From contig NZ_LT900021.1 of assembly GCF_900198835.1 (NCBI RefSeq), positions 992,001 to 1,056,000 of the forward strand: a DNA stretch of 64,000 nt, in the 5' to 3' direction. Shown in pieces: positions 1 through 64,000 of the stretch. Origin of the DNA: Thermococcus henrietii (GTDB lineage: Archaea > Methanobacteriota_B > Thermococci > Thermococcales > Thermococcaceae). Each line of letters starts with the position of its first letter. Position 1 is the first letter of the stretch. The position numbers were made by a program, and so were the translations under genes. The notes under the pieces were generated by a model that saw nothing but the letters and a program-made list of their open reading frames with translations, made no database searches and was not told where the DNA came from.

Positions 1-310
1 CGCCGATGACGGCTACGTCAAAGCCGAGCTGTTTCAAGGTATGTTTCGGCATCGCTATTGCATGATAACCTCCCGCCACGAGAAGCGCGCCGTTCTCCTT
101 CAAAAGCCGGACTTCCCTCGGGAGGTCGCCCCAGATTTCCTCCGTGAAGAAGGAGTAGAGGACGACTTTGGGTTTTGCCTTCAGAATCTCGTTGAAGTCC
201 TTCGTTATGAGGAGCTCGCTCAAATCGAAGCCCTGGCTCTCAAGGGCCCCAAGGAGATGAACGAAGGCGTTGTGGTTGCGCCTGGTCATCCGAACGGCTA
301 TTTCCTGCAT
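1..310 (-). CDS. B12-binding/radical SAM protein, N-terminal part only
   Basis: The first 103 codons lie in the window and the gene runs off the left edge. The translation begins MQEIAVRMTRRNHNAF and includes an alternating beta/alpha pattern (PKVVLYSFFTEEIW, GALLVAGGYHAIAMPK) typical of the Rossmann-like B12-binding domain that precedes the radical SAM core in one archaeal family. The radical SAM CxxxCxxC motif would lie outside the window, so the catalytic assignment rests on family resemblance. The gene is transcribed toward the left edge. No strong ribosome-binding site is visible before the ATG. The substrate is unknown. Confidence 0.6.
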   Translation of the reverse strand, partial: MQEIAVRMTRRNHNAFVHLLGALESQGFDLSELLITKDFNEILKAKPKVVLYSFFTEEIWGDLPREVRLLKENGALLVAGGYHAIAMPKHTLKQLGFDVAVIG

Positions 311-378
311 GGTCGGAAGCGCGAGAAGAGGCTTAAAACGCTAACGGTCAGAAAGGGATGGAAAAGCCAAAAAGGCCA

Positions 379-582
379 TCAGGCCTTGATGGCAAGCTTG
401 ATGTCCTCGGCCTTGACGGTCTTCCTGCCGGCGTGCCTGGCGAACTCGTTGGCCTTCTTGGAGAGCTCGATGGCGTACTCCTCGAGGTACTCGGCAAGAA
501 CCTTAGCGGCCTCCTCGCTGACCCTCTCGGCACCGGCCTTCCTAATAAGTCTGTCAATCGGGGCAATTGGAAGCTCGGCCAT
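379..582 (-). CDS. Archaeal histone
   Basis: This 67-residue protein is the size of a single histone-fold archaeal histone. It starts [20 protein letters not shown] and ends in the conserved [17 protein letters not shown] helix. The HMf family dimerises and wraps DNA, forming extended hypernucleosomes in Thermococcales. The start is supported by a GGAGGTG site eight bases upstream and by a TATA box about 50-65 bases upstream. The gene is monocistronic, with its own promoter and a T-rich stretch after the stop. It joins TrmBL2 and two type IA topoisomerases as a third class of chromatin factor in this window. Confidence 0.96.
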
Positions 583-628
583 TCACAACACCTCCGTAAA
601 AGCTTTTTCGGTATTTTTTAAGCAATTC

Positions 629-648
629 GAGGTATATAAAGCTTTCGG
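629..648 (-). promoter_or_regulatory. BRE/TATA promoter of the histone gene
   Basis: On the minus strand CGAAAGCTTTATATACC is a good match to the Thermococcales BRE/TATA pattern. The implied transcription start, about 25 bases downstream, leaves a short leader containing the GGAGGTG site of the histone gene. Confidence 0.75.
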
Positions 649-858
649 TAAAAACGGCCTCTGGAGCCCCCAAATCCGGTGTACACCTAAGTATCAATGT
701 CGTTTTGTCACGGGAAAAATCTACCGGGTGCTGGACATCGTAGGATTTACGACAATTGTTAAAAGGGGATAAAAAGACACCACCCAGATACGGCCCTTAA
801 ATCCAGACGATAGCCCGGAAATTATACCTTTTGACACTTCCGGACAAATGGATTCAAT

Positions 859-1338
859 TCATCCAAGTTTCTTGGCCCTACGCTTTGAGAGGGCGATTCC
901 AGCGCTTCCCTGGTACCTTCCACGATAGGGGTTCTTCGCGGGTCCTTCAAGGCGGATGAATGCAATCTGAACAAAGCGCTCCCCATGGGAGAGCTCAACG
1001 GGCTCATTAGAGGCGTTGTAGATGCCGAGGGTCAGCTTTCCATCCCAGCCAGGGTCCACCCACGCAAAAGACCCGATAAGCCCCTCCCTCGCGAGACTGC
1101 TCCTTAGCTTCATGTCTCCCATGACGTCGTCGGGAAGTTTGATTCGCTCGAGGGTTAAGACAAGCGCATACGTCTTGGGAGGGAGTACAATGGCTCCGAG
1201 CTCCTCGACGTTCAGGATTTCCCCGTTGATGTATGCCTCGTCTCCAACGTGGAGGTCGTAGCCGGCCGGCTGAAGCGATTCCTCGAAGAATGGCTCGATT
1301 AAAATCTCCCTTCTTATCTTCCAATCGGGGAGCATCAT
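859..1338 (-). CDS. dcd: dCTP deaminase
   Basis: This 159-residue protein belongs to the dCTP deaminase/dUTPase trimer superfamily. It converts dCTP to dUTP and so feeds dTMP synthesis, which fits the thyX gene at the other end of the window. Visible family motifs are the start MMLPDWKIRREIL, SLQPAGYDLHVG, the active-site segment MKLRSSLAREGL, and DPGWDGKLTLG. Two ATG codons lie in tandem; the first is chosen because MMLPDW aligns with the usual MLLPDW start and a GGTGG site lies five bases before it. Some archaeal homologues are bifunctional deaminase-dUTPases, which cannot be excluded here. Confidence 0.92.
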   Translation of the reverse strand: MMLPDWKIRREILIEPFFEESLQPAGYDLHVGDEAYINGEILNVEELGAIVLPPKTYALVLTLERIKLPDDVMGDMKLRSSLAREGLIGSFAWVDPGWDGKLTLGIYNASNEPVELSHGERFVQIAFIRLEGPAKNPYRGRYQGSAGIALSKRRAKKLG

Positions 1339-1361
1339 AGGAACCACCGCTGGGGATTTAA

Positions 1362-1380
1362 GGGGGTGATATAAAAACAA
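1362..1380 (-). promoter_or_regulatory. TATA promoter of dcd
   Basis: On the minus strand GTTTTTATATCACC lies about 30-40 bases before the dcd start codon, the usual spacing for a short-leader archaeal transcript. Confidence 0.6.
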
Positions 1381-1670
1381 TCCGGCCGATGTGTTTATGC
1401 CCCCTGGACTGAGTGGTTGGGCTGGCGCTGAGGGGTTCGAGAGGCACCCCCTCGGGGGTAGCAAGCTTCGCCTTCAGCCTTTGAGGAAGGCTGGCGAGCA
1501 AGCTTTTGGGAAAAGCTTGACCAAAAGTGTAAACCCTCACAAGGGGCAAAGGTGGATTGGGGGTAATCCCCTTAAAAACCCGCTATCTCAAAAAGCATTC
1601 CTAAATTTTGATGAAACTTTTGCCAAGCAAAGGTTTTCCCCGCCAGCACTTTCGTCAGAAAGGGATGATG
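1381..1670. repeat. Hairpin-rich spacer next to the tRNA pair
   Basis: No credible gene is seen between dcd and tRNA-Cys. The stretch is full of inverted repeats: CACCCCC/GGGGGTAG near 1445-1461, AGCCTT/AAGGCT near 1477-1491, and a perfect 9-3-9 hairpin at 1499-1519 (CAAGCTTTT, GGG, AAAAGCTTG). The string TTTGATGAAACTTTTGCC at 1607-1624 recurs in the spacer beside the second tRNA pair (43013-43043, inverted) and partly at 43471-43483. The hairpins could act in tRNA transcript processing, be terminators, or be remnants of a dispersed repeat. Confidence 0.55.
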
Positions 1671-1745
1671 TGGAGCCGGGACCGGGATTTGAACCCGGGT
1701 GGAAGGGATCTGCAGTCCCTCGCCTCGCCTCTAGGCTATCCCGGC
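1671..1745 (-). tRNA. tRNA-Cys (GCA)
   Basis: On the minus strand a full cloverleaf folds with acceptor GCCGGGA/TCCCGGC, anticodon loop CTGCAGA (anticodon GCA) and T-loop TTCAAAT. The discriminator base is U, as expected for tRNA-Cys, and the 3' CCA is encoded. No intron is present. It lies 19 bases downstream of tRNA-Ser and is probably cotranscribed with it. Confidence 0.96.
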
Positions 1746-1764
1746 ATTGACCCAGAGAAGTTAA

Positions 1765-1850
1765 TGGCGCCGCGGCGGGGATTTGAACCCCGGTGGGCAC
1801 CGCCCACCGGCTTAGCAGGCCGGCGCCCTACCAGGCTAGGCTACCGCGGC
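1765..1850 (-). tRNA. tRNA-Ser (GCT)
   Basis: On the minus strand this 86-base tRNA has acceptor GCCGCGG/CCGCGGC, anticodon loop CTGCTAA (anticodon GCT), the long variable arm of a class II tRNA (GGGC/GCCC pairing), discriminator G and an encoded CCA. It decodes AGC/AGU serine codons. No intron is seen. Confidence 0.96.
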
Positions 1851-1876
1851 ACGCCCGAGGTATATGAGCGGGAGAG

Positions 1877-1896
1877 GGTTTTTAAGTTTTTTGGCG
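1877..1896 (-). promoter_or_regulatory. TATA promoter of the tRNA-Ser/tRNA-Cys unit
   Basis: Minus-strand AAAAAACTTAAAAACC sits 27-42 bases before tRNA-Ser, placing the transcription start a few bases ahead of the mature 5' end. The same spacer must also hold the divergent promoter of the Nre gene. Confidence 0.6.
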
Positions 1897-1934
1897 GGCA
1901 AAGCTTTTTACATCCCGTCCTCAACTTAGGCTCG

Positions 1935-3185
1935 ATGGTCGAGCTCTTCAACTCCAAGCTCTGCGCAGTCTGCAAGGGCCGAAAGCTCCTCTGCGGAAGG
2001 CCCACCTGCCCGATTCTCGAGCGCTTTAGGGTAGCCCGTACTGTGGAGCAGAAGCTCAACAAGAGGCATCTCTTCGGCTCCTCCCCGCCAAGCATCTTTG
2101 TCGGCGAGTACGGCTACCCTAAGGTCAGAATCGGCCCCCTCGTTCCTCCAATCGAAGGAAACACCAGCCATCTCGACAGTCCTCTCAAGTGGGAGGGCAA
2201 GACGATTCGCGATATCCTTTACTACCGCTCCCTGCTCGTCATGGGTGAGACGAAGGCCGATGTGAACGTAAGGAAGAGCGGGAGGATTCTGAGCGAGGTT
2301 CAGGAATTGGCGATGTCAGTGAAACCGGTGGACAGTGAGATAATCCTTAAGAGAAAGCCCGTTCTCAAGGTTCTGCCGAGCGAGTTCGCCCCGCCCATCG
2401 GACCCAAAGCGGAACTCCTCGACTTCGAGCTGACCGAGAACCCGAGGATACCTAGAAGAACCGACTACGTGGTGAGCGACGAGCTGAAGGCTGAACAGGC
2501 GATAATGCGCCTCTACAACTGGGGCTTCGACGAGTACTACATCATAAGGCTTCTCTCGGCGGGCCTTCTTGGAATTGAGAGGAAGCTCGTTCCGACGCGG
2601 TGGAGCATCACAGCGGTTCAGGACACCATAGGCAAGAACCTGAGGCGCGAGATTCTGCACTACCCGGAGATAAACGACTACGAGGTCTACTTCTACCGCT
2701 TCCTCGGCAACCGCTACGCCGTTCTGCTGATGCCCCAGTCTTACGCCTTCGAGCTTTTGGAGGTTTGGCTGAAGGGTTCGCTCTTCGGTAGCGAGAAGCC
2801 GAGCGTGATTCACGACTACGAGGACTTCCGGGGAAGGAAGGAGTACGTCAAGGAAACGGCTGGAGCCTATCATGCCGCCCGATTGAGCGTCCTCGAAGCC
2901 CTCAGGGCGAGAAGGAGGCAGGCACGGGCTGTCGTCTTCAGGGAAGTTACGCCAGAGTACTACGCCCCAGTCGGCGTCTGGCAGATTCGCCTCGGCGTGA
3001 AGAAAGCTTTGAACAATCCAATCGGCCGTTTCGAGACGCTTAAAGAGGCCCTCGACGCGATACGTAGGAGGCTTGAGCACCCCTTCGAGGAGTACCTCAA
3101 GAGGAGCTACATCTTGGGAAGCCTCGCGAGGCAGAAGACGCTCGACGAATGGCTCGGAAGGAATTTATACCGGGTTGACCAATGA
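1935..3185 (+). CDS. Nre family DNA-repair protein, PCNA-interacting
   Basis: This 416-residue protein matches the archaeal Nre family (formerly DUF650/DUF651). An N-terminal zinc finger is visible with cysteines at about 10, 13, 20 and 25 (CAVCKGRKLLCGRPTC), followed by the conserved VGEYGYPKVRIGPL segment. The C-terminus carries QKTLDEWL at about residue 400, a PIP-box motif by which Nre proteins bind the PCNA clamp. Known family members protect halophilic archaea against DNA damage. The ATG is chosen because the zinc finger begins just after it. No Shine-Dalgarno site is seen and an AGCTTTTTACA element lies about 25 bases upstream, so the mRNA may be leaderless. Confidence 0.88.
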   Translation: MVELFNSKLCAVCKGRKLLCGRPTCPILERFRVARTVEQKLNKRHLFGSSPPSIFVGEYGYPKVRIGPLVPPIEGNTSHLDSPLKWEGKTIRDILYYRSLLVMGETKADVNVRKSGRILSEVQELAMSVKPVDSEIILKRKPVLKVLPSEFAPPIGPKAELLDFELTENPRIPRRTDYVVSDELKAEQAIMRLYNWGFDEYYIIRLLSAGLLGIERKLVPTRWSITAVQDTIGKNLRREILHYPEINDYEVYFYRFLGNRYAVLLMPQSYAFELLEVWLKGSLFGSEKPSVIHDYEDFRGRKEYVKETAGAYHAARLSVLEALRARRRQARAVVFREVTPEYYAPVGVWQIRLGVKKALNNPIGRFETLKEALDAIRRRLEHPFEEYLKRSYILGSLARQKTLDEWLGRNLYRVDQ

Positions 3186-3265
3186 AGTCCGGTGAATGAT
3201 GACCACTCCATCCCACTGAGCGGTGATGAGTGCACGTCAGGCTGACACCGGTTGGGGGTGATTGT

Positions 3266-3463
3266 GTGGAGGGAGTTGACGTCGTTAGAGAACTCATGAG
3301 GATTGAAAGGAAACTTGAACATATAGAGAAGCTCCTCAACGAGCTACTTGAAGCTGAGGAGAGCTACGCCCTAATGAGACTCTCAGAAGAATCTCTAAAG
3401 GAGTTCCTTGAGGACGAGCCCGATTTATACTCCGAGGAGGACCTCAAGGTGAGGTATCGATGA
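3266..3463 (+). CDS. Putative antitoxin of a MazF-like system
   Basis: This 65-residue acidic protein starts VEGVDVVRELMRIERKL. An amphipathic helix (VRELMRIERKLEHIEKLLNEL) is followed by an acidic tail (EFLEDEPDLYSEEDLKVRYR), the layout of small antitoxins with a dimerising N-terminus and a toxin-wrapping C-terminus. The GTG at 3266 is preferred over an upstream ATG because GGGGGTGATT precedes it. The stop overlaps the start of the toxin gene by four bases, implying translational coupling. Assignment rests mainly on the neighbour. Confidence 0.7.
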   Translation: MEGVDVVRELMRIERKLEHIEKLLNELLEAEESYALMRLSEESLKEFLEDEPDLYSEEDLKVRYR

Positions 3464-3795
3464 AAGGAAAAATCGTCCTAGTGCCGTTTCCTTTTACAAG
3501 CCTAAGGGGAACTAAACTCCGCCCTGCCCTTGTGTTGTTCGAGGACAAAAACGATGTCACATTGGCATTTATTTCCTCACGGGTTGAAAGGTATAACCCA
3601 TATACGGACGTTCTGATTGAAAGGTCACACCCGGAGTTTCAGTTAACCGGCCTGAAAGTCTCATCGTTCGTTAGGCTAACAAAAATAGCCACCGTTCAGA
3701 AGGACATTCTCATTGGAGAACTCGGAGAGATAGGACCAGTCCTCAAAAAAGAAATAAGCCAGAAGATATGTTCTCTTTTGGGGTTTGAACCATGA
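3460..3795 (+). CDS. MazF/PemK-type endoribonuclease toxin
   Basis: This 111-residue protein has the family opening KGKIVLVPFPFTSLRGTKLRPALVLFED, in which the strand-turn GTKLRPALV supplies the catalytic Arg, followed by VTLAFISSR and KVSSFVRLTKIATVQKDIL. Proteins of this fold cleave single-stranded mRNA. The gene starts inside the last codons of the antitoxin and its own end overlaps the next gene by four bases. The pair sits on the boundary of housekeeping genes and is AT-richer than its neighbours, as expected for a mobile toxin-antitoxin module. The RNA target is unknown. Confidence 0.85.
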   Translation: MKGKIVLVPFPFTSLRGTKLRPALVLFEDKNDVTLAFISSRVERYNPYTDVLIERSHPEFQLTGLKVSSFVRLTKIATVQKDILIGELGEIGPVLKKEISQKICSLLGFEP

Positions 3796-4910
3796 GAAAA
3801 AAGCTCGTCCTAATAAGCCTCGACGGAAACGGGGTTTATAACCTCAAGCATATGCCGTTCCTGAGCGAGTTGGCCGAAACCGGGAGCTTCGCCGTTGTGG
3901 ATTCCATCTTCCCGACGCTGACGGATTTAGTGCACACGAGCGTAATGACCGGGGTCTGGCCGAAGGACCACGGCGTCGTTGAGAACGGCTACTACGACAA
4001 GCTAACGGACAGGAAGGTGAACTTCTACGACTACGAGGTCGCCTTCAACCCCCACAAGGTCATAAAGGCCCCGACAATCATTGACCTGCTCCGCCAGCGC
4101 GGGGTTCGGACGGCGAGCGTTTCGGGTTACACGATGCCCCCCTTCAGCGGAACGGACGTGAGGATTTTCCCTCCATTTTTCGCGAGCGACAAGATGTACA
4201 GGCAACACGGGCGCGACTGGAGGAAGGACGTGTGGGTTCTCAATTCCGCGCTGTACCTCTACGAGGAGTGCAGACCTGACCTGCTCCTCGTCCACTTCGC
4301 ATCGATAGACGGGATGAGCCACGACCACGGACCGCTGAGTGAGGGTGCGCTCAAGGCCGTGCACACCGTTGATACCGCAGTTAGGACGCTGTGGGAACGC
4401 CTCAAGGACGAGTACGCCTTCATAATCTTCGCGGACCACGGGCAGGAGGAAGTCCACACGTGGGTGAACCTGAAAACCTACCTCCGGAAGCACGGGATTG
4501 AAACGCTCCGCGTTTCCTCCGGCGGGGGCGTTCACGTTTACCTGAGGAACCCAAACGAGGCCGAGGAAGCCTTTGAAGTCCTTATGAGGGCGCCGGGAGT
4601 TAAGGCCGTCTTCTTCCGCGAGGATCTGGAGCACCTCAACAGCCCGGAGGGCGGGGAGCTGGTAGTCTCGGCGAAACCCGGCTACTGGTTCTGCTCCCAC
4701 AGGATGTGTAAGGGGATAAAGGGGGTAAGCCACTGGGTCAGGGGAATGCACGGCTCGATGAACGAACCGGTGATGAAGGTCCCGCTGATTCTCTGGGGGT
4801 TTGAGGAGGTTAACCTTGAGGAACCGAGCCTCATGGACATAGCGCCGACGGTTCTGAAGTTCTTCGGAGTTGAGAAGCCGGGAAACATGGTGGGGAAGAG
4901 TTTGGTTTAG
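3792..4910 (+). CDS. Type I phosphodiesterase/nucleotide pyrophosphatase family protein
   Basis: This 372-residue protein belongs to the alkaline phosphatase superfamily. The metal-binding start KLVLISLDGNGVYN, the nucleophile region FPTLTDLVHTSVMTGVWPKD with a probable catalytic Thr, HFASIDGMSHDHGP and IFADHGQEEVHTW are the expected metal ligands in order. HWVRGMHGSMNEPVMKVPLI completes the core. No signal peptide or membrane segment is seen, so the protein is cytoplasmic. Family members hydrolyse phosphodiester or pyrophosphate bonds of nucleotides or lipids; the substrate is not deducible. The start overlaps the toxin stop by four bases, but a functional link is doubtful. Confidence 0.85.
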   Translation: MRKKLVLISLDGNGVYNLKHMPFLSELAETGSFAVVDSIFPTLTDLVHTSVMTGVWPKDHGVVENGYYDKLTDRKVNFYDYEVAFNPHKVIKAPTIIDLLRQRGVRTASVSGYTMPPFSGTDVRIFPPFFASDKMYRQHGRDWRKDVWVLNSALYLYEECRPDLLLVHFASIDGMSHDHGPLSEGALKAVHTVDTAVRTLWERLKDEYAFIIFADHGQEEVHTWVNLKTYLRKHGIETLRVSSGGGVHVYLRNPNEAEEAFEVLMRAPGVKAVFFREDLEHLNSPEGGELVVSAKPGYWFCSHRMCKGIKGVSHWVRGMHGSMNEPVMKVPLILWGFEEVNLEEPSLMDIAPTVLKFFGVEKPGNMVGKSLV

Positions 4911-5026
4911 GAAGCATGGACACACCCCTAAAGGCTTTAAAACGTCGAACCTGAATAGCTCCACTCCACACAAAGCCCCTAACAACGAGAGGAGAAAAGC
5001 AGAAGGATAAAAGAGGCCTCCAGCCC

Positions 5027-5674
5027 TCAGCGGGAGGACTGGGCAATCCTCTCGATTTCTTCCTTCTTGCTGTAGGCGAAGCTCTTCGGGTCCTTGTTGG
5101 CGGCGGCAATGATTTCCTCGGCGAGGGCCTGGGCAAAGGTGGTCTTGTTGCGGTAGCACTTTATGCTCGCACCGAGGGCAATGTTCTTGAGGGCAATGTC
5201 GAGCCTCCTGAGTGGGGAAACGTCAACGGCCATGTGGTAGCGGATTCCACCGAATGCGATGGTAGTGGTGTCCTCCCTCGGGGCGGAGTTCTCGATGGCC
5301 CTTATGAGAACCTGAATCGGGTTCTGCTTGGTTCTTCTCTCGATAATCATGAAGGCCTCCTTGACGACCTCGTAGGCCTTCATCTTCTTGCTCATTATCG
5401 AGCGGTGCTCGCGCCTCATGAAGTGACCGCCGGCCTTGAAGTGGCTGGCACCGCTTCTCATGACCTTGTTGATGAGCCTCTCAACGATGTGAACCTGGGC
5501 CTTGCCAAAGGGCTTCTTGGCGTGCCTGCCGTGGCTGTGCGGGAGGATTCTCGCGTCGAGGTTTATGTAAGGCCTCAGCGAGGGGTCGTTGACGACGACG
5601 TCCTCAACGCTCCAGCGTCCCATGACCTTAAGCTCCTTCGGGATGAAAAAGCGCTCGGTAAGCGGCTTGGCCAT
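5027..5674 (-). CDS. rps7: 30S ribosomal protein S7
   Basis: This 215-residue protein is the archaeal/eukaryotic long form of S7 (uS7), which nucleates the 30S head on 16S rRNA and contacts mRNA at the exit channel. Recognisable segments are [30 protein letters not shown] and [23 protein letters not shown]. It is the last gene of the polymerase/ribosomal operon, six bases after rps12, with a GGAG site before the ATG. No elongation factor gene follows on this strand; instead a convergent phosphodiesterase gene ends about 115 bases away. Confidence 0.97.
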
Positions 5675-5680
5675 TCTCCT

Positions 5681-6124
5681 TCACCTCCTCGGCTTCTCCT
5701 TCCTTCCCTTGACGAGCTCCTTGAGGCTGACCCTGTTGACCTTGACGACCTTGTAGCGGATTCCGGGGATATCACCCATCGAACCGCCCTTAGGACCGCC
5801 GATTCCCTCGATGATGACCTCATCGTGCTCGTCAATGTGGTTTATAGCTCCGTCACCTGGGGTGAAGGCGGTGACGACCTTACCGTTCTTGATGAGCTGA
5901 ACACGAACCGCCTTACGCATTCCCGAGTTCGGCTGCTTGGCCTCGACGGCTATCTTCTCAAGGACGATTCCCCTGGCCTGCGGAGCGCCCTCGAGCGGGT
6001 CACTCTTCTCCTTGAGCCTGAGAACTCTCCTCTTGTAGCGGATGTCGCTCCAGCGGAACTTCTTCCTCTTGAGCTTGAGCTTTCTACCGGCAAATTCACC
6101 ATACGGAGCCTTCTTTCCGGGCAT
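5681..6124 (-). CDS. rps12: 30S ribosomal protein S12
   Basis: This 147-residue protein is uS12, which lies at the decoding centre. It starts [16 protein letters not shown] and carries the conserved [15 protein letters not shown] loop that contacts the A-site codon. The third in-frame ATG is used because GAGGTGATG lies just before it and the sequence then matches archaeal S12 from the first residue. It is cotranscribed with the NusA-like gene upstream and rps7 downstream. Confidence 0.97.
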
Positions 6125-6134
6125 GAACATCACC

Positions 6135-6880
<746 letters not shown>

Positions 6881-6893
6881 TAACTACACCTCC

Positions 6894-8069
6894 CTACTCC
6901 CTTTTCGGTCTCAGGGGGAGATTCATTGCCAGCTTGACTATTCCCGTACCCACGGGAACGGGCTGGCCGATGAGGACGTTCTCAACGACACCGTTGAGCG
7001 GGTCTGTCTCTCCCCTCTCGGCGGCCTCGAACAGGTGCTGGGTCGTAATCTCGAAGGCCGCCCTTGCCAAGACGCTCGCCTTCTCCCCGACGACACCGTG
7101 CCTGCCTATCGGCAGGATGACGCCGTCGAGGGTCATCATATCGGCGACGAGCATGATGTGTCTGACGTCAACCTCAAGACCCTGCTCGCGCATCGTGTTG
7201 ACGATTTCCTCGATGATTGCGTTGCGAGCTGCCTCAATACCAAGCACCTGGGCAATCTCGTGGATGTTGTTGGTCCTCGTCCTGGTCGGGTCGACGCCGG
7301 GAACCTTGAGGACCTGCTTGAAGTTCGAGCCCTCGGTGTATATCACGTACTCGTCGCCTTCCTTCCTTATGATGGTCTTTCCGACGCCCGAGAGACCCTT
7401 AAGGCGGTGCTTTTTAACCTTTTCGGCAAGCTTTCTCAGGTCTGAGAGCTTCTTTATCTTCTTGGGCCTCACAATGAGCGTGTATCCGTCAACCTCGAAT
7501 TCGGCGCTCTTGAATGAGCTCTCAAGCTTTCTCTTGACGCGCTCCATGTCGAGGCCGGCCTTCTCAAGCCTCTCGGGGTCAATCTCGACTATGAACTCGA
7601 AGTTGAGTATGTCTATGGTTTCTTCCCTCGCGAGGTTTTCGAGGCTCGTTCCCTCAATCTTCCTCGCAACTTCAAGGGCCTTCTCACGGTCATAGCGGTG
7701 CTTCTCGTCGAGGTAAACGGTCATGATTGGGGTCGATGGGTTCTTTCTGGCATCAACAATCTCGATAATCCTCGGCAGACCGAGGGTAACGTTGATTTCC
7801 GCGACACCCGCGTAGTGGAAGGTGTTGAGGGTCATCTGGGTTGAGGGCTCACCTATTGACTGCGCCGCAACGGTTCCTATAGCTTCCCCAGGCTCAACGA
7901 GGGCGTTCTGGTACTCCTTGACGGTTTCCTCAATGATTGCTTCAACTTCGGCCTTCTTGAGGTTGTACTTCTCGTTGTACTTCACGAGCTTCTCGTAGAG
8001 CTCCTCCTTAACGCTCGCCGGGAGGTCGGCCTTCTCAACGAGGTTCTTTATGGTTCTCTCGGCGACCAT
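6894..8069 (-). CDS. rpoA2: DNA-directed RNA polymerase subunit A''
   Basis: This 391-residue protein is the C-terminal part of the split largest subunit, corresponding to the C-terminal third of bacterial beta-prime. It contains the trigger-loop region EPGEAIGTVAAQSIGEPSTQMTLNTFH (split here as VGTVAAQSIGEP and TQMTLNTFHYAG) and the later GRHGVVGEKASVLARAAFE segment. The third in-frame ATG is used: GGTGATGCTC precedes it and the protein then begins MVAERTIKNL. No intein interrupts it, although this region hosts inteins in some archaea. Confidence 0.96.
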   Translation of the reverse strand: MVAERTIKNLVEKADLPASVKEELYEKLVKYNEKYNLKKAEVEAIIEETVKEYQNALVEPGEAIGTVAAQSIGEPSTQMTLNTFHYAGVAEINVTLGLPRIIEIVDARKNPSTPIMTVYLDEKHRYDREKALEVARKIEGTSLENLAREETIDILNFEFIVEIDPERLEKAGLDMERVKRKLESSFKSAEFEVDGYTLIVRPKKIKKLSDLRKLAEKVKKHRLKGLSGVGKTIIRKEGDEYVIYTEGSNFKQVLKVPGVDPTRTRTNNIHEIAQVLGIEAARNAIIEEIVNTMREQGLEVDVRHIMLVADMMTLDGVILPIGRHGVVGEKASVLARAAFEITTQHLFEAAERGETDPLNGVVENVLIGQPVPVGTGIVKLAMNLPLRPKRE

Positions 8070-8074
8070 GAGCA

Positions 8075-10792
8075 TCACCCCTTGGCACGGGTCTTCAACA
8101 GGGTTCTGATTATAACCCTGTCAACGTCTACGGTCTTACCGCCCCAGCTCTTCATCGGGTCAACACCGTCCTCTCCATAGCGGAACTGGACGATGATTCC
8201 GGTCGGGTCTCTAACGGTTCCGTCGTAGTCGACCTTGAGGTCCTGGAGGGCGTTGATTAACCTTCTCTGCATGTAACCGCTCTGCGCTGTCCTGACGGCC
8301 GTATCGACCAGTCCCTCACGTCCACCCATTGCGTGGAAGAAGTACTCCTGTGGTGTGAGACCGCTCTTGTAGGAGTTAATGACGAATCCCTTGGCCCTGG
8401 CTCCCAAGTCGCCGGGCTTGAAGTGGGTGAGGACCCTTCCGCGGTAGCCACGGTAGAGACGCTTTCCACGGATTGACTGCTGACCGAGCATCGCCGCCAT
8501 CTGAGTGATGTTGAGTATCTTACCCCTCGCTCCGGTCTTGGCCATTATGACCGCGTGGTTGCTCATACCGAGGTACCTCTCTGCGACCTTACCGGCGTTG
8601 TCACGCGCTTCCGCCAGGACGGCCATTATCTTGCTCTCAAGGGTCTCCTCAAGGGTCTTACCGGGGAGCGGTTCGAGCTCACCGCGCTTGTAGGCTTCGA
8701 TGAGCCTGTTAACTCTCTCCTCAGCCTCGCGAATGATTTCCCTAATCCTGTCGAGGGCTTCCTGCGGGAGGTCCTCGTCGTCTATAGCGGTGGTAAAGCC
8801 CTTGTGGGTTATGACCCATATCGTCAGCTTGGTAACCTGGTCGAGGAACTGCCTGGCCCTCTCGACGCCGTACTCCCTAACTATGAGGTCGAGGAGTTTT
8901 CCGTCCTCCCTACCGTAGGCCTTTTTGTCTATCGCACCGCTGAGGAGCTTTCCGTTCTGAATGTAGACGAAGCCGTCGTAGGCAAGCTTTCTAACTTCCT
9001 CCTGGTCTGGAACGAGCTTCTCCTCTATGAGCTTCTCAAGGGCCTCACAGCGCTCGGGCTCGTCGCAGAGCTTGTTGCGGTACCAGATGGTGAGGTCGTC
9101 CGGAAGGAGGAGCGAGAATATCGTCTTTCCGCTCCAGAGCTCGGCGCCGTTCTCGACCTTGTCCGGTTTTGGAAGCTCCTCAACGTCAACGCCGGCGAAC
9201 ATGAGCATGAGCTCGACCTCTGAGCGGGTGAAGTAGGCCCCCTCGCGCGTGAGCAGGTAGCCACCGGAGATGTGGTCCTGGATTCCAGCGATGAGCGGGC
9301 CTCCGTACCTCGGTGAAATGATGTGGTTCTGGACCTCCATGAGTATCTTCGCTTCCGCCTGGGCCTCCTCCGTCTGGGGCACGTGGAGGTTCATTTCGTC
9401 ACCGTCGAAATCGGCGTTGTAGGGCGGGCAGACGGCAAGGTTGAGGCGGAAGGTTCTGTAGGGCATGACCCTGACGCGGTGGGCCATGATAGACATCCTG
9501 TGAAGTGAAGGCTGTCTGTTGAAGAGAACTATGTCGCCGTCCTCAAGGTGCCTCTCAACGGTCCAGCCGATGTCGAGCCTCTCGGCTATGAGCTCAAGGT
9601 TGTTCTCCATGAGGCGGATTCTCCTTCCCTCGGGGTCGATGACGTAGTTGGCTCCAGGATACTTCTCGGGACCGTTGAGAACCCTCTGCTTGAGCTTCTC
9701 AAAGTTGAACTCGGTGACCTTCTCGGGAACTGTGAGCTCCATGGCGACCGCCATAGGAACGCCGACCTCGTTGATGCTTATCATCGGGTCGGGGCTGATA
9801 ACTGTACGGGCCGAGAAGTTGACGCGCTTACCGCTGAGGTTTCCACGGAAGCGACCCTCCTTACCCTTCAAACGCTGGGCGAGGGTCTTGAGGGGCCTTC
9901 CGCTCTTGTGCTTGGCCGGAGGAATGCCCGAGGTCTCGTTGTTGATGTAAGTTGTCACGTGGTACTGGAGGAGGTCCCAGAGGTCCTCTATAATCAGCTG
10001 AGGAGCACCTGCCTCGATGTTGCTCTTGAGCCTGTTGTTGATACGGATGATATCGACCAGCTTGTGAGTGAGGTCGTCCTCGGCGCGAATACCGCTCTCG
10101 AGCGTGATTGACGGCCTCATAGTGACCGGCGGGACGGGCAGGACGGTGAGAACCATCCACTCGGGGCGGGCCTTCTCTGGGTGGAGTCCGAGGAGTGGCA
10201 GGTCCTTGTCTGGTATCTTCTCGAGCCTGTCCCTGACCTCGCTCGGCATCATCCTGTGCTTGTACTCGTTACCTTCTTCGTCCTTCCTGAGCTCCCAGTA
10301 TATGGTGGGCCTCTCGAACTTAATCGGGAACTGCGGTGCTCCACAGTGCGGGCAGACCATTCTTTCCTTGGCCTTCTTGTGAATCTCCTTGATGAGCCTG
10401 TCCTTGGCCTTCTTTCTGTCGCCAACGACCTCGAACTTCTTCATGTACTCCTCTATCTCCTCGTCGGTGAGCTTTATCCTGCCACACTCACGGCAGGTGC
10501 TTTCGAGAACCCTGTGAATTGTCTTGGCGAATCCGACGTGAATGACAGGTCTCGCGAGCTCGACGTGGCCGAAGTGGCCGGGACACTCGCCGGCCCTTGC
10601 CCCACAGGTCTCACACCTAAGGCCAGGGTCGATGACACCGAGCCTCTTGTCCATCAGACCGCCTTCGATGGGGTAACCGTCATCGTCGTAGGTGTCCGGG
10701 ACGGTAATCTCCGCCGCACTCATTTTTCTGATTTCCTGGGGTGAGAGTATTCCGAACTCGATACTCCCGATGACCTTTTTCATCGACTGCAT
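8075..10792 (-). CDS. rpoA1: DNA-directed RNA polymerase subunit A'
   Basis: This 905-residue protein is the N-terminal part of the split largest subunit. The catalytic magnesium site is visible as YNADFDGDEMNLHVP with its three Asp residues. Zinc sites are CETCGARAGECPGHFGH in the clamp head and CRECG with CPHCG further on. RQPSLHRMSIMAHRVRVMP and the bridge-helix region HAMGGREGLVDTAVRTAQSG follow. Two upstream starts are possible (10798, overlapping the rpoB stop, and a GTG before it); the ATG giving MQSMKKVIGSIEFG is chosen by family length. Confidence 0.95.
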   Translation of the reverse strand: MQSMKKVIGSIEFGILSPQEIRKMSAAEITVPDTYDDDGYPIEGGLMDKRLGVIDPGLRCETCGARAGECPGHFGHVELARPVIHVGFAKTIHRVLESTCRECGRIKLTDEEIEEYMKKFEVVGDRKKAKDRLIKEIHKKAKERMVCPHCGAPQFPIKFERPTIYWELRKDEEGNEYKHRMMPSEVRDRLEKIPDKDLPLLGLHPEKARPEWMVLTVLPVPPVTMRPSITLESGIRAEDDLTHKLVDIIRINNRLKSNIEAGAPQLIIEDLWDLLQYHVTTYINNETSGIPPAKHKSGRPLKTLAQRLKGKEGRFRGNLSGKRVNFSARTVISPDPMISINEVGVPMAVAMELTVPEKVTEFNFEKLKQRVLNGPEKYPGANYVIDPEGRRIRLMENNLELIAERLDIGWTVERHLEDGDIVLFNRQPSLHRMSIMAHRVRVMPYRTFRLNLAVCPPYNADFDGDEMNLHVPQTEEAQAEAKILMEVQNHIISPRYGGPLIAGIQDHISGGYLLTREGAYFTRSEVELMLMFAGVDVEELPKPDKVENGAELWSGKTIFSLLLPDDLTIWYRNKLCDEPERCEALEKLIEEKLVPDQEEVRKLAYDGFVYIQNGKLLSGAIDKKAYGREDGKLLDLIVREYGVERARQFLDQVTKLTIWVITHKGFTTAIDDEDLPQEALDRIREIIREAEERVNRLIEAYKRGELEPLPGKTLEETLESKIMAVLAEARDNAGKVAERYLGMSNHAVIMAKTGARGKILNITQMAAMLGQQSIRGKRLYRGYRGRVLTHFKPGDLGARAKGFVINSYKSGLTPQEYFFHAMGGREGLVDTAVRTAQSGYMQRRLINALQDLKVDYDGTVRDPTGIIVQFRYGEDGVDPMKSWGGKTVDVDRVIIRTLLKTRAKG

Positions 10793-10797
10793 GGCCA

Positions 10798-13700
10798 TCA
10801 CACCCTATCCTTCAACTTGAGGGAAGGCCTAATCACCATCGCCTTCAGCTCGTCGAGGAGCAGTTTAAACGCGTAGCTCATCTCGACCTTGCTTATCTTC
10901 TCCTCCTCGCCACAGACCGGACAGTAGACCTTACCGCGACGCTTGTCCTCAAGTGCCAGGTGTCCACAGCTCTCGCAGACCCATACTTCCGTCTTGTCGC
11001 TCTCCTCAAGGAGACGCTCGATGAGCAACATCGCCGCGCCGTGGCCGATGAGGACGTCACGCTCCATCTCACCAAACCTGAGACCGCCCTCGCGAGCTCT
11101 TCCCTCTGTCGGCTGTTTGGTGAGAACCTGAACCGGACCCCTGCTCCTCGCGTGCATCTTGTCCGCTACCATGTGGTGGAGCCTCTGGTAGTAGATGACA
11201 CCGACGAATATGTCAGCCTCAAGGCGCCTGCCGGTTATGCCGTCGTACATAACTTCTCTTCCGCTGTGCTTGAAGCCGAGCTCTTCAAGCTCCTTCCTGA
11301 GCCTCTCCTCGGGCTCACCGATGAAAGCGGTTCCGTCAACGCGCCTTCCCTTGAGCGAGGCGACCTTTCCGCCGATGGCCTCTATGAGCTGTCCGACGGT
11401 CATACGGCTCGGGATACCGTGCGGGTTGACTATCAAATCCGGAACGATACCGCTCTCGGTCCAGGGCATGTCCTCCTGCGGGACGATGAGGCCGATAACA
11501 CCCTTCTGACCGTGCCTTGAAGCGAACTTGTCACCGAGCTCTGGAATGCGCAGGTCCCTGACGGTGACCTTGACAAGCTTGGTTCCGTCGCCGGTCTCGG
11601 TGACGATGACCTTGTCAACGATACCCCTCTCGCTCGGCCTGACCGTTACGCTCGTTTCTCTCCTTCCCTGGAGGGCCATTCCGCCGAGACCGCTCTGCTC
11701 CTCAAGGAACCTCGGCGGGGAAGTTCTTCCGACGAGGACGTCCTTGCCCTCAACTTTTGACTCGGGGAAGATGAGACCGTCCTCGTCGAGGTGGCGGTAA
11801 TATTTCTCGCCGAGGTAGCCCTGTATCGTCGGGTCGGGAACCTCAAAGGTGTCCTTCTGACCACCCAGATATCTCTTCTCCTCGGCCTCGTAGGTTCTGA
11901 AGAAGCTTGAGCGAGCCAATCCACGCTCGATTGAGGCCTTGTTGATGATTACGGCATCCTCCATGTTGTAGCCGTGGTAGCTGAGCACCGCAACGACGAA
12001 GTTCTGGCCGGCCGGCCTCTCCTCGAAACCGACGGCCTTCATTATGCGCGAGTTGACGAGCGGAACCTGCGGGTAGTGCATGAGATGACCGCGGGTGTCA
12101 ACCCTAATCCTGAAGTTGGCCCAGCCGAGACCGAGGCTCTGCTTGGCCATACCCGCGCCGTAGGTGTTTCTTGGAGCCGCGTTGTGCTCAGGATAGGGAA
12201 CGAGTGAGGCAGGTATTCCGAGTATCGCGGCCGGCATGAGCTCGAGGTGGGTGTGCTCCTCGGTGACCTCCCAAGGCCAGGTCGCAACGTAAGCGTTCTC
12301 TTCCTCCTCGGCGTCGAGGTATTCAATGACGCCCATCTTCACGAGGTCGCTCCAGGTGAGCTGGCCGTTCTTAACGGCCTCGATGTGCTCGCGGGTGAGC
12401 TTGGGCTTGCCGTTCTCGACTATGATGAGGGGCCTCCTAACGCGACCGTCATCGCTGTTGACGTAGATTTCTTTGACTTCCTCGTCCTCGTAGATGGCCA
12501 CGTTTATGACGTCGCTTATCTTACCGCTCCTCCTGTCGGCCCTAATTCTGTCCACAAGAGCCTGGCCGTCCTCGATGGTTCCGATGAGAACACCGTTGAG
12601 GTAGACGCGGTAAAGACCCGGAGCGGGCCTTCTCTCCTCAATCGGAACTATGCCGAGCCTCATGAGGTACTCGCGAACCTCCTCCTCGGGAACGCCTGTG
12701 GTTATCTGGGACATCAAAGCCAAGTTCTTGACGAGACCACAGTTCGGGCCTTCGGGAGTCTCGGTCGGACAGATTCTTCCCCAGTGGGTTCCGTGCAAAT
12801 CACGGGCCTCGAAGTGGGGCTGGTCCCTGCTGAGGGGCGAAGTCACGCGCCTGAGGTGTGAGAGAGTTGAGATGTAGTTGGTTCTGTCAAGGAGCTGGCT
12901 GACACCGGTTCTTCCACCGGGCCAGGCACCGGTAGCGAGGGCGTGCTCAATCCTCTCGCTGAGAACGTCGGGCCTTATCGAGTTCCTCACAAACCTCTGA
13001 ACGTTCTCGAAGGTGTAGCGCTCGCCCTTCCTCTGGTAGGTCTTGGTCATCTGGTACTGCATGTCCTTGACGAGCTGGCCGAAAGCGATTCTGAAGAGGT
13101 CCTTGAGTAGGTCTCCAGCCAGCTTGAGCCTCTTGTTGGCGTAGTGGTCCTTGTCATCCTCACCGCGCAGGCCGAGCGAAAGCTCAAGGACTTTAAGGGC
13201 CATCATGCCGAGGTAGTAAGCCTTAGCCCTCCTCCTCTCGGGCTCGACGCCCATGTGCGGGAGGAGGTTGTTGTCTATGATGTGCTCGGCCCTCTTGAGC
13301 CTGTACTCCTTGGGCTGGCCCGGAAGTGAGAGCCTTCCTATGAGGTCCAGAGCTTCCTCCTGGGTCCTTATGTCGCTTGCATCCTCGAGGTTGTCGAAGA
13401 GAATCTGCTGAATCCTCGGGTCGTCGCTTACTGCCTCAACTATCTCCTTATCGCTGAGCAGACCGAGGGCGCGCATGACGTAAACGAACTTGACAGGCTT
13501 GGGAACGTTCGGGATAGAAACGTAAAGGATTCCGTCCTTCTTCCTCTCGACGGTTATCAGGGCTCTGTAGCCATGCCTGTAGGAGAAGACCTTCGCTATA
13601 ACGCGGTTCTGCCTCTCGTCTCTCTCGACGAGGGTCTTGTTCGGAGCTAAATCCTCGATAGAAACGATAACCCTCTCGGAACCGTTTATGATGAAGTATC

Positions 13701-14169
13701 CTCCCGGGTCCTTCGGGTCCTCGCCAAGCTTTATGAGCTCCTCATCGCTGAGACCGTAGAGACGGCAGGCCTTGGACTTGAGCATTATCGGTAGCTCACC
13801 GATGCGAACCTCCACAGGCTCCTGCTCGATGCCGTTAACGACGGGAATCATCTCAAGGTAGAGCGGGGCCGAGTAAGTCAGGTTCCTTATTCTCGCGTCC
13901 ATCGGGTAGAGGGGCCTTCTCTGTCCCTGGGCCTCCTGGAACTCGGGCTCACCGAGCCTAATCCTTCCGAACTTGACCTCGAGGCCAGGAATATCGGGCT
14001 TGACGCCACCGAACTCGTTTACAACCTCCTGAAGGCCGTGGTCGATGAAGGCGTTGTAAGAATCGAGGTGCTGTCTCACAAGACCCTTTTCCTTCCAGTA
14101 GGATTCCATAACGAGCCAGAGCTCGTCCGGAGTTAGAGTGGGCTCGTTAACCGTAACTCCTCTGCTCAT
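10798..14169 (-). CDS. rpoB: DNA-directed RNA polymerase subunit B
   Basis: This 1123-residue protein is the single-chain second-largest subunit; many methanogens split it, Thermococcales do not. Recognisable parts are [18 protein letters not shown] in the fork region, [31 protein letters not shown] in the hybrid-binding domain, [12 protein letters not shown], and a C-terminal zinc ribbon ([13 protein letters not shown] then CPVCGEE). It starts [18 protein letters not shown], 18 bases after rpoH, and overlaps rpoA1 signals at its end. Confidence 0.97.
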
Positions 14170-14187
14170 AAACTCTCACCCCTAAAA

Positions 14188-14436
14188 TCAGTCCTCCACG
14201 ACGAGGCGGTAATAGTAGTAGTAACCCGCCGTGGGGCTCTTCCTCTTTATCTCGATGACATCGCCGGGCTTGGCTCCAAGGGCAACGACAGCAGGGTCAG
14301 AAGCCTTAATCTGCGGAAGCTGGGAAATCCTAATCCTGTACTTCTTGAGGAGCTCCTCCTTCTCCTCCTCGCTGAGGATTCTGTGCTCGGGAACCAGCAC
14401 GTGAGTGAATATATCAAACTCCTTTTTCGCCGCCAC
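14188..14436 (-). CDS. rpoH: DNA-directed RNA polymerase subunit H
   Basis: This 82-residue protein is the archaeal counterpart of the C-terminal half of eukaryotic RPB5, forming part of the lower jaw. [21 protein letters not shown] and the C-terminal [11 protein letters not shown] are characteristic. It opens the polymerase operon; the start is GTG with a GGGGG tract nine bases before it. It has its own strong promoter, and the whole set down to rps7 is probably one transcript. Confidence 0.96.
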
Positions 14437-14498
14437 CGAGAATTGCCCCCTTAACGTTTTTTATTAGAACGATATCACTACCCTCCACCTGCGGGTTC

Positions 14499-14517
14499 CG
14501 GTATATAAGCTTTTCGA
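14499..14517 (-). promoter_or_regulatory. BRE/TATA promoter of the polymerase operon
   Basis: Minus-strand CGAAAAGCTTATATACC is a near-ideal Thermococcales BRE/TATA box, 63-80 bases before the rpoH start codon. A second TATA-like sequence (GCTTTATATCGG) on the plus strand at about 14536-14547 has no gene behind it. Confidence 0.75.
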
Positions 14518-14679
14518 GTGGTATCTCGGTGGAGAGGCTTTATATCGGTTGCGTAAAGTTTAAGAACCGGTTTTCAGCCCGTTTCGGTTCGTTGATGTAT
14601 TGGATTGTTCATTTAACGCGGACGGGTTTGAAAAACCTTTTTAAACCATGGTCGCAGGCGGAAGGATAAAGAGAAAGGC

Positions 14680-15360
14680 TCACTCCAGAGCCGCAAGGAG
14701 CTTCTCCATGAACATCTTCTCCGGATAAGCTCCCTCAAACTGGACCTTGTCCTCGCCGTCCACCTGGATAACTATCTTCGGGACGGCCATGACGCTGTAC
14801 TGGTCGGCCCACTCGGGATACTCAATGGCCTCGACCATGTCGCCGAGTATCTTGCCCTTGCCGGCGTTGGTGTTCTCGATGGCGAACTTGTGGGCCATCC
14901 TGACAGCCAGCGGACAGTAAGGGCAGGTTGGCGTTACAAAGACGAGTATCCTGACGTCCCTGTCAATCTTGGCGAGCTCCTCCTTGCTCTCGGGCATCAA
15001 ATCGGTGGTCATGTTGCTGACGTCAACGATGTCCTCGAGGAAGGCGCCGAACTCGTGGCCGGCCGGAAGGCCGAAGAACCTGACGCCGACGTCCTGGCCG
15101 TTTCTGGTTATGCTGACGGCAGGAGCGCGGTCAATCCTGTACTCCTCGGCCTTCTTCTTGCCCTCCTCTGTGTCGAAGTCTATGAACTCATAACTCAGCT
15201 TGTCGCTCAGCTCGGCAAGCTCCTGAACGAGTTGCTTGAGCTGGTCGCAGTACTGGCAGTGGTCCTTTCCCGTGAAGACCATGAGCTTAACCGGCTCGGT
15301 GAGCTTGGAGAAGAACTCCTCCTTTATTACCTTCTTGTCGGCATCGCTAATCAGTCCCAT
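14680..15360 (-). CDS. pdo: Protein disulfide oxidoreductase (double thioredoxin fold)
   Basis: This 226-residue protein has two thioredoxin/glutaredoxin-like units, each with an active CxxC: CQYC at residues 35-38 and CPYC at 146-149. It matches the PDO/glutaredoxin-like proteins of hyperthermophiles, which form, reduce and isomerise disulfides in the cytosol and can be reduced by thioredoxin reductase. It is divergent from surR, and a SurR operator lies in the shared spacer, so it is likely controlled by sulfur availability. GGGGGTG precedes the ATG. Confidence 0.94.
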   Translation of the reverse strand: MGLISDADKKVIKEEFFSKLTEPVKLMVFTGKDHCQYCDQLKQLVQELAELSDKLSYEFIDFDTEEGKKKAEEYRIDRAPAVSITRNGQDVGVRFFGLPAGHEFGAFLEDIVDVSNMTTDLMPESKEELAKIDRDVRILVFVTPTCPYCPLAVRMAHKFAIENTNAGKGKILGDMVEAIEYPEWADQYSVMAVPKIVIQVDGEDKVQFEGAYPEKMFMEKLLAALE

Positions 15361-15426
15361 TCATCACACCCCCATCTAAAGGTTTATAATCACCGCGAAC
15401 CATTTTCTCCGGGTGAAAATCCCCTG

Positions 15427-15443
15427 GTTTGCAACCTTAAGTT
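15427..15443. promoter_or_regulatory. SurR operator between pdo and surR
   Basis: The 17 bases GTTTGCAACCTTAAGTT match the published SurR consensus GTTn3AAC and also its extended form GTTn3AACn5GTT exactly. The site lies upstream of the surR TATA box and also upstream of the divergent pdo gene, a position suited to activation of either. In Pyrococcus, reduced SurR binds such sites and oxidation of its CxxC by sulfur releases it. Confidence 0.8.
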
Positions 15444-15450
15444 TAATGTC

Positions 15451-15464
15451 CAATATATAAGCTT
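15451..15464 (+). promoter_or_regulatory. TATA promoter of surR
   Basis: CAATATATAAGCTT lies 30-43 bases before the surR start codon and about ten bases after the SurR operator, giving a short leader with a GGGTGTGG site. Confidence 0.7.
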
Positions 15465-15493
15465 TACGTCACAGGTTTGGGTGGGTGTGGGCC

Positions 15494-16189
15494 ATGACTG
15501 AACCCGACATCTTCTACATACTCGGGAACAGGGTGAGGCGCGATTTGCTCAGCCACCTCACCTGCACCGAGTGCTACTTCAGTTTTCTGAGCAGTAAGGT
15601 TAGCGTCTCCTCAACGGCCGTAGCGAAGCACCTTAAAATAATGGAGCGCGAGGGGATACTCAAATCCTACGAGCGTGAGGGTCCCTTCATCGGCCCCGCG
15701 AGGAAGTACTACGACATAAACATCGCCAAGACGTACGTCGTCACTATAACCCCCAACATCTTCTGGTACCGCGGTCTTGACCTGAGCGAGGAGCCGGAGG
15801 TCTCGATAGACCTCCCGAAAGAGCCCAAAAACCTCGATGAAATGATTCTAACATTTAGGAACCTGAGCAAAAAGCTTGAAGAAATCCTCAAGGAGCTCCA
15901 GGCGATAGAGGGCCGGAGAGACAGGCTCATGGCGATGATTAAGGAGACCTACCTCAAGGAAATCGGCGACATGACCCAGCTGGCAATCCTCCACTACGTC
16001 CTCCTCAACGGCTCGGCCACCGTTGACGAGCTCAGCGACAGGCTCAACCTCAAGGAGAGGGAGGTGCTCCAGAAGGCCAGTGAGCTGGACAGGTTCGTTC
16101 CGTTAAGAATAAAAGACGGCGTTATAACGATAGATGACGAAAGGCTAAAGGCAAAGCTCGGCGGTGAAGACGATGCCGGAGAAGATTAA
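15494..16189 (+). CDS. surR: Sulfur-response regulator SurR
   Basis: This 231-residue protein matches SurR of Pyrococcus: a winged-helix ArsR-like N-terminal domain beginning MTEPDIFYILGNRVRRDLLS, with redox switch cysteines CTEC at residues 24-27, the recognition region SVSSTAVAKHLKIMEREG, a helical middle and a second winged helix near the end (DMTQLAILHYVLLNG, ATVDELSDRLNLKEREV). Reduced SurR activates hydrogenase genes and represses sulfur-reduction genes; oxidation by elemental sulfur abolishes specific DNA binding. The gene overlaps the ferredoxin gene by 17 bases and heads a three-gene unit. Confidence 0.93.
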   Translation: MTEPDIFYILGNRVRRDLLSHLTCTECYFSFLSSKVSVSSTAVAKHLKIMEREGILKSYEREGPFIGPARKYYDINIAKTYVVTITPNIFWYRGLDLSEEPEVSIDLPKEPKNLDEMILTFRNLSKKLEEILKELQAIEGRRDRLMAMIKETYLKEIGDMTQLAILHYVLLNGSATVDELSDRLNLKEREVLQKASELDRFVPLRIKDGVITIDDERLKAKLGGEDDAGED

Positions 16190-16376
16190 AATCGTCGTTA
16201 ACGAAGACCGCTGTTACCTATGTGGTGGCTGTGCTGGAGTCTGCCCGACTTTGGCTATAGAGGTGCACTCGAGCGGCTGGGAGTTTATTCAAGAGAAATG
16301 CATAAGCTGTAAGATATGTGTCAACGCCTGCCCGGTTGGAGCCCTGAGCGCCGAGCCCCTGGAGGTGAAAGCATGA
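16173..16376 (+). CDS. Two-cluster [4Fe-4S] ferredoxin
   Basis: This 67-residue ferredoxin carries two full cluster motifs, [12 protein letters not shown] and [12 protein letters not shown]. It starts [14 protein letters not shown] inside the end of surR, with GGCGGTGAAG upstream, and its stop overlaps the start of the reductase gene (ATGA), so the three genes are translationally coupled. A ferredoxin encoded beside geranylgeranyl reductase in Methanosarcina is the electron donor for lipid saturation, and the same role is likely here. Confidence 0.92.
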
Positions 16377-17560
16377 GCTGGAAGTACGACGTCGTCGTCG
16401 TTGGGGCAGGAATAGCAGGGCCCATCGTCGCCAGAAACGTCGCAAAGGCCGGTTACTCCGTTCTCATGATTGACAAGAAGTGGGCCATCGGAACTCCAAA
16501 GCAGTGCGCCGAGGGCATAAGCATAAAGGTCTTTGAGAAGTACGACATCCCCTACGACAAGCGCTTCATCAACCGCGAGATTTACGGAGCGAAACTCTAC
16601 TCCCCGAGCGGTTACGAACTCGAACTCCGCTACAAGGACGTCAGCGGTGTTATCCTTGAGAGGAAGGTCTTCGACAAGATGCTCGCCTACTACGCCGCTA
16701 AAGCTGGAGCAGACGTCCTCGCGAGGACTGAAGCTTTAGACGTCATAAGGAAGGACGGAAAGGTCGTTGGAATCAAGGCCAAGCACGAGGACGAGCCGAT
16801 TGAGATTTACGCCGACGTTATCGTCGCGGCTGATGGCGTCGAGAGCACCATCGCGAGGAAGGCCGGTATAAACACCTACGCCCCGCCACACGAGTTCGAT
16901 TCGAGCTACGAGTACGAGATGCTCATAGAAGGCTACGACCCCGACCTCATACACCTCTGGTTCGGCAACGAGATTGCCCCAAGAGGTTACGTCTGGGTCT
17001 TCCCGAAGGACGAGGACAGGGCCAACGTTGGAATTGGAATCAACTCGGACAACCCGCAGACGGCCAAGTACTACCTCGACAAGTGGCTGAAGGAGAACAA
17101 CATACCTGCCAAGAAGCTCCTCGAGGTAAACGTTGGAGTCGTCCCCGTTGGAGGCTTCGTCAAGGAGCTCGTCAAGGACAACGTTCTCGTCGTCGGCGAC
17201 GCCGCGAGGCAGGTAAACCCGATGCACGGCGGTGGAATGGCGGAAGCGATGGAAGCCGGAACGATAGCGAGCAAGTGGATTGTAAAAGCTCTGGAAGAGG
17301 AGAACCTCTCGCTGCTCCAGAACTACACCACGGAGTGGTGGGAGACCGACGGAAAGAGGCTTGAGAAGGTCCTCAAGGTCAGGCGCGTTACCGAGAAGCT
17401 CACTGATGAAGACCTTGACCTCTTCATACAGGTTCTCAGCGGAGCCGACACCGAGAAGATTGCCGCCGGAGAGTACACGGAGGTCATAAAGGCCCTCCTC
17501 AAGCACCCGAAGGTCCTCCTCAGCCCGAGGAGGATAAAGCTCCTCAAGGAGCTCCTCTGA
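16373..17560 (+). CDS. Geranylgeranyl reductase family FAD enzyme
   Basis: This 395-residue flavoprotein has an N-terminal FAD-binding motif ([20 protein letters not shown]), the family signature around [11 protein letters not shown], the second FAD contact [17 protein letters not shown] and the [22 protein letters not shown] segment. Members reduce the double bonds of archaeol precursors (digeranylgeranylglyceryl phospholipid) to saturated phytanyl chains. Position in the surR-ferredoxin unit suggests that electron supply and membrane lipid saturation are tied to the SurR redox signal. Its 3' end overlaps the convergent neighbour by 17 bases. Confidence 0.9.
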
Positions 17561-18344
17561 GCCTGAACCCCTTTCCCTTCTTCCTTGAGAAGACCACTAT
17601 CTCCCTTGCACTCCCAACGCTCAGGCTTCCCCAGGGGGAGTGAAGACCCTTTGAGTTCTCGATGAGGTAGTAGAGCTCAACATCCCCTGAAACCGTTTTT
17701 CTGAAGGAGGAAACATCGGGGAGCTCGGCTATCTCCTCGCAGGTTCCGTCGGAGCACTCTAAAGGTTCCTCGTCGAGCCCCAATCCGAGCTCAAGGGCCA
17801 AAAGCCTCGCGGTCTCATCTATCGGGGCGGGGTAAAGCGTGTAAAGCCTTCTGACGGCCTTCAGGAGAACGGGAAAGCGCCTATCGCCCTCGTCTATCCC
17901 GTAGCCGATGCTCCTGAGAGGGTCCCTAACGGGTTTTCCGTGGAGGGCGTTCCTGAGCTGGACAACGCGATTGGCCCAGACCATAGTCGGCTTCGGCTCT
18001 CCAAGGAGCGAGAAGCGTCTGTCAAGGGAAAAACCCCTCTCCGGGTTCATCTCCCTGAGGGGAGAAAGCCACAGGTCAAGTTCAGGCTCGCTTATGAATA
18101 GGTGGCCGGCCTTGAGAACCTCCAACCCCTCCAGGAATAGCCTGTAAGAGCTCTCTACGACTTCATCTCGCCCGATAGAGAAGGCGTAAAGGCTCGCGTC
18201 CGCCAGACCGAGGACGAAGGTTGACTGGACGTCAAGGAGGCTCGCCACCGTTACCTCGTTCAGCCTGACCTCGTCGCGGAGCCTTTCAAGGAACTCGCGG
18301 GCGTTGGCCAACAGAACCTTTGCCGTCCTCTCCCACTCGTCCAT
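17544..18344 (-). CDS. Uncharacterised Thermococcales protein
   Basis: I do not recognise the family of this 266-residue protein. The first 100 residues are strongly helical ([34 protein letters not shown]). The C-terminal third looks beta-rich and includes [23 protein letters not shown] and a basic tail [12 protein letters not shown]. No signal peptide or transmembrane segment is evident. It stands alone, convergent with the geranylgeranyl reductase gene and upstream on the same strand of nothing else but the topoisomerase 3' end. Codon use is like its neighbours, so it is probably a real gene. Confidence 0.75.
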
Positions 18345-18374
18345 GATGGGAATTCATCATAAGTAAAGATAAGG

Positions 18375-21300
18375 CTATCGCTTCCAGTCCTTGCAGTTCA
18401 TGTCGAGGCAAATCTCGTACTCCCTACCCTTCTCGCGAATCTTCACGACAGGGGCACCGTTGCAACAGGTTTTGTTGGTGGGAATGACCTCACCGCGCTG
18501 GAGTATCGGATAGGTGACGTTGCACTTGGGCCAGTTGGAGCAACCGACGAAGCGCTTGCCGGTTTTCCTGTTGTATTTGAGAACCAAATCACCACCGCAC
18601 TTGGGGCACTTTCCGAGAACGAGCCTCTGCCTCTCCGGGGACTTGGTCTTCTTCGGCTCTTCCGTCCCGGATTTCGCGGAAGCTCCAGAAGCCCCGGACT
18701 GGGACTTTGATTTCTCCACCCGAACCGAGTCCTTCGAAGTCGTAACGCCTGTTCCGGTTGTCTCAAGGAGCATCCTGCCGATGTCGAGTTCCTTCTCCTT
18801 GAAGATTTTCAGGATTTTAATCAGCTGGTCCTTGCTCTCCTCTATTACCTCGTCCTTCTTTGCCTTCCCTGCCATTATCTCCTCCATCTTCTCCTCGAAG
18901 GCCCTCGTGAGCTCAACGCTGACTATGTCGGGAACGTTTTTCTCGAGCGCTTCCACGACGCGCATGCCGAGGGGTGTAACCTTTATCTTCTTCTTGCCCT
19001 CGATGTAGCCCCTGTTGTAGAGCGTTTCAAGGATTTGCGCGCGCGTCGCCTTCGTTCCGATGCCCAAATCCTCCATCTTCTTGATTACGGCCGCTGGAGA
19101 ATACCTCGCTGGAGGTTTCGTTTTCTTCTTCTCGCGCTTAATCTGGACGACCTTGACGGGTTCACCCTCCTTAAACTGTGGCAAAATAACCTCGTCGAAC
19201 TTGACGTATTTCCCGTAAACCTTCAGCCAGCCCTCCTTGAGGGTTCTCGCACCGCTCAGGATGAAGCGGTGACCGTTGGAGTTTATGATTACCTTCACGC
19301 TCTCCCTAATGGCGGGCTCCATGAAGAGAGCTAAGAAGCGCCTCACGACGAGGTCGTAGATGTTCTTCTCGTCCTTGGTCAGCTCGCCGGGCTTTGGAAG
19401 CTCGCCGGTGGGATAGATTGCCGGGTGGGCGGGGTCTTCCTTCTTGCCATCAACGGGCTTGAGGTTGCCCTTGCCCAGAAGCTCGTGGGCGAAGGGCTTG
19501 TACTCGGGCAACTTCGCAAGGTTCTGCAGTATGGAGCGGAAGTTGAGGTTCTTGGGGAGCTTTTGGGACGAGGTACGGGGATAGGAGCAATTATGGACGA
19601 CAACCCCATTGGCAATGAAATTGTGATAGTTCTCCACAACGAGGTCGTAGACTTTACCCCTGTAATGAAACTTTTCAATAGACTTTATTCCAAGAACGTA
19701 GACGTCACCGGTGGCAATCCTGCGAAGGTCATCGTCGGTCAGGTAATCCCTGATTCTTTCAAGTTTGTCGAGACTTATTCCACGCCCGTGGGCCGTCTGG
19801 TTGGACATATCAAACTCTTTCCAGAGGGCATTGTCGGGTCTTAACTTCCCTTTCCAATCCTTGACTTTAAGAACGCTGTAATGGTGGGAGTACGCTTTTC
19901 TCTTTCTAATCGCAACCTTCCGCACTTTCTCCAAGTCATGCCTTTTGACTCTCAGATGGTTCTTCATGATTTCATAGAACCTAAGGGAATCTCTTGAATA
20001 CACCTTAAGCTCGTAGGCAATGAAGTTACCGTGTTTGTCTTTTTTCTCCCATAGGTAAGTGCCAACGCCGAGCAACTGCCACATGAGCTTAACTGTGTAT
20101 ATGGCGTCTCGGTTCTTGGAAGTCAAAACGATTTGAGGGGATAGCGATTTCCTACCACCCGTTGGTTTCGTCCCAATGTGGCTGTCGGCATCGTAATAGC
20201 CAGCCAAGAATGAAGCAATCCATTCGGGCTTTGCTAGTATTTCCCCAGGAATCTTGAATATTTCCGTTTTGTTTCCGGGGGGACAGCCAAGAAGTTCAAA
20301 CAGCCTCGCAAGAGACTTACTACGGAGTATTATCACCTTGTATTTCGAATCATAAGCGAAGGGGACACCCAGAGAACTTGAGACCTTTCTCAACACATCT
20401 ACAGTTTCCTCTGTCCTGTCCTTTGCGGCTATTGTTATCTTACCCTCCTTTGTGATATGGCCGTCCCCTACTACAAATCCATACAGGTACCAAAAGTCCT
20501 TATTGAAGTCAAACGAAATTGGTGTCGTTGAAGTTCCGTAAGAGAATCCCCTGAAAACATCTTTTGCCTCTTCTTTTGATATTGTTCCCTTCTCCAAGAG
20601 GAACTTGAAAACTGGAACAGGCATCTTGCCCCTGAGGTATTTGTAGTAGGTAGGCTCTTTGATTTTGAACTTCCACAAGATTTCCACCTTTAGCCCAGCT
20701 CTCTTTATCCTCTCCCTGAGAACTGAACCAAAGGACGGTTCATAGAGGATATAATCTCGCATAGAAGGGGCGTTCTTGAGAATGAAGTCGAACAGTTTTG
20801 GAGTTCTGTCCACACTTTGGAACTCTTCACGATTTATAAGAAGCACGACTTGGTCATCTTCTCTAAGTTCCTCGGCAGGAACAAATATCAGCTTGTCATC
20901 TCTGTAAACAAGAACTGGATGGTCTCCAGTTAGATAAAGCTCCGTTCTATCGCTGAGAACAACTTTATACATCGGCTCGTCTGCATCTCTTTCAAGTAAC
21001 CGGTACTTGGCCCTCGACAACTTCAGGTCGAAGTCAAGAGCAAAGACCTCGCCCTCTTTTGGCAACTCTTTGATTTTCTTCACTCCCTCTGGAGTCGGTA
21101 TGAGTGAATCCGGATGAAGGCAGTACCCTTTCTCGTAGAGCTTCTGTGCAATCTCCAGGGTCTTCTTCGGGCTGTAGCCGAAGGCAGAATAAGCTTCCCT
21201 CTGGAGAGTTCCGAGGTCGAAGGGCACTGGAGGATTCCTCTTCTGCTGTTTCACTTCAACTTTCTCAACGAAGGCCGGCCCCTTCTTGGCCTCCTGGACG

Positions 21301-22067
21301 ATTCTCTTCGCCTCCTCCTCGTCCCATATCTTGTCCTTCTCGTAGGTCGCCGTGTACTGCTTGCCCTCTTTCTCAAGAATCATCTTGATGACCCAGTACG
21401 GTTTCGGCTTGAAGTTCTGGATTTCCTTTTCCCGCTCTACGAGGAACTTAAGGGTGGGCCCCTGAACGCGACCGGTGCTCAAAACCTGCCACTTCCCGCT
21501 GGCGCGCTTTATGGCAGATGTCAGGGCCCTCGAGAGGTTCACACCCCAGTACCAGTCGAGGACGTGGCGCGCTATTCCCGCATCTGCCATTCCGAAGTTT
21601 ATCGTCGGCTCGAGGTTGTACCAAGCTTTGAGAAGGTCCTTCTTCGTCAACGCCGAGAACTTCATGCGCTTGGCCTTCGAAGGGTCAACACCGCAGGCGT
21701 ATTTCAGAGCAGTATAACCGATAACTTCGCCCTCTGTGTCGTAGTCGCAGGCGACTATGAACTCATCGGCTTTCTTCGCGAGGGTCGCGAGGGCTTTGAT
21801 GTAGTCTTTCGCGTAGCCCTTGCCCTTCTCGGCGACGTAAACAGGTACCCATTCGATGTCGAAGACGGGGTAACCGTAGGTCTTGGTCTTCGGAGCGAGG
21901 GAGAAGAGATGGCCAACAGCTGGAGCGACTATCACCTTCTTGCCGTCGCGGGTGAACTCGTAGTAGCTCACCTTCCCTATTGTCTTCCGGACGGGCTTTC
22001 CCTCGGCCAAGGCGTAGGCTATCTTTCTCGCGACGTTGGGCTTCTCGGCTATGATGAGCGTGACCAT
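18375..22067 (-). CDS. topA: DNA topoisomerase I (type IA) interrupted by an intein
   Basis: The 1230-residue precursor holds a type IA topoisomerase of about 719 residues plus a 511-residue intein. The Toprim domain opens the protein ([17 protein letters not shown], later [12 protein letters not shown]). The gate domain carries [20 protein letters not shown]. The intein separates EKGY from [10 protein letters not shown], whose Tyr829 is the catalytic residue. C-terminal zinc motifs are CPKCGG...CSNWPKC and a CC/C...C pair near the end. The enzyme relaxes negative supercoils, opposing or complementing reverse gyrase encoded close by. The start follows a TATA element (TTTTTTATATGG) on the minus strand at about 22091-22105. 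Confidence 0.95.
19590..21122 (-). mobile_element. Full-length intein with LAGLIDADG endonuclease in topA
   Basis: Residues 316-826 of the precursor form the intein. It starts with Cys ([13 protein letters not shown], block A), has block B as [12 protein letters not shown], and ends with block F/G ([20 protein letters not shown]) before the +1 Cys of CSYPRT. Two LAGLIDADG helices, [11 protein letters not shown] and [12 protein letters not shown], mark an intact homing endonuclease of the DOD type. All splicing residues (Cys1, block B His, penultimate His, terminal Asn, +1 Cys) are present. The DNA is visibly AT-richer than the surrounding exteins. Confidence 0.95.
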
Positions 22068-22113
22068 AGGCCTCGTCCTCGATTGGCGACCCCATATAAA
22101 AAACCTCCGACGA

Positions 22114-22124
22114 AGGGTTTATAA
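22114..22124 (+). promoter_or_regulatory. TATA promoter of the P-loop gene
   Basis: GGGTTTATAAC lies 23-33 bases before the ATG at 22147, back to back with the topA promoter. Confidence 0.55.
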
Positions 22125-22146
22125 CCCGCTAACTGAAGGGTCGTTG

Positions 22147-23064
22147 ATGACGATGCTGAGCGTCGGAGGTGTCGGTGTTCTCTTCAGCGGGGAGCTCAAC
22201 GACGGCTTCGTTGACGGCTTTAGAACGCTTTTCGCTCGGCGCTACCTGCCGGACGTTCTAAGGGCCGAGATAAAGCCCGACATTCTGATAGAGCGCTTCA
22301 AAGGCGAGTCCTTCAGGGTCTTCAGCTCGATGTACGACGTCAACGGAAAGGACCGCTACAAGCTTGAGTCCGCGGTTCCTTCAGCCTATAAAAACGAGGC
22401 GCCGGTTTTCTTCCTCCTTCAGGCGACGGCGAGGGCCGGCGCGCGGAAGGGCAGGATTTTCATAACCGATTCGGTGAGCGTCGTCAACCCCGAGGGAAGG
22501 GCCGTTCTCTTCGTCGGCTACCCCCACACGGGCAAGAGCACGATGTCAGCCATAGCCGTCTCCGAGGGGTTGGACGTTCTCAGCACCGAAAATACGGTCG
22601 TTGACGTTCGCGAGGGGAAGCTCTACGTCATCGGAGGAACCGAGGTCCTCGTCTACGACCCGAGGATTGAGGACGTCTACGGCGTCTCGATAGACTACGA
22701 CGAGACCACGAGGAGCGGTTACAGGATAGTTGACCTGGAGAGCACCGAGCGGAGAAGACTTCTCAAGAAGGGCGTCGAGGTCGAGAAGATTATAGTCCTC
22801 CACGCGTCCTTTGGTGGAGGAGAGGCCAGCTTTTCACCGGTCAGGGGAAGGAAAATCAAGAAGACACTCTGGTACTTCTCGACGTCGCTCCTCAAGGGAA
22901 TGGACTACTACGAGCCGGCACCGCTCTACATGCCGATGGGCGAGGAGATAAACTACAACCTCAACAAACTGCTTGACTCCGCCGTTGAGAGCTATTCGGG
23001 GAAGATGTTCGAAGCCTTCGGAAACCACAGGGACGTTTTTAAGAGAACCGTGCTTTTCACTTAG
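22147..23064 (+). CDS. P-loop protein resembling HPr kinase
   Basis: This 305-residue protein has a clear Walker A motif VLFVGYPHTGKSTMSAIAV at about residues 120-138, preceded by a beta strand pair (FITDSVSVVNPEGRAVLF) and followed by LDVLSTENTVVDVREGKLYVIGG. That order resembles the C-terminal P-loop domain of HPr kinase/phosphorylase and related small-molecule kinases. No classical phosphotransferase system is expected in Thermococcales, so HPr is not a plausible substrate and the function is unknown. The ATG at 22147 follows a GAAGGG tract; a second ATG two codons later is possible. It is closely followed by the SWIM-type gene. Confidence 0.75.
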   Translation: MTMLSVGGVGVLFSGELNDGFVDGFRTLFARRYLPDVLRAEIKPDILIERFKGESFRVFSSMYDVNGKDRYKLESAVPSAYKNEAPVFFLLQATARAGARKGRIFITDSVSVVNPEGRAVLFVGYPHTGKSTMSAIAVSEGLDVLSTENTVVDVREGKLYVIGGTEVLVYDPRIEDVYGVSIDYDETTRSGYRIVDLESTERRRLLKKGVEVEKIIVLHASFGGGEASFSPVRGRKIKKTLWYFSTSLLKGMDYYEPAPLYMPMGEEINYNLNKLLDSAVESYSGKMFEAFGNHRDVFKRTVLFT

Positions 23065-23076
23065 CCGGTGGATGCG

Positions 23077-23577
23077 ATGGCAAAAGTTCTCTGGGTCGTC
23101 AAGGCCGGTGGTAGGCTCTACTCCAAGGTTCTGGGGGAGTACCCGTACTACGTCGAGGTTGACCTTTCCACCGGCGAAAGCCTCTGTACCTGCCCGCTCG
23201 GAGGAAACTGCCCCCACGTCTCCGCGGTGGTTGAGACCTACGAGAAAGGCCTGTACTTCGATGCCGGAAGCGAGGGGCCCCTGAATCCCGAATCGCTCGC
23301 GTGGGCCTACCTCTCAGAGGTCCCCCGGCTGGCGCTTGAGGTCACCCTTGCAGAGCTCTTTAACTCCCTCAGAAGAGACGAGAGCGGGAGCGAGACGGCG
23401 ATGCTCTTCCTCCGCGCGTTAAGACTTCTCCGCGAGACGAAAGCCGAGGAGTACCTTCACCCGCTCGGCGAGGCCCTCGATGAGCTGTCGGCTGTTTTCC
23501 ACGATTATCCCCTCGTGAGCAGGCTGAGAGAAGCCTATGAGGGGGTCAAAAACGCCCTCCAAAAGGAACCCTTATAA
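23077..23577 (+). CDS. SWIM zinc-finger protein
   Basis: This 166-residue protein has a SWIM-type motif (CTCPLGGNCPHVSAVV) at about residues 32-47, i.e. CxC...CxH ligands, preceded by the usual beta hairpin YYVEVDLSTGESL. The remainder is helical with no further motif. SWIM domains bind DNA or protein partners and occur with SNF2 helicases and transposases. The gene lies 12 bases after the P-loop gene, with GGTGG as its ribosome-binding site, and just ahead of reverse gyrase. Confidence 0.78.
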   Translation: MAKVLWVVKAGGRLYSKVLGEYPYYVEVDLSTGESLCTCPLGGNCPHVSAVVETYEKGLYFDAGSEGPLNPESLAWAYLSEVPRLALEVTLAELFNSLRRDESGSETAMLFLRALRLLRETKAEEYLHPLGEALDELSAVFHDYPLVSRLREAYEGVKNALQKEPL

Positions 23578-23616
23578 GGGCCTACCGGCGGAAATAACAA
23601 CTTAGAGGGTGGGAAT

Positions 23617-26600
23617 ATGAAGGCGATTTACAGGGAGGCCTGCCCAAACTGCTCGGGTAGAATCTCCGACGAAAGGCTCGTAATGAAGAACCCCTGTGAT
23701 GAGTGTCTCGATAATCCCGTCACCGCTGAGGACTACTTTGAGCTCGTAAAGGCCGTGAGAAAGGCACTCAAGGAGAGAAAGAAGCTAAAAGCCTGGGAGG
23801 AAATCTACTCCCTCGAAAAGGGGCTCAGGGACGTTGAGAAGTTCTTCGAGAAGGCAACCGGTTTTACCTTCTGGAGCGCCCAGAGGACGTGGGTCAAAAG
23901 GCTCCTCAAGGGAAGGAGCTTCTCGATAATCGCTCCAACCGGAATGGGCAAGAGCACCTTTGGAGCGTTCATGTCCGTCTACTACGCCACGAAGGGCAAG
24001 AAGAGCTACATAGTCGTCCCCACGACACCCCTTGTAATCCAGACCATAAAGAAGGTCCAGGCGATAATCGAGAGAACGGGGCTGGACATTAATCTCGCCT
24101 ACTACCACGGCAACCTCAGGAAGAAGGAAAAGGAAGAGATGCTCGCTAAAATCGAGGGTGAGGACTACGACATACTCATAACGAGCGCCCAGTGGTTAGC
24201 TAGAAACTTTGACGAGAAGCTGAAGGGCAGGCACTTCGACTTTATCTTCGTTGACGACGTCGATGCCTTCCTCAAGGCGAGCAAGAACATAGACCGCTCC
24301 CTCCTCCTTCTCGGCTTCACCGAGGAAATCATCGGCAAGGCGTGGGAAATCATCAGGCTCAGGAAGCAGATGAGCCGTTATCTGAACGGTCGCGCCCAGG
24401 ACAGGGAGGAGAAACTCAAGGAGCTCAACGAGGCCATAGAAAAGCTCCAGCACGAGATTGAAGAGTTCAAGAGGAAGAATGACATCGGAATCATGATTAT
24501 CGCCTCGGCTACCGGTTCGGCGAGGGGCGACAGGATAAAGCTCTACCGCGAACTGCTCGGCTTCGAGGTCGGTTCCGGAAGGAGTGCGCTGAGGAACGTC
24601 GTGGACAGCTACCTGAAGCCGAGTGGGGACGTAAAGGAGCACGTGGCGGAGCTCCTCAGGAAACTCGGGAAGGGCGGCCTGATATTCGTTCCCATCGACC
24701 AGGGGCTGAGCTACGCTGAGGAGCTCGTGAACTATCTTAAGGAGAGGGGCTTCGCCGTTGAGCTCGCGAGCTCGAAGAACAAGAAGGCCGTTGAGAGGTT
24801 TGAGAACGGCGAGGCCGATTACCTGGTCGGCGTGGCAACCTACTACGGCTCGATAGTCAGGGGGCTTGATTTGCCCCACCTCATCCGCTACGCGGTCTTT
24901 ACGGGCGTCCCGAAGTTCAGGTTTTCGATAGACCTTGAGAGGCCCACCATATACCGCGCCCTCGGTCTGCTCAGCGAGGTTATGGACTTCCTCGACGACG
25001 AGGACAGGAGGAAGGCCGAAAAGCTGCACGCGAGGCTCAGGAGGCTGATTAGAAACATCCCGCAGTTCGAGCTCCTCAAGATTGAGGAGGCCCTGGCGGA
25101 AGGCCTTCCCATCGAGAACGACTTCCACAGGACGGTTCTCAACGTCTTCCGCGAGCTCGTCGAGTTCCTGCGCGAGGTCCTGAAGAAGGAGGACGTTCTC
25201 AAGAGGCTCGCGGAGGACCCCTTCGTCAGCCTCGTGAAGGAAGAGGGCAAGTGGTTCATCGAGATTCCGGACGTCAGGACGTACATCCAGGCTACCGGGA
25301 GGACGAGCAGGCTATTTGCCGGCGGAATAACGAAGGGACTCAGCGTCCTCATAGTGGACAACGAGAAGGTCTTCAACGGCCTTGTCAGGCAGATGCGCTG
25401 GCGCTTCACCGAGTTCAAGATGGTGCCCTTCGAGGAGCTCGACCTCGAGGAACTCCTGAGGGAGATAGACGAGGACAGGGAGAAGGTAAGGCTCGTAATG
25501 GAGGGCAAGATAAGCTCGAAGGTCAAGGACCTCGTTAAATCGGCCCTCATGATTGTGGAGAGCCCCAACAAGGCCAGGACGATAGCCAACTTCTTCGGCA
25601 GGCCGAGCAAGAGGCGCATCGGTGATTTGGTCGCCTACGAGGTGAGCATAGGCAACAGACAGCTGACGATTCTCGCGAGCGGGGGCCACATGTTCGACCT
25701 CGTCACTGACGAGGGCTACCACGGCGTCCTAATCGAGCGCGAGGAGGATATGCTCCGGTTTATTCCGGTCTACGACACCATAAAGCGGTGCCGTGACTGT
25801 GGCTACCAGTTCGTGGACTGGGAGAAGAAAGGCATCTGCCCGCGCTGTGGCTCAACGAACGTCCGCGACGCCCTTGAGAACGTCATCGCGATGCGCGAGA
25901 TTGCTCAGGAGGTCGACGAGATACTCATCGCAACCGACCCTGATACGGAGGGTGAGAAGATAGCCTGGGACATAAGGAACATTCTGAGCCCCTACACGCC
26001 GAACATCAAGAGGACGGAATTCCACGAGGTCACGAGGCCGGCCATACTGAAGGCAATCGAAGAGGCGAGAGACGTGAACGAGAACCGCGTCGAGGCTCAG
26101 ATTGTGAGGCGCATAGAGGACAGGTGGATAGGCTTCGAGCTGAGCGGTGAGCTCCAGAGGGTCTTCGAGAACAGGAACCTCTCCGCTGGCAGGGTTCAGA
26201 CGCCCGTTCTCGGCTGGATTATCAAGAGGTATAAGGAGTTCAGCGAGAGCGAGGTCTACTTCCTCGGCTTAACGCTTGAGAACGGCCTTCAGGTAACGGT
26301 TGAGCTTGGAAAGGACGGCAAGGACGTCGAGCCACCGGAGTACGTTACGGTGGAGGAGGTCCAGCTTGAGGAGAGGGAGCTCAACCCCGCCCCGCCGTAC
26401 ACGACCGACGCAATGCTCCGCGACGCTTCCACCTTCCTCAAGCTTTCGGCCCCGGAGACGATGCGCTTGGCCCAGGACCTCTTCGAGATGGGTCTCATCA
26501 CCTACCACAGAACCGATTCAACCCACGTGAGCAACGCGGGAATAGAGGTTGCCAGGGAGTACATAACGAGTGAGCTCGGCGAGGAGTACTTCAAGCCGAG

Positions 26601-27291
26601 GCCCTGGGGTGAAGAGGGCACGCACGAGGCCATAAGGCCGACGAGGCCCATCGACACCGGCAGATTGATGCAACTCATTCGCGACGGCGTAATCCAGCTC
26701 CCGAGGAACCTCACGCGCAACCACTACAGGCTCTACGACATGATATTCAGGCGCTTCATGACGAGCCAGATGGTTCCGGCGGTCGTTCTCCACGAGAGGG
26801 CGGTGATAAACGCGGGCGTTGGAAAGGTCGAGCTCGAGGGTTACGTCGAAATCATCAAGGACGGCTGGACGAAACTCAGAAGCCCGCCCATGAGACAGTT
26901 GCCGAAGCTTGAGCAGGGGGCGAAGCTCAAAGTGGTTGAGTCCAAGAAGTGGAAGGCGCCGAAGGTTTCCCTCTACACGCAGGGCGACATAATAGCCCTG
27001 ATGAAGGAGCGCGGTATTGGAAGGCCTTCAACATACGCGAAAATCGTTGAGACCCTCATACGGCGTGGCTACGTTGTCGAGACGAGGGGCAGGAAGAAGC
27101 TCGTTCCGACCGAGAAGGGCATAAAGGTCTACCACTACCTCATCAGCAAGTACCGCGAGCTGGTGAGCGAGGAGCGCACGAGGGAGCTTGAGAAGCTCAT
27201 GGACTTAATCGAGGAAGGAAAGGTCGATTATACTGGGGTTCTAAACGACCTTTACGCCGAGATTAGGCGCTACGTTTATGGGGAAGGGTAA
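23617..27291 (+). CDS. rgy: Reverse gyrase
   Basis: This 1224-residue protein fuses an SF2 helicase-like module to a type IA topoisomerase and introduces positive supercoils with ATP, the hallmark enzyme of hyperthermophiles. The N-terminal zinc finger uses Cys9, 12, 27 and 30. Walker A is [10 protein letters not shown] (107-115) and Walker B DDVD (213-216). [12 protein letters not shown] (559-570) is a helicase VI motif. The Toprim domain shows [12 protein letters not shown] and DPDTEGE (774-780). A second zinc finger uses Cys725, 728, 741 and 744. The catalytic Tyr963 lies in TYHRTDSTH. No intein is present, although this gene hosts inteins elsewhere. Confidence 0.98.
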
Positions 27292-27585
27292 ACGTTCCTA
27301 TTTATTCCCTTGCACTTTTGGTAACTATTTTTGGTCATCTTTTCCGCATGCATAATCGGGTAGTGAAACTTTGGTTTACGGTTGTTGTTTTATTTGATGG
27401 TAAAACCAAAAACCTTAAAATTCATCTTTGAGTAATGCCTTTGCATGTCCATGCAACCCGGGTTTTATCTCGGGAAGTCACCCCTTGCAATTGGGAGGTA
27501 TTTGCTTGCAACACTCCCAGTGTTTGGAAAAAGTTTATAATGGATTTCCTCGAATTTAGGGATAAGAAAGTTGGTGGTGGTAAAG
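27292..27585. promoter_or_regulatory. Regulatory spacer upstream of trmBL2
   Basis: This AT-rich spacer holds no gene. It contains a perfect palindrome at 27441-27456 (TTGCATG, TC, CATGCAA) and two further TTGCAA copies at 27485-27490 and 27506-27511. A BRE/TATA element (GGAAAAAGTTTATAAT) lies at 27526-27541, giving a leader of about 20 bases with a GGTGGTGG site. The palindromes are upstream of the promoter and could be autoregulatory sites. Confidence 0.6.
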
Positions 27586-28380
27586 ATGGTTAAGGACAGG
27601 ATGGTGGAACTCCTCCAAGAACACTTTGAGTTGAACCTCTACGAGGCAAGGGCGTACGTCGCCCTCGTTGGCTTCGGCGTCCTCACCCCCGCGGAGCTCG
27701 CCAGCGTCTCGGAGGTTCCTGCACCAAGGACCTACGACGTCCTTAGGAGCCTTGAGAAGAAGGGCTTTGCCATTAGCCAGCCAGGCAAGGTCAACAAGTA
27801 CAGGCCGGTTCACCCTGAGAACATCCTCGAGAAGTTCATCGAGGAGTGGCAGGAGAGGGTCCAGGAAGAGCTTGAGGCCAAGAAGCAGGCGAAAGAGGAG
27901 CTCCTCCAGCTCATGAAGCCCCTTATCGAGACCGAGATTCCGAAGTATGGCGTTGAGCGCGTCTGGGTCGTCCGCGGAATCAGGAACGCAACCCTCAAGA
28001 CCAAGGAGATGTTCGAGGAGGTCAAGGAGCAGATTCTCCTCGCCGACGATGGGTACATAGCAATCAACCTCGAGAGCGACATCATAAGAGCCATAGACAA
28101 CGGTGCCAAGGCCAAGGTAATCGTCACCGAGCCCGTCCTCAAGAGGATTGAGGGCTCAAAGATTCTCGACTACGCCAAGAAGGGCAAGCTCGAGCTCAGG
28201 GTCCTCGACAAGTTCGACCTTCCGATGCTCATCTGCGACGACGAGGTCTTCTTCGCCCTCGAGGACATGGCCGCGCGCTACTTCAACTACGAGACCCAGG
28301 TCTGGATTAAGGACTTCAGGATTAAGGCCCTCTTCGAGGCCAAGTTCAACGAGTACTGGGAGAAGGCCAAGAAGGTCTGA
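27586..28380 (+). CDS. trmBL2: TrmB-like chromatin protein TrmBL2
   Basis: This 264-residue protein has the TrmB-family winged helix (ELNLYEARAYVALVGFGVLTPAELA, then RTYDVLRSLEKKGFA), a long coiled helix (EEWQERVQEELEAKKQAKEEL) and a C-terminal domain. It lacks the C-terminal sugar-binding domain of TrmB and TrmBL1. The length and the position immediately downstream of reverse gyrase match TrmBL2 of Pyrococcus and Thermococcus, an abundant nucleoid protein that forms thick filaments on DNA and represses genes. The start codon follows GGTGGTGG. Confidence 0.93.
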   Translation: MVKDRMVELLQEHFELNLYEARAYVALVGFGVLTPAELASVSEVPAPRTYDVLRSLEKKGFAISQPGKVNKYRPVHPENILEKFIEEWQERVQEELEAKKQAKEELLQLMKPLIETEIPKYGVERVWVVRGIRNATLKTKEMFEEVKEQILLADDGYIAINLESDIIRAIDNGAKAKVIVTEPVLKRIEGSKILDYAKKGKLELRVLDKFDLPMLICDDEVFFALEDMAARYFNYETQVWIKDFRIKALFEAKFNEYWEKAKKV

Positions 28381-28450
28381 TTCCCCTTTCTTTTTGTTTC
28401 CGCTTATCGTTTTTGGATTCTGAAATGAAATCCGAATATGAAAAAAGAGG

Positions 28451-28663
28451 TCAGACGTACTTGAACTCCTCTTCGAGCTCGTCTCTCTCCTTCAGCTTCC
28501 AGTAGAGCTTGCCGTCCTTCTGGTAGCTCTCGACCTTTCCGCTCTCGGCGAAGCGGAGTAAGTAGCGCCTTACCTCCATCGGCTTGATGCCGGTCTCTTC
28601 GGCTATCTCCTCAACCGTCTTCGGGCCGTTTTCGAGGGCCTTAAGGACCTTCACGTTCTTCAT
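28451..28663 (-). CDS. Small winged-helix DNA-binding protein
   Basis: This 70-residue protein is a single winged helix: VLKALENGPKTVEEIAEETG, the recognition helix IKPMEVRRYLLRFAESGKVES, and a wing YQKDGKLYWKL. It has no effector domain. Its start overlaps the stop of the UPF0148 gene by four bases, so it is the third gene of a coupled unit with the arginase-like gene. Target genes are unknown. Confidence 0.85.
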   Translation of the reverse strand: MKNVKVLKALENGPKTVEEIAEETGIKPMEVRRYLLRFAESGKVESYQKDGKLYWKLKERDELEEEFKYV

Positions 28664-28980
28664 TCCCCTCCCTCCAGAGCCTTGTACCTTTCCAACAGGT
28701 TGATTATCAGCTCCATAACCCTTAAGTGTTTCTCAAGCTCCTCGACGTCGTCGGGCATTGAGTTCGCCAGCTCGGTGAGCTTCTCCATGAGCCTCTCCTC
28801 AACCCCTTTCATCTCGCTCGCCATCTGCTTCTTCCTGTGCTCGCAGACCGGACAGAAGACCTTTCCGTCCTTCTCGAAGAGCGGGGACCCACACTTCGGA
28901 CAGTGTCTGTCGAGCATCTTCGCGCCGGACAGCATCAGGGGCATGATTATCTTCCGTATCTCCTCGTCGCTAATCGACAT
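28660..28980 (-). CDS. UPF0148 protein (SSSCA1/p27-like zinc ribbon)
   Basis: This 106-residue protein has a zinc ribbon CPKCGSPLFEKDGKVFCPVC near residue 27, the signature of the UPF0148/Sjogren autoantigen p27 (ZNRD2) family, followed by a helical tail (EERLMEKLTELANSMPDDVEELEKHLRVMEL). The family's role in archaea is not established. GGTGATGCC precedes the ATG, four bases after the arginase-like stop. Confidence 0.85.
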   Translation of the reverse strand: MSISDEEIRKIIMPLMLSGAKMLDRHCPKCGSPLFEKDGKVFCPVCEHRKKQMASEMKGVEERLMEKLTELANSMPDDVEELEKHLRVMELIINLLERYKALEGGE

Positions 28981-28984
28981 GGCA

Positions 28985-29710
28985 TCACCCCATCAGGAGC
29001 TGAAAGACCTCGAAGAAGGCCTTCTTTCCGAGCCTTGAGCGCCTAAGCCTGTCGGAAATCTCGGCTATGTCGAAAGCGATTATTTTGAAGTTCTCCTTTA
29101 TTGCCTCGAGGATTTCAAGGAGTTCCTCGAGCGTCAGCTCCCCGTGCTGGAAGCGGGCTATCTTGTACTCGGGCCTTAGAACGTCCATATCGACGGTCAG
29201 GTAGATTTCCTCGCCGAGGTACTTCTTCGCTTCGCCCATTATCTCCTCGACCGAGTTCGTCTGGAAGTTCTTGTAGGCCCTCCACTTCCCGCGAACTTTC
29301 CTGCTCCTTAGCGTTGCCGGGAAGACCTTGACGCGCCTCGTCCAGAGCTGGGTTCGCTCGGTCGTTGGAATCATGAGAACCGGGGCCATCACCACGGCCC
29401 TCTCGATTAGCCTTCGCTCGAGGGCGTAAGCCAGCCATGAGCCGTGGTCGAGGTAGTCGTGCATCAAATCCGTGTGGGCGTCAACGCTGATTAAAGATTT
29501 GGGCCGGAGCTTCTCGATTATACCGTAGGTGGCGAGGTGCTCACCGATTATGTAAGCCCTGTCCTGGGGAACCCTGTCGGGGAGGAGCTCAACCCTGCTG
29601 GCCTCGACGATGACGTAGTCGTCAATCAGCTTGTTCCTCTTCAAAAGCTGGAGCGCGTAGAGCACACCTTCCCTGTTGGGCTTCTCGCCGAAGGGAATGA
29701 ATGTGACCAT
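28985..29710 (-). CDS. Arginase/agmatinase superfamily protein
   Basis: This 241-residue protein belongs to the ureohydrolase fold. The metal-binding motifs are SVDAHTDLMHDY and TVDMDVLRPEY, with FDIAEISD near the end. It is shorter than true arginases and agmatinases (around 290-310 residues), and the usual N-terminal GGxHS metal motif is not visible; instead YIIGEHLATYGI occupies that region. A different or reduced metal site is therefore likely and the substrate is uncertain. GGTGGGTTGA precedes the start. It leads a unit with UPF0148 and a winged-helix gene. Confidence 0.82.
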   Translation of the reverse strand: MVTFIPFGEKPNREGVLYALQLLKRNKLIDDYVIVEASRVELLPDRVPQDRAYIIGEHLATYGIIEKLRPKSLISVDAHTDLMHDYLDHGSWLAYALERRLIERAVVMAPVLMIPTTERTQLWTRRVKVFPATLRSRKVRGKWRAYKNFQTNSVEEIMGEAKKYLGEEIYLTVDMDVLRPEYKIARFQHGELTLEELLEILEAIKENFKIIAFDIAEISDRLRRSRLGKKAFFEVFQLLMG

Positions 29711-29792
29711 TCAACCCACCGAAAAGGATTAGGGGCTTCTTTTTTAAACCTTGACGAAAATTTTTGGCATTTTCTTGTAAATTTTCAAAGCC

Positions 29793-29806
29793 AAACTTTA
29801 AAAAGT
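29793..29806 (+). promoter_or_regulatory. TATA promoter of hps-phi
   Basis: AAACTTTAAAAAG lies 43-56 bases before the ATG of the HPS-PHI gene. A divergent TTTAAAAAAG element for the arginase-like gene lies on the minus strand at about 29733-29747. Confidence 0.55.
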
Positions 29807-29848
29807 CGCCCCGAAACCATAAATCGAAAACCTTTCGGAGGTCTCGCC

Positions 29849-31069
29849 ATGATACTCCAGGTCGCCCTTGATTTGACCGACATCGAGCAGGCCATCTCTA
29901 TAGCTGAGAAGGCCGCTCGCGGTGGCGCTCACTGGCTTGAAGTTGGAACGCCACTCATCAAGAAGGAAGGAATGCGCGCCGTTGAGCTTCTCAAGAGGCG
30001 CTTCCCGGACAGGAAGATTGTTGCAGACCTCAAGACGATGGACACCGGAGCTTTGGAAGTCGAGATGGCCGCGAGGCACGGAGCGGACGTCGTTTCTATT
30101 CTCGGTGTCGCCGACAACAAGACCATAAAGGACGCCGTTGACGTTGCGAGAAGGTATGGAATCAGGGTTATGGTCGACCTAATCGGCGTCAAGGACAAGG
30201 TTAAGCGCGCCAAAGAGCTCGAAAAGATGGGCGTTCACTACATACTCGTCCACACTGGTATAGACGAGCAGGCCCAGGGTAAGAGCCCTCTGCAGGACCT
30301 TGAGGAGGTTGTCAAGGCCGTTAAGGTCCCCGTCGCGGTTGCCGGCGGTCTGAACCTTGAGACGATTCCAAAAGTTATAGAGCTCGGCGCGACGATAATC
30401 ATCGTCGGAAGCGCCATAACCAAGGCCAAGGACCCTGAGAAGGTCACGAGGCAGATAATCGACCTCTTCTGGGGCGAGTACATGCAGACCATCAGAAAGG
30501 CCATGAAGGACATCGTCGAGCACGTGAGCAACGTCGCCGACCAGCTCAAGCTCGAGCAGGTTCGTGGGTTCGTGGATGCAATGATTGGGGCCAACAAGAT
30601 ATTCATCTACGGGGCAGGAAGGAGCGGGCTCGTCGGAAAGGCCTTCGCTATGAGGCTAATGCACCTCGACTTCAACGTCTACGTCGTTGGCGAGACCATA
30701 ACGCCAGCCTTTGAACCGGGAGATTTGCTCATAGCCATCAGCGGTTCCGGTGAGACTACGAGCATAGTTGATGCCGCGAAGATAGCCAAGAAGGAGGGCG
30801 GAAAGGTCGTGGCAATAACCTCCTACGCCAACTCAACCCTCGGAAAGCTCGCCGACGTCGTCGTTGAGATTCCGGGAAGGGCGAAGACGGACATCCCGAC
30901 CGACTACATAGCGCGCCAGATGCTCACCAAGTACAAGTGGGTCGCTCCGATGGGAACGCTCTTCGAGGACTCGACGATGGTGTTCCTCGACGGCGTCATA
31001 GCCCTTCTCATGGCGACCTTCCAGAAGACCGAAAAGGATATGAAGAAGAAGCACGCGACCCTTGAGTGA
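29849..31069 (+). CDS. hps-phi: Bifunctional 3-hexulose-6-phosphate synthase/6-phospho-3-hexuloisomerase
   Basis: This 406-residue fusion has an N-terminal HPS barrel (MILQVALDLTDIEQAI, ADLKTMDTGALEVEMAARHG, VAVAGGLNLETI) and, from about residue 215, a C-terminal PHI domain of the SIS fold (IFIYGAGRSGLVGKAFAMRL, LLIAISGSGETTSIVD). In Thermococcales the enzyme runs in the reverse direction, turning fructose 6-phosphate into ribulose 5-phosphate plus formaldehyde, which replaces the missing oxidative pentose phosphate pathway. CGGAGGT precedes the ATG. The formaldehyde formed may be a substrate for tungsten aldehyde oxidoreductases. Confidence 0.96.
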   Translation: MILQVALDLTDIEQAISIAEKAARGGAHWLEVGTPLIKKEGMRAVELLKRRFPDRKIVADLKTMDTGALEVEMAARHGADVVSILGVADNKTIKDAVDVARRYGIRVMVDLIGVKDKVKRAKELEKMGVHYILVHTGIDEQAQGKSPLQDLEEVVKAVKVPVAVAGGLNLETIPKVIELGATIIIVGSAITKAKDPEKVTRQIIDLFWGEYMQTIRKAMKDIVEHVSNVADQLKLEQVRGFVDAMIGANKIFIYGAGRSGLVGKAFAMRLMHLDFNVYVVGETITPAFEPGDLLIAISGSGETTSIVDAAKIAKKEGGKVVAITSYANSTLGKLADVVVEIPGRAKTDIPTDYIARQMLTKYKWVAPMGTLFEDSTMVFLDGVIALLMATFQKTEKDMKKKHATLE

Positions 31070-31077
31070 GGGTTGCG

Positions 31078-31842
31078 ATGCGCTCTTTCACTCACCTTTT
31101 TGTTGGAATCGGCAACGCTGGAGCCGGGATAGTCGACAGGATAAGCGCCGACGGCGTGGTTAGGGTGACAATCAATCCCGGCCACTACCTTCTGCGCCCG
31201 GGGCGCTACGCGGAGAGAATCAGGGACTTCTTCTCGCACCTGCCCGAGGACACCTTTCTGTGGCTTCTCTTCGAGGACAAGGAGATAAACCTCGAACTGG
31301 TTGACCTTATCCTCGAACACAGCCCCTCGGACGCGATAAAGCTCGCCTACGTCCTCACGCCGAGGAGGGAGCTCATCCACGAGAAGCCGGTTTGGGCCGA
31401 TAACTTCGAGACCGTCTTCTACGACTCCCTCTGGGACTTCCTGAGCGAGGACGTGCCTTTGGGGGTTGCCTTCGAGAGGGCCTCCGTCTCGATAGCCGAG
31501 CTCTTTTCAAGGCTCTACTACTATCTCGAAAACCAGATGCTGGTCAACATAGACTACGCCGACCTGTTCAACATGATTCGCGGGGGCAACGTCGGCATAA
31601 TGCGCCTCCTCGATAGGGTTGACTTCAGCTGGCACTGGGGAATATGGGAGAGGGGTCTGATAGGAATCCTCGTCGGGAACGACTTCCCGCTGAAGGGAGC
31701 CCACGAGATACTGTCGCGTTTCCAGGAAATCCTCGCCGAGAAGGATATAATATGGGGCATCGTGACCGATGAGAACGTTAAGGGTGTCGAGATACTCGCG
31801 TTGCTCGTGAAGGGGTGGGAGGATGAAGGCGGTTCTCTTTGA
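31078..31842 (+). CDS. Diverged FtsZ/tubulin-like protein
   Basis: This 254-residue protein opens with HLFVGIGNAGAGIVDRI, which resembles the nucleotide-binding N-terminus of FtsZ (G-x-G-x-G-N). NMIRGGNVGIMRLLD near residue 165 resembles the FtsZ segment preceding the C-terminal domain, and the end IIWGIVTDENVKGVEILALLVKG resembles the last FtsZ strands. The tubulin signature GGGTGxG is absent; the protein is about 100 residues shorter than FtsZ and reads FLWLLFEDKEINLELVD there. A GTP-independent FtsZ relative is the best guess. It overlaps the HAD gene by 20 bases and follows hps-phi by eight. Confidence 0.65.
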   Translation: MRSFTHLFVGIGNAGAGIVDRISADGVVRVTINPGHYLLRPGRYAERIRDFFSHLPEDTFLWLLFEDKEINLELVDLILEHSPSDAIKLAYVLTPRRELIHEKPVWADNFETVFYDSLWDFLSEDVPLGVAFERASVSIAELFSRLYYYLENQMLVNIDYADLFNMIRGGNVGIMRLLDRVDFSWHWGIWERGLIGILVGNDFPLKGAHEILSRFQEILAEKDIIWGIVTDENVKGVEILALLVKGWEDEGGSL

Positions 31843-32458
31843 CGTTGACGGAACCCTGCTCACGGAAATGCCACTTATTCAGCTCTTCCTCCCCTGGGTC
31901 TACGATGAGCTCGCGAAGAGGCTCGGGGTCACTAAGGAGGAAGCGAGGGAGCGGTTCCTCAACGAGATTATGGCGAGGAGGGACACCTACGACTGGCACG
32001 ACTGGAACTTCTTCTTCAGGCTCTTCAACGTTGACCTCAACTACGAGGAGCTCCTGAGAAGGTATCCCCACAAGCTCCACGTTTACCCGGACGTTGTGCC
32101 CACCCTTGAGTGGCTGAAGGGCAATGGCTACCGCCTCGGTGTCGTCACGAGCGGGCCCGAGTACCAGAGGCTCAAGCTTGAACTTACCGGGCTCGATAAA
32201 TACTTCGACGTAATCGTGACGCGGGAGGACGTGAAGGCGATAAAGCCCGAGCCGAAGATTTTTCTCCACGCCCTTGAAAGGCTCGGCGTTGAGCCCGGTG
32301 AGGCTCTCTACGTTGGCGACTCCCTCAGCCAGGACGTTTACGGGGCCAAGCACGTTGGGATGAAGGCCGTCTGGATTAACCGCGACGGCTCGGACGGCTA
32401 TCACATGGCCGATTACGAGATTAGAACCCTCCACGAGCTTAGGAAGATACTGGGGTGA
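31823..32458 (+). CDS. HAD-superfamily phosphatase
   Basis: This 211-residue HAD hydrolase shows motif I FDVDGTLL, motif II VVTSGPEYQ, motif III KPEPKIF and motif IV VGDSLSQDVYGAKHVG, with a helical cap between residues 15 and 90 (subclass I). Enzymes of this layout dephosphorylate small phosphometabolites such as phosphoglycolate or glyceraldehyde 3-phosphate. The substrate cannot be told from sequence. It overlaps the FtsZ-like gene and is followed five bases later by a small conserved protein. Confidence 0.9.
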   Translation: MKAVLFDVDGTLLTEMPLIQLFLPWVYDELAKRLGVTKEEARERFLNEIMARRDTYDWHDWNFFFRLFNVDLNYEELLRRYPHKLHVYPDVVPTLEWLKGNGYRLGVVTSGPEYQRLKLELTGLDKYFDVIVTREDVKAIKPEPKIFLHALERLGVEPGEALYVGDSLSQDVYGAKHVGMKAVWINRDGSDGYHMADYEIRTLHELRKILG

Positions 32459-32463
32459 TGGGT

Positions 32464-32640
32464 ATGAAGGTGTTCGAGGCGGAGGGTGTTTTCGTCCGCT
32501 ACTCGGAGAAAGAAGTAGAGATAAGGCCCGGAGATAAGCTCGTCCACAGGAGCGAGGAACCAACGGAGCTCTGGTGGAAACTCAAGGAGGCTGTCAAGGG
32601 CAGGAAGGTCAAGATAATAGTTTACGAGGTGGAAGAATGA
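32464..32640 (+). CDS. Small uncharacterised protein
   Basis: This 58-residue protein reads MKVFEAEGVFVRYSEKEV and later KLVHRSEEPTELWWKLKEA, with a beta-hairpin then a helix and a terminal strand KVKIIVYEVEE. No family is recognised. The third in-frame start is used because GGGGTGATGGGT precedes it. Its stop overlaps the next start (ATGA), so it is coupled to the D-glutamate cyclase-like gene and the HAD gene. Confidence 0.75.
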   Translation: MKVFEAEGVFVRYSEKEVEIRPGDKLVHRSEEPTELWWKLKEAVKGRKVKIIVYEVEE

Positions 32641-33461
32641 TTGCCCACCTGATAAACACCGACGTCGGGGGCAGGGGCGTCGGAAGGCTCTACCTCGACT
32701 ACAGGAGGAGGGACTTTAATTTTTTACATAATTCTACAAAGCTGTTTTTAAATAATTATGGAAAAGTGTTAATCGTTACCGGCTTTCCGATTCCTCCAAT
32801 GAACGTCCCGGAAACCGACGGCCCACCGGGGGCGCTGGCATTATATCGTGCCGTCAGGGAGCTCGGTGGGGAAGCCGAGATTCTCGCTCAGGAAGAGGTC
32901 ATCAACGCGATGATTCCATTCCAAAAGGCCCTTTCCCTGCGCTTTGCCAGGGAACCAGACGTCTCAAGCTACGACCTCGTAATCTTCGTCGAAACGCCCG
33001 GAAGGGCTCAGGACGGCAACCACTACTCCATGTCCGGCCTTCCAATCGTTGGAGAGACCTTCGACTGGGTCGCGGAGAGAGCCAGAGAACATGGAATCCC
33101 GACGATTGGAATCGGCGACAGGGGCAACGAGATTGGTATGGGAAAGGTTCGGGATTTGGTGGTTCGCTACGTTCCACACGGGGAGAAGATAGCCTCTACA
33201 ATTGAGACCGATGAGCTTATCCTCTCCGCCGTCTCGAACTGGGGGGCCTACGGTCTGATTGCCCAGGCCTCGCTGGAGCTCGGGAAGAACCTTCTCTCCG
33301 GCTGGGAGGAGGCCTTCGTCGTCAGGCTCCTCGTTGAGAGTGGTCTCATTGACGGCGTCAGCAAGAAAAGGGAAGTGAGCGTCGACGGGATTCCAATCGA
33401 GGTTCACGTTGCTTTCGTTGAGTTCCTAAACAATGTTGTTGATATAAGGATAGGGGAATAG
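32637..33461 (+). CDS. D-glutamate cyclase-like protein (DUF4392)
   Basis: This 274-residue protein contains the features of the DUF4392/D-glutamate cyclase C-terminal domain: VLIVTGFPIPPMNVPETDGPPGALAL, LVIFVETPGRAQDGNHYSM and GIGDRGNEIGMGKVRD. The homologous vertebrate enzyme converts D-glutamate to 5-oxo-D-proline; the archaeal activity is untested as far as I know. The start overlaps the preceding stop. A patch of about 70 bases (32711-32780) encoding NFLHNSTKLFLNNYG is strikingly AT-rich compared with the rest of the gene. Confidence 0.78.
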   Translation: MIAHLINTDVGGRGVGRLYLDYRRRDFNFLHNSTKLFLNNYGKVLIVTGFPIPPMNVPETDGPPGALALYRAVRELGGEAEILAQEEVINAMIPFQKALSLRFAREPDVSSYDLVIFVETPGRAQDGNHYSMSGLPIVGETFDWVAERAREHGIPTIGIGDRGNEIGMGKVRDLVVRYVPHGEKIASTIETDELILSAVSNWGAYGLIAQASLELGKNLLSGWEEAFVVRLLVESGLIDGVSKKREVSVDGIPIEVHVAFVEFLNNVVDIRIGE

Positions 33462-33504
33462 GCTAACCTTTTAAACCCCTTCCTTTTTCTCCAACCGATG
33501 TGCT

Positions 33505-34125
33505 ATGAAGCTTGAGGAGTTCATACCCGACGCCAGGACGCGGGCGCTCATAGAGAGGACGCGCGAGTTCGCGAGGGGCTTCTTTGAGCGGGAGGGAACG
33601 CATGGCTTCAGCCACGTGGAGAGGGTTTTCAACCTCTGCATGTACATAGGCAAAGAGGAAGGGGCTGACCTTGAAGTCCTCGCCCTCGCTTCGCTCCTCC
33701 ACGACATAGCGAGGCCCCTTGAGGACGCCGGCAAAGTTGAAGACCACGCGGTAGAGGGCGCGAAAATCGCGAAGCGCTTCCTATTGAGCCTTGGTTACCC
33801 GGAGGAGAAGGCAGAGGCAGTGGCTCATGCAATAGAGGCCCACCGCTTTTCAAGGGGTCCTGAACCGAGAACGCTCGAGGCGAAGATACTCAGCGACGCG
33901 GACAAGCTTGACGCAATAGGGGCCATAGGAATCGCCCGCGTTTTCATGTACTCTGGCGAGCACGGGAGGGATATTGAGGCTTCCCTCAGGCACTTTGAGG
34001 AGAAGATACTCAAGCTCAAGGACCTGATGTACACCGAAACGGCAAAGCGCATCGCCGAGGACAGGCACCGCTTTACCGTTGAGTTCATCGAGAGAATTCG
34101 GCGGGAAATCGAGGGCGAGCTTTGA
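33505..34125 (+). CDS. HD-domain phosphohydrolase
   Basis: This 206-residue protein has the HD metal-binding pattern: GFSHVERVFNLC (first His), ASLLHDIARP (HD pair), and a later KILSDADKLDAIGAIGIARV segment supplying the last Asp. It resembles the YedJ/uncharacterised hydrolase branch. The substrate is probably a nucleotide or other phosphate ester. No Shine-Dalgarno site is seen and a TATA element (AACCTTTTAAACCC) lies 28-42 bases upstream, so the transcript is probably leaderless. Confidence 0.88.
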   Translation: MKLEEFIPDARTRALIERTREFARGFFEREGTHGFSHVERVFNLCMYIGKEEGADLEVLALASLLHDIARPLEDAGKVEDHAVEGAKIAKRFLLSLGYPEEKAEAVAHAIEAHRFSRGPEPRTLEAKILSDADKLDAIGAIGIARVFMYSGEHGRDIEASLRHFEEKILKLKDLMYTETAKRIAEDRHRFTVEFIERIRREIEGEL

Positions 34126-34217
34126 GTTCTTCCCCTTTCGGGCCACATAATAACCTTTTTAAAGGGCTTCCTGAATTAAGGGTTAGCCCATCAAGGTCAT
34201 TCTAAGGAGGTGAGAAC

Positions 34218-34730
34218 GTGAAGGCGCCAATCTGTGAGGTTTGTCTCAAGACCGACGACATTCTCTGCCCCGCTGACGAGAAAAAGCTCCAGGAGGGTAT
34301 AATCTCCGAGCTGGACGTTAAGGTTGCACGCTTACTCTACAAGCTCCTCGGCGACGTTGAGGTCGAGTTCAAGAAGGCCGTCGAGGCCGGGGACCTTATC
34401 GTTATCGTTGTCGGAGAGGGGGACGTCCCGATAACCATCGGCAAGGGCGGGAAGAACATAAAGACCCTCATAAGGGAGCTCGGGAAGCGCGTTAGGGTCA
34501 TCGAGGGCATGAAGGCGGAATCAACCGATGAGCTCAAGAAGCTCGCCTCCGACCTGCTCTATCCGGCCGGTGTCTTCGGCGTCAACGTCGTTTACAGGCC
34601 CGGCGGAGAGACCTACTACAAGGTTCTCGTCTTTGGCAGGGACAGGAAGAAGCTCCCGGAGAAGCCCGAGATACTCGAGAGCGTCCTGAGCCAGATAGTC
34701 GGGAAGGAAGTCAAGATTTCGTTTGTCTGA
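34218..34730 (+). CDS. KH-domain RNA-binding protein
   Basis: This 170-residue protein starts with a GTG codon after an excellent AAGGAGGTGA site. CEVCLKTDDILCPADEKKL at the N-terminus has three cysteines that may bind metal. The KH signature PITIGKGGKNIKTLIREL follows at about residue 75. A C-terminal segment (YYKVLVFGRDRKKLPEKPE) completes the protein. It is often annotated as a second NusA-like factor in archaea, but it is distinct from the operon-encoded NusA at 6135. It may bind structured RNA. Confidence 0.8.
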   Translation: MKAPICEVCLKTDDILCPADEKKLQEGIISELDVKVARLLYKLLGDVEVEFKKAVEAGDLIVIVVGEGDVPITIGKGGKNIKTLIRELGKRVRVIEGMKAESTDELKKLASDLLYPAGVFGVNVVYRPGGETYYKVLVFGRDRKKLPEKPEILESVLSQIVGKEVKISFV

Positions 34731-34809
34731 CCCCTCTTCGGTTTCTTCGTTTCTCCCCCGTGCATCGAATACCTTTAAAAGCTCGCCCCTACTCCTTCTG
34801 GGGATGGCC

Positions 34810-36126
34810 ATGTACAGGACGCACTACTCGAGCGAGATAACCGAGGAACTCAACGGCCAGCGCGTTAAAGTGGCCGGCTGGGTGTGGGAAGTCAAGGATT
34901 TGGGCGGAATCAAGTTCCTCTGGCTCAGGGACAGGGAGGGGATAGTCCAGATTACCGCCCCGAAGAAGAAGGTTGACCCCGAGATATTCAAGCTCATTCC
35001 GAAGCTCAACAGCGAAGACGTCGTCGCGGTCGAGGGAATTGTAAACTTCACGCCCAAGGCGAAGCTTGGCTTTGAGATTCTCCCGGAGAAGCTTGAGGTC
35101 CTCAGCAGGGCGGAGACACCTCTACCCCTCGACCCGACGGGGAAGGTCAAGGCCGAGCTCGACACTCGCCTGGACAACCGCTTCATGGACGTCAGAAGGC
35201 CCGAGGTAATGGCGATTTTCAAGATACGCTCGAGCGTCTTCAAGGCGGTCAGGGATTTCTTCCACGAGAACGGCTTCATCGAGATTCACACGCCCAAGAT
35301 TATTGCGACGGCAACCGAGGGCGGAACGGAGCTCTTTCCGATGAAGTACTTCGAGAAGGACGCCTTTTTAGCTCAGAGCCCTCAGCTTTACAAGCAGATT
35401 ATGATGGCGAGCGGTCTTGACAGGGTTTACGAGATAGCGCCGATTTTCAGGGCGGAAGAGCACAACACAACGAGGCACCTCAACGAGGCGTGGAGTGTTG
35501 ATGCAGAGATGGCCTTCATCGAGAGCGAGGAGGAGGTAATGGAGCTCCTCGAGAGGCTCGTGGCTCATGCAATCAACTACGTCCGCGAGCACAACGCGAA
35601 GGAACTCGAAACCCTCAACTTCGAGCTGGAGGAGCCGAAACTGCCCTTCCCGAGGCTGAGCTACGATAGGGCCCTTGAGATTCTCTCCGACCTTGGGAAG
35701 GAAATCCCGTGGGGCGAGGACATAGACACCGAGGGCGAGAGGCTCCTCGGGAAGTACATGATGGAGAACGAAAACGCTCCGCTCTACTTCCTCTATAAGT
35801 ATCCGAGCGAGGCGAAGCCCTTCTACATAATGAAGTACGACGATAAGCCTGAAATCTGCAGGGCCTTCGATTTGGAGTACAGGGGGGTCGAGATAACCTC
35901 CGGTGGCCAGAGGGAGCACCGTGTTGATGTCCTCGTCGAGCAGATAAAGGAGAAGGGGCTCAATCCAGAGAGCTTCGAGTTCTACCTCAAGGCCTTCCGC
36001 TACGGAATGCCCCCCCACGGTGGCTTTGGTCTTGGGGCGGAGAGGCTGATAAAGCAGATGCTCGACCTTCCGAACATCAGGGAGGTTATCCTGTTCCCGA
36101 GGGACAGGAAGAGGCTCACACCGTAA
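34810..36126 (+). CDS. aspS: Aspartyl-tRNA synthetase
   Basis: This 438-residue class IIb synthetase has an N-terminal OB-fold anticodon domain (GQRVKVAGWVWEVKDLGG) and the catalytic core with motif 1 (FFHENGFIEIHTPKII), motif 2 (YEIAPIFRAEEHNTTRHLNE) and motif 3 (GGFGLGAERLIKQML). It matches the Thermococcus enzyme of known structure in length and start (MYRTHYSSEIT). An ATG two codons earlier is possible. The TATA-like CCTTTAAAAGC lies about 35 bases upstream. Whether it also charges tRNA-Asn depends on the presence of an AsnRS gene outside this window. Confidence 0.97.
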   Translation: MYRTHYSSEITEELNGQRVKVAGWVWEVKDLGGIKFLWLRDREGIVQITAPKKKVDPEIFKLIPKLNSEDVVAVEGIVNFTPKAKLGFEILPEKLEVLSRAETPLPLDPTGKVKAELDTRLDNRFMDVRRPEVMAIFKIRSSVFKAVRDFFHENGFIEIHTPKIIATATEGGTELFPMKYFEKDAFLAQSPQLYKQIMMASGLDRVYEIAPIFRAEEHNTTRHLNEAWSVDAEMAFIESEEEVMELLERLVAHAINYVREHNAKELETLNFELEEPKLPFPRLSYDRALEILSDLGKEIPWGEDIDTEGERLLGKYMMENENAPLYFLYKYPSEAKPFYIMKYDDKPEICRAFDLEYRGVEITSGGQREHRVDVLVEQIKEKGLNPESFEFYLKAFRYGMPPHGGFGLGAERLIKQMLDLPNIREVILFPRDRKRLTP

Positions 36127-36142
36127 GGCCTTTATACCTTTT

Positions 36143-36159
36143 GTCTATTTTAAATAGAC
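36143..36159. repeat. Perfect palindrome upstream of the exported CARDB-like protein
   Basis: GTCTATTTTAAATAGAC is a perfect 8-1-8 inverted repeat, centred 41 bases before the start codon of the next gene and 33 bases after the aspS stop. It overlaps a TATA-like core, so it could be an operator. A role in ending aspS transcripts is the alternative. Confidence 0.6.
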
Positions 36160-36191
36160 GAGTGTTGCCTATAATCTAAGGAGGTTTGAAG

Positions 36192-38342
36192 ATGAAAAAA
36201 GTTATGGCGTTTAGTATTATAGGCATTCTAATGTTTTCACTCCTGTTGTCAAGCGTGGGAGTGGTGTCCGCGGATGATACCCTGTACGGTAAGATTTATC
36301 CAAGTGTTGAGCTCTCCCTGGGCTCAAAGGTTACCGTCGGTCCGTACACAATAGAATTCAAGGACACCGACAGGTACTTTACTACCGCCGTTCTTGTAGT
36401 CAGCGGTCCCGAGGGAACCACTCAGGTTTTTGTCCAGGAGGGGACCACCGCTTATTATCCCTCTCAGTCAAACCCAGTGCTTGCCTTCAGGGTTGCCATA
36501 TGGACTCAGAACGACAAGCCGGTTGCCTACTTAGACATTCTCTCCCCCCTCAAGAAGGTCAATCCAAACGCAATAACCCTCAGCGCAGGCGCCACGTACA
36601 ACCTTCCCGTTGGAACCCTTAGGGTGTCATCACTGACGAACACTAGTGCAACCTTCACTGTTTACCTTCCCAACAACCCCGCCCAGAGCATTACTCTCAA
36701 GGCCAACCAGTCGGGAGGTATAACTTACTCTTTCCCCAACTCGGACTTCAAGTACAGCAACTTCGTTTACATAACCGTCCAGAGTGTTTCAACGAAGTCC
36801 GTTACCTTTGACGTTTACATGCCCCGTGTGGCGGCTACGAAGATAACGACGTACTCGGGTAGCGGTTCGTCGTCGTCCAGTTCAAGCTCTTCATCAGGCA
36901 CCCAAACTGTGTCGACAACGCTGATTTACAACGGTGTTCTTTACACAAACGAGAAATTACCAATAACCGTGAACAGCACAAAGTATTACATTGATTTGAT
37001 ATCCGTGGTCTCCACAAAGGTCAGCCTCAAGGTCTACAAAGGTGATAGCGTTGTTGGTGTATTCTTCGTGAACGTCGGCGCGATTCAGGACCTCAAGGGA
37101 ACACCCTTCAAGATTTTAATTCAGAGAACCGAGCCCATTTACAACCGTGCGAGCCTCGTGATTTACGGCCCAGAGAACGCCCAAGTGACTCCAATACTTC
37201 GCTCTGCCGACATCGTTGCAACGATAAGCACAGTTCCAAAAGCCGTGATGCTTGGGGACGACATGATAATCGTAGTCTCAGTTGAAAACAAAGGCAAAGG
37301 AGACGCATACGACGTCACCGTTGCCGCTCCGATACCCAACGGGTTCCAGTTAGTAAGCACTACCAAGAGCTGGACATTTAAGAGCCTTCCAGCCTTCACT
37401 AAGATGCCCGCCCTCATATACGTCCTCAAGCCAACCAAGGTCGGTAAGTTCGACATAGGAAAGGTTCTCGTCAAGTACTACGATGACCAGAGTCTCGAAA
37501 CTGGCCAGATGAAGACGGTTTACTCCGCTCCCCTTACGAACATAGTGGTCTACGGGGTACCGAAACTTTCCGTGTCTGCGGTGGCATACAACGGCAGTAC
37601 AACGGGCAAGTACGTTCACGCTAAGGCCAATCAGGAGGTTACGCTCAAGTTCACAGTATCCGCTCAAAAGGGCAACCCAACGTATGAGTTCATAAAGAAC
37701 GCAACCCTCTACCTCGTGCTTCCAAAAGGCCTCCAGGGCAATTCCCTCATCAAGGTGGGGGACCTGAAAGCGGGTTCCTCCAAGACCGTACAGACCAAGG
37801 TTAAAGTTGCGGGCCAAGCACTCTATAACGTTGGTGCCGTTCTGGTCTACTACGACCCCGTTGGCAACAAGCACGAGCTCAACCTTGGAAACCTAGTAAC
37901 GATAAACAGTGTTCCTCCCGCCGTTGTCACTAAGGAAGTCAAGGTCTGGCCCAGTGAATCTGAGATACCCTCTTACATAGGCCAGCTCCTGACGAAGTCC
38001 AAGGACCCCCAGAAGCTCACCGAGGAGTTGCTCGTTGAACTTGCACCGTATACGACCAATGAGAGCCTATCCCAGTACCTCAACAAGGTTCTCAATGGAA
38101 CCAACTCAACCGGCCTTGCAAAGGTCGCGTACGACACCGTGACCGTGTACTACAAACCCTCAAACCCCTGGAAGCCGCTGGCGGTTATCTTCCTCCTCGC
38201 GACTCTCGTGGTGGCAGGTTTGGCCTATAACTACAGAACCGAAGCCGATAAGCTCCGGGAGAGGCTCGAAAAGAAGAAGAGCAGACGCCCCGGAGGACTT
38301 CCAAAGAAGGAAGAGACCGAGGAAAAAGAGGAGGGCGCTTGA
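36192..38342 (+). CDS. Large exported, membrane-anchored CARDB-like surface protein
   Basis: This 716-residue protein has a signal peptide (MKKVMAFSIIGILMFSLLLSS, cleavage after about VVSA), an ectodomain of beta-sandwich repeats, a serine linker at about residues 227-240, and a C-terminal membrane anchor (PLAVIFLLATLVVAGLAY) followed by a basic tail with KKKSRRP. The segment MIIVVSVENKGKGDAYDV is a typical CARDB/alpha-galactosidase NEW3-like adhesion domain, and VTLKFTVSAQKGNPTYEF looks like another. Similar proteins lie near or in the S-layer of Thermococcales. AAGGAGG precedes the ATG. The function is not deducible beyond cell-surface placement. Confidence 0.85.
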   Translation: MKKVMAFSIIGILMFSLLLSSVGVVSADDTLYGKIYPSVELSLGSKVTVGPYTIEFKDTDRYFTTAVLVVSGPEGTTQVFVQEGTTAYYPSQSNPVLAFRVAIWTQNDKPVAYLDILSPLKKVNPNAITLSAGATYNLPVGTLRVSSLTNTSATFTVYLPNNPAQSITLKANQSGGITYSFPNSDFKYSNFVYITVQSVSTKSVTFDVYMPRVAATKITTYSGSGSSSSSSSSSSGTQTVSTTLIYNGVLYTNEKLPITVNSTKYYIDLISVVSTKVSLKVYKGDSVVGVFFVNVGAIQDLKGTPFKILIQRTEPIYNRASLVIYGPENAQVTPILRSADIVATISTVPKAVMLGDDMIIVVSVENKGKGDAYDVTVAAPIPNGFQLVSTTKSWTFKSLPAFTKMPALIYVLKPTKVGKFDIGKVLVKYYDDQSLETGQMKTVYSAPLTNIVVYGVPKLSVSAVAYNGSTTGKYVHAKANQEVTLKFTVSAQKGNPTYEFIKNATLYLVLPKGLQGNSLIKVGDLKAGSSKTVQTKVKVAGQALYNVGAVLVYYDPVGNKHELNLGNLVTINSVPPAVVTKEVKVWPSESEIPSYIGQLLTKSKDPQKLTEELLVELAPYTTNESLSQYLNKVLNGTNSTGLAKVAYDTVTVYYKPSNPWKPLAVIFLLATLVVAGLAYNYRTEADKLRERLEKKKSRRPGGLPKKEETEEKEEGA

Positions 38343-38372
38343 TTTTTAAACCCTCCCTACTTCTTTTCTTCC

Positions 38373-38735
38373 ATGAGCGCGTTCAAGTACAAGCAGGTTA
38401 TCGTCTCGCGGAAGGACCTGAAGCTCAGCAAGGGCAAGTTTGCGGTTCAGGTGGCTCACGGTGCAGTAACCGCCACCCTAAAAGCCCAGAAGGAGAAGCC
38501 CGAATGGTTTAAAGCGTGGTTCAACGAGGGGCAGAAGAAGGTAGTCGTCAAGGCCGAAAACCTTGAGGAGCTGTTCCAGCTCAAGGAGAAGGCCGAAAGG
38601 CTCGGACTCCCGACGGCGCTCATAAGGGACGCTGGACTAACGGAAATCCCGCCCGGGACGGTTACTGTTCTCGCCATCGGCCCCGGCCCCGAGGAGCTGG
38701 TGGACAAGGTTACTGGCCATCTCAAGCTGGTGTGA
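38373..38735 (+). CDS. pth2: Peptidyl-tRNA hydrolase, archaeal/eukaryotic type
   Basis: This 120-residue protein belongs to the Pth2 family, which recycles peptidyl-tRNAs released from stalled ribosomes. Signature parts are [39 protein letters not shown] and [33 protein letters not shown] lies about 25 bases upstream of the ATG with no Shine-Dalgarno site, suggesting a leaderless message. truD follows after three bases. Confidence 0.96.
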
Positions 38736-38738
38736 GTC

Positions 38739-39986
38739 ATGGACTATCGCGAGTTCTTCTCCCAGTTCCGGCACCTGAGCGAGAAGCCCGGGATAGGGGG
38801 CAGAATCAAGGCCCTTCCCGAGGATTTTGTTGTCATCGAGGAACCCCTACCCCAGATTTTTGAGGGAAGAAAGTACGCGATTTTTCTCCTTAAAAAGCGC
38901 AACTGGGACACGATGGCAGTTATTAAGGAGGTTGCCAAGCGCGCCGGAATAAGCCACCGGGATATAGGCTTCGCCGGGACGAAGGACAGGCACGCGGTAA
39001 CCTACCAGTACATAAGCGTGCCAGCGAAGGCTAAGGAGAAAGTTGAGTCGGTTCAAATCCGGGACGTTGAGCTGAGGTTCGTCTCCTACGGGAGGTTCAT
39101 AAAGCTCGGCCACCTTCTCGGCAACAGGTTCAGGATAATCGTCAGAGACGTCGGCGAGGACGCCTTTGAAATGGCCAAGGAAATAATCCGGGAACTCCGC
39201 GAGAAGGGGGGCTTTCCAAACTACTTCGGCTACCAGCGCTTCGGCGAGAGAAGGGTCGTGAACCACCTGATTGGAAAGCTTCTCCTCCAGGGGGAGTTTG
39301 AGGAATCTGCAAGGCTCTTCCTCGGCTACGCCGACGGAAGTATGGAGGGCGACGAAGCCAGAAAGAACTTCTGGGAGACGGGCGACGTTGACAGGGCCCT
39401 GGAGGAGTTTCCGCGCTTCCTCCGTTACGAGAGAACTCTACTCTACACCTACAAGAAGACCGGAAGCTGGAAAAAGGCCTTCCTGTCGCTCCCGCTCCCG
39501 ATAATGCGCATCTTCATTCATTCCTACCAGAGCTACCTCTTCAACCTCTACCTGTCAAGGCGCATTGAGGAGCTACCTCTCAACGAACCACTGGTCGGCG
39601 ATATAATCGTTCAGGTGAAGGGAGGAATACCGTACCGCGACAGGACATACCGCGTCACCGAGACGAACATCAACTTCGTCCGTGAGAAGGTAAAGAGGGG
39701 CGAGGCCATGGTTTCGGGCCCGCTCTTCGGCTTCGCGATGAGGAAAGCCAAGGGACTTCCCGGCGAACTTGAGGGGGAAATCCTCAAAGAGGAGGGGATA
39801 ACCCTTGACGCATTCAAAAAGCTCCCGAAGCCGATGGCAGAACCTGGTGGAAGACGGGAACTCCTCATTCGCCCAATAGGCATGACCTACGGCTACGTTC
39901 CCGGAACTGGAATGTGCTTCCGCTTCTTCCTTCCTAAGGGGGTTTATGCGACCAGTGTGCTCAGGGAGATTATGAAGGACCATTGA
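38739..39986 (+). CDS. truD: tRNA pseudouridine synthase TruD
   Basis: This 415-residue enzyme is the archaeal TruD/Pus7 homologue, which makes pseudouridine 13 in tRNA. The catalytic motif [13 protein letters not shown] is present at about residue 80, with [12 protein letters not shown] and [14 protein letters not shown] characteristic of the family and [22 protein letters not shown] at the end (split here as [10 protein letters not shown] and [10 protein letters not shown]). It is translationally linked to pth2 with a three-base gap. Confidence 0.95.
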
Positions 39987-40034
39987 AAGCAAAGCCTTAT
40001 ATTCCCGCAACCTTTTCCGTCTTCGGGTGAGAGA

Positions 40035-40775
40035 ATGAGGATTAAGGCGATATCCCTTGACATAGACGGCACGATAACCTACCGCGACAGGACGCTGAGC
40101 ATCGACGCCCTGAAGGCGATAAGGCTCGCCGAGAGGCTCGGCGTTCCGGTAATGCTCGTAACGGGGAACTCCGTTCCATTTGCAGAGGCCGCGGCCGTTT
40201 TCATAGGAACGAGCGGACCGGTCATAGCTGAAGACGGCGGGGCGCTCTCGCTGAAGGGCGAGGGAACGGTGAGGAAGCGCGTTTTTCTGACCGACATGGA
40301 CGAGGAGTGGATACTCTGGAGCGAGCTGAAGAAACGCCATCCCGAGGCCGAGCTGAGCTACTCGACGATGGAGCGAAAGGCCGGTCTCGTCCTGAGGAGA
40401 ACGGTTCCCGTTGAGGTCGTCAGGGAAATCATAGAGGAGCTGGGGCTTAACCTGGTGGCCGTTGATTCGGGCTTCGCAATCCACGTGAAGAAGCCCTGGA
40501 TTAACAAGGGGACCGGGATAGAGAAGGCCTGCGAGTTCCTCGGAATAAAGCCCGACGAAGTCGCCCACGTCGGCGACGGTGAGAACGACCTCGATGCCTT
40601 CCGGGTCGTCGGCTACCGCGTTGCCATCGCCCAGGCCCCCGAAAGCCTCAAGCGGAGAGCTGACTACGTTACCGAGAAGCCCTACGGGGACGGCGGGGCG
40701 GAGGCGGTAATGCACATCCTCAAGAAGTTCGGCTACCTGGGTGAGGACGATGAGAATCCGCTGGGCGACCCTTGA
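40035..40775 (+). CDS. pgp: Phosphoglycolate phosphatase, archaeal HAD type
   Basis: This 246-residue HAD enzyme of subclass IIB matches the archaeal phosphoglycolate phosphatase family. Motif I is [13 protein letters not shown], motif II MLVTGN, the lysine region [11 protein letters not shown] and motif [13 protein letters not shown]. The cap lies between residues 85 and 155. It would dephosphorylate 2-phosphoglycolate or similar compounds. GGGTGAGAG precedes the ATG. It overlaps the acetyltransferase gene by 26 bases. Confidence 0.88.
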
Positions 40776-41583
40776 CGACGTTGGGGGAATAGTCGAGCTC
40801 CATACCGCCGGAGAAAAGGTGAGCGGTAACCTCTACGAGCGCTACACCCAGGGTGGCCCCTGGATGGCCGTTGAGACCCTCTCGATTCACCTCAACAACC
40901 TCCTGCTCGATGACCAGCTTGTTGCAGTGGCTGAGCTCAACGGAAAGGTTGTCGGCGAAGTGGAGGTGCTATTCTCAGAGGAGTCAATCAACGGAGAAAT
41001 CAGAAGGATAGGGCACGTTGACCTCATAGAGGTTCACCCCGATTACCGGAGGAAAGGCGTAGGCAGGGCGCTGATGGAGTTCGTTGAGGACGTTGCGAGG
41101 GAAAGAGGAGTCGAGATGCTGACGGTTCAGCCGGAAGGGGAAGCGGAGGGTTTCTACAAAAAGCTCGGCTTTAACGTTGAGGTCTTTGAGGGGACTACCG
41201 TGTGGGTTCCATTGAAGGGTGAGGGAAAGGCAGAGCCAACCGCATTTAGCTGGGATGACGTTAAAGAGCTTGAACTCGTCGCGGGTCGTTTTCAGAGCTC
41301 GTACAGCATGTATTTCTCGGTGTTTAAGGACAGCATCGCGGGGATACATTACACGGTCGAGTCCGGGAGGGTTGGAGAGTCATATTATGCACTCAGGAAC
41401 CTTCCGGGCAGGGAAGGGGTTGCGGTTCTCCTTTGGGGCAGGGTCGAGGACCTCAAGCCTCTCCTCGGGAGGGCACGGGCTCTCGGATTCAAGCGGGCTC
41501 TGACGACCCTTCCAGGAGAAGTTGAAAGCTTTGGTGCCGAAAAAATACGAAAAATCAAAATACTCGCGAAGGAGCTCACTTGA
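40750..41583 (+). CDS. GNAT family acetyltransferase
   Basis: This 277-residue protein has an N-terminal GNAT domain with the acetyl-CoA pocket [27 protein letters not shown] and the closing strand [14 protein letters not shown] second, unrecognised domain from about residue 160 may be a degenerate GNAT copy ([24 protein letters not shown]). The acceptor is unknown. It starts inside the phosphoglycolate phosphatase gene after a GGGTGAGGA site and ends overlapping the convergent M20 gene by eight bases. Confidence 0.85.
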
Positions 41584-42721
41584 GGAACTCCCTGGCAAGC
41601 GCCACTTCCATTGCGGTGCCGAGGTGAAGGACGTCTTCGTCCACGTCGAACCTCGGGTGGTGTGCCGGATAGATTATTCCCTTTTCCTCATTTCTGATTC
41701 CAAGGGCGAGGAATGCCCCGGGGACACGCTGGAGGTAGTACGCAAAGTCCTCAGCGCCCATTGAGGGCGGAACATCAGATTGGTTGAATCCATACTTTTC
41801 TGCCACCCTCCTTGCGAAGTCAGCCATTTCCTTGTGGTTGATGGTCGGCGGAACGAGTTCAACAATCTCACTCTTGCTCTCAAGGTTGTGAGCTTTGGCT
41901 ATGCCCGAAATTATCTCTTCAATCCTCCTCTCGATGAGCTTTCCGACCTCTTCGTTGTAGAACCTGAAGGTTCCCTTAAGTTCGGCCTCCTCAGGAATTA
42001 CGTTGTGCGCCGTTCCCGCGTTGAATGCCGTGACACTGACAACTGCGGTCTCGAAGGGCGACACGTTCCTGCTGACGATGGTCTGAAGTGCCATCACAGC
42101 TTCGGCCCCCGCGGGAATGGGGTCCCTTGCGAAGTGGGGGTAAGCCCCGTGTCCTCCAAGGCCCCTGAACTTTATCGTAAAGAACCCTGCCCCCGCCAGG
42201 AACGGGCCGTCGCGGATTCCAATGACCCCACTCGGCAGTTCCATCCAAACGTGGAAGCCGAAGATGGCGTTAACTCCCTCAAGGGCGCCCCCTTCAATCA
42301 TCTTCAAAGCTCCGTTTCCGCCCTCCTCAGCGGGCTGGAACACGAGCCTGACCCTGCCGTTGAACTCTTCAATGTGCTCGGCGATTATTTTCCCAGCTCC
42401 AAGGAGCATGGCCGTGTGGGCGTCGTGACCGCAGGCGTGCATCTTTCCGGGAACGCGGGACTTGTATGGAACGTCGTTCTCCTCCTGAATCGGCAACGCG
42501 TCCATGTCGGCGCGTAACGCTATGGTCTTCTCACCCTCACCGATGTCGGCTATGATTCCCGTTCCAACGCGCTTTATCCTGTATCCCCACTCGCGGAGGT
42601 GCTCTTCCACAATCTTCGAGGTCCTCTCCTCCTCGTACTTGAGTTCCGGCCACATGTGGAAGTCCCTGCGCCAGGCTATTATCTGATCCTTAATCTTCTC
42701 GGCTTCTTCAATCGGATTCAT
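41576..42721 (-). CDS. M20 family metallo-amidohydrolase/carboxypeptidase
   Basis: This 381-residue zinc hydrolase shows ALRADMDALPIQE, the metal motif HACGHDAHTAM, the catalytic PAEEGG pair, FGFHVW and a C-terminal AHHPRFDVDEDVL. It belongs to the subgroup that includes Thermococcales carboxypeptidase/aminoacylase and bacterial IAA-amino acid hydrolases, which cleave N-acyl amino acids or short peptides in the cytosol. GGTGATTGG precedes the ATG. A BRE/TATA element (CGAAAAGCTAATATGC) lies on the minus strand at 42752-42767. It fits a peptide-fermenting lifestyle. Confidence 0.92.
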   Translation of the reverse strand: MNPIEEAEKIKDQIIAWRRDFHMWPELKYEEERTSKIVEEHLREWGYRIKRVGTGIIADIGEGEKTIALRADMDALPIQEENDVPYKSRVPGKMHACGHDAHTAMLLGAGKIIAEHIEEFNGRVRLVFQPAEEGGNGALKMIEGGALEGVNAIFGFHVWMELPSGVIGIRDGPFLAGAGFFTIKFRGLGGHGAYPHFARDPIPAGAEAVMALQTIVSRNVSPFETAVVSVTAFNAGTAHNVIPEEAELKGTFRFYNEEVGKLIERRIEEIISGIAKAHNLESKSEIVELVPPTINHKEMADFARRVAEKYGFNQSDVPPSMGAEDFAYYLQRVPGAFLALGIRNEEKGIIYPAHHPRFDVDEDVLHLGTAMEVALAREFLK

Positions 42722-42794
42722 TCCAATCACCGGTTCAATGTTGGCAGAGATGCATATTAGCTTTTCGATGTATATCTGAAAAGAACATTCGACC

Positions 42795-42810
42795 GCAAAA
42801 TTTATAAACC
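42795..42810 (+). promoter_or_regulatory. TATA promoter of the tRNA-Ala/tRNA-Val unit
   Basis: GCAAAATTTATAAACC lies 35-50 bases before tRNA-Ala, matching the Thermococcales consensus. Confidence 0.7.
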
Positions 42811-42844
42811 CGCCCAGAAAGGAGATAACGGCGTCACTGGAAGT

Positions 42845-42922
<78 letters not shown>

Positions 42923-42932
42923 TCCTTGGGTT

Positions 42933-43010
42933 GGGCCCGTGGTCTAGACTGGTTATGACGCCACCCTGACAAGGTGGAGGTCCGGGGTTCGAATCCCCGC
43001 GGGCCCACCA
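42933..43010 (+). tRNA. tRNA-Val (GAC)
   Basis: The cloverleaf has acceptor GGGCCCG/CGGGCCC, anticodon loop CTGACAA (anticodon GAC), T-loop TTCGAAT, discriminator A and an encoded CCA. It starts ten bases after tRNA-Ala and is cotranscribed with it. Confidence 0.96.
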
Positions 43011-43504
43011 TCGAAACTTTTGCCAAGCAAAAGTTTCATCAAAGTTCGTGATTCTCTTTGAAAAAACTTATTCTTTGGGTAGATTTCTCTTTTAGTTGCT
43101 TCTTTGGAGAGTGAATTCTTTCAAAAGCGCCTTTTACAAGGGAGTTCGAGTCTTTTGCGCTCCTTTGGAGCGCGGTTTAAGTAGAACCCGCGCGTAAAAA
43201 GCCCCAACATGGTGAATTCAAACTTTCAACGGCCGACTTGATTTTGAAATCCCATTGCAGAGGAGTCCTAACGAGGAATCACGAGCTTTTGGTGAAGCTT
43301 TTTCTAAAAGCTTCCTGCGCAAGCGCTGGCGGAAGGTTAAGTGCTTTTTTAAAGTGTTCACTTTGTAATGACGTCTTTGGCTTAGGCTACAAACCTTTAG
43401 TGGGGAGGCATTCCCGGATAAATTTTATAAGGAAACTCTCCATCAACGGGCTAGTTTAAGGAAATCTGAGTTTGATGAAACTTGAGGAGCACGGTTTCCG
43501 GGCA
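43011..43504. repeat. Hairpin-rich spacer after the tRNA-Ala/tRNA-Val pair
   Basis: No gene is supported here. Perfect hairpins are GAAACTTTTG/CAAAAGTTTC with a CCAAG loop (43013-43037), GCGCTCC/GGAGCGC (43157-43173) and GAAGCTTTT/AAAAGCTTC (43294-43314). TTTGATGAAACTT appears inverted at the first hairpin and direct at 43471-43483, and the same string occurs in the spacer beside the other tRNA pair at 1607. The first hairpin begins three bases after the tRNA-Val CCA end and could be a terminator or processing signal. Confidence 0.55.
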
Positions 43505-43519
43505 AAGGTTTATAAAACG
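43505..43519 (+). promoter_or_regulatory. TATA promoter of the rpl37ae cluster
   Basis: AAGGTTTATAAAACG lies 54-68 bases before the ribosomal protein start codon, at the head of a long co-directional gene cluster. Confidence 0.65.
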
Positions 43520-43572
43520 TCCCCGGGAACACTCTCCAGTCTCCGAGAATGCTTAACTTTGGGGTGATGCTC

Positions 43573-43833
43573 ATGGGAAGGACTGTTAAGGTCGGTTCAG
43601 CCGGAAGGTTCGGTCCAAGGTACGGTCTCAAGATTAGAAGAAGGGTCGCGGCCGTTGAGGCCAAGATGAAGCAGAAGCACGTTTGTCCCGTCTGCGGAAG
43701 GAAGGCCGTCAGGAGGATTAGCACCGGCATATGGCAGTGCCAGAAGTGCGGTGCCACCTTCGCTGGCGGTGCCTACCTGCCGACCACTCCCGCCGGAAAG
43801 GTCGCGAAGCGCGTTGTCGCTTCCAAGGCCTGA
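43573..43833 (+). CDS. rpl37ae: 50S ribosomal protein L37Ae
   Basis: This 86-residue protein (eL43) has the zinc ribbon [19 protein letters not shown] with a further CxxC partner (CQKCG), and the conserved opening [17 protein letters not shown]. The third in-frame start is used because GGGGTGATGCTC lies directly before it. It opens a cluster conserved in euryarchaea: rpl37ae, rpoP, Brix, pcc1, prefoldin beta. Confidence 0.96.
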
Positions 43834-43857
43834 TTCTTTTCCTTTGAGGTGATTCCT

Positions 43858-44007
43858 ATGGTGGTAGCCGTTTACCGCTGTGCCAAGTGCGGTAAGGAGG
43901 TCGAGCTCGACCTCGCCACGACCAGAGAGGTCCGCTGTCCATACTGCGGAAGCAAGATACTCTACAAGCCCCGCCCGAGGGTCGCGAGAAGGGTTAAGGC
44001 CATCTGA
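43858..44007 (+). CDS. rpoP: DNA-directed RNA polymerase subunit P
   Basis: This 49-residue protein is the RPB12 homologue. It has one zinc ribbon (YRCAKCGKEVEL then VRCPYCGSKILYK) and a basic tail RPRVARRVKAI. It stabilises the interface of subunits D, L and B in the polymerase. GAGGTGATT precedes the ATG, 24 bases after rpl37ae. Confidence 0.96.
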   Translation: MVVAVYRCAKCGKEVELDLATTREVRCPYCGSKILYKPRPRVARRVKAI

Positions 44008-44058
44008 GCCTTTTCTTTCGAAAGGCTTTTATCAACCAAACCCAAACGAGTGGTTGCC

Positions 44059-44694
44059 ATGATGCTGATAACGACTTCCCACAGACCGACGAGGAGGACG
44101 AGGAGCTTTGGCCACGACCTGGAGAAGGTCTTCCCCAACTCGCTCTACCTGACCAGGGGAAAGAAGACCATTCAGGACCTGCTCATGGAGGCCTACGACA
44201 GGAACTACGAGAGGCTCTTGATAATCAACGTCTGGAAGGGCAACCCGCTCAAGATGACTTTCATAAAGGTTGACCCCGACGACTGGGGCTACCTTGGCTA
44301 CCTCTACCTCCACGGCATCAAACTTCAGCGTGAAATCGGTTTTAGGGACATCAGACCAATCCGCGAGGAGATGCCCTTCGTTGTAACCACTGCCAAGCGC
44401 GTTGGCATAGACCACACCGCCTTCGCCCAGGCCTTCGCCGAGCTCACCGGCGGAAAGTTCGTCCCGCGCGGTAACAAGAGCCTCCAGACGATAGCGGACA
44501 AGAACAACACGGACGTAATCGGCGTAATCGAGAACTACCCGAGGGGGATGGCCGTCAACTTCTACCGCTTCGACGTTACAAAGGACCGGCCGGTAGGGCC
44601 GTTAATCCTCGTGAAAATCTGGATTATGGAGGACGGGCGGAGATGGGACTACAAGGAAGCTCTTCTGAGAAAGTCTGGCCAATCGAGGGAGTAA
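44059..44694 (+). CDS. Brix-domain rRNA-processing protein
   Basis: This 211-residue protein belongs to the Imp4/Brix family, which in eukaryotes acts in pre-rRNA processing and subunit assembly. MLITTSHRPTRRTRSFGHDL, RLLIINVWKGNPLKMTFI and RPVGPLILVKIWIMEDGRRWD are typical of the archaeal form. Tandem ATG codons occur; the first is chosen. The 3' end overlaps pcc1 by 52 bases. Confidence 0.92.
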   Translation: MMLITTSHRPTRRTRSFGHDLEKVFPNSLYLTRGKKTIQDLLMEAYDRNYERLLIINVWKGNPLKMTFIKVDPDDWGYLGYLYLHGIKLQREIGFRDIRPIREEMPFVVTTAKRVGIDHTAFAQAFAELTGGKFVPRGNKSLQTIADKNNTDVIGVIENYPRGMAVNFYRFDVTKDRPVGPLILVKIWIMEDGRRWDYKEALLRKSGQSRE

Positions 44695-44915
44695 TTGAGC
44701 TGACCTTTCCCGACGAGGAAACGGCCAGGGTTGTCTACGAGAGCGTTCTCTACGAGCACAAGACCGTCCCCTACAGGCGGAGCAGGATTGATTTCCTTCT
44801 CGACGGGAGGAAAATCGTAATCCGCTTTTTGGCCAAAGACAACTCGGCCTTACGGGGAACGCTGAACTCATATTTGAGATGGATTAAGGTCGCGATGGAT
44901 TCCCTTGAGCTCTGA
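44643..44915 (+). CDS. pcc1: KEOPS complex subunit Pcc1
   Basis: This 90-residue protein has the Pcc1 layout: GVIELTFPDEETARVVYESVL, a central RSRIDFLLDGRKIVIRFLAKDNSALRGTLNSYLRW and a terminal helix. Pcc1 dimerises the KEOPS complex, which makes the t6A modification of tRNAs reading ANN codons. It starts well inside the Brix gene after a GGCGGAG site. In related genomes prefoldin beta usually follows closely; here two exported/membrane genes intervene. Confidence 0.88.
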   Translation: MGLQGSSSEKVWPIEGVIELTFPDEETARVVYESVLYEHKTVPYRRSRIDFLLDGRKIVIRFLAKDNSALRGTLNSYLRWIKVAMDSLEL

Positions 44916-45008
44916 TCCCGGCCTCTTCTCGTTGCCTGCCAGTTTTTGGGTTATGTCTCTACAACTAGGCTTATTGGCTTTTCCATGGCCAAAACGGCTG
45001 AGGTACAT

Positions 45009-45026
45009 AACTCCGAAAAAATTTAT
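45009..45026. repeat. Upstream box shared by two exported-protein genes, copy 1
   Basis: AACTCCGAAAAAATTTAT lies about 40-60 bases upstream of the TATA box of the gene at 45130. A one-mismatch copy occurs at 50397-50414, at a similar distance before the gene at 50520. Shared regulation or duplication of the upstream region is implied. Confidence 0.55.
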
Positions 45027-45064
45027 CTGCTCAGAAAAGGGAATGTTGCTTAATTACAATTAAT

Positions 45065-45080
45065 AGTAAAACTTATAAGG
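45065..45080 (+). promoter_or_regulatory. TATA promoter of the exported protein gene at 45130
   Basis: AGTAAAACTTATAAGG lies 50-65 bases before the GTG start, in an AT-rich spacer. Confidence 0.6.
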
Positions 45081-45129
45081 ATAGAGTGTGTATAATGTAT
45101 TGTCAACAACTATAGGGGAGTGAAACGTC

Positions 45130-46020
45130 GTGAAGTGGAAGGCATTGCTTGCACTCCTGTTAGGACTGCTCGTCGTTGGAGTGACTGCAGGAAGCGCGGG
45201 GGCAACAGTGGGGACACCTGTAGGCACCAGCAGCCCCTCGGACCCGTGGGAAGCATGGGCAAAGCAGCACACTGTCCGTGTGCTCGTCGTCGAGAGAATC
45301 CAATACCTGAACGGGAAGCTCATAAAGCAGGTTGAGTACACGGGTGATGAACTACAGGCCAAGTTTGGAGTTGACAGGATTTCCAAGGTCAAAGTCGCAA
45401 GAATGTCCCTCAGCGAGTTGCTGAAGCTGTATCCCCTGGAAGCAAAGACGCTGGCCTTAGGAATGCCCGTGGTTAGAACATATTACAAGACAACCGTCCT
45501 GACCACCAGCGACGACCCGTACCCCTGGTGGGAGCATCCCCCATATCTCCCGAGGTGGACCTGGGATAAAGTTGAATACTGTGGATATCTGTTCTGCCAC
45601 ACTTACTATGAAAAAGCAGACCCCGTCAACCTCGTCTGGGAGGGTGGTACCAAGGACGATGTCAAAAAAGTACTCAAGGATGCCGGCTGGAACGACTGGG
45701 TTGTAGCATCTAGTCAGTATATCTACGACCCGCCCCAGTATGGGGGAGGTGGCTGGGAAGAGGGAGATGACCTAGCAACTAGCTGGCATGGACTTTTTGG
45801 AAGATACCACATTCGCCTCTGGGTGATTTACAATGGAAAGATAATAGGCTCGGCCCATCATGACACAAGCTTTCCTCACCATGCTGACACATACGAGGGG
45901 GGCGAGGACAAGGTGGCGGGATATTACAAATCGCCGTGGCACGTCTGCGAAGACTGCGTGAATCTGCACAACGCTATCGGCGAGAAAAACGATGGGTACG
46001 CGACGGTAATTAAGAAGTGA
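45130..46020 (+). CDS. Exported protein with cysteine pairs and a histidine-rich domain
   Basis: This 296-residue protein starts at GTG after GGGGAGTGA. A signal peptide is clear (MKWKALLALLLGLLVVGVTAGSAGA). The mature part has a beta-rich N-terminal half, then CGYLFCHTYY and CEDCVNLH, suggesting disulfides or a metal site, and WHGLFGRYHIRLWVIYNGKIIG followed by SAHHDTSFPHHADTYEGGE. A similar R-x-H-x-R-L-W segment followed by AHHD occurs in exported proteins of other archaea, of unknown function. Its codon use is less GC-biased than that of the housekeeping genes around it. It interrupts the pcc1-prefoldin neighbourhood. Confidence 0.8.
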   Translation: MKWKALLALLLGLLVVGVTAGSAGATVGTPVGTSSPSDPWEAWAKQHTVRVLVVERIQYLNGKLIKQVEYTGDELQAKFGVDRISKVKVARMSLSELLKLYPLEAKTLALGMPVVRTYYKTTVLTTSDDPYPWWEHPPYLPRWTWDKVEYCGYLFCHTYYEKADPVNLVWEGGTKDDVKKVLKDAGWNDWVVASSQYIYDPPQYGGGGWEEGDDLATSWHGLFGRYHIRLWVIYNGKIIGSAHHDTSFPHHADTYEGGEDKVAGYYKSPWHVCEDCVNLHNAIGEKNDGYATVIKK

Positions 46021-46031
46021 GGGGTGGAAGC

Positions 46032-46439
46032 ATGCGGCTCGGGCGCCCCTTTTCAACTATTGTTTTTGCCTTTTCAGTGTATTTTCTATACATGGGCATA
46101 ATCTTTACGCTTGCACGTCTTCCCCTTTCCGGTGACGAACCGAATCTGCTCCTTGACCTCTTACCCGTCGTCATTGGCCTTTCCATGCCAGCAGCGGCCT
46201 CGCTTCTCTTCCTCCGCAAAACAAACGCCCAGTCCGGGCTTTTCCTCGTAACCTCAACGACCACCGTAACGCTCGCCTCTCTAATTACCTACTCAATCAT
46301 CACGAGGAACTGTGCTCCGAGGTGCGACGATGACGTCGTGTGGTTCTTCCTCGCCGGGCTCGTCATCGTGGGCTTCGTGACTGGAACCGTCCTCTACCAG
46401 CTGGCCGGAAAGTTGAGCTCCTCAACCTCGTCCCAGTGA
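46032..46439 (+). CDS. Four-helix membrane protein of unknown function
   Basis: This 135-residue protein shows four hydrophobic segments (FSTIVFAFSVYFLYMGIIFTL, LLPVVIGLSMPAAASLLFLR, LVTSTTTVTLASLITYSII, VVWFFLAGLVIVGFVTGTVLY), with a CAPRCDDD loop between the third and fourth. No family is recognised. GGGGTGGAAG precedes the ATG, 11 bases after the exported protein, so the two are probably cotranscribed. Confidence 0.78.
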   Translation: MRLGRPFSTIVFAFSVYFLYMGIIFTLARLPLSGDEPNLLLDLLPVVIGLSMPAAASLLFLRKTNAQSGLFLVTSTTTVTLASLITYSIITRNCAPRCDDDVVWFFLAGLVIVGFVTGTVLYQLAGKLSSSTSSQ

Positions 46440-46514
46440 GTTTGGGCCCCTACCTAAACTATTTAAAGCCCCGCCCTTATTCTAACCCGGCATCACGATT
46501 ACGGAGGTGTTGTC

Positions 46515-46865
46515 ATGCAGGGTATTCCGCCGCAGGTTCAGTCCATGCTGGCCCAGCTTGAGAGCTACCAGCAACAGCTTCAGCTTCTCGTCCAGCAGAA
46601 GCAGAAGGTCCAGCTCGAACTCAACGAGGCCAAGAAGGCCCTTGAGGAGATTGAGAAGCTCCCCGACGACGCGGTCGTCTACAAGACCGTTGGGACGCTC
46701 ATCGTCAAGACCGACAAGGCCAAGACCGTCGAGGAGCTCAAGGAGAAAGTTGAGACTCTCGAAGTCCGTCTCAGTGCCCTTGAGAGGCAGGAGAAGAAGC
46801 TCAACGAGAAGCTCAAGGAACTGACCGCCAAGATACAGAGCTCGCTCCGCCCCACTGCGGGCTGA
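46515..46865 (+). CDS. pfdB: Prefoldin beta subunit
   Basis: This 116-residue protein has the prefoldin beta plan: an N-terminal coiled coil (VQSMLAQLESYQQQLQLLVQ), the short hairpin DAVVYKTVGTLIVKTDK, and a C-terminal coiled coil (LEVRLSALERQEKKLNEKLKE). Four beta subunits assemble with two alpha subunits into the jellyfish-shaped chaperone that passes unfolded proteins to the thermosome. An ACTATTTAAAGCC element upstream gives it its own promoter. Confidence 0.95.
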   Translation: MQGIPPQVQSMLAQLESYQQQLQLLVQQKQKVQLELNEAKKALEEIEKLPDDAVVYKTVGTLIVKTDKAKTVEELKEKVETLEVRLSALERQEKKLNEKLKELTAKIQSSLRPTAG

Positions 46866-46892
46866 TTTCCCTTTTCTCCTCCGGTGGTGGGC

Positions 46893-47213
46893 ATGGAGCA
46901 GAGGGGCGTTATTAACATCGGCCTTCCAGAGCTGAGCGAGGAGGAGATAATAGAAATCGGAGAGCTGGCTCAGAGGGTCATAATAAAGCACGTCTTTGAC
47001 GCCCTCAATCGGAGCGACGTCAAGGACATCGAGGTGACCACAAGAATAAACCGGGACGAAACGCTCAACCTCGAAATCGAGGTCTACCTCGAAGTGCCGG
47101 TCTTCGTCAAGGTGGACGTCGAGAGGCTGATTAACGAGGCCCTTGAGAAGGCCTACGAAGCGGTTGAGAGAAAGCTGAGGGAGATTGCTAATGAAGGGAA
47201 AGCTCAAGCTTAA
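46893..47213 (+). CDS. DUF3194 family protein
   Basis: This 106-residue protein has the pattern of the archaeal DUF3194 family: ELSEEEIIEIGELAQRVIIKHVF, VTTRINRDETLNLEIEVYLEVP and RLINEALEKAYEAVERKL. The function is unknown, but it is regularly next to prefoldin beta. The ATG at 46893 follows GGTGGTGGGC and is preferred over the GTG at 46884. It overlaps the DHH gene by 23 bases. Confidence 0.85.
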   Translation: MEQRGVINIGLPELSEEEIIEIGELAQRVIIKHVFDALNRSDVKDIEVTTRINRDETLNLEIEVYLEVPVFVKVDVERLINEALEKAYEAVERKLREIANEGKAQA

Positions 47214-48174
47214 GCGCTTCCTCCAGCGCTCGCGTGACAAATCCTATCTCCTCCTCTGCCATCACAACGCCGACCCCGATTCCCTCGGCTCGGCGATAGC
47301 CTTTGCCCGCTACCTCAGGTTTATCGGCGTTGAGAGGGTTAGAATAGGCGTTGCCCAGAGCGTTTCCTCCTACGCGAAGAGGCTTTTGACGCTCTCGCCC
47401 GTTCCAGTTGAGAAAAACCCGACCGTTGATGAAGACGTTGTCGTAATTTTCGACACTTCCTCCCTCGAACAGCTCGAACCGATTGAGATTCCAAAGGGGA
47501 AGACGGTGATCCTGATCGACCATCACGTCGAGAAGGAGAGGCCGATTAAGGCCGACATAGCGGTCCTTGACTCCTCAAGGACATCAACCGCCGAAATCGT
47601 GTGGGAGCTGTTCAAGTACCTCGGCTTTGCCGACGAGGAAAGCGCGAGAGCCCTTTTGGCGGGAATCGTTACCGACACGGCCAACTTCCGCTTCGTCAAC
47701 GCGAAGACCTTCAAAGCGGTGAGCGAGATACTGGAGAGGTTTCCGCTCCAGATGGGGGAGATATTTTCCCTCGTTGCCCCTGCCAGCGACGAAAACACCG
47801 ACAACGCCCGGAGGATGGCGGTTTTAAAGGCCTGTCAGAGGCTCGAAATCAGGAAGTTCAGGAAGTACATCATCGCCGTCTCGAAGGTCTCGGCCTACGA
47901 GTCCTACGCCTGCAAGGTCTTCCTCCAGCTTGGGGCAGATATCGCGATAGTTGGGAGCGAGAAGAAGGGCGTTAGGATTTCCGCGAGGGCCAAGGAGAGC
48001 CTCGTGAAGAAGGGCCTCCATCTCGGAAAAATCATGGAGAAGGTGGGGCCCGTCATTGAAGGCTCTGGCGGTGGCCACGCCGGGGCCGCAGGAGCGAACG
48101 GAAAGGCCAACCTTGATAAGGCGGTAAAGCTAATCCTCAAGGAGATTGAGAACTTCCTCAGGGAGAACGGGTGA
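47191..48174 (+). CDS. DHH-family phosphoesterase
   Basis: This 327-residue protein has the DHH motifs in order: LLLCHHNADPDSLGSAIAFA, VVIFDTSSLEQ, VILIDHHVEKER, GIVTDTANFRF, and the C-terminal DHHA1 motif EGSGGGHAGAAGA. The layout resembles NrnA/RecJ-like archaeal nucleases that degrade short oligonucleotides or single-stranded DNA. Manganese would be bound by the His/Asp residues. It starts within the DUF3194 gene and its end touches the zinc-ribbon gene. Confidence 0.9.
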   Translation: MKGKLKLKRFLQRSRDKSYLLLCHHNADPDSLGSAIAFARYLRFIGVERVRIGVAQSVSSYAKRLLTLSPVPVEKNPTVDEDVVVIFDTSSLEQLEPIEIPKGKTVILIDHHVEKERPIKADIAVLDSSRTSTAEIVWELFKYLGFADEESARALLAGIVTDTANFRFVNAKTFKAVSEILERFPLQMGEIFSLVAPASDENTDNARRMAVLKACQRLEIRKFRKYIIAVSKVSAYESYACKVFLQLGADIAIVGSEKKGVRISARAKESLVKKGLHLGKIMEKVGPVIEGSGGGHAGAAGANGKANLDKAVKLILKEIENFLRENG

Positions 48175-48179
48175 TTGAG

Positions 48180-48506
48180 ATGGCGAAGTGCCCGCTGTGC
48201 GGAAAGCCCCTCGACTGGGGGGAGCTGGTTGAGCAGATGCTGAGCCTTGAGAACGCCGAAGAAACGCTGAAGGACCGCGAGAGGTTCCTGAAAGCTATCG
48301 AGGAGTTCGCCTTCAAGTGCCCCCACTGTGGTGAGGAGTTCTACGGCAAGTACCTGCCGAGGGATGAAGCGGAGAAGGTCTTCGAGCTCCTCAACGAGTT
48401 CAAGGGCTCGATAGACTGGGAGAACAAGCGCGTCCGCCTCAGGCTGAACAGCCTTTTAGCTCTCGACAAGATGCTCGAGAACTGGGACAAGAAGATGAAA
48501 GGGTAA
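48180..48506 (+). CDS. Zinc-ribbon protein of unknown function
   Basis: This 108-residue protein has two CxxC pairs, MAKCPLCGKPLDW at the start and FKCPHCGEEFYGKYLP at about residue 44, that can form one zinc site. A helical C-terminal half follows (EAEKVFELLNEFKGSIDWENKR). GGGTGATTGAG precedes the ATG, with a GTG three codons earlier as an alternative. It is tightly packed behind the DHH gene. Confidence 0.8.
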   Translation: MAKCPLCGKPLDWGELVEQMLSLENAEETLKDRERFLKAIEEFAFKCPHCGEEFYGKYLPRDEAEKVFELLNEFKGSIDWENKRVRLRLNSLLALDKMLENWDKKMKG

Positions 48507-48550
48507 CCCTTTTTAGGTTTTGGCACTATTTCAATCGTCCGGTGGTTTCT

Positions 48551-49663
48551 GTGGAATCGGTGAAGGAGAGGCTCAACGCCGGTGACTTCAAGGGCGCCCT
48601 TGAGCGGGCGAAGTCCTTAGACGACCCTCTGCAGAGGATTTTAGCGCTCAGCCTGGTCATGACAGAGTTCCCGCGCGAGGAGGTTCTCTCCGAGATGCTC
48701 GAAGCGGTTGAGACGGTCACCGGTACCTACGAGAGGGCAATAGCGTATTCGCTCGTTGGCAGAGCTTTTTACATCCTCGACCGCGAGAAGGGCGGTTCCT
48801 TCTACTTCGAGCGGGCGGTGAGCCTTGCGAAGTCTCTCCCATCGCCGAGGCTCAGGGGGGAGGCTTTGGCGGGAATCGCGAGGAACCTCGTTTTAGCGGA
48901 CCGATACGGCGATGCCTACATCCTCTTCAGCGAGGCCGTTGATGAAATCCAGCGCGCGAGGGGGTTGAGTTCAAGGGCCCTTGAAACGCTCCGCCGGGTC
49001 GCGAGGCTCATCGAGAAGAGCGCCGACGAGATTCCCAACGAGAAGGCCTTAGCGTTTTACCGGCTCGCCCGCGACATCTACGACTCCCTCTTCTTCAAGC
49101 TCCAGGCCAAACACCTCTCCGACAAGATTGCGCTCATCGAAGACGTTCTCAAGCACGGCAGGGCCGTCGTCACCGAGCTGATAGAGAAGGGCGACGTCGA
49201 GAGGGCCATCGAGGTGATGCGCTTCCTCCCGCTTGAAGATAGGGCCGTCGAGATGCTTCACCTGAGCTACTGGCTCTTCCTCCACGAGAGGCCCTACCTT
49301 GCGAGGAAGGTCTTCAACGACGCGCTCGATTTAATCCTCGTTGGCAAGTTCCAGCCGAGGGACGGCGAGATTCTCTCGATAGCCAGGAAGATGCTCAAGA
49401 TTGGTCGCCTTGAGGAGCCCCTAATCCTGGCCGGCGTCATCAGGGACGTGGGGCTGTCATCGGAGCTCCTCGGCGAAGTTGCACTCGCCTACTCCCGGAA
49501 GGACCCGGCGAGGGCGCGCTCGATAGCCGAGGGGATACGGGACGAAAGCGTTAAGAGACGGGTTTTGAATGCCCTCGAGGGTGGTGAAGATGTGGGACAC
49601 GAGCAAGGACTACCGCTTACTGGTGGCGGAGAAGGCGATAGAGCTCTTCCTGAAGACGGTTGA
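48551..49663 (+). CDS. Alpha-helical repeat (TPR-like) protein
   Basis: This 370-residue protein is made almost wholly of helix pairs, e.g. [38 protein letters not shown] and [18 protein letters not shown], which resemble TPR or related solenoid repeats. No catalytic motif or membrane segment is seen, so a scaffold role is the best inference. The GTG start follows GGTGGTTTCT. The last 25 codons overlap the next gene in another frame and are low in complexity ([20 protein letters not shown]). Confidence 0.78.
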
Positions 49664-50315
49664 GGGAGCGAAGTTCAAGGGTCACTGGGACAAGAAGAAA
49701 GCGATAAAGCTCGGCAAGGAGATGCTCCCGGAGATACAGGCGATGCGCTACAGCTACATAGAGCCGAACGAGCTAATCGAGACACCCCAGATGAAGGCCC
49801 TGAAGGAGAAGGCCCTCGGAATAATCGAGGCCCTTGGTGGAGAGGACTGGCACCACAAGTTCATAAGCAACGCCTCAAAGGACGAGCGCGAGAAGGTTGA
49901 GGAGCAGGTTGCGAAGATTCGCTTCTTCCTGAACACGATACTCGGCCTCGACAAAAGGCTCGCCCTCGGAAAGATAAACGACCCGGTCATAGCGGTCGAC
50001 ATCGAGGTCGGCGAAGTTATGAGCGTCGCCAAGCACCCCAACGCCGACAGGCTTCTCGTCACCAACGTCAACATCGGCGACAGAGCCATTACCGTCGTCA
50101 CCAACGACTTAACAGTTAAGGAAGGAAACCGCGTGGCGGTCGCTTTGCTCCCGCCGGCCAACTTCAGGGGAATAGTCAGCGAGGGCATGTTCCTTGGCGC
50201 TGGAGAGGGCGTTCTCAAGGACGTCAAGGGCGAAATCGGTGGCCTGCCCAAGGGCATTCCGCTGGAGGCCTTAAACGAGACGAGGAACTTGGTCGAGGCG
50301 TTTTTGAAGGGGTGA
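49590..50315 (+). CDS. tRNA-binding (EMAP/Trbp-like) domain protein
   Basis: This 241-residue protein has a helical N-terminal half and, from about residue 130, an OB-fold tRNA-binding domain like that of EMAPII, Arc1p and the MetRS C-terminus: [41 protein letters not shown] and [14 protein letters not shown]. It lacks a synthetase catalytic core, so it may act as a tRNA or synthetase cofactor. GGTGGTGAAG precedes the ATG inside the end of the preceding gene. Confidence 0.88.
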
Positions 50316-50396
50316 CTTTTCACTTCTTGTTCGGATGTATTCACTAACCTACTCGATTACTCTTCTTTCTTTTGGACTGTCTCAATCGCAAAACCC

Positions 50397-50414
50397 AACT
50401 CCGAACAAATTTAT
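50397..50414. repeat. Upstream box shared by two exported-protein genes, copy 2
   Basis: AACTCCGAACAAATTTAT differs by one base from the element at 45009-45026 and holds a comparable position before an exported-protein gene. Confidence 0.55.
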
Positions 50415-50455
50415 ACTCGAAAAAAAAAAAAGGAAGAAGTTTTACTAACAGTAAA

Positions 50456-50474
50456 CGAAAAAGCTTATATATGC
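50456..50474 (+). promoter_or_regulatory. BRE/TATA promoter of the exported protein gene at 50520
   Basis: CGAAAAAGCTTATATATGC is a strong BRE/TATA match, 46-64 bases before the TTG start. Confidence 0.7.
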
Positions 50475-50519
50475 TAACATTTCCATAAGTGTAATGAAAA
50501 CTCTCAGGAGGTGAACCAC

Positions 50520-51620
50520 TTGAGGTGGAAACCTATGTTAACAGTCCTCTTGGGGCTGCTGATAGTTGAGATGATTGCAACATCGAGCTACAGCATCGCT
50601 ACTGGTCTTCAATCCTCTCCCTCCACAAAGTTACCACCGTTAGAGCCCCCCAAAGAGCTATCCAAAGTCTTTACTGGAAAAAATGCCGTATCTCAAGCAA
50701 AGGCCTTCCTTGCTAGGAAGCATCTAACATTGATTATTAAATTCGACTCAATGAAAAACGTGACTTTCGTGGGAATAGCTCTTAGGCCAGTAGGTGATGA
50801 TGCATATATACCCGCTTACTACATAGTTGAGGGAGCAAAGCCATCACAATATCAACTCCTAAGAAAGAAGTTTGAAACATTTGCTGAGGCTCATTTCAAG
50901 GCTGAAGTCTCTAACGTTAGAGTTAATTCTGCAATTGAGCCTAACGTGAACTGGAACTATGCCGGCTTAGTAGACTGGATAACATCAACGACATCTTTTC
51001 TTAACCAAAAAGGGGTTCTTGAGCTTAAAGGGTTTTACTACTATCATATCGTAGATTCAAACACAATTGAGTACTACGCAGTAACAAAAGTTCGCGGGGA
51101 CGTATCATCGTCTTGGGTATCTCTTAAAGACCTTCGCCTGCATGTAAGCAGGGAGGAGACCTATGAGGCAATCGATGATTTCCTCCCAGATGGACACATC
51201 GGGCCAACTACAAGCTATTCGGAGTCAATATTAATTGGATTAAGTTCTGATAAAACTGCCCAGATAAGTGCCAGCGCTAGTTATACTGTAAATACTAACG
51301 ACAAATATTACTTCAGGATGGACACCCATACGTTGAATCCAAACGAGTACGTTGACTTTCATGCATATGACTTTAAGAAAAACGTAAGATTTGCACCGGA
51401 CCATCCAGCATGGGGTAAGTCTTTCTACTTTAAGACTGCCGTTACAATGCATGTTAACTCACCTGACAATGCCTGCTACTTTGGAGTTTTCAAATATGAC
51501 GCAAGTGCGGAATTTTATTTCCAAGTGCCCGTAGGTTTAGTGCCAGTAATAACAAAATCACCAAACGACATAAAAATCTCTGTATATGTATATCCTCCAC
51601 ATACAGTGTTCCATAGTTAA
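50520..51620 (+). CDS. AT-rich exported protein of unknown function
   Basis: This roughly 366-residue protein probably starts at TTG, six bases after GGAGGTGA; a GTG at 50511 lies within that site. The N-terminus (RWKPMLTVLLGLLIVEMIATSSYS) is a signal peptide or anchor. The mature protein is beta-rich with many aromatic residues (GFYYYHIVDSNTIEYYAV, ASAEFYFQVPVGLVPV) and no recognised domain. Base composition is distinctly AT-richer than its neighbours, pointing to transfer or relaxed selection. Its signal peptide and upstream box resemble those of the gene at 45130. Confidence 0.75.
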   Translation: MRWKPMLTVLLGLLIVEMIATSSYSIATGLQSSPSTKLPPLEPPKELSKVFTGKNAVSQAKAFLARKHLTLIIKFDSMKNVTFVGIALRPVGDDAYIPAYYIVEGAKPSQYQLLRKKFETFAEAHFKAEVSNVRVNSAIEPNVNWNYAGLVDWITSTTSFLNQKGVLELKGFYYYHIVDSNTIEYYAVTKVRGDVSSSWVSLKDLRLHVSREETYEAIDDFLPDGHIGPTTSYSESILIGLSSDKTAQISASASYTVNTNDKYYFRMDTHTLNPNEYVDFHAYDFKKNVRFAPDHPAWGKSFYFKTAVTMHVNSPDNACYFGVFKYDASAEFYFQVPVGLVPVITKSPNDIKISVYVYPPHTVFHS

Positions 51621-51743
51621 CATCTCTCTTTCTATATTTTTTCTATCTTTGCTGAGCCGTTTTGAAGAGCTGACTTCTTGCTTTTGACCACTTTTTGAAG
51701 AAAAAGTTATAATCTTGAGTGGCAATATCTTTTAGGTGGGGTA

Positions 51744-52718
51744 ATGCCAAAATACCAGGTTATTCTGGCCGTGCTCTTGATACTTTTCGTAATTGGAATG
51801 GCCTCTTTAGGCCGGAATTCAAACCCAATGAATACGAACTCAGTGAACAACAGCGGGGAGAGAGACCCCCACCGCCTGACGTGCTCCCTCTTGAAATACG
51901 GTTATTATAGAGGAGAACCGATTGGAGTTTTCAACGGCGCGGCGATTTACAAGGTAAGCGACGGATTCGCGATTAAAGTCAAAAACTCAACCTACCTAAT
52001 TAACGCGAGCAGGGTTTTCTTCTTTGACTGGGGCTTCGTTGCCTTCAGAAACGAGAGCGAAGTTAACACTGTCCCCCTTGTAAAGTTCATCGTCGGCCAG
52101 TACGGCAAAACGAACGTGAGCACCGGCAACTTAACTGCGGAAGTTCCGGTCGTGGTTTTAATGGCCTGCAGTTACGATGGAAAACCCCTCTGGAACCTCA
52201 CACTTTCGGGCTATGCCTGGGCCTACGACGACGGGGAATACGGCATCCAAGCAAACGGAACGGAGGCTCCTGCCGTCCTCGTAGCGAATACGAGCGACTA
52301 CCTCTACGTTCTCGTTTACCAGACCGCCCCAAGGCAGTTTCAGGACCTCAGGAGGTATGTGCCGGACGACTACTTCTACGTTCTCGGCAAAAACGGGACG
52401 GTCAGGAAATTTGACCTCGGCGGGGGTCCCGTTCCCATCAGGAACACGTTCCTTGTCTCCAACGGTAGCTACGTTCTCATGGGACTTGAACAACCCCAGC
52501 TTGATGGCTCGCCCTACGTTGGCTACGTCATGATTTTAAACGGAACTAAGGTTGTCTGGAGTAGACTCTTCCAGATGAAGGACCCGAGCTGTCTCTGCTA
52601 CGTTATTCCTGGCTGGGGCAGGATTGGCGAAAACGGCTGTGCTGTATTCAGCCTCTACGACGGCGAGGGAAGGTACTGCAACGGGAAGTTCACCTACGTC
52701 GCCAATGCAACGGGGTGA
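51744..52718 (+). CDS. Exported or membrane-anchored protein of unknown function
   Basis: This 324-residue protein starts MPKYQVILAVLLILFVIGMAS, a signal/anchor segment, followed by a polar NSNPMNTNSVNNSGE linker with several N-glycosylation sequons (NST, NAS, NLT, NGT). The body looks like a beta-propeller or WD-like arrangement (FDWGFVAFRNESE, YLYVLVYQTAPRQF, GYVMILNGTKVVWSRLF), ending with paired cysteines (CLCY, NGC). No enzyme motif is visible. GGTGGGGTA lies just before the ATG. Confidence 0.75.
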   Translation: MPKYQVILAVLLILFVIGMASLGRNSNPMNTNSVNNSGERDPHRLTCSLLKYGYYRGEPIGVFNGAAIYKVSDGFAIKVKNSTYLINASRVFFFDWGFVAFRNESEVNTVPLVKFIVGQYGKTNVSTGNLTAEVPVVVLMACSYDGKPLWNLTLSGYAWAYDDGEYGIQANGTEAPAVLVANTSDYLYVLVYQTAPRQFQDLRRYVPDDYFYVLGKNGTVRKFDLGGGPVPIRNTFLVSNGSYVLMGLEQPQLDGSPYVGYVMILNGTKVVWSRLFQMKDPSCLCYVIPGWGRIGENGCAVFSLYDGEGRYCNGKFTYVANATG

Positions 52719-52728
52719 GGTGAGTCAA

Positions 52729-53034
52729 ATGAAAATTGAAGATGCTATCACGGCAATTCTCTACGGTGTCTTCCTCCTCTTCGCCGTTCCCTTCTTCCTC
52801 TACTGGAGCTCGGCCATCGTTGACACGCTCGGCGTCGACCGGCACCTTCCTTTGGAGGTCACTCCCATTCTCGTGGTTGCCATGGCGTCGTTGGCTTTCA
52901 CTGGCGTCGCTCTGATACCCTGGATTGCGTTTAGAAGCCGGAAGGACCTTAAAAGGCCCGCCGTTGCGTTCTTCTCGGTGAGCTTTGCCTTTGCCCTCTT
53001 CCTCCTCTGGCTCGGCTTTTTGAGCACAAAATAA
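52729..53034 (+). CDS. Small three-helix membrane protein
   Basis: This 101-residue protein has three hydrophobic helices (AILYGVFLLFAVPFFLYW, VTPILVVAMASLAFTGVALI, AFFSVSFAFALFLLWLGFL) and a basic loop FRSRKDLKRP. No family is recognised. GAGGTGAGTCAA precedes the ATG, ten bases after the stop of the exported protein, so the two are probably one transcript. It converges on the tungsten oxidoreductase gene. Confidence 0.75.
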   Translation: MKIEDAITAILYGVFLLFAVPFFLYWSSAIVDTLGVDRHLPLEVTPILVVAMASLAFTGVALIPWIAFRSRKDLKRPAVAFFSVSFAFALFLLWLGFLSTK

Positions 53035-53053
53035 AATGACAAGAAAAGGCCTT

Positions 53054-54913
53054 TTATTCTACGCCCATTCTCCTCTTCACTACCTCCAACGCCCGCTCTG
53101 CGTCTTCCCTGAACTCCGGATAGCCGAGCTCTTCCATCGTCTCCGGCAACGGGACGCCGAGCTCCTCGTGCCAGCCCCTGAGCCTGTAGAACTCCTTTCT
53201 GGCCTCAAGGAAGTCGTTGTAGTCTATGAAGGCCTTGTTGCCCTTGGCCGGGCCGTCTGGCTCCGGCTCCCACCAGCGAGGCGGAATCGTGTCGTCGAGT
53301 GGAGGCGTCACCCAGTCGAGGGCGTCGTGTATGCGCGCGATGCTCTCAACGGCCTGGGCAATTTTCCTGAGCCTCTCGACCGTCCATTCCTCACCGGTCG
53401 CGAGCGAGTAGAACTTGGCAAGGTCCTCCATCTTGTAGGACACGAACTTGCACGTTCCGAGCATGTCGGTGATGTAGCTCTCGTCCCTGCCCTCTATCAT
53501 CGACGGCACGAGCTCCTTTGCCGGCCCCTGGTTCGGTAGCTGATGGGGTCTCGGCCAGCCCCTCAGGTGAGACGCTCCAACGTCGGCGGTGGCGTAGCTG
53601 AGGGCGTAGGTCCTCCTTCCGCGCGGGTCCCAGGCTGGACTTTCCATGCCCTTCACGTGCACGGCGAACTTGCAACCTCTACCGAGCCTCTCGCAGGCCC
53701 TCTTTACACCATCGGCAAGAATCGCCCCGATGCCCCTCCTCTCGGCCATCAGCTTGATGAGCTTTTCCTCGGCCTCCTCGTCGCCGAAGCCCCTGACCGG
53801 GAACCCTATCTCCTCCTCGCTTATGAGGCCCCTCTCGACCAGCTCAAAGAACCAGCCTATCGTCGCTCCCGTCGCTATGCTGTCGAGGCCGAGGTTGTTG
53901 ACGAGCCAGTTGAAGTAGGCAACGGCCGGGAAGTTGAAGACGCCCGTTGCCGCTCCAAGCATCGCGATGCTCTCGTACTCGGGCTTGACGCGGATTCTCC
54001 TGCCCTTGTATTCGACCTCTACATACCTGGCGCACTTAATCGGACAGCTCTTGCCGTGGACGAACCACTCGGGCTCTACCTCGTACTTCTTGACCTCGTC
54101 CCCGCTCAGCTTCTCCGCCAGCTCCTCCGGAATGTAGGGCCTTGAGAAGTTGTAGGCTGGACTCATTCCGAGCGAGGCGGAGCTCCTAACTCCGTCGCTC
54201 GTCCCGTAGTTCCTCAGGTGCTCGTACTTCGGGTCGGTCGCGAAGTGCTCGTAGAACTCCTGCCACAGTTTCTGGAACTCCTCCGGGCTGGCAACCGGTG
54301 GCTTCTCCCCCGGCTCAACCACAACGGCCTTAACCTTCTTGCTCCCGAGGACGGCTCCAAGACCGCCCCTTCCGCTCGCGCGCTCGGTGTCGTAAATCAC
54401 GTTGGCAATCCTGCTGAGCCTCTCGCCGGCCGGGCCAATCATTGCCATGCTGGCCTTCGGGTGCTCCTTCCAGAGTTCCTTGGCAACCTCGTAGTTGCCC
54501 CTGCCCCAGAGGTGCTTCGCATCCCGGATTTCGACCTCCCCATCATGGATGTAGATGTAAACCGGCTCTTCCGCCTTACCTTCGATGATTATCGCGTCGA
54601 AGTGCCCCTTGAGCTTGGGTCCGAAGGCGTCTCCACCGCTTGAATCGCTGATTAGCCTTGTCTCAGGGCTCTTGCTAACGGCTATGACCTTGCTGGAACC
54701 CGGAATCAGGCCTGTCAATCCACCGGTGGCGAAAACGAACTTGTTGGCCGGGCTGAGCGGGTCGGTTCCCGGCGGGACCTCCCGGTAAATCAGGTAGTAG
54801 CCGAGACCCTTTCCGCCGACGAACTTCCTTATCACCTCATCGGGAAGTTCCTCGTAGGTGACCTTTCCCTCGGTCAGGTTCACGCGGGCTATTTTGTTCT
54901 TGTATCCGTGCAT
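53054..54913 (-). CDS. wor: Tungsten-containing aldehyde ferredoxin oxidoreductase family enzyme
   Basis: This 619-residue protein belongs to the AOR family, whose members use a tungsto-bispterin and an Fe-S cluster to oxidise aldehydes with ferredoxin. Family segments include KIARVNLTEGK, FVGGKGLGYYLI, FATGGLTGLIPGSSK, IGPAGERLSRIANVI, SGRGGLGAVLGSKKVKAVVV and, near the end, EFYRLRGWHEELGVP. The cluster motif is incomplete: SCPIKC supplies Cys290 and Cys294 and GTCKF supplies Cys488, but the first Cys of the usual CxxCxxxC is Gly287. The length suggests a WOR4-like member. Its start overlaps the aldo/keto reductase stop (TGATG). Confidence 0.88.
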   Translation of the reverse strand: MHGYKNKIARVNLTEGKVTYEELPDEVIRKFVGGKGLGYYLIYREVPPGTDPLSPANKFVFATGGLTGLIPGSSKVIAVSKSPETRLISDSSGGDAFGPKLKGHFDAIIIEGKAEEPVYIYIHDGEVEIRDAKHLWGRGNYEVAKELWKEHPKASMAMIGPAGERLSRIANVIYDTERASGRGGLGAVLGSKKVKAVVVEPGEKPPVASPEEFQKLWQEFYEHFATDPKYEHLRNYGTSDGVRSSASLGMSPAYNFSRPYIPEELAEKLSGDEVKKYEVEPEWFVHGKSCPIKCARYVEVEYKGRRIRVKPEYESIAMLGAATGVFNFPAVAYFNWLVNNLGLDSIATGATIGWFFELVERGLISEEEIGFPVRGFGDEEAEEKLIKLMAERRGIGAILADGVKRACERLGRGCKFAVHVKGMESPAWDPRGRRTYALSYATADVGASHLRGWPRPHQLPNQGPAKELVPSMIEGRDESYITDMLGTCKFVSYKMEDLAKFYSLATGEEWTVERLRKIAQAVESIARIHDALDWVTPPLDDTIPPRWWEPEPDGPAKGNKAFIDYNDFLEARKEFYRLRGWHEELGVPLPETMEELGYPEFREDAERALEVVKRRMGVE

Positions 54914-55740
54914 CAGACACACCTCCGGGCTTTCTCCCTATCTTCCCTACTCAATCTCCAGCCCATAGCGCCGGCGTTCTCTTCCACGTGCTCCTTCCTG
55001 CCGGCCTTGGGAATCGCTATAACGTTCTCCTCCCATATCAGGTAGTTTAGCGCGACCTGGGCCGATGTTTTTCCGTATTTTCTCCCAATCTCGGCCAGAC
55101 AGGGGTTCCTCGCGAGTGAGCCCTTCTCCAGCGGGGTGTAAGCTATCAGCGCAATCTTTTCCTTCTTCATGTAGTCGAGAAGTCCACTCGTTTCGGGCCA
55201 GCGGTCGCGGAGGGAGTACTTTACCTCATTGGCAACGATTTCGTACTTCCTCATTGCCTCCTGAGAGCGTTTCAGAAGCTCCAAGTCAAAGTTGCTGACG
55301 CCGATGTATCTTATGACCCCTTCATCAACCAGCTCCTCGAGGGCGTGGAGGGTCTCCTCTATCCTTCGCCACTCGGTTCCGGGCCAGTGGAGGAGGTGCA
55401 GGTCAATGTAGGTGCCGAGCCTATTAGCGCTCGCCCTTACCGCTCTCTTCGCCCTCTCGTAGCCGAAGTTCGTGGGCCAGACCTTGCTGATGATGAAGAG
55501 CTCGTCCCTGTCAAAGCCCTCGATGGCCCGTCCAACCAGCTCTTCCGAGTGGCCGGCGCCGTAGAACTCGGCGGTGTCTATGAGATTTATGCCGAGTTCG
55601 AGGCCGTAGCGGAGAACCTCGACGCTCTCCTCGTCCCGCGAGTAGTCGGGGCTCTCGTAGCCACCAATCCCCCAGGTGCCGAGCCCTATCGCGGTTACCC
55701 TATCCGAACCGATAGCCTTCAAGTCCTTAAAAACGCCCAC
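54913..55740 (-). CDS. Aldo/keto reductase
   Basis: This 275-residue TIM-barrel oxidoreductase shows the catalytic tetrad in order: INLIDTAEFYGAG (Asp and Tyr), FIISKVWP (Lys) and HLLHWPG (His). IGVSNFDLELL and the NADPH-binding end IAIPKAGRKEHVEENAGAM complete the family pattern. It interconverts aldehydes and alcohols. Translational coupling to the tungsten aldehyde oxidoreductase suggests that the two handle the same aldehyde, as successive steps or as alternative outlets. Confidence 0.92.
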   Translation of the reverse strand: MGVFKDLKAIGSDRVTAIGLGTWGIGGYESPDYSRDEESVEVLRYGLELGINLIDTAEFYGAGHSEELVGRAIEGFDRDELFIISKVWPTNFGYERAKRAVRASANRLGTYIDLHLLHWPGTEWRRIEETLHALEELVDEGVIRYIGVSNFDLELLKRSQEAMRKYEIVANEVKYSLRDRWPETSGLLDYMKKEKIALIAYTPLEKGSLARNPCLAEIGRKYGKTSAQVALNYLIWEENVIAIPKAGRKEHVEENAGAMGWRLSREDREKARRCV

Positions 55741-55824
55741 AATACCACCTAATAAAATAGAAGCGTTTAATCCCTTTTAAGGTTTCCGTTTGAACGCTAA
55801 AATCTATGTCACAAAGTTGTGGAA

Positions 55825-56013
55825 TCAGACCTCTTCGAGCTTCTTCCTGACTTCCTCGGTGTTCCTCCTGGTTTCCTCAAGGGCGTTCTTCAGCTTCTCC
55901 AGCTCGACCTTGAACTCGTTCAGGGTCTTGTTTACCTGGTAGAACGCGAATATGAGCACGACGAGTATAATCAGACCGAGGATTATGCTTATCCATCCGC
56001 TTGGGGTCGACAT
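55825..56013 (-). CDS. Small membrane-anchored coiled-coil peptide
   Basis: This 62-residue protein has one transmembrane helix (WISIILGLIILVVLIFAFYQV) followed by a charged coiled coil (NEFKVELEKLKNALEETRRN). The ATG is chosen because GGGGAGGTGA lies six bases before it. It follows the ArsR-type regulator gene by 23 bases. The function is unknown; a scaffold or regulatory peptide at the membrane is possible. Confidence 0.75.
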   Translation of the reverse strand: MSTPSGWISIILGLIILVVLIFAFYQVNKTLNEFKVELEKLKNALEETRRNTEEVRKKLEEV

Positions 56014-56036
56014 ATGCTCACCTCCCCAGGGCATTT

Positions 56037-56330
56037 TCATCCCTCCAGCTTCTTTATCAGGTCGTTGTCTATGACGAGCCTGAAGGGCCTGGCCCGGTAG
56101 TACTTCTTGGCCCTCGGGTCGTCGGGCTCGAGGCGAAGCTCGCTCTCGACGAGTCCTGCCTTCTCAAGCTTTTTGAGGTGGAGATACAGGAGTTGCCTCG
56201 ATATTCCGAGGGTTTTGGCGAGCTCGTAAACGTACCACTCCTTTTCGCAGAGTAGCTTGAGTATCTTAACCCTGACGGGATTTGAGAGTGCATCGCATAC
56301 CTTTGCCAGCTCCTCGACGCTCTGGACCAT
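56037..56330 (-). CDS. ArsR-family winged-helix regulator
   Basis: This 97-residue protein is a winged-helix regulator: VCDALSNPVRVKILKLLCEKE, the recognition helix ISRQLLYLHLKKLEKAGLVES and a basic wing with DPRAKKYYRA. No metal-binding CxC motif of classical ArsR sensors is present. GGTGTTGACC precedes the ATG; an upstream extension is unlikely. It probably controls the cluster in which it lies; a TGTAAC/GTTACA repeat upstream of the first gene (58150-58167) is a candidate target. Confidence 0.85.
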   Translation of the reverse strand: MVQSVEELAKVCDALSNPVRVKILKLLCEKEWYVYELAKTLGISRQLLYLHLKKLEKAGLVESELRLEPDDPRAKKYYRARPFRLVIDNDLIKKLEG

Positions 56331-56407
56331 GGTCAACACCGCTGATTGGGCCTGAATGGGGTTAGGAAAAGAGGGATAAAAGCTTTCCGCTGGGAACTTA
56401 GCAATCA

Positions 56408-57034
56408 TCAGGACCCTCTGAGTTCCGCAATAGCTTCCTCCAGCAGGGCCTTGAACTCCTCCCTGTCCAGGTCGTACTTGTACTCAATCTCAACCAGCTT
56501 CTCGTCAGGGGTCGCCTCTATTCCCTTCTCCTTTAGCTTCTTTACCAGCGCGTCCGCTGAGACGTTGAACTCGTCTGCCAGTTGTTTGACCGTGTAGTCT
56601 TTTATCATAGTACCCGTGATGTAGACCGTTGAGTTCGTGGACTCCTCGTAGTAGGAGTCGTAAGTCGTATCGCTCTCCTCACTGCCAACGTAGGCCGAAA
56701 AGGCCTGGTATCCTCCCGCGAGGAGCAGGAGTGGTATTATCAGTCCCGCGATGGTCTTTACCTTAGAGCCCCTAAAGGCGGACTTCAACATGACCCACAT
56801 GCTCTTGAAGCCGACGACCAGATGAACGGCTACGAGGCCAATCATCACGAAGCCAAGGCATGTGTGAACGTTGGTCAGTGTGTCCTTGTCCATTCCGAGG
56901 AACGTCCATCCTGTTGTGTGGGCAATCCTCCCGCTGGGCGCCAGGTACAAGCCTATTCCCGTTATCGCTATCGCCACGAAGACTATCAGGAGGAGCAGGT
57001 CAACGACTCCCCTAAGGAGTGCGGAGGTCCTCAT
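56408..57034 (-). CDS. DUF4405-type membrane protein with extracytoplasmic domain
   Basis: This 208-residue protein has three membrane helices (VVDLLLLIVFVAIAITGIGLYL, VHTCLGFVMIGLVAVHLVVGF, IAGLIIPLLLLAGGYQAF) and a C-terminal acidic domain of about 90 residues. Histidines at the start of helix two and in its middle (NVHTC, VHLVV) and in AHTTGW are positioned like the heme ligands of cytochrome b-type DUF4405 proteins. A membrane redox role is plausible but the heme is not proved. The ATG is chosen by the GGAGGTGG site. Confidence 0.75.
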   Translation of the reverse strand: MRTSALLRGVVDLLLLIVFVAIAITGIGLYLAPSGRIAHTTGWTFLGMDKDTLTNVHTCLGFVMIGLVAVHLVVGFKSMWVMLKSAFRGSKVKTIAGLIIPLLLLAGGYQAFSAYVGSEESDTTYDSYYEESTNSTVYITGTMIKDYTVKQLADEFNVSADALVKKLKEKGIEATPDEKLVEIEYKYDLDREEFKALLEEAIAELRGS

Positions 57035-57077
57035 TGGACCACCTCCGGTGGGCATTTTCCTATACAGAGCATCTTTC

Positions 57078-57245
57078 TCACCTCATCAACGCGTATATTA
57101 TGAGCCCTATCACGATGAAGGGCAGGAGCAGGAAAGCCAGCTTGGCGAATATTATCAGCAGGGTGAAGGGGAGGAAGGGCCAGCCGAAGCCGAATCCCCT
57201 CCTCCCGTGCATTGGACCCATTACCGGTCCGAATCCCCTTGGCAT
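57078..57245 (-). CDS. Short membrane peptide
   Basis: This 55-residue peptide starts MPRGFGPVMGPMHGRRGFGF and continues into one long hydrophobic stretch (FLPFTLLIIFAKLAFLLLPF and IVIGLIIYALM). GGTGGTGAAA lies directly before the ATG. The Gly/Met/His-rich start is like the tail of the ferritin-like protein encoded next to it. It sits between the DUF2202 and DUF4405 genes with short gaps and is likely part of the same transcript. Confidence 0.68.
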   Translation of the reverse strand: MPRGFGPVMGPMHGRRGFGFGWPFLPFTLLIIFAKLAFLLLPFIVIGLIIYALMR

Positions 57246-57302
57246 TTTCACCACCAAATCACGCCGTCTGCTTTAACTCTCGACGAAAAGAAATGAAAGG
57301 CT

Positions 57303-58130
57303 TCAAATGCCGAACCTTCCAAGGAATCCCCTCATCCACTTCCAGGCGTGGGCGAAGGCGTTGGTGATGGTGTTGGTTATACCGCCGTCCTGGGCGGCCT
57401 TCATCTGACCACCCATGGCGCCGTGGCCGTGGCCCATTCCGCCCATGCCACCCATTCCGTGGGCCGGTGCGGAGCTCAGTATCTCGTCAACCTGCTCCTG
57501 CGGAAGCACCTGGGCGGTGTAGTTCACGCCCATCGCCTCGAGCTGGCCGACGAAGGCCCTGAGGTGGTTCTCACTGCCGGCCATGAGGTTGCTGTAGACG
57601 GTCTTGATGTCCTCGTTGTCGGTCTTGGCAATCCAGTCCTCGAGGTCCTTTATGTCGGTTTCCTCGATGAGGGCACCGACCTTAAGGGCGTCCTCGGTGC
57701 TCTGGCTTCCCATCCCGACGAGCTGGTCGTAGAGGTTCTGGAGCTCCTCGTTCTGGAAGACTCCTACCTGGTTGAGCGTGCCCGGGGCGGTCAGGTTGTA
57801 CTTCTCTATGAGACTAAGCACCATGTCCATGTGCCTCTGTTCGCTCTGGGCTATGTTGCTGAAGACGACGAGACCGGTCTCGTTGTAGAGCGTCAGGTAA
57901 ACGTCCCTGGCAAGCTTCTCCTCCTCAACCATGTAGAGCAGGCCGTTAATCTCGTCCTCGCTCAGGGGTGCATAGTAATTGGCTAGCGTGCTGTTGAGCA
58001 TGGGCGCCGTCTGGGTGCTCTGGCTCGCGTAGGGGTTGGGTCCCGGCTGACCGCGCCACGCCGCGACTCCTCCCAGGGTCATTCCTATTAACAGGGCAAT
58101 CAGCCCCAATCCAAACCACATCTTTCTCAT
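57303..58130 (-). CDS. Exported ferritin-like DUF2202 protein
   Basis: This 275-residue protein has a signal peptide (MWFGLGLIALLIGMTLGGVA) and a four-helix ferritin-like domain. Candidate di-metal ligands are EEEKLARDVY, SEQRHMDMVL and GSENHLRAFV, in the order expected of the DUF2202 family. The tail contains a run of Gly, Met and His (HGMGGMGGMG, HGHGAMGG), a likely copper or other soft-metal site. GGAGGTTGAG precedes the chosen ATG. It is the first gene of a minus-strand cluster with membrane, regulatory and redox genes. Confidence 0.85.
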   Translation of the reverse strand: MRKMWFGLGLIALLIGMTLGGVAAWRGQPGPNPYASQSTQTAPMLNSTLANYYAPLSEDEINGLLYMVEEEKLARDVYLTLYNETGLVVFSNIAQSEQRHMDMVLSLIEKYNLTAPGTLNQVGVFQNEELQNLYDQLVGMGSQSTEDALKVGALIEETDIKDLEDWIAKTDNEDIKTVYSNLMAGSENHLRAFVGQLEAMGVNYTAQVLPQEQVDEILSSAPAHGMGGMGGMGHGHGAMGGQMKAAQDGGITNTITNAFAHAWKWMRGFLGRFGI

Positions 58131-58149
58131 GTTCTCAACCTCCTCCATG

Positions 58150-58167
58150 TGTAACTTCAATGTTACA
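58150..58167. promoter_or_regulatory. Inverted repeat between promoter and start of the DUF2202 gene
   Basis: TGTAACTTCAATGTTACA is a perfect 6-6-6 inverted repeat (TGTAAC/GTTACA). It lies 20-37 bases before the start codon and about 12 bases downstream of the TATA box (ACTTTATAAACC, minus strand 58179-58190), where a bound repressor would block initiation. Confidence 0.6.
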
Positions 58168-58178
58168 TATGCACGAAT

Positions 58179-58190
58179 GGTTTATAAAGT
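58179..58190 (-). promoter_or_regulatory. TATA promoter of the DUF2202 cluster
   Basis: Minus-strand ACTTTATAAACC lies 49-60 bases before the DUF2202 start codon. Confidence 0.65.
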
Positions 58191-58330
58191 TTGCGGTTAT
58201 TGAGAAAGGTAACTGGGGGACCAAAAGGGAACCACTGAAAAAGCAGGGGGACGTTCTACCCAAGAAATCCATCAGGAAAACCCAGTGATGGTGCAACGCA
58301 GTCCAAAAAGTTGAAATTTGGAGAAAAGGA

Positions 58331-59566
58331 TTAAGCCCCGAACTTCTCGGAGCGGTTCATGAGGTCCATCATTATGGGCACTATGTCGTGGCCCCTTATC
58401 CTGCCGAGTCCGCCACGCATGCACTCGCGCTCGCCGAAGCTCTCGGTGTAGTCCGGCCTGACGCCACCGCCGGCTATGAGAACCGGAACGGGGTCCCCGC
58501 TGTGGTTCATGACCTCGCAGGGCGTGCTGTGGTCGCCGGTTATCGCTATGACCACGTCCTCAAGGTCAACGTGCTCAATGATGTAGCCTATCATCCTGTC
58601 AGCCTTCTCAATCATCTCAGCCTTGAGCTTCGGGTTGTTGTCGTGGCCCGCTGCATCTGTCGGCTTGAAGTGGAGGAACACGAAGTCGTACTCCTTGAGC
58701 AGTTCGACGGTCTTCTTTGCTTTGGCCATCTCATCGGTGTTGTACTCGCCGGTTGCCCCCTCCGGCGTGTAAACGTCGAAGCCTATCGCCCTCGCAACGC
58801 CCTTGACGAGCGAAACCGCTATGACGGCTCCGGCCTTGACCTTCCACTGCTCGGTGAACTTCATCGGAATGTTCGGGTAGGTTCCGGCTCCCCTTATCAG
58901 GAGGTAATTGGCTACCGGTTTGCCCTCCTTCCTGCGCCTCTCGTTGATTGGGTGCTTTTCAAGAACCTCATGGGCCTGCCTGACGAACTCCTCAAGGATT
59001 TCCGCAACCTTCTTGCTCTCCTCGTCCTCCCAGGTGAACCTGTGGGGGGGCTTTCCGGCCTCGTGGGGGTCGTTCTCGCCGACGCGGTAGCCCTTGGCCA
59101 TGCCCTTGAGGACCAGAACGGCCCTGTGACCGGTGGCCCCAACGAAGATGAAGTCAACCGGGAGCTTTACCTTCTCCTGTATCGCCTTCGCGAGCTCGTG
59201 GGCTTCTTCGGTGCTTATCCTCCCAGCTCTTCTGTCAACGATTATCCCGTTCTCGATTGTTGCGAAGTTAACTCTAAATGCCAAATCGTCCTCATCCAAA
59301 TCCAACCCGACGCCGAGGGCCTCAAGGAAGCCCCTTCCGCGGTAGACCTTGTAGGGGTCGTAGCCGAAGATACTCAAATGTGCCGTGTCGCTTCCCGCCG
59401 GCTGGCCGGGCTTTATCGGGTCCTGCTGGCCGAGGATTCCGAGTTTGGCGAGCTTGTCCATGTTTGGGGTCTTTGCGTACTCCAGCGGGGTCTTTCCTCC
59501 AAACTCTTTAATCGGTCTGTCGCCGAGGCCGTCGAGGATTATGAGAAGTCCCTTCCTCTTCTTCAT
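58331..59566 (-). CDS. apgM: Cofactor-independent phosphoglycerate mutase, archaeal type
   Basis: This 411-residue enzyme is the archaeal 2,3-bisphosphoglycerate-independent phosphoglycerate mutase, interconverting 3- and 2-phosphoglycerate in glycolysis and gluconeogenesis. Metal and catalytic motifs are LLIILDGLGDRPIKE, AGSDTAHLSIFGYD (phosphorylated Ser), FLHFKPTDAAGHDNN and AITGDHSTPCEVMNHSGDP. GGTGATAGGT precedes the ATG. It stands alone, divergent from the exchanger gene. Confidence 0.95.
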   Translation of the reverse strand: MKKRKGLLIILDGLGDRPIKEFGGKTPLEYAKTPNMDKLAKLGILGQQDPIKPGQPAGSDTAHLSIFGYDPYKVYRGRGFLEALGVGLDLDEDDLAFRVNFATIENGIIVDRRAGRISTEEAHELAKAIQEKVKLPVDFIFVGATGHRAVLVLKGMAKGYRVGENDPHEAGKPPHRFTWEDEESKKVAEILEEFVRQAHEVLEKHPINERRRKEGKPVANYLLIRGAGTYPNIPMKFTEQWKVKAGAVIAVSLVKGVARAIGFDVYTPEGATGEYNTDEMAKAKKTVELLKEYDFVFLHFKPTDAAGHDNNPKLKAEMIEKADRMIGYIIEHVDLEDVVIAITGDHSTPCEVMNHSGDPVPVLIAGGGVRPDYTESFGERECMRGGLGRIRGHDIVPIMMDLMNRSEKFGA

Positions 59567-59660
59567 ACCTATCACCGGGGGTGATTAGTCGGGCCGGTTA
59601 ATAAGTTTGTTGGGCAACCTTTTAAACGGCTCCCGGGAAGGTGTTCCGGAGGGGAGAAGA

Positions 59661-60593
59661 ATGCTTGAATTCGTGACGTGGACGCTGGCGATAGTCATCG
59701 GAATAGCGATTCTCGTCTTGGCTGGGGATAAGCTGTCGGACAAGATAATCGAGGTCGCGAGGAAGGCCGGAATATCGCCCCTCGTCATAAGCATCGTCCT
59801 CGTGAGCCTTTCAACGACCCTTCCCGAGATAACGACGAGCGCCCTCGCGAGCTACCAGGGCGTCAACGGAATAGCCCTTGGAAACGCCCTCGGGAGCATA
59901 TTCGCCAACATCGCCCTAATCCTCGGCCTCGCCTCGATGATTAGGCCCCTGAAAGCGGGTAAATCGGCCTACGAGAACTCCCTCGTTATGCTCGCCTCTC
60001 TCGTCTTCCTAATCCTCCTCTCCCTCGACGGCACCCTCAGCCGGCTCGACGGACTTCTGCTCCTCCTTGCCTACGCTATCTACCTCCGCTGGATTCTCAA
60101 GAAGCACGCGAGGAGCGAGGTCGACTGGGAGCCGAGCGGGAACGTTACGGCCCTCGACTACGTTCTCCTAATAGTCCTCGGCCTCTTCCTCGTCGGCGGT
60201 GCTGAGGCCGTCGTTTTCGGTGGCAAGAACATCGCCCAGGCTCTTGGAATCTCGGACTTCGTGATAGGAGCGACCGTCGTCGCAATCGGAACGTCCCTCC
60301 CCGAGATGACCAACGCCCTCTACGGGGCCCTGCGTGAGCGCGGGAGCATAAGCGTCGGCAACATCATCGGCGCCAACATAATGAACGCCCTCGTCGTCCT
60401 TGGAATAGCCTCCGTAATAAGGCCCATCCAGACCGGGGCTTCCGTGCTGACAATCCTCCTCGTGCTCTTCGCCATGATTCCGATGATAGTTTCGCTGAAG
60501 AGAACCGGCGGGATAGACAGGCGCGTCGGGGCGTACTTCCTCGTCCTCTACGTCGTCTACCTCGTCCTGATTTTCTCGGGCGTGGAACTGTAA
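59661..60593 (+). CDS. Sodium/calcium exchanger family protein
   Basis: This 310-residue membrane protein belongs to the CaCA superfamily, with about ten membrane helices in two inverted halves. The alpha repeats are [19 protein letters not shown] plus [19 protein letters not shown], and [19 protein letters not shown] plus [18 protein letters not shown]. The acidic and Asn/Ser residues in these repeats bind the cations. The length and architecture match the prokaryotic YrbG/NCX_Mj branch. GGAGGGGAG precedes the ATG. Confidence 0.92.
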
Positions 60594-60633
60594 GGTTTTT
60601 AAGTCCTCTCCCTTTCTTCCTTCGGTGGTGAGA

Positions 60634-61128
60634 ATGAAGGTCCTGTGGGCACCGTGGAGAATCGAGTACATACGCTCACCCAAGCACGATGGCTGTATCT
60701 TCTGCGACTTCCCGAAGGAGAACCTGGACAAGGAGAGGCTAATCCTCTACCGCGGAAAGCACGCCTTCGTCATAATGAACAACTACCCATACAACCCCGG
60801 CCACGTGATGGTCGCTCCCTACCGGCACGTCGCCAACTGGGAGGAGCTGACCGATGAGGAGCTGCTCGAGATAATGAAGCTCACCCAGCTCATGATTAAG
60901 GCGATAAAGAGGGCCATGAACCCGGACGGCTTCAACCTTGGCGTGAACCTCGGCAGGGTGGCTGGAGCTGGAATAGACAGTCACGTTCACCTCCACATAG
61001 TCCCGCGCTGGAACGGCGACACGAACTTCATGCCTGTAATAGCGGACACCAAGGTTATCCCCGAATCTCTTCAGGAAGCCTATGACGAGCTCAAGAGGGC
61101 TATAGAGGAAGTCGAGAGGGAAGTTTGA
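60634..61128 (+). CDS. HIT-family nucleotide hydrolase
   Basis: This 164-residue protein has the histidine-triad motif [10 protein letters not shown] and an upstream [10 protein letters not shown] zinc-like pair, with [21 protein letters not shown] typical of the Fhit/HinT-like branch. Members hydrolyse dinucleoside polyphosphates or nucleoside phosphoramidates. The ATG is chosen by GGTGGTGAGA. Its own TATA-like GGTTTTTAAG lies about 40 bases upstream. Confidence 0.9.
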
Positions 61129-61215
61129 GCTTCCATATGGATTCTCCTTCTTCTGGCAAGCTTTTTATAGTTCCTCGTCCCCTCGTTTCTTGAGAACCCT
61201 TCGGTGGTGTTTGAG

Positions 61216-61428
61216 TTGGAGCGGAAAAGCCTTCCCTCCAGGAAGCCCCCTGTAAAGAGGGGCGAGCGCTACAAGGTTCGGATTGAAGGCCTCGGGAAGG
61301 GCGGAGACGGCATCGCCCGGATTAAGGGCTTCGTGATTTTTGTGCCGAACACCGAGGTTGGAGAAGAGGTTCAGATTGAAATAAAAAGTGTGAAGGAACG
61401 CTTTGCCCTCGGGGAGGTCGTTGGCTGA
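61216..61428 (+). CDS. TRAM-domain protein
   Basis: This protein of about 70 residues is a single TRAM domain: GERYKVRIEGLGKGGDGIARIKGF, VIFVPNTEVGEEVQIEI and KERFALGEVVG. Small TRAM proteins in archaea bind RNA and have been proposed as RNA chaperones. Three starts are possible; the TTG at 61216 has GGTGGTG at the best distance, while GTG codons at 61204 and 61207 overlap that site. A TATA element (GCTTTTTATAG) lies about 45 bases upstream. Confidence 0.85.
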   Translation: MERKSLPSRKPPVKRGERYKVRIEGLGKGGDGIARIKGFVIFVPNTEVGEEVQIEIKSVKERFALGEVVG

Positions 61429-61433
61429 CCTCC

Positions 61434-62120
61434 TCATATCTTCCTTGCCCTAATCTTGAACTTCTTGTCGAGGGGAAGCCCTTCGAAGGGTTCGCTTCCA
61501 AGCTCTATGACCGGTATCTCGGCCTCGATTACGGATTCCTTCATGCCATACCTGACTCGCAGCTCCCTCAGCTTGCCGTCCCGAACCTTGACCGCGAGGT
61601 ACGTTCCGTCCTCCGCCTCACCCTCCAAGATGAAGTCCTTACCGAACTCCATCGCGATTCTTTTGACGAGTGCTGGAGCCGTTTCGGGACCTATGTGTTC
61701 GACTTCACCTTCACTTCCCCGGAATCTTACCACCGGGCATGCCATCGAGGAGCAGAACTCCTTTATTGCCTCGGCTATACCCTTTGCGAAGTTCTCAAGG
61801 GGTTTGCCCATAAACGTTTCCCCGAAGCCGGCCCAGCTTGCCGTGACCTTGAGTTTTCTTCCATCCATCTTGAACGTGACCGTTAGGATTCCCTTGTCTC
61901 CCCTGAATGTGTATATTGCTTCATCTCTGCCCATGCCGACGTCGAGCTCGAACTCGTAGCCGAAGTTGAAGATGAACCGCGGGACTTTGAACCTGACCCG
62001 GCCGTTCTGGAAGCTCTCGAAGTACGGGAAGAACGGCAGGGTCTTTTCGGGTTCACTGAGTATGACCTGGAGTGTCTCCCATCCGTACGGTAGTTCAACT
62101 TCAAAGCTCTTTGACTTCAC
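61434..62120 (-). CDS. Uncharacterised protein, possible SRPBCC-like N-terminal domain
   Basis: This 228-residue protein has an N-terminal half that resembles a lipid/START-like fold: WETLQVILSEPEKTLPFFPY then FKVPRFIFNFGYEFELDVG and a long helix PLENFAKGIAEAIKEFCSSM. The C-terminal half is a beta-rich domain of unknown type (GTYLAVKVRDGKLRELRVRYG). No catalytic motif is recognised. The start is GTG after GGGGTGGAC. It is convergent with the TRAM gene and lies about 65 bases from the thyX stop. Confidence 0.72.
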   Translation of the reverse strand: MKSKSFEVELPYGWETLQVILSEPEKTLPFFPYFESFQNGRVRFKVPRFIFNFGYEFELDVGMGRDEAIYTFRGDKGILTVTFKMDGRKLKVTASWAGFGETFMGKPLENFAKGIAEAIKEFCSSMACPVVRFRGSEGEVEHIGPETAPALVKRIAMEFGKDFILEGEAEDGTYLAVKVRDGKLRELRVRYGMKESVIEAEIPVIELGSEPFEGLPLDKKFKIRARKI

Positions 62121-62185
62121 GTTTGTCCACCCCTTTTTAAGTATGGATAAAAGACCGTTGGGGGATTTTTAAATTCTGCGGAATA

Positions 62186-63823
62186 TCACTCGCCGTCTGC
62201 AACTTTTTTCCACTTCTCTTTCGTCCTCTTCCAGCAACCCGGCGGCATGAGTTCCCGCTCCGGGCAGTAACCGAGCTGAATGCAGCGCGGCCCGAGCTTC
62301 GCCCACCTTATAATCGGTCTGAGCTCGTCGTTTCTGGCAATCTCCTCCAGCATCTTCCAGGCCACTTCGCGAATCTCCCATTGGGCCCTCTCGCAGAGCC
62401 TGAGACCGAAGAAGTGCTTCAGCTCGCGCAGGTTCATCGTTACCACTATCTTCGTCCGCACCGCCTGGGGGAGAATGAAGCGCGCGTCCTCCTTTGGAAC
62501 TCCAGCCTGAACAGACTTAATGTAGAGCTCCCTGGCGTCCCGCATAAGGTCATACCACCGGTATGCCAAAAACGGGTTCTCCAAGACACTTTCAGGTATG
62601 GTAAACTCGTACTCCGCAAGCCTCTTTCGTATGGCGTTCTGGATTCTCTCCTTGAGCTCGGGGACAACGGCAAGAGCCTTGAGTATGTTGGCCCTCCTTG
62701 TTAGGAATGGGTCGGCGTCTCTGTAGAGAAGTCTTAGCAGATTTTCGGAACCCCTACCCTTGGTGTAGCGAAGGTACCCAATTCCCTGTTTTTCATAGTA
62801 TTTTAATGCACCTTCAGGAAGCCCCAATTCGGACAGCATGAACATCGTATCCTCGAGGGCTTTTTTACTTGAGCTAACAAACGTTACCTCTGTTCTTTGA
62901 AAAGTGCCGTCTCTGAAGACCACTTTGATGTAGCCATCTCCGTCTAGGTAGCCCCTGAGAAAATGAGGCCAGAGGTTTTTGGATACCCCTTTAATCACCC
63001 TCTCAAAACTTAGGGTTTTATCCTTTCTTTCAGAAACCCCCCACTTCTTAAGGTCTTTGATTAGCTTTTTGTTTCCAACCCATATCCGGACCGTGTTCCT
63101 GCCCTTCTGAGCTTTTACTTTTATCCCTCGCCCAATACGCTCTGCTATCTCTATTAAGAGGGTTTTTTCGAGGTTTTTCTGGTCTATTATAAGGGCGTTC
63201 CTTGACTCATTGATGCTACCATCAGCCATTATAAAACCGAGGATGTAAGCCTTGTCCGGCTCGTTAATGTTCTCGAAGAAATCCTCATTCACAATCCTTC
63301 CATTGTAAGCTTCTCCCGCTTTTCGGGGAGTGACACCATACGCCCTGAGTATCGAGAGAACCGAAGTGGGATGGAGTCCTGTTATCTTCGCTATTTGCCA
63401 CGACGAGAGACCATCTTCAATGTACCATTTAACGATCTCCTCTTCTTGGTTTATACTGAGCTTACAGTGCGGGTTTCTCTTCTCTCCAGATGGCTCGGGC
63501 AGTTTGTACTCCTTTAGGTTCGCGGAAGAAACGAACTGATACCTCTGGCTCTGCTGGGTGTAGCTTGCTATTCTGTGACGAACAAGTTGATGCGAACAAA
63601 CACGAGAACAGCCCTCAATTGAGAACGTCAGAACAGCGTGCTCGAGTATGGACTCGTGGCCGTAGCCGAGAACCCTCGGGAGGTGCATCTCGACGTCCGT
63701 TTTGGTGATTCGCTCAAAAGCCTCGCTCTCCCATTCGTCCCAGTAGCTTATGAGCGCCGACCATGTGACGGTTTCAAGGGGCTTTTTCGTATAATTGACG
63801 AGCCTGACCCTGATTCCATTCAT
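62186..63823 (-). CDS. thyX: Thymidylate synthase ThyX interrupted in frame by a homing-endonuclease sequence
   Basis: The 545-codon frame encodes ThyX (FAD- and methylene-THF-dependent dTMP synthase) split by about 308 extra residues. Residues 1-95 match ThyX and end with the full signature RHRIASYTQQSQRY, which binds FAD and dUMP. Residues from about 404 resume ThyX with EYEFTIPESV, then EDARFILPQAVRTKIVVTMN, LKHFFGLRLCERAQWEIREV and PRCIQLGYCPERELMPPGC. Without the insert the protein would have about 237 residues, close to normal. There is no stop codon and no intein motif at the junctions, so how active ThyX is made is unclear. The ATG follows GGTGATTC. Confidence 0.88.
   Translation of the reverse strand: MNGIRVRLVNYTKKPLETVTWSALISYWDEWESEAFERITKTDVEMHLPRVLGYGHESILEHAVLTFSIEGCSRVCSHQLVRHRIASYTQQSQRYQFVSSANLKEYKLPEPSGEKRNPHCKLSINQEEEIVKWYIEDGLSSWQIAKITGLHPTSVLSILRAYGVTPRKAGEAYNGRIVNEDFFENINEPDKAYILGFIMADGSINESRNALIIDQKNLEKTLLIEIAERIGRGIKVKAQKGRNTVRIWVGNKKLIKDLKKWGVSERKDKTLSFERVIKGVSKNLWPHFLRGYLDGDGYIKVVFRDGTFQRTEVTFVSSSKKALEDTMFMLSELGLPEGALKYYEKQGIGYLRYTKGRGSENLLRLLYRDADPFLTRRANILKALAVVPELKERIQNAIRKRLAEYEFTIPESVLENPFLAYRWYDLMRDARELYIKSVQAGVPKEDARFILPQAVRTKIVVTMNLRELKHFFGLRLCERAQWEIREVAWKMLEEIARNDELRPIIRWAKLGPRCIQLGYCPERELMPPGCWKRTKEKWKKVADGE
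62615..63538 (-). mobile_element. HTH plus LAGLIDADG homing endonuclease inserted in thyX without splicing domain
   Basis: Codons 96-403 of the thyX frame. First comes a resolvase-like helix-turn-helix (INQEEEIVKWYIEDGLSSWQ, IAKITGLHPTSVLSILRAYG), then two LAGLIDADG helices, KAYILGFIMADGSI and FLRGYLDGDGYI, about 100 residues apart as in monomeric endonucleases. Acidic catalytic residues are present in both. Intein blocks A, B, F and G (N-terminal nucleophile, TxxH, terminal HN plus C/S/T) are absent, and the insert is too short for a Hint domain in addition to the HTH and nuclease. The DNA is AT-richer than flanking thyX. Boundaries are accurate to a few codons. Confidence 0.8.
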
Positions 63824-64000
63824 GCCGAGAATCACCAACGAGCAAAGGTGCCCGACCTTATTAGGTTTGCTTTGACGCGGGGGAGTTAAAGTGATGGTTT
63901 CTTTAGTGCTTCTTCATGCCCAGTTTTGGTCTACGTTTGGAAAGTGAGAGGCGAGGTGACTTCAAATAATTTCAGGAAAACCGATGTTTTTCCGACGAAA

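Follow-up and report, generated by a model that had tools for sequence, protein, structure and literature searches.

An FtsZ-type protein of Thermococcaceae that lacks the GTP-binding signature and keeps the T7 loop

Introduction

The GTPase site of FtsZ is composite, with the nucleotide coming from one subunit and the T7 loop from the next. Within the tubulin superfamily, gamma-tubulin is dedicated to a single end of the filament; it presents its nucleotide face and binds GTP itself. In the chloroplast, ARC3 has an FtsZ-like domain that lacks GTPase function. As far as the accessible part of the source describes it, ARC3 is a negative regulator of FtsZ assembly (PMC5471200). MinC, SulA, MciZ and MipZ each occupy one polymerisation face of FtsZ; in the available text of PMC11938149, where they are not presented as FtsZ relatives, the antagonists with known structures bind the C-terminal, plus-end face, and binding to the N-terminal, minus-end face is expected to promote nucleation and stabilisation. 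The two halves of the site are described for S. aureus FtsZ in the part of PMC8936486 that was available: the catalytic water is held by N208, D210 and D213, which lie in T7 of the upper subunit; D46, Q48, G72 and R143 belong with the nucleotide to the lower subunit; and there are four contact regions, in which H10, S9, H8 and T7 from above meet, respectively, the lower subunit's H6-H7 loop, T5, T3 and H1/H2, so that S9 touches T5. The same text calls the polarity of the filament tentative.

Diverged members of the superfamily have been described before. FtsZl1 and FtsZl2 both keep GGGTG(S/T)G, and in FtsZl1 the T6-H7 region is not identifiable, according to the accessible description (Makarova and Koonin 2010; PMC2875224). 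A census of archaea using JackHMMER (E < 0.03; PMC9856176) reports, in its available part, that each Thermococcales species has one CetZ and that two strains, Thermococcus AM4 and T. gammatolerans, have an "additional highly divergent" superfamily protein. Here we describe a further diverged member, called FtsZl below, from a stretch of Thermococcus henrietii DNA (the window: all 64,000 nucleotides that were analysed). The available text of PMC9856176 does not treat it as a family, and in the open-licence literature we recognised no description of it; it may have been noticed earlier elsewhere.

Results and Discussion

Locus and gene order

The FtsZl open frame starts with an ATG at 31078 and its stop codon ends at 31842, giving a product of 254 residues. 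It is the second of three genes that run in the same direction:

29796-29805, + strand: TATA-like sequence ctttaaaaag upstream of hps-phi, picked out by eye
29849-31069, + strand: hps-phi, a 3-hexulose-6-phosphate synthase / 6-phospho-3-hexuloisomerase fusion gene, upstream, ending 8 nt before the FtsZl ATG
31078-31842, + strand: FtsZ-type gene without the nucleotide signature (FtsZl), 254 aa, stop codon included
31823-32458, + strand: HAD-family phosphatase gene, downstream, overlapping the end of FtsZl by 20 nt

An earlier note on this DNA, made from the sequence alone, had correctly placed the gene between hps-phi and a phosphatase gene. The hps-phi product has OMPdecase/HUMPS and SIS domains, and a D-glutamate-cyclase-like gene and an HD-domain gene are further neighbours. 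The sequence ctttaaaaag is a possible candidate promoter for the three-gene run; the TATA pattern AAAYATDTW, which was poorly chosen, had no match in the window. Gene order is established across the family. In 63 loci from 62 genomes the HAD gene lies 3' of FtsZl without exception, hps-phi lies 5' within 57 nt in 61, and the order hps-phi, FtsZl, HAD is direct in 61. In the other two (L026 and L029) an extra frame separates hps-phi from FtsZl:

L026, 684-1389, and L029, 655-1387 (coordinates with FtsZl turned to the + strand): phosphoglycerate-mutase-like frame, presumably so named correctly, given its RHGESLWNKLNLFTGW start

Relationship to FtsZ by sequence

A family profile was needed because searches with the single FtsZl sequence were too weak: Pfam gave no match, NCBIfam ftsZ (TIGR00065) matched at E 0.0074, its 15.6 bits lying below the curated cut-off of 295.2, and phmmer against the PDB reached E 0.011. 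A profile of 36 members found M. jannaschii FtsZ in the PDB at E 1.2e-6; its top 12 rows were all FtsZ, and only 4jjp among the 46 rows to E 10 fell outside the tubulin superfamily. Of the 36 members, 33 matched TIGR00065 at E ≤ 0.1, the lowest E being 4.6e-8, and 16 matched the C-terminal domain of FtsZ in Pfam. Within the host genome, PF00091 (the tubulin GTPase domain) identified three proteins, L044, L045 and L046, which motifs and lengths assign to FtsZ1 (383 residues), FtsZ2 (416) and CetZ (387), respectively; FtsZl was not found by that search at E ≤ 10. Against these lengths, the 254 residues of FtsZl make the earlier description of the protein as about 100 residues short a fair one. 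Taken as single comparisons, hhalign E-values to the proteins of the same genome were 2.3e-9 for FtsZ2, 4.9e-8 for FtsZ1 and 0.066 over 39 columns for CetZ, the genome's one CetZ-type match, so that no sequence similarity to CetZ was detected. Further hhalign runs gave 2.5e-11 for FtsZ2 against 2.6e-8 for FtsZ1, a slight preference for FtsZ2.

A tree was built from the shared C-terminal part of 18 of 62 FtsZl sequences, 14 FtsZ1, 10 of 12 FtsZ2 (L119 and L121 were left out), two G037 rows and two CetZ. In it the FtsZl sequences share a single, fully supported branch of length 6.6, and it does not separate an origin from FtsZ1, from FtsZ2 or from an older split. FtsZl belongs to the FtsZ/tubulin superfamily, fails the FtsZ GTP-loop and score tests, and is not affiliated with CetZ by sequence. 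The claim that 31078-31842 encodes an FtsZ-type relative without the GTP-binding signature was borne out, by the profile match above and by the motif counts given below. The strings that the earlier note quoted also occur in FtsZ order: HLFVGIGNAGAGIV at residues 6-19 (the T1 region), NMIRGGNVGIMR at 165-176 and IIWGIVTDENVKG at 224-236 (S9).

Predicted fold and anatomy

Structures were predicted with AlphaFold from family alignments that held no FtsZ, and without templates, for the window FtsZl (pLDDT 86.3, pTM 0.86) and for the orthologue L089 (48% identity; pLDDT 84.1, pTM 0.85). For each of the two models all 50 Foldseek matches listed were FtsZ. VIA-align superposed 239 of the 254 residues of the window FtsZl on P. 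aeruginosa FtsZ (Z 20.3, rmsd 3.3), and a tied Z of 19.9 was obtained with Methanosaeta CetZ (3zid), whose fold is thus also like that of FtsZl. The tubulin-like fold, the absence of which would have refuted the earlier note, is regarded as established; model confidence is low at T7, where residues 151-160 average 66 in the window FtsZl and 60 in L089.

The fold of archaeal FtsZ1 and FtsZ2 (TIGR00065) is common to FtsZl over nearly the whole chain. When predicted secondary structure is assigned to FtsZ elements by order along the chain, the N-terminal half of the model comprises S1 (5-11), H1 (12-20), S2 (28-32), H2 (34-39), H3 (41-53) and S4 (59-66). The middle comprises H4 (69-81), S5 (87-93), a short T5/H5 remnant (94-111), S6 (112-116), H6 (119-122) and H7 (128-152). 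T7, H8 (160-167), S7 (171-178) and S8 (192-199) follow, with no H9 between the last two, and the chain closes with H10 (205-218), S9 (223-230) and S10 (237-246). The shortening therefore falls on S3/T3, T4, T5/H5, H9 and the tails. Unlike FtsZ1 and FtsZ2, FtsZl stops just past S10 and lacks the disordered C-terminal FtsZ tail: S10 stops at 246, the window chain at 254, and many members already at W247. The features that matter below are these:

31105-31122, + strand: T1-like loop GIGNAG, residues 10-15; G10 and G12 invariant, G15 in 61 of 62 orthologues
31174-31188, + strand: NPGHY at the T2 position, residues 33-37, where FtsZ1 and FtsZ2 have NTD(A/S)Q
31276-31281, + strand: place of T4, a predicted two-residue turn (67-68) from S4 (59-66) to H4 (69-81), with GGGTG(S/T)G missing
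31360-31428, + strand: rebuilt T5-S6-T6 stretch, residues 95-117, marked by its conservation
31546-31563, + strand: T7 synergy loop NIDYAD, residues 157-162; N157, D159, A161 and D162 invariant in 62 of 62
31612-31650, + strand: residues 179-191, which replace helix H9; W185, W187, G188 and W190 invariant
31741-31758, + strand: start of strand S9, KDIIWG, residues 222-227

Distribution and selection

Of 94 Thermococcaceae genomes, 89 have an FtsZl orthologue; among the 74 with at least 90% completeness and at most 5% contamination the number is 72. A clean loss was seen in none of the five misses, because three are contig breaks (a contig end cuts hps-phi on its FtsZl side in G016 and G033, and the HAD gene on its FtsZl side in G088) and in the other two, G002 and G077, which may or may not be losses, neither hps-phi nor a close HAD match was found. 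None of the 21 other genomes of the phylum had FtsZl at E ≤ 1e-12. Weak profile matches (E ≤ 0.001) occurred in at least 15 of these 21, the best listed at 8.2e-7, and among them the match in G047 alone was tied to a full-length FtsZ. Two exact peptide patterns, a kind of scan that detects close relatives only, hit 26 loci in genome contigs, whose titles all named Thermococcus, Thermococci, Thermococcales or Thermococcaceae. Two of 61 genomes of the genus (G078 and G090) had one tubulin-domain match more than FtsZ1, FtsZ2 and CetZ account for, and the extra divergent proteins reported from Thermococcus AM4 and T. gammatolerans could be FtsZl members or another protein.

For comparison, 62 distinct orthologues from 62 genomes were used (246-262 residues, median 251), 47% to 99.6% identical to the window FtsZl. 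Mean identity was 55% among 12 FtsZl members, 70% among the FtsZ2 of the same 12 genomes, and 79% among 14 FtsZ1 rows. The ratio dN/dS was 0.05-0.15 in six of seven FtsZl pairs, the seventh pair being saturated, and 49 of 247 positions were invariant. FtsZl is a real, selected family, and the observation goes beyond chance: the family profile gives a significant relationship to FtsZ, dN/dS is low and the gene is retained across the Thermococcaceae.

Three oddities were met in these data. One genome holds, beside an intact copy on another contig (C3), a second FtsZl copy in two overlapping pieces in different frames (G095:C2:360944-361698). One assembly, possibly a mixed one, has two full FtsZl matches (G093:C157 and G093:C33; 72% and 63% identity to the query). 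A partial tubulin-domain match (G064:C1:1627565-1627783; 31.3 bits, 33.2 with neighbours) lies within an open frame of 1135 residues.

One half of the GTPase site lost, the other kept

The T4 signature GGGTG(S/T)G occurs in none of the 62 orthologues, and the T7 motif N-x-D-x-A-D (N157, D159, D162) occurs in all of them; both the T4 loss and the T7 invariance are established. As a control, T4, T7 and NTD(A/S)Q were all kept in 14 of 14 FtsZ1 and 12 of 12 FtsZ2 rows. FtsZl has NIDYAD at T7 where its own genome's FtsZ2 has NIDFAD and FtsZ1 has NLDFND, and the IxWG strand S9 is likewise common to FtsZl, FtsZ1 and FtsZ2; unlike those two, FtsZl has a changed T2, a shortened T5/H5 and no H9 as well as no T4 signature. 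At the positions of S. aureus D46 and Q48 (35 and 37, where the alignment is weakly scored) FtsZl has G/A/T/S/N and Y/L, and the region of the H5 arginine (R143) falls in the T5/H5 stretch that is shortened to 94-111 in the model. Judged from these motifs, the acceptor half of the composite GTPase site is gone from FtsZl, and the donor half, T7, is kept without exception (62/62). The earlier note was right that the glycine signature is absent, and its reading was incomplete in that the intact NIDYAD at 157-162 was missed and with it the one-sidedness of the loss, which would give FtsZl a specific mechanism and a specific filament end. The note's wider reading, a non-polymerising FtsZ relative that regulates assembly, is supported in part: the FtsZ kinship and the missing signature hold, and the lack of polymerisation and an action on FtsZ are putative. 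In CetZ, unlike FtsZl, the T4 loop is retained and T7 reads TLDASD. FtsZl also stands apart from FtsZl1 and FtsZl2 as they are described in the accessible part of PMC2875224, having lost the GTP loop and kept H7-T7; FtsZl1, with its GTP loop kept, is the mirror case.

Mean entropy in FtsZl was 0.34 bits at T7, against 1.12 at T1, 1.15 at T2/H2, 1.17 at T5/H5, 1.20 at T6 and 1.50 at T4. The chance that the three named T7 positions are all invariant is about 0.7% if positions are independent, which does not hold. T7 is not the most conserved element, as S6 (0.03 bits, the lowest in FtsZl) and S7 (0.28) lie below it, and the other donor-face elements are ordinary (H8 0.97, S9 0.81, H10 1.18 bits). 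At one site the window FtsZl itself is unusual: residue 17 (31126-31128) is G, whereas R or K stands there in 52 of the 62 orthologues.

A proposed role at one filament end, and its alternatives

The predicted fold of FtsZl is that of FtsZ, and retained with it are the elements (T7 loop, H8, S9, H10) by which one FtsZ subunit seats on its neighbour's nucleotide face; FtsZl's own GTP pocket is probably unusable. Given the retained donor face and the retained catalytic residues, docking and capping is the simplest inference: FtsZl may be a one-sided FtsZ that binds GTP-loaded FtsZ from above, on its nucleotide side, completes the site and caps the filament end, a tentative proposal that we put a little below an even chance. 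The docking place would be the GTP face that FtsZ1 or FtsZ2 leaves exposed, either in a monomer or at that end of a filament, where N157, D159 and D162 of FtsZl would complete the composite active site and the bound GTP would be hydrolysed in trans; the filament would end there, as no further FtsZ could stack on the remade upper face. By the polarity given in the available parts of PMC11938149 and PMC8936486, the capped end would be the minus end. Binding there would be expected to stabilise or nucleate filaments or, should hydrolysis dominate, to shorten them instead. Like MinC, SulA, MciZ and MipZ, FtsZl would occupy one polymerisation face of FtsZ, although those proteins bind the C-terminal plus-end face and FtsZl would bind the N-terminal nucleotide face (PMC11938149, in the part available).

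A plain cap would not need the invariants found on the other side of the molecule. The T5-S6-T6 stretch holds P95, E98, L99, P104, W106, F110, T112, F114, Y115, D116 and S117, all invariant, eight of them (P95, E98, L99, P104, W106, F110, D116 and S117) in T5/H5 and T6. Together with the conservation of S6 and S7, this indicates that the upper face is therefore remade and under constraint rather than simply decayed, and it argues against a simply dead face. The same observation makes room for FtsZl to assemble with itself or with a non-FtsZ partner, T7 fitting the remade upper face in nucleotide-free dimers or filaments: both faces, T7 and T5-S6-T6, are conserved, and FtsZ-type stacking geometry is retained in the model. 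Such assembly leaves unexplained why the exact catalytic residues, and not shape alone, are kept in 62 of 62, and the FtsZl genomes examined also have FtsZ1 and FtsZ2 (12 of 12 Thermococcaceae, each with at least three tubulin-domain matches); we consider it unlikely.

The gene order raises the alternative that FtsZl works off the cytoskeleton, as a metabolite-binding regulator or as an accessory protein of hps-phi and the HAD enzyme, with the guanine pocket rebuilt for a different ligand and T7 kept for folding. The direct order in 61 of 63 loci, with the phosphoglycerate-mutase-like frame intervening in the remaining two, fits this, as does the rebuilt T5/T6 stretch with its invariant D116 and S117. 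However, where genomes are compact, gene order by itself says little, T7 is known as a surface loop that acts catalytically in trans (PMC8936486, as accessible), and the fold does not require the asparagine at T7, which reads TLDASD in the genome's own CetZ. This reading, too, seems improbable to us.

Less probable again, and in our judgement quite doubtful, is that FtsZl still binds nucleotide, in an atypical manner, and forms the usual kind of FtsZ- or CetZ-like polymer despite its shortening. Its T1-like loop does keep GxGxxG (G10 and G12 in 62 of 62, G15 in 61); the loop aligns weakly, at 1.3 bits, with T1 of M. jannaschii FtsZ. All 62 orthologues have F or Y at position 132, which we take to be the aromatic residue that stacks on guanine in FtsZ, and its retention means that some ligand could bind. 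Against a nucleotide-binding polymer, the T4 glycine loop has become a two-residue turn, the T2 positions of D and Q are changed, and PF00091 does not match FtsZl in its own genome even at E ≤ 10. A decaying paralogue without function, which the fast divergence relative to FtsZ2 might suggest, is refuted in practice by the low dN/dS, the 49 invariant positions and the presence of the gene in 89 of 94 genomes.

To return to the one-sided FtsZ, its fuller version is a dedicated FtsZ end subunit in Thermococcales, a T7-half donor on the minus end that would nucleate or stabilise filaments or time their hydrolysis and would be made together with enzymes of carbon metabolism; as a whole we rate this rather unlikely. 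Its last element comes from the gene order with hps-phi and the HAD phosphatase, which suggests that the level of FtsZl follows carbon and pentose metabolism. If the proposal holds, FtsZl would play the kinetic part of gamma-tubulin from the other side of the subunit, offering T7 and not the nucleotide face, and the first FtsZ-made regulator of FtsZ to act as a GTPase half-site in trans. ARC3 differs from it in being a multidomain plant protein with MORN repeats. A natural family that has the T7 half alone is a ready tool for asking what each filament end does, and FtsZl suggests that the FtsZ system of an archaeal order whose division is little studied has a component so far unrecognised.

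Other features of the window

Elsewhere in the window, 23617-27291 encodes a reverse gyrase with topoisomerase, toprim, helicase and zf_Rg domains, which fits a hyperthermophile. A frame of 718 residues at 36186-38342 has a single, translocon-associated-protein-beta-like match (E 4.2e-7).
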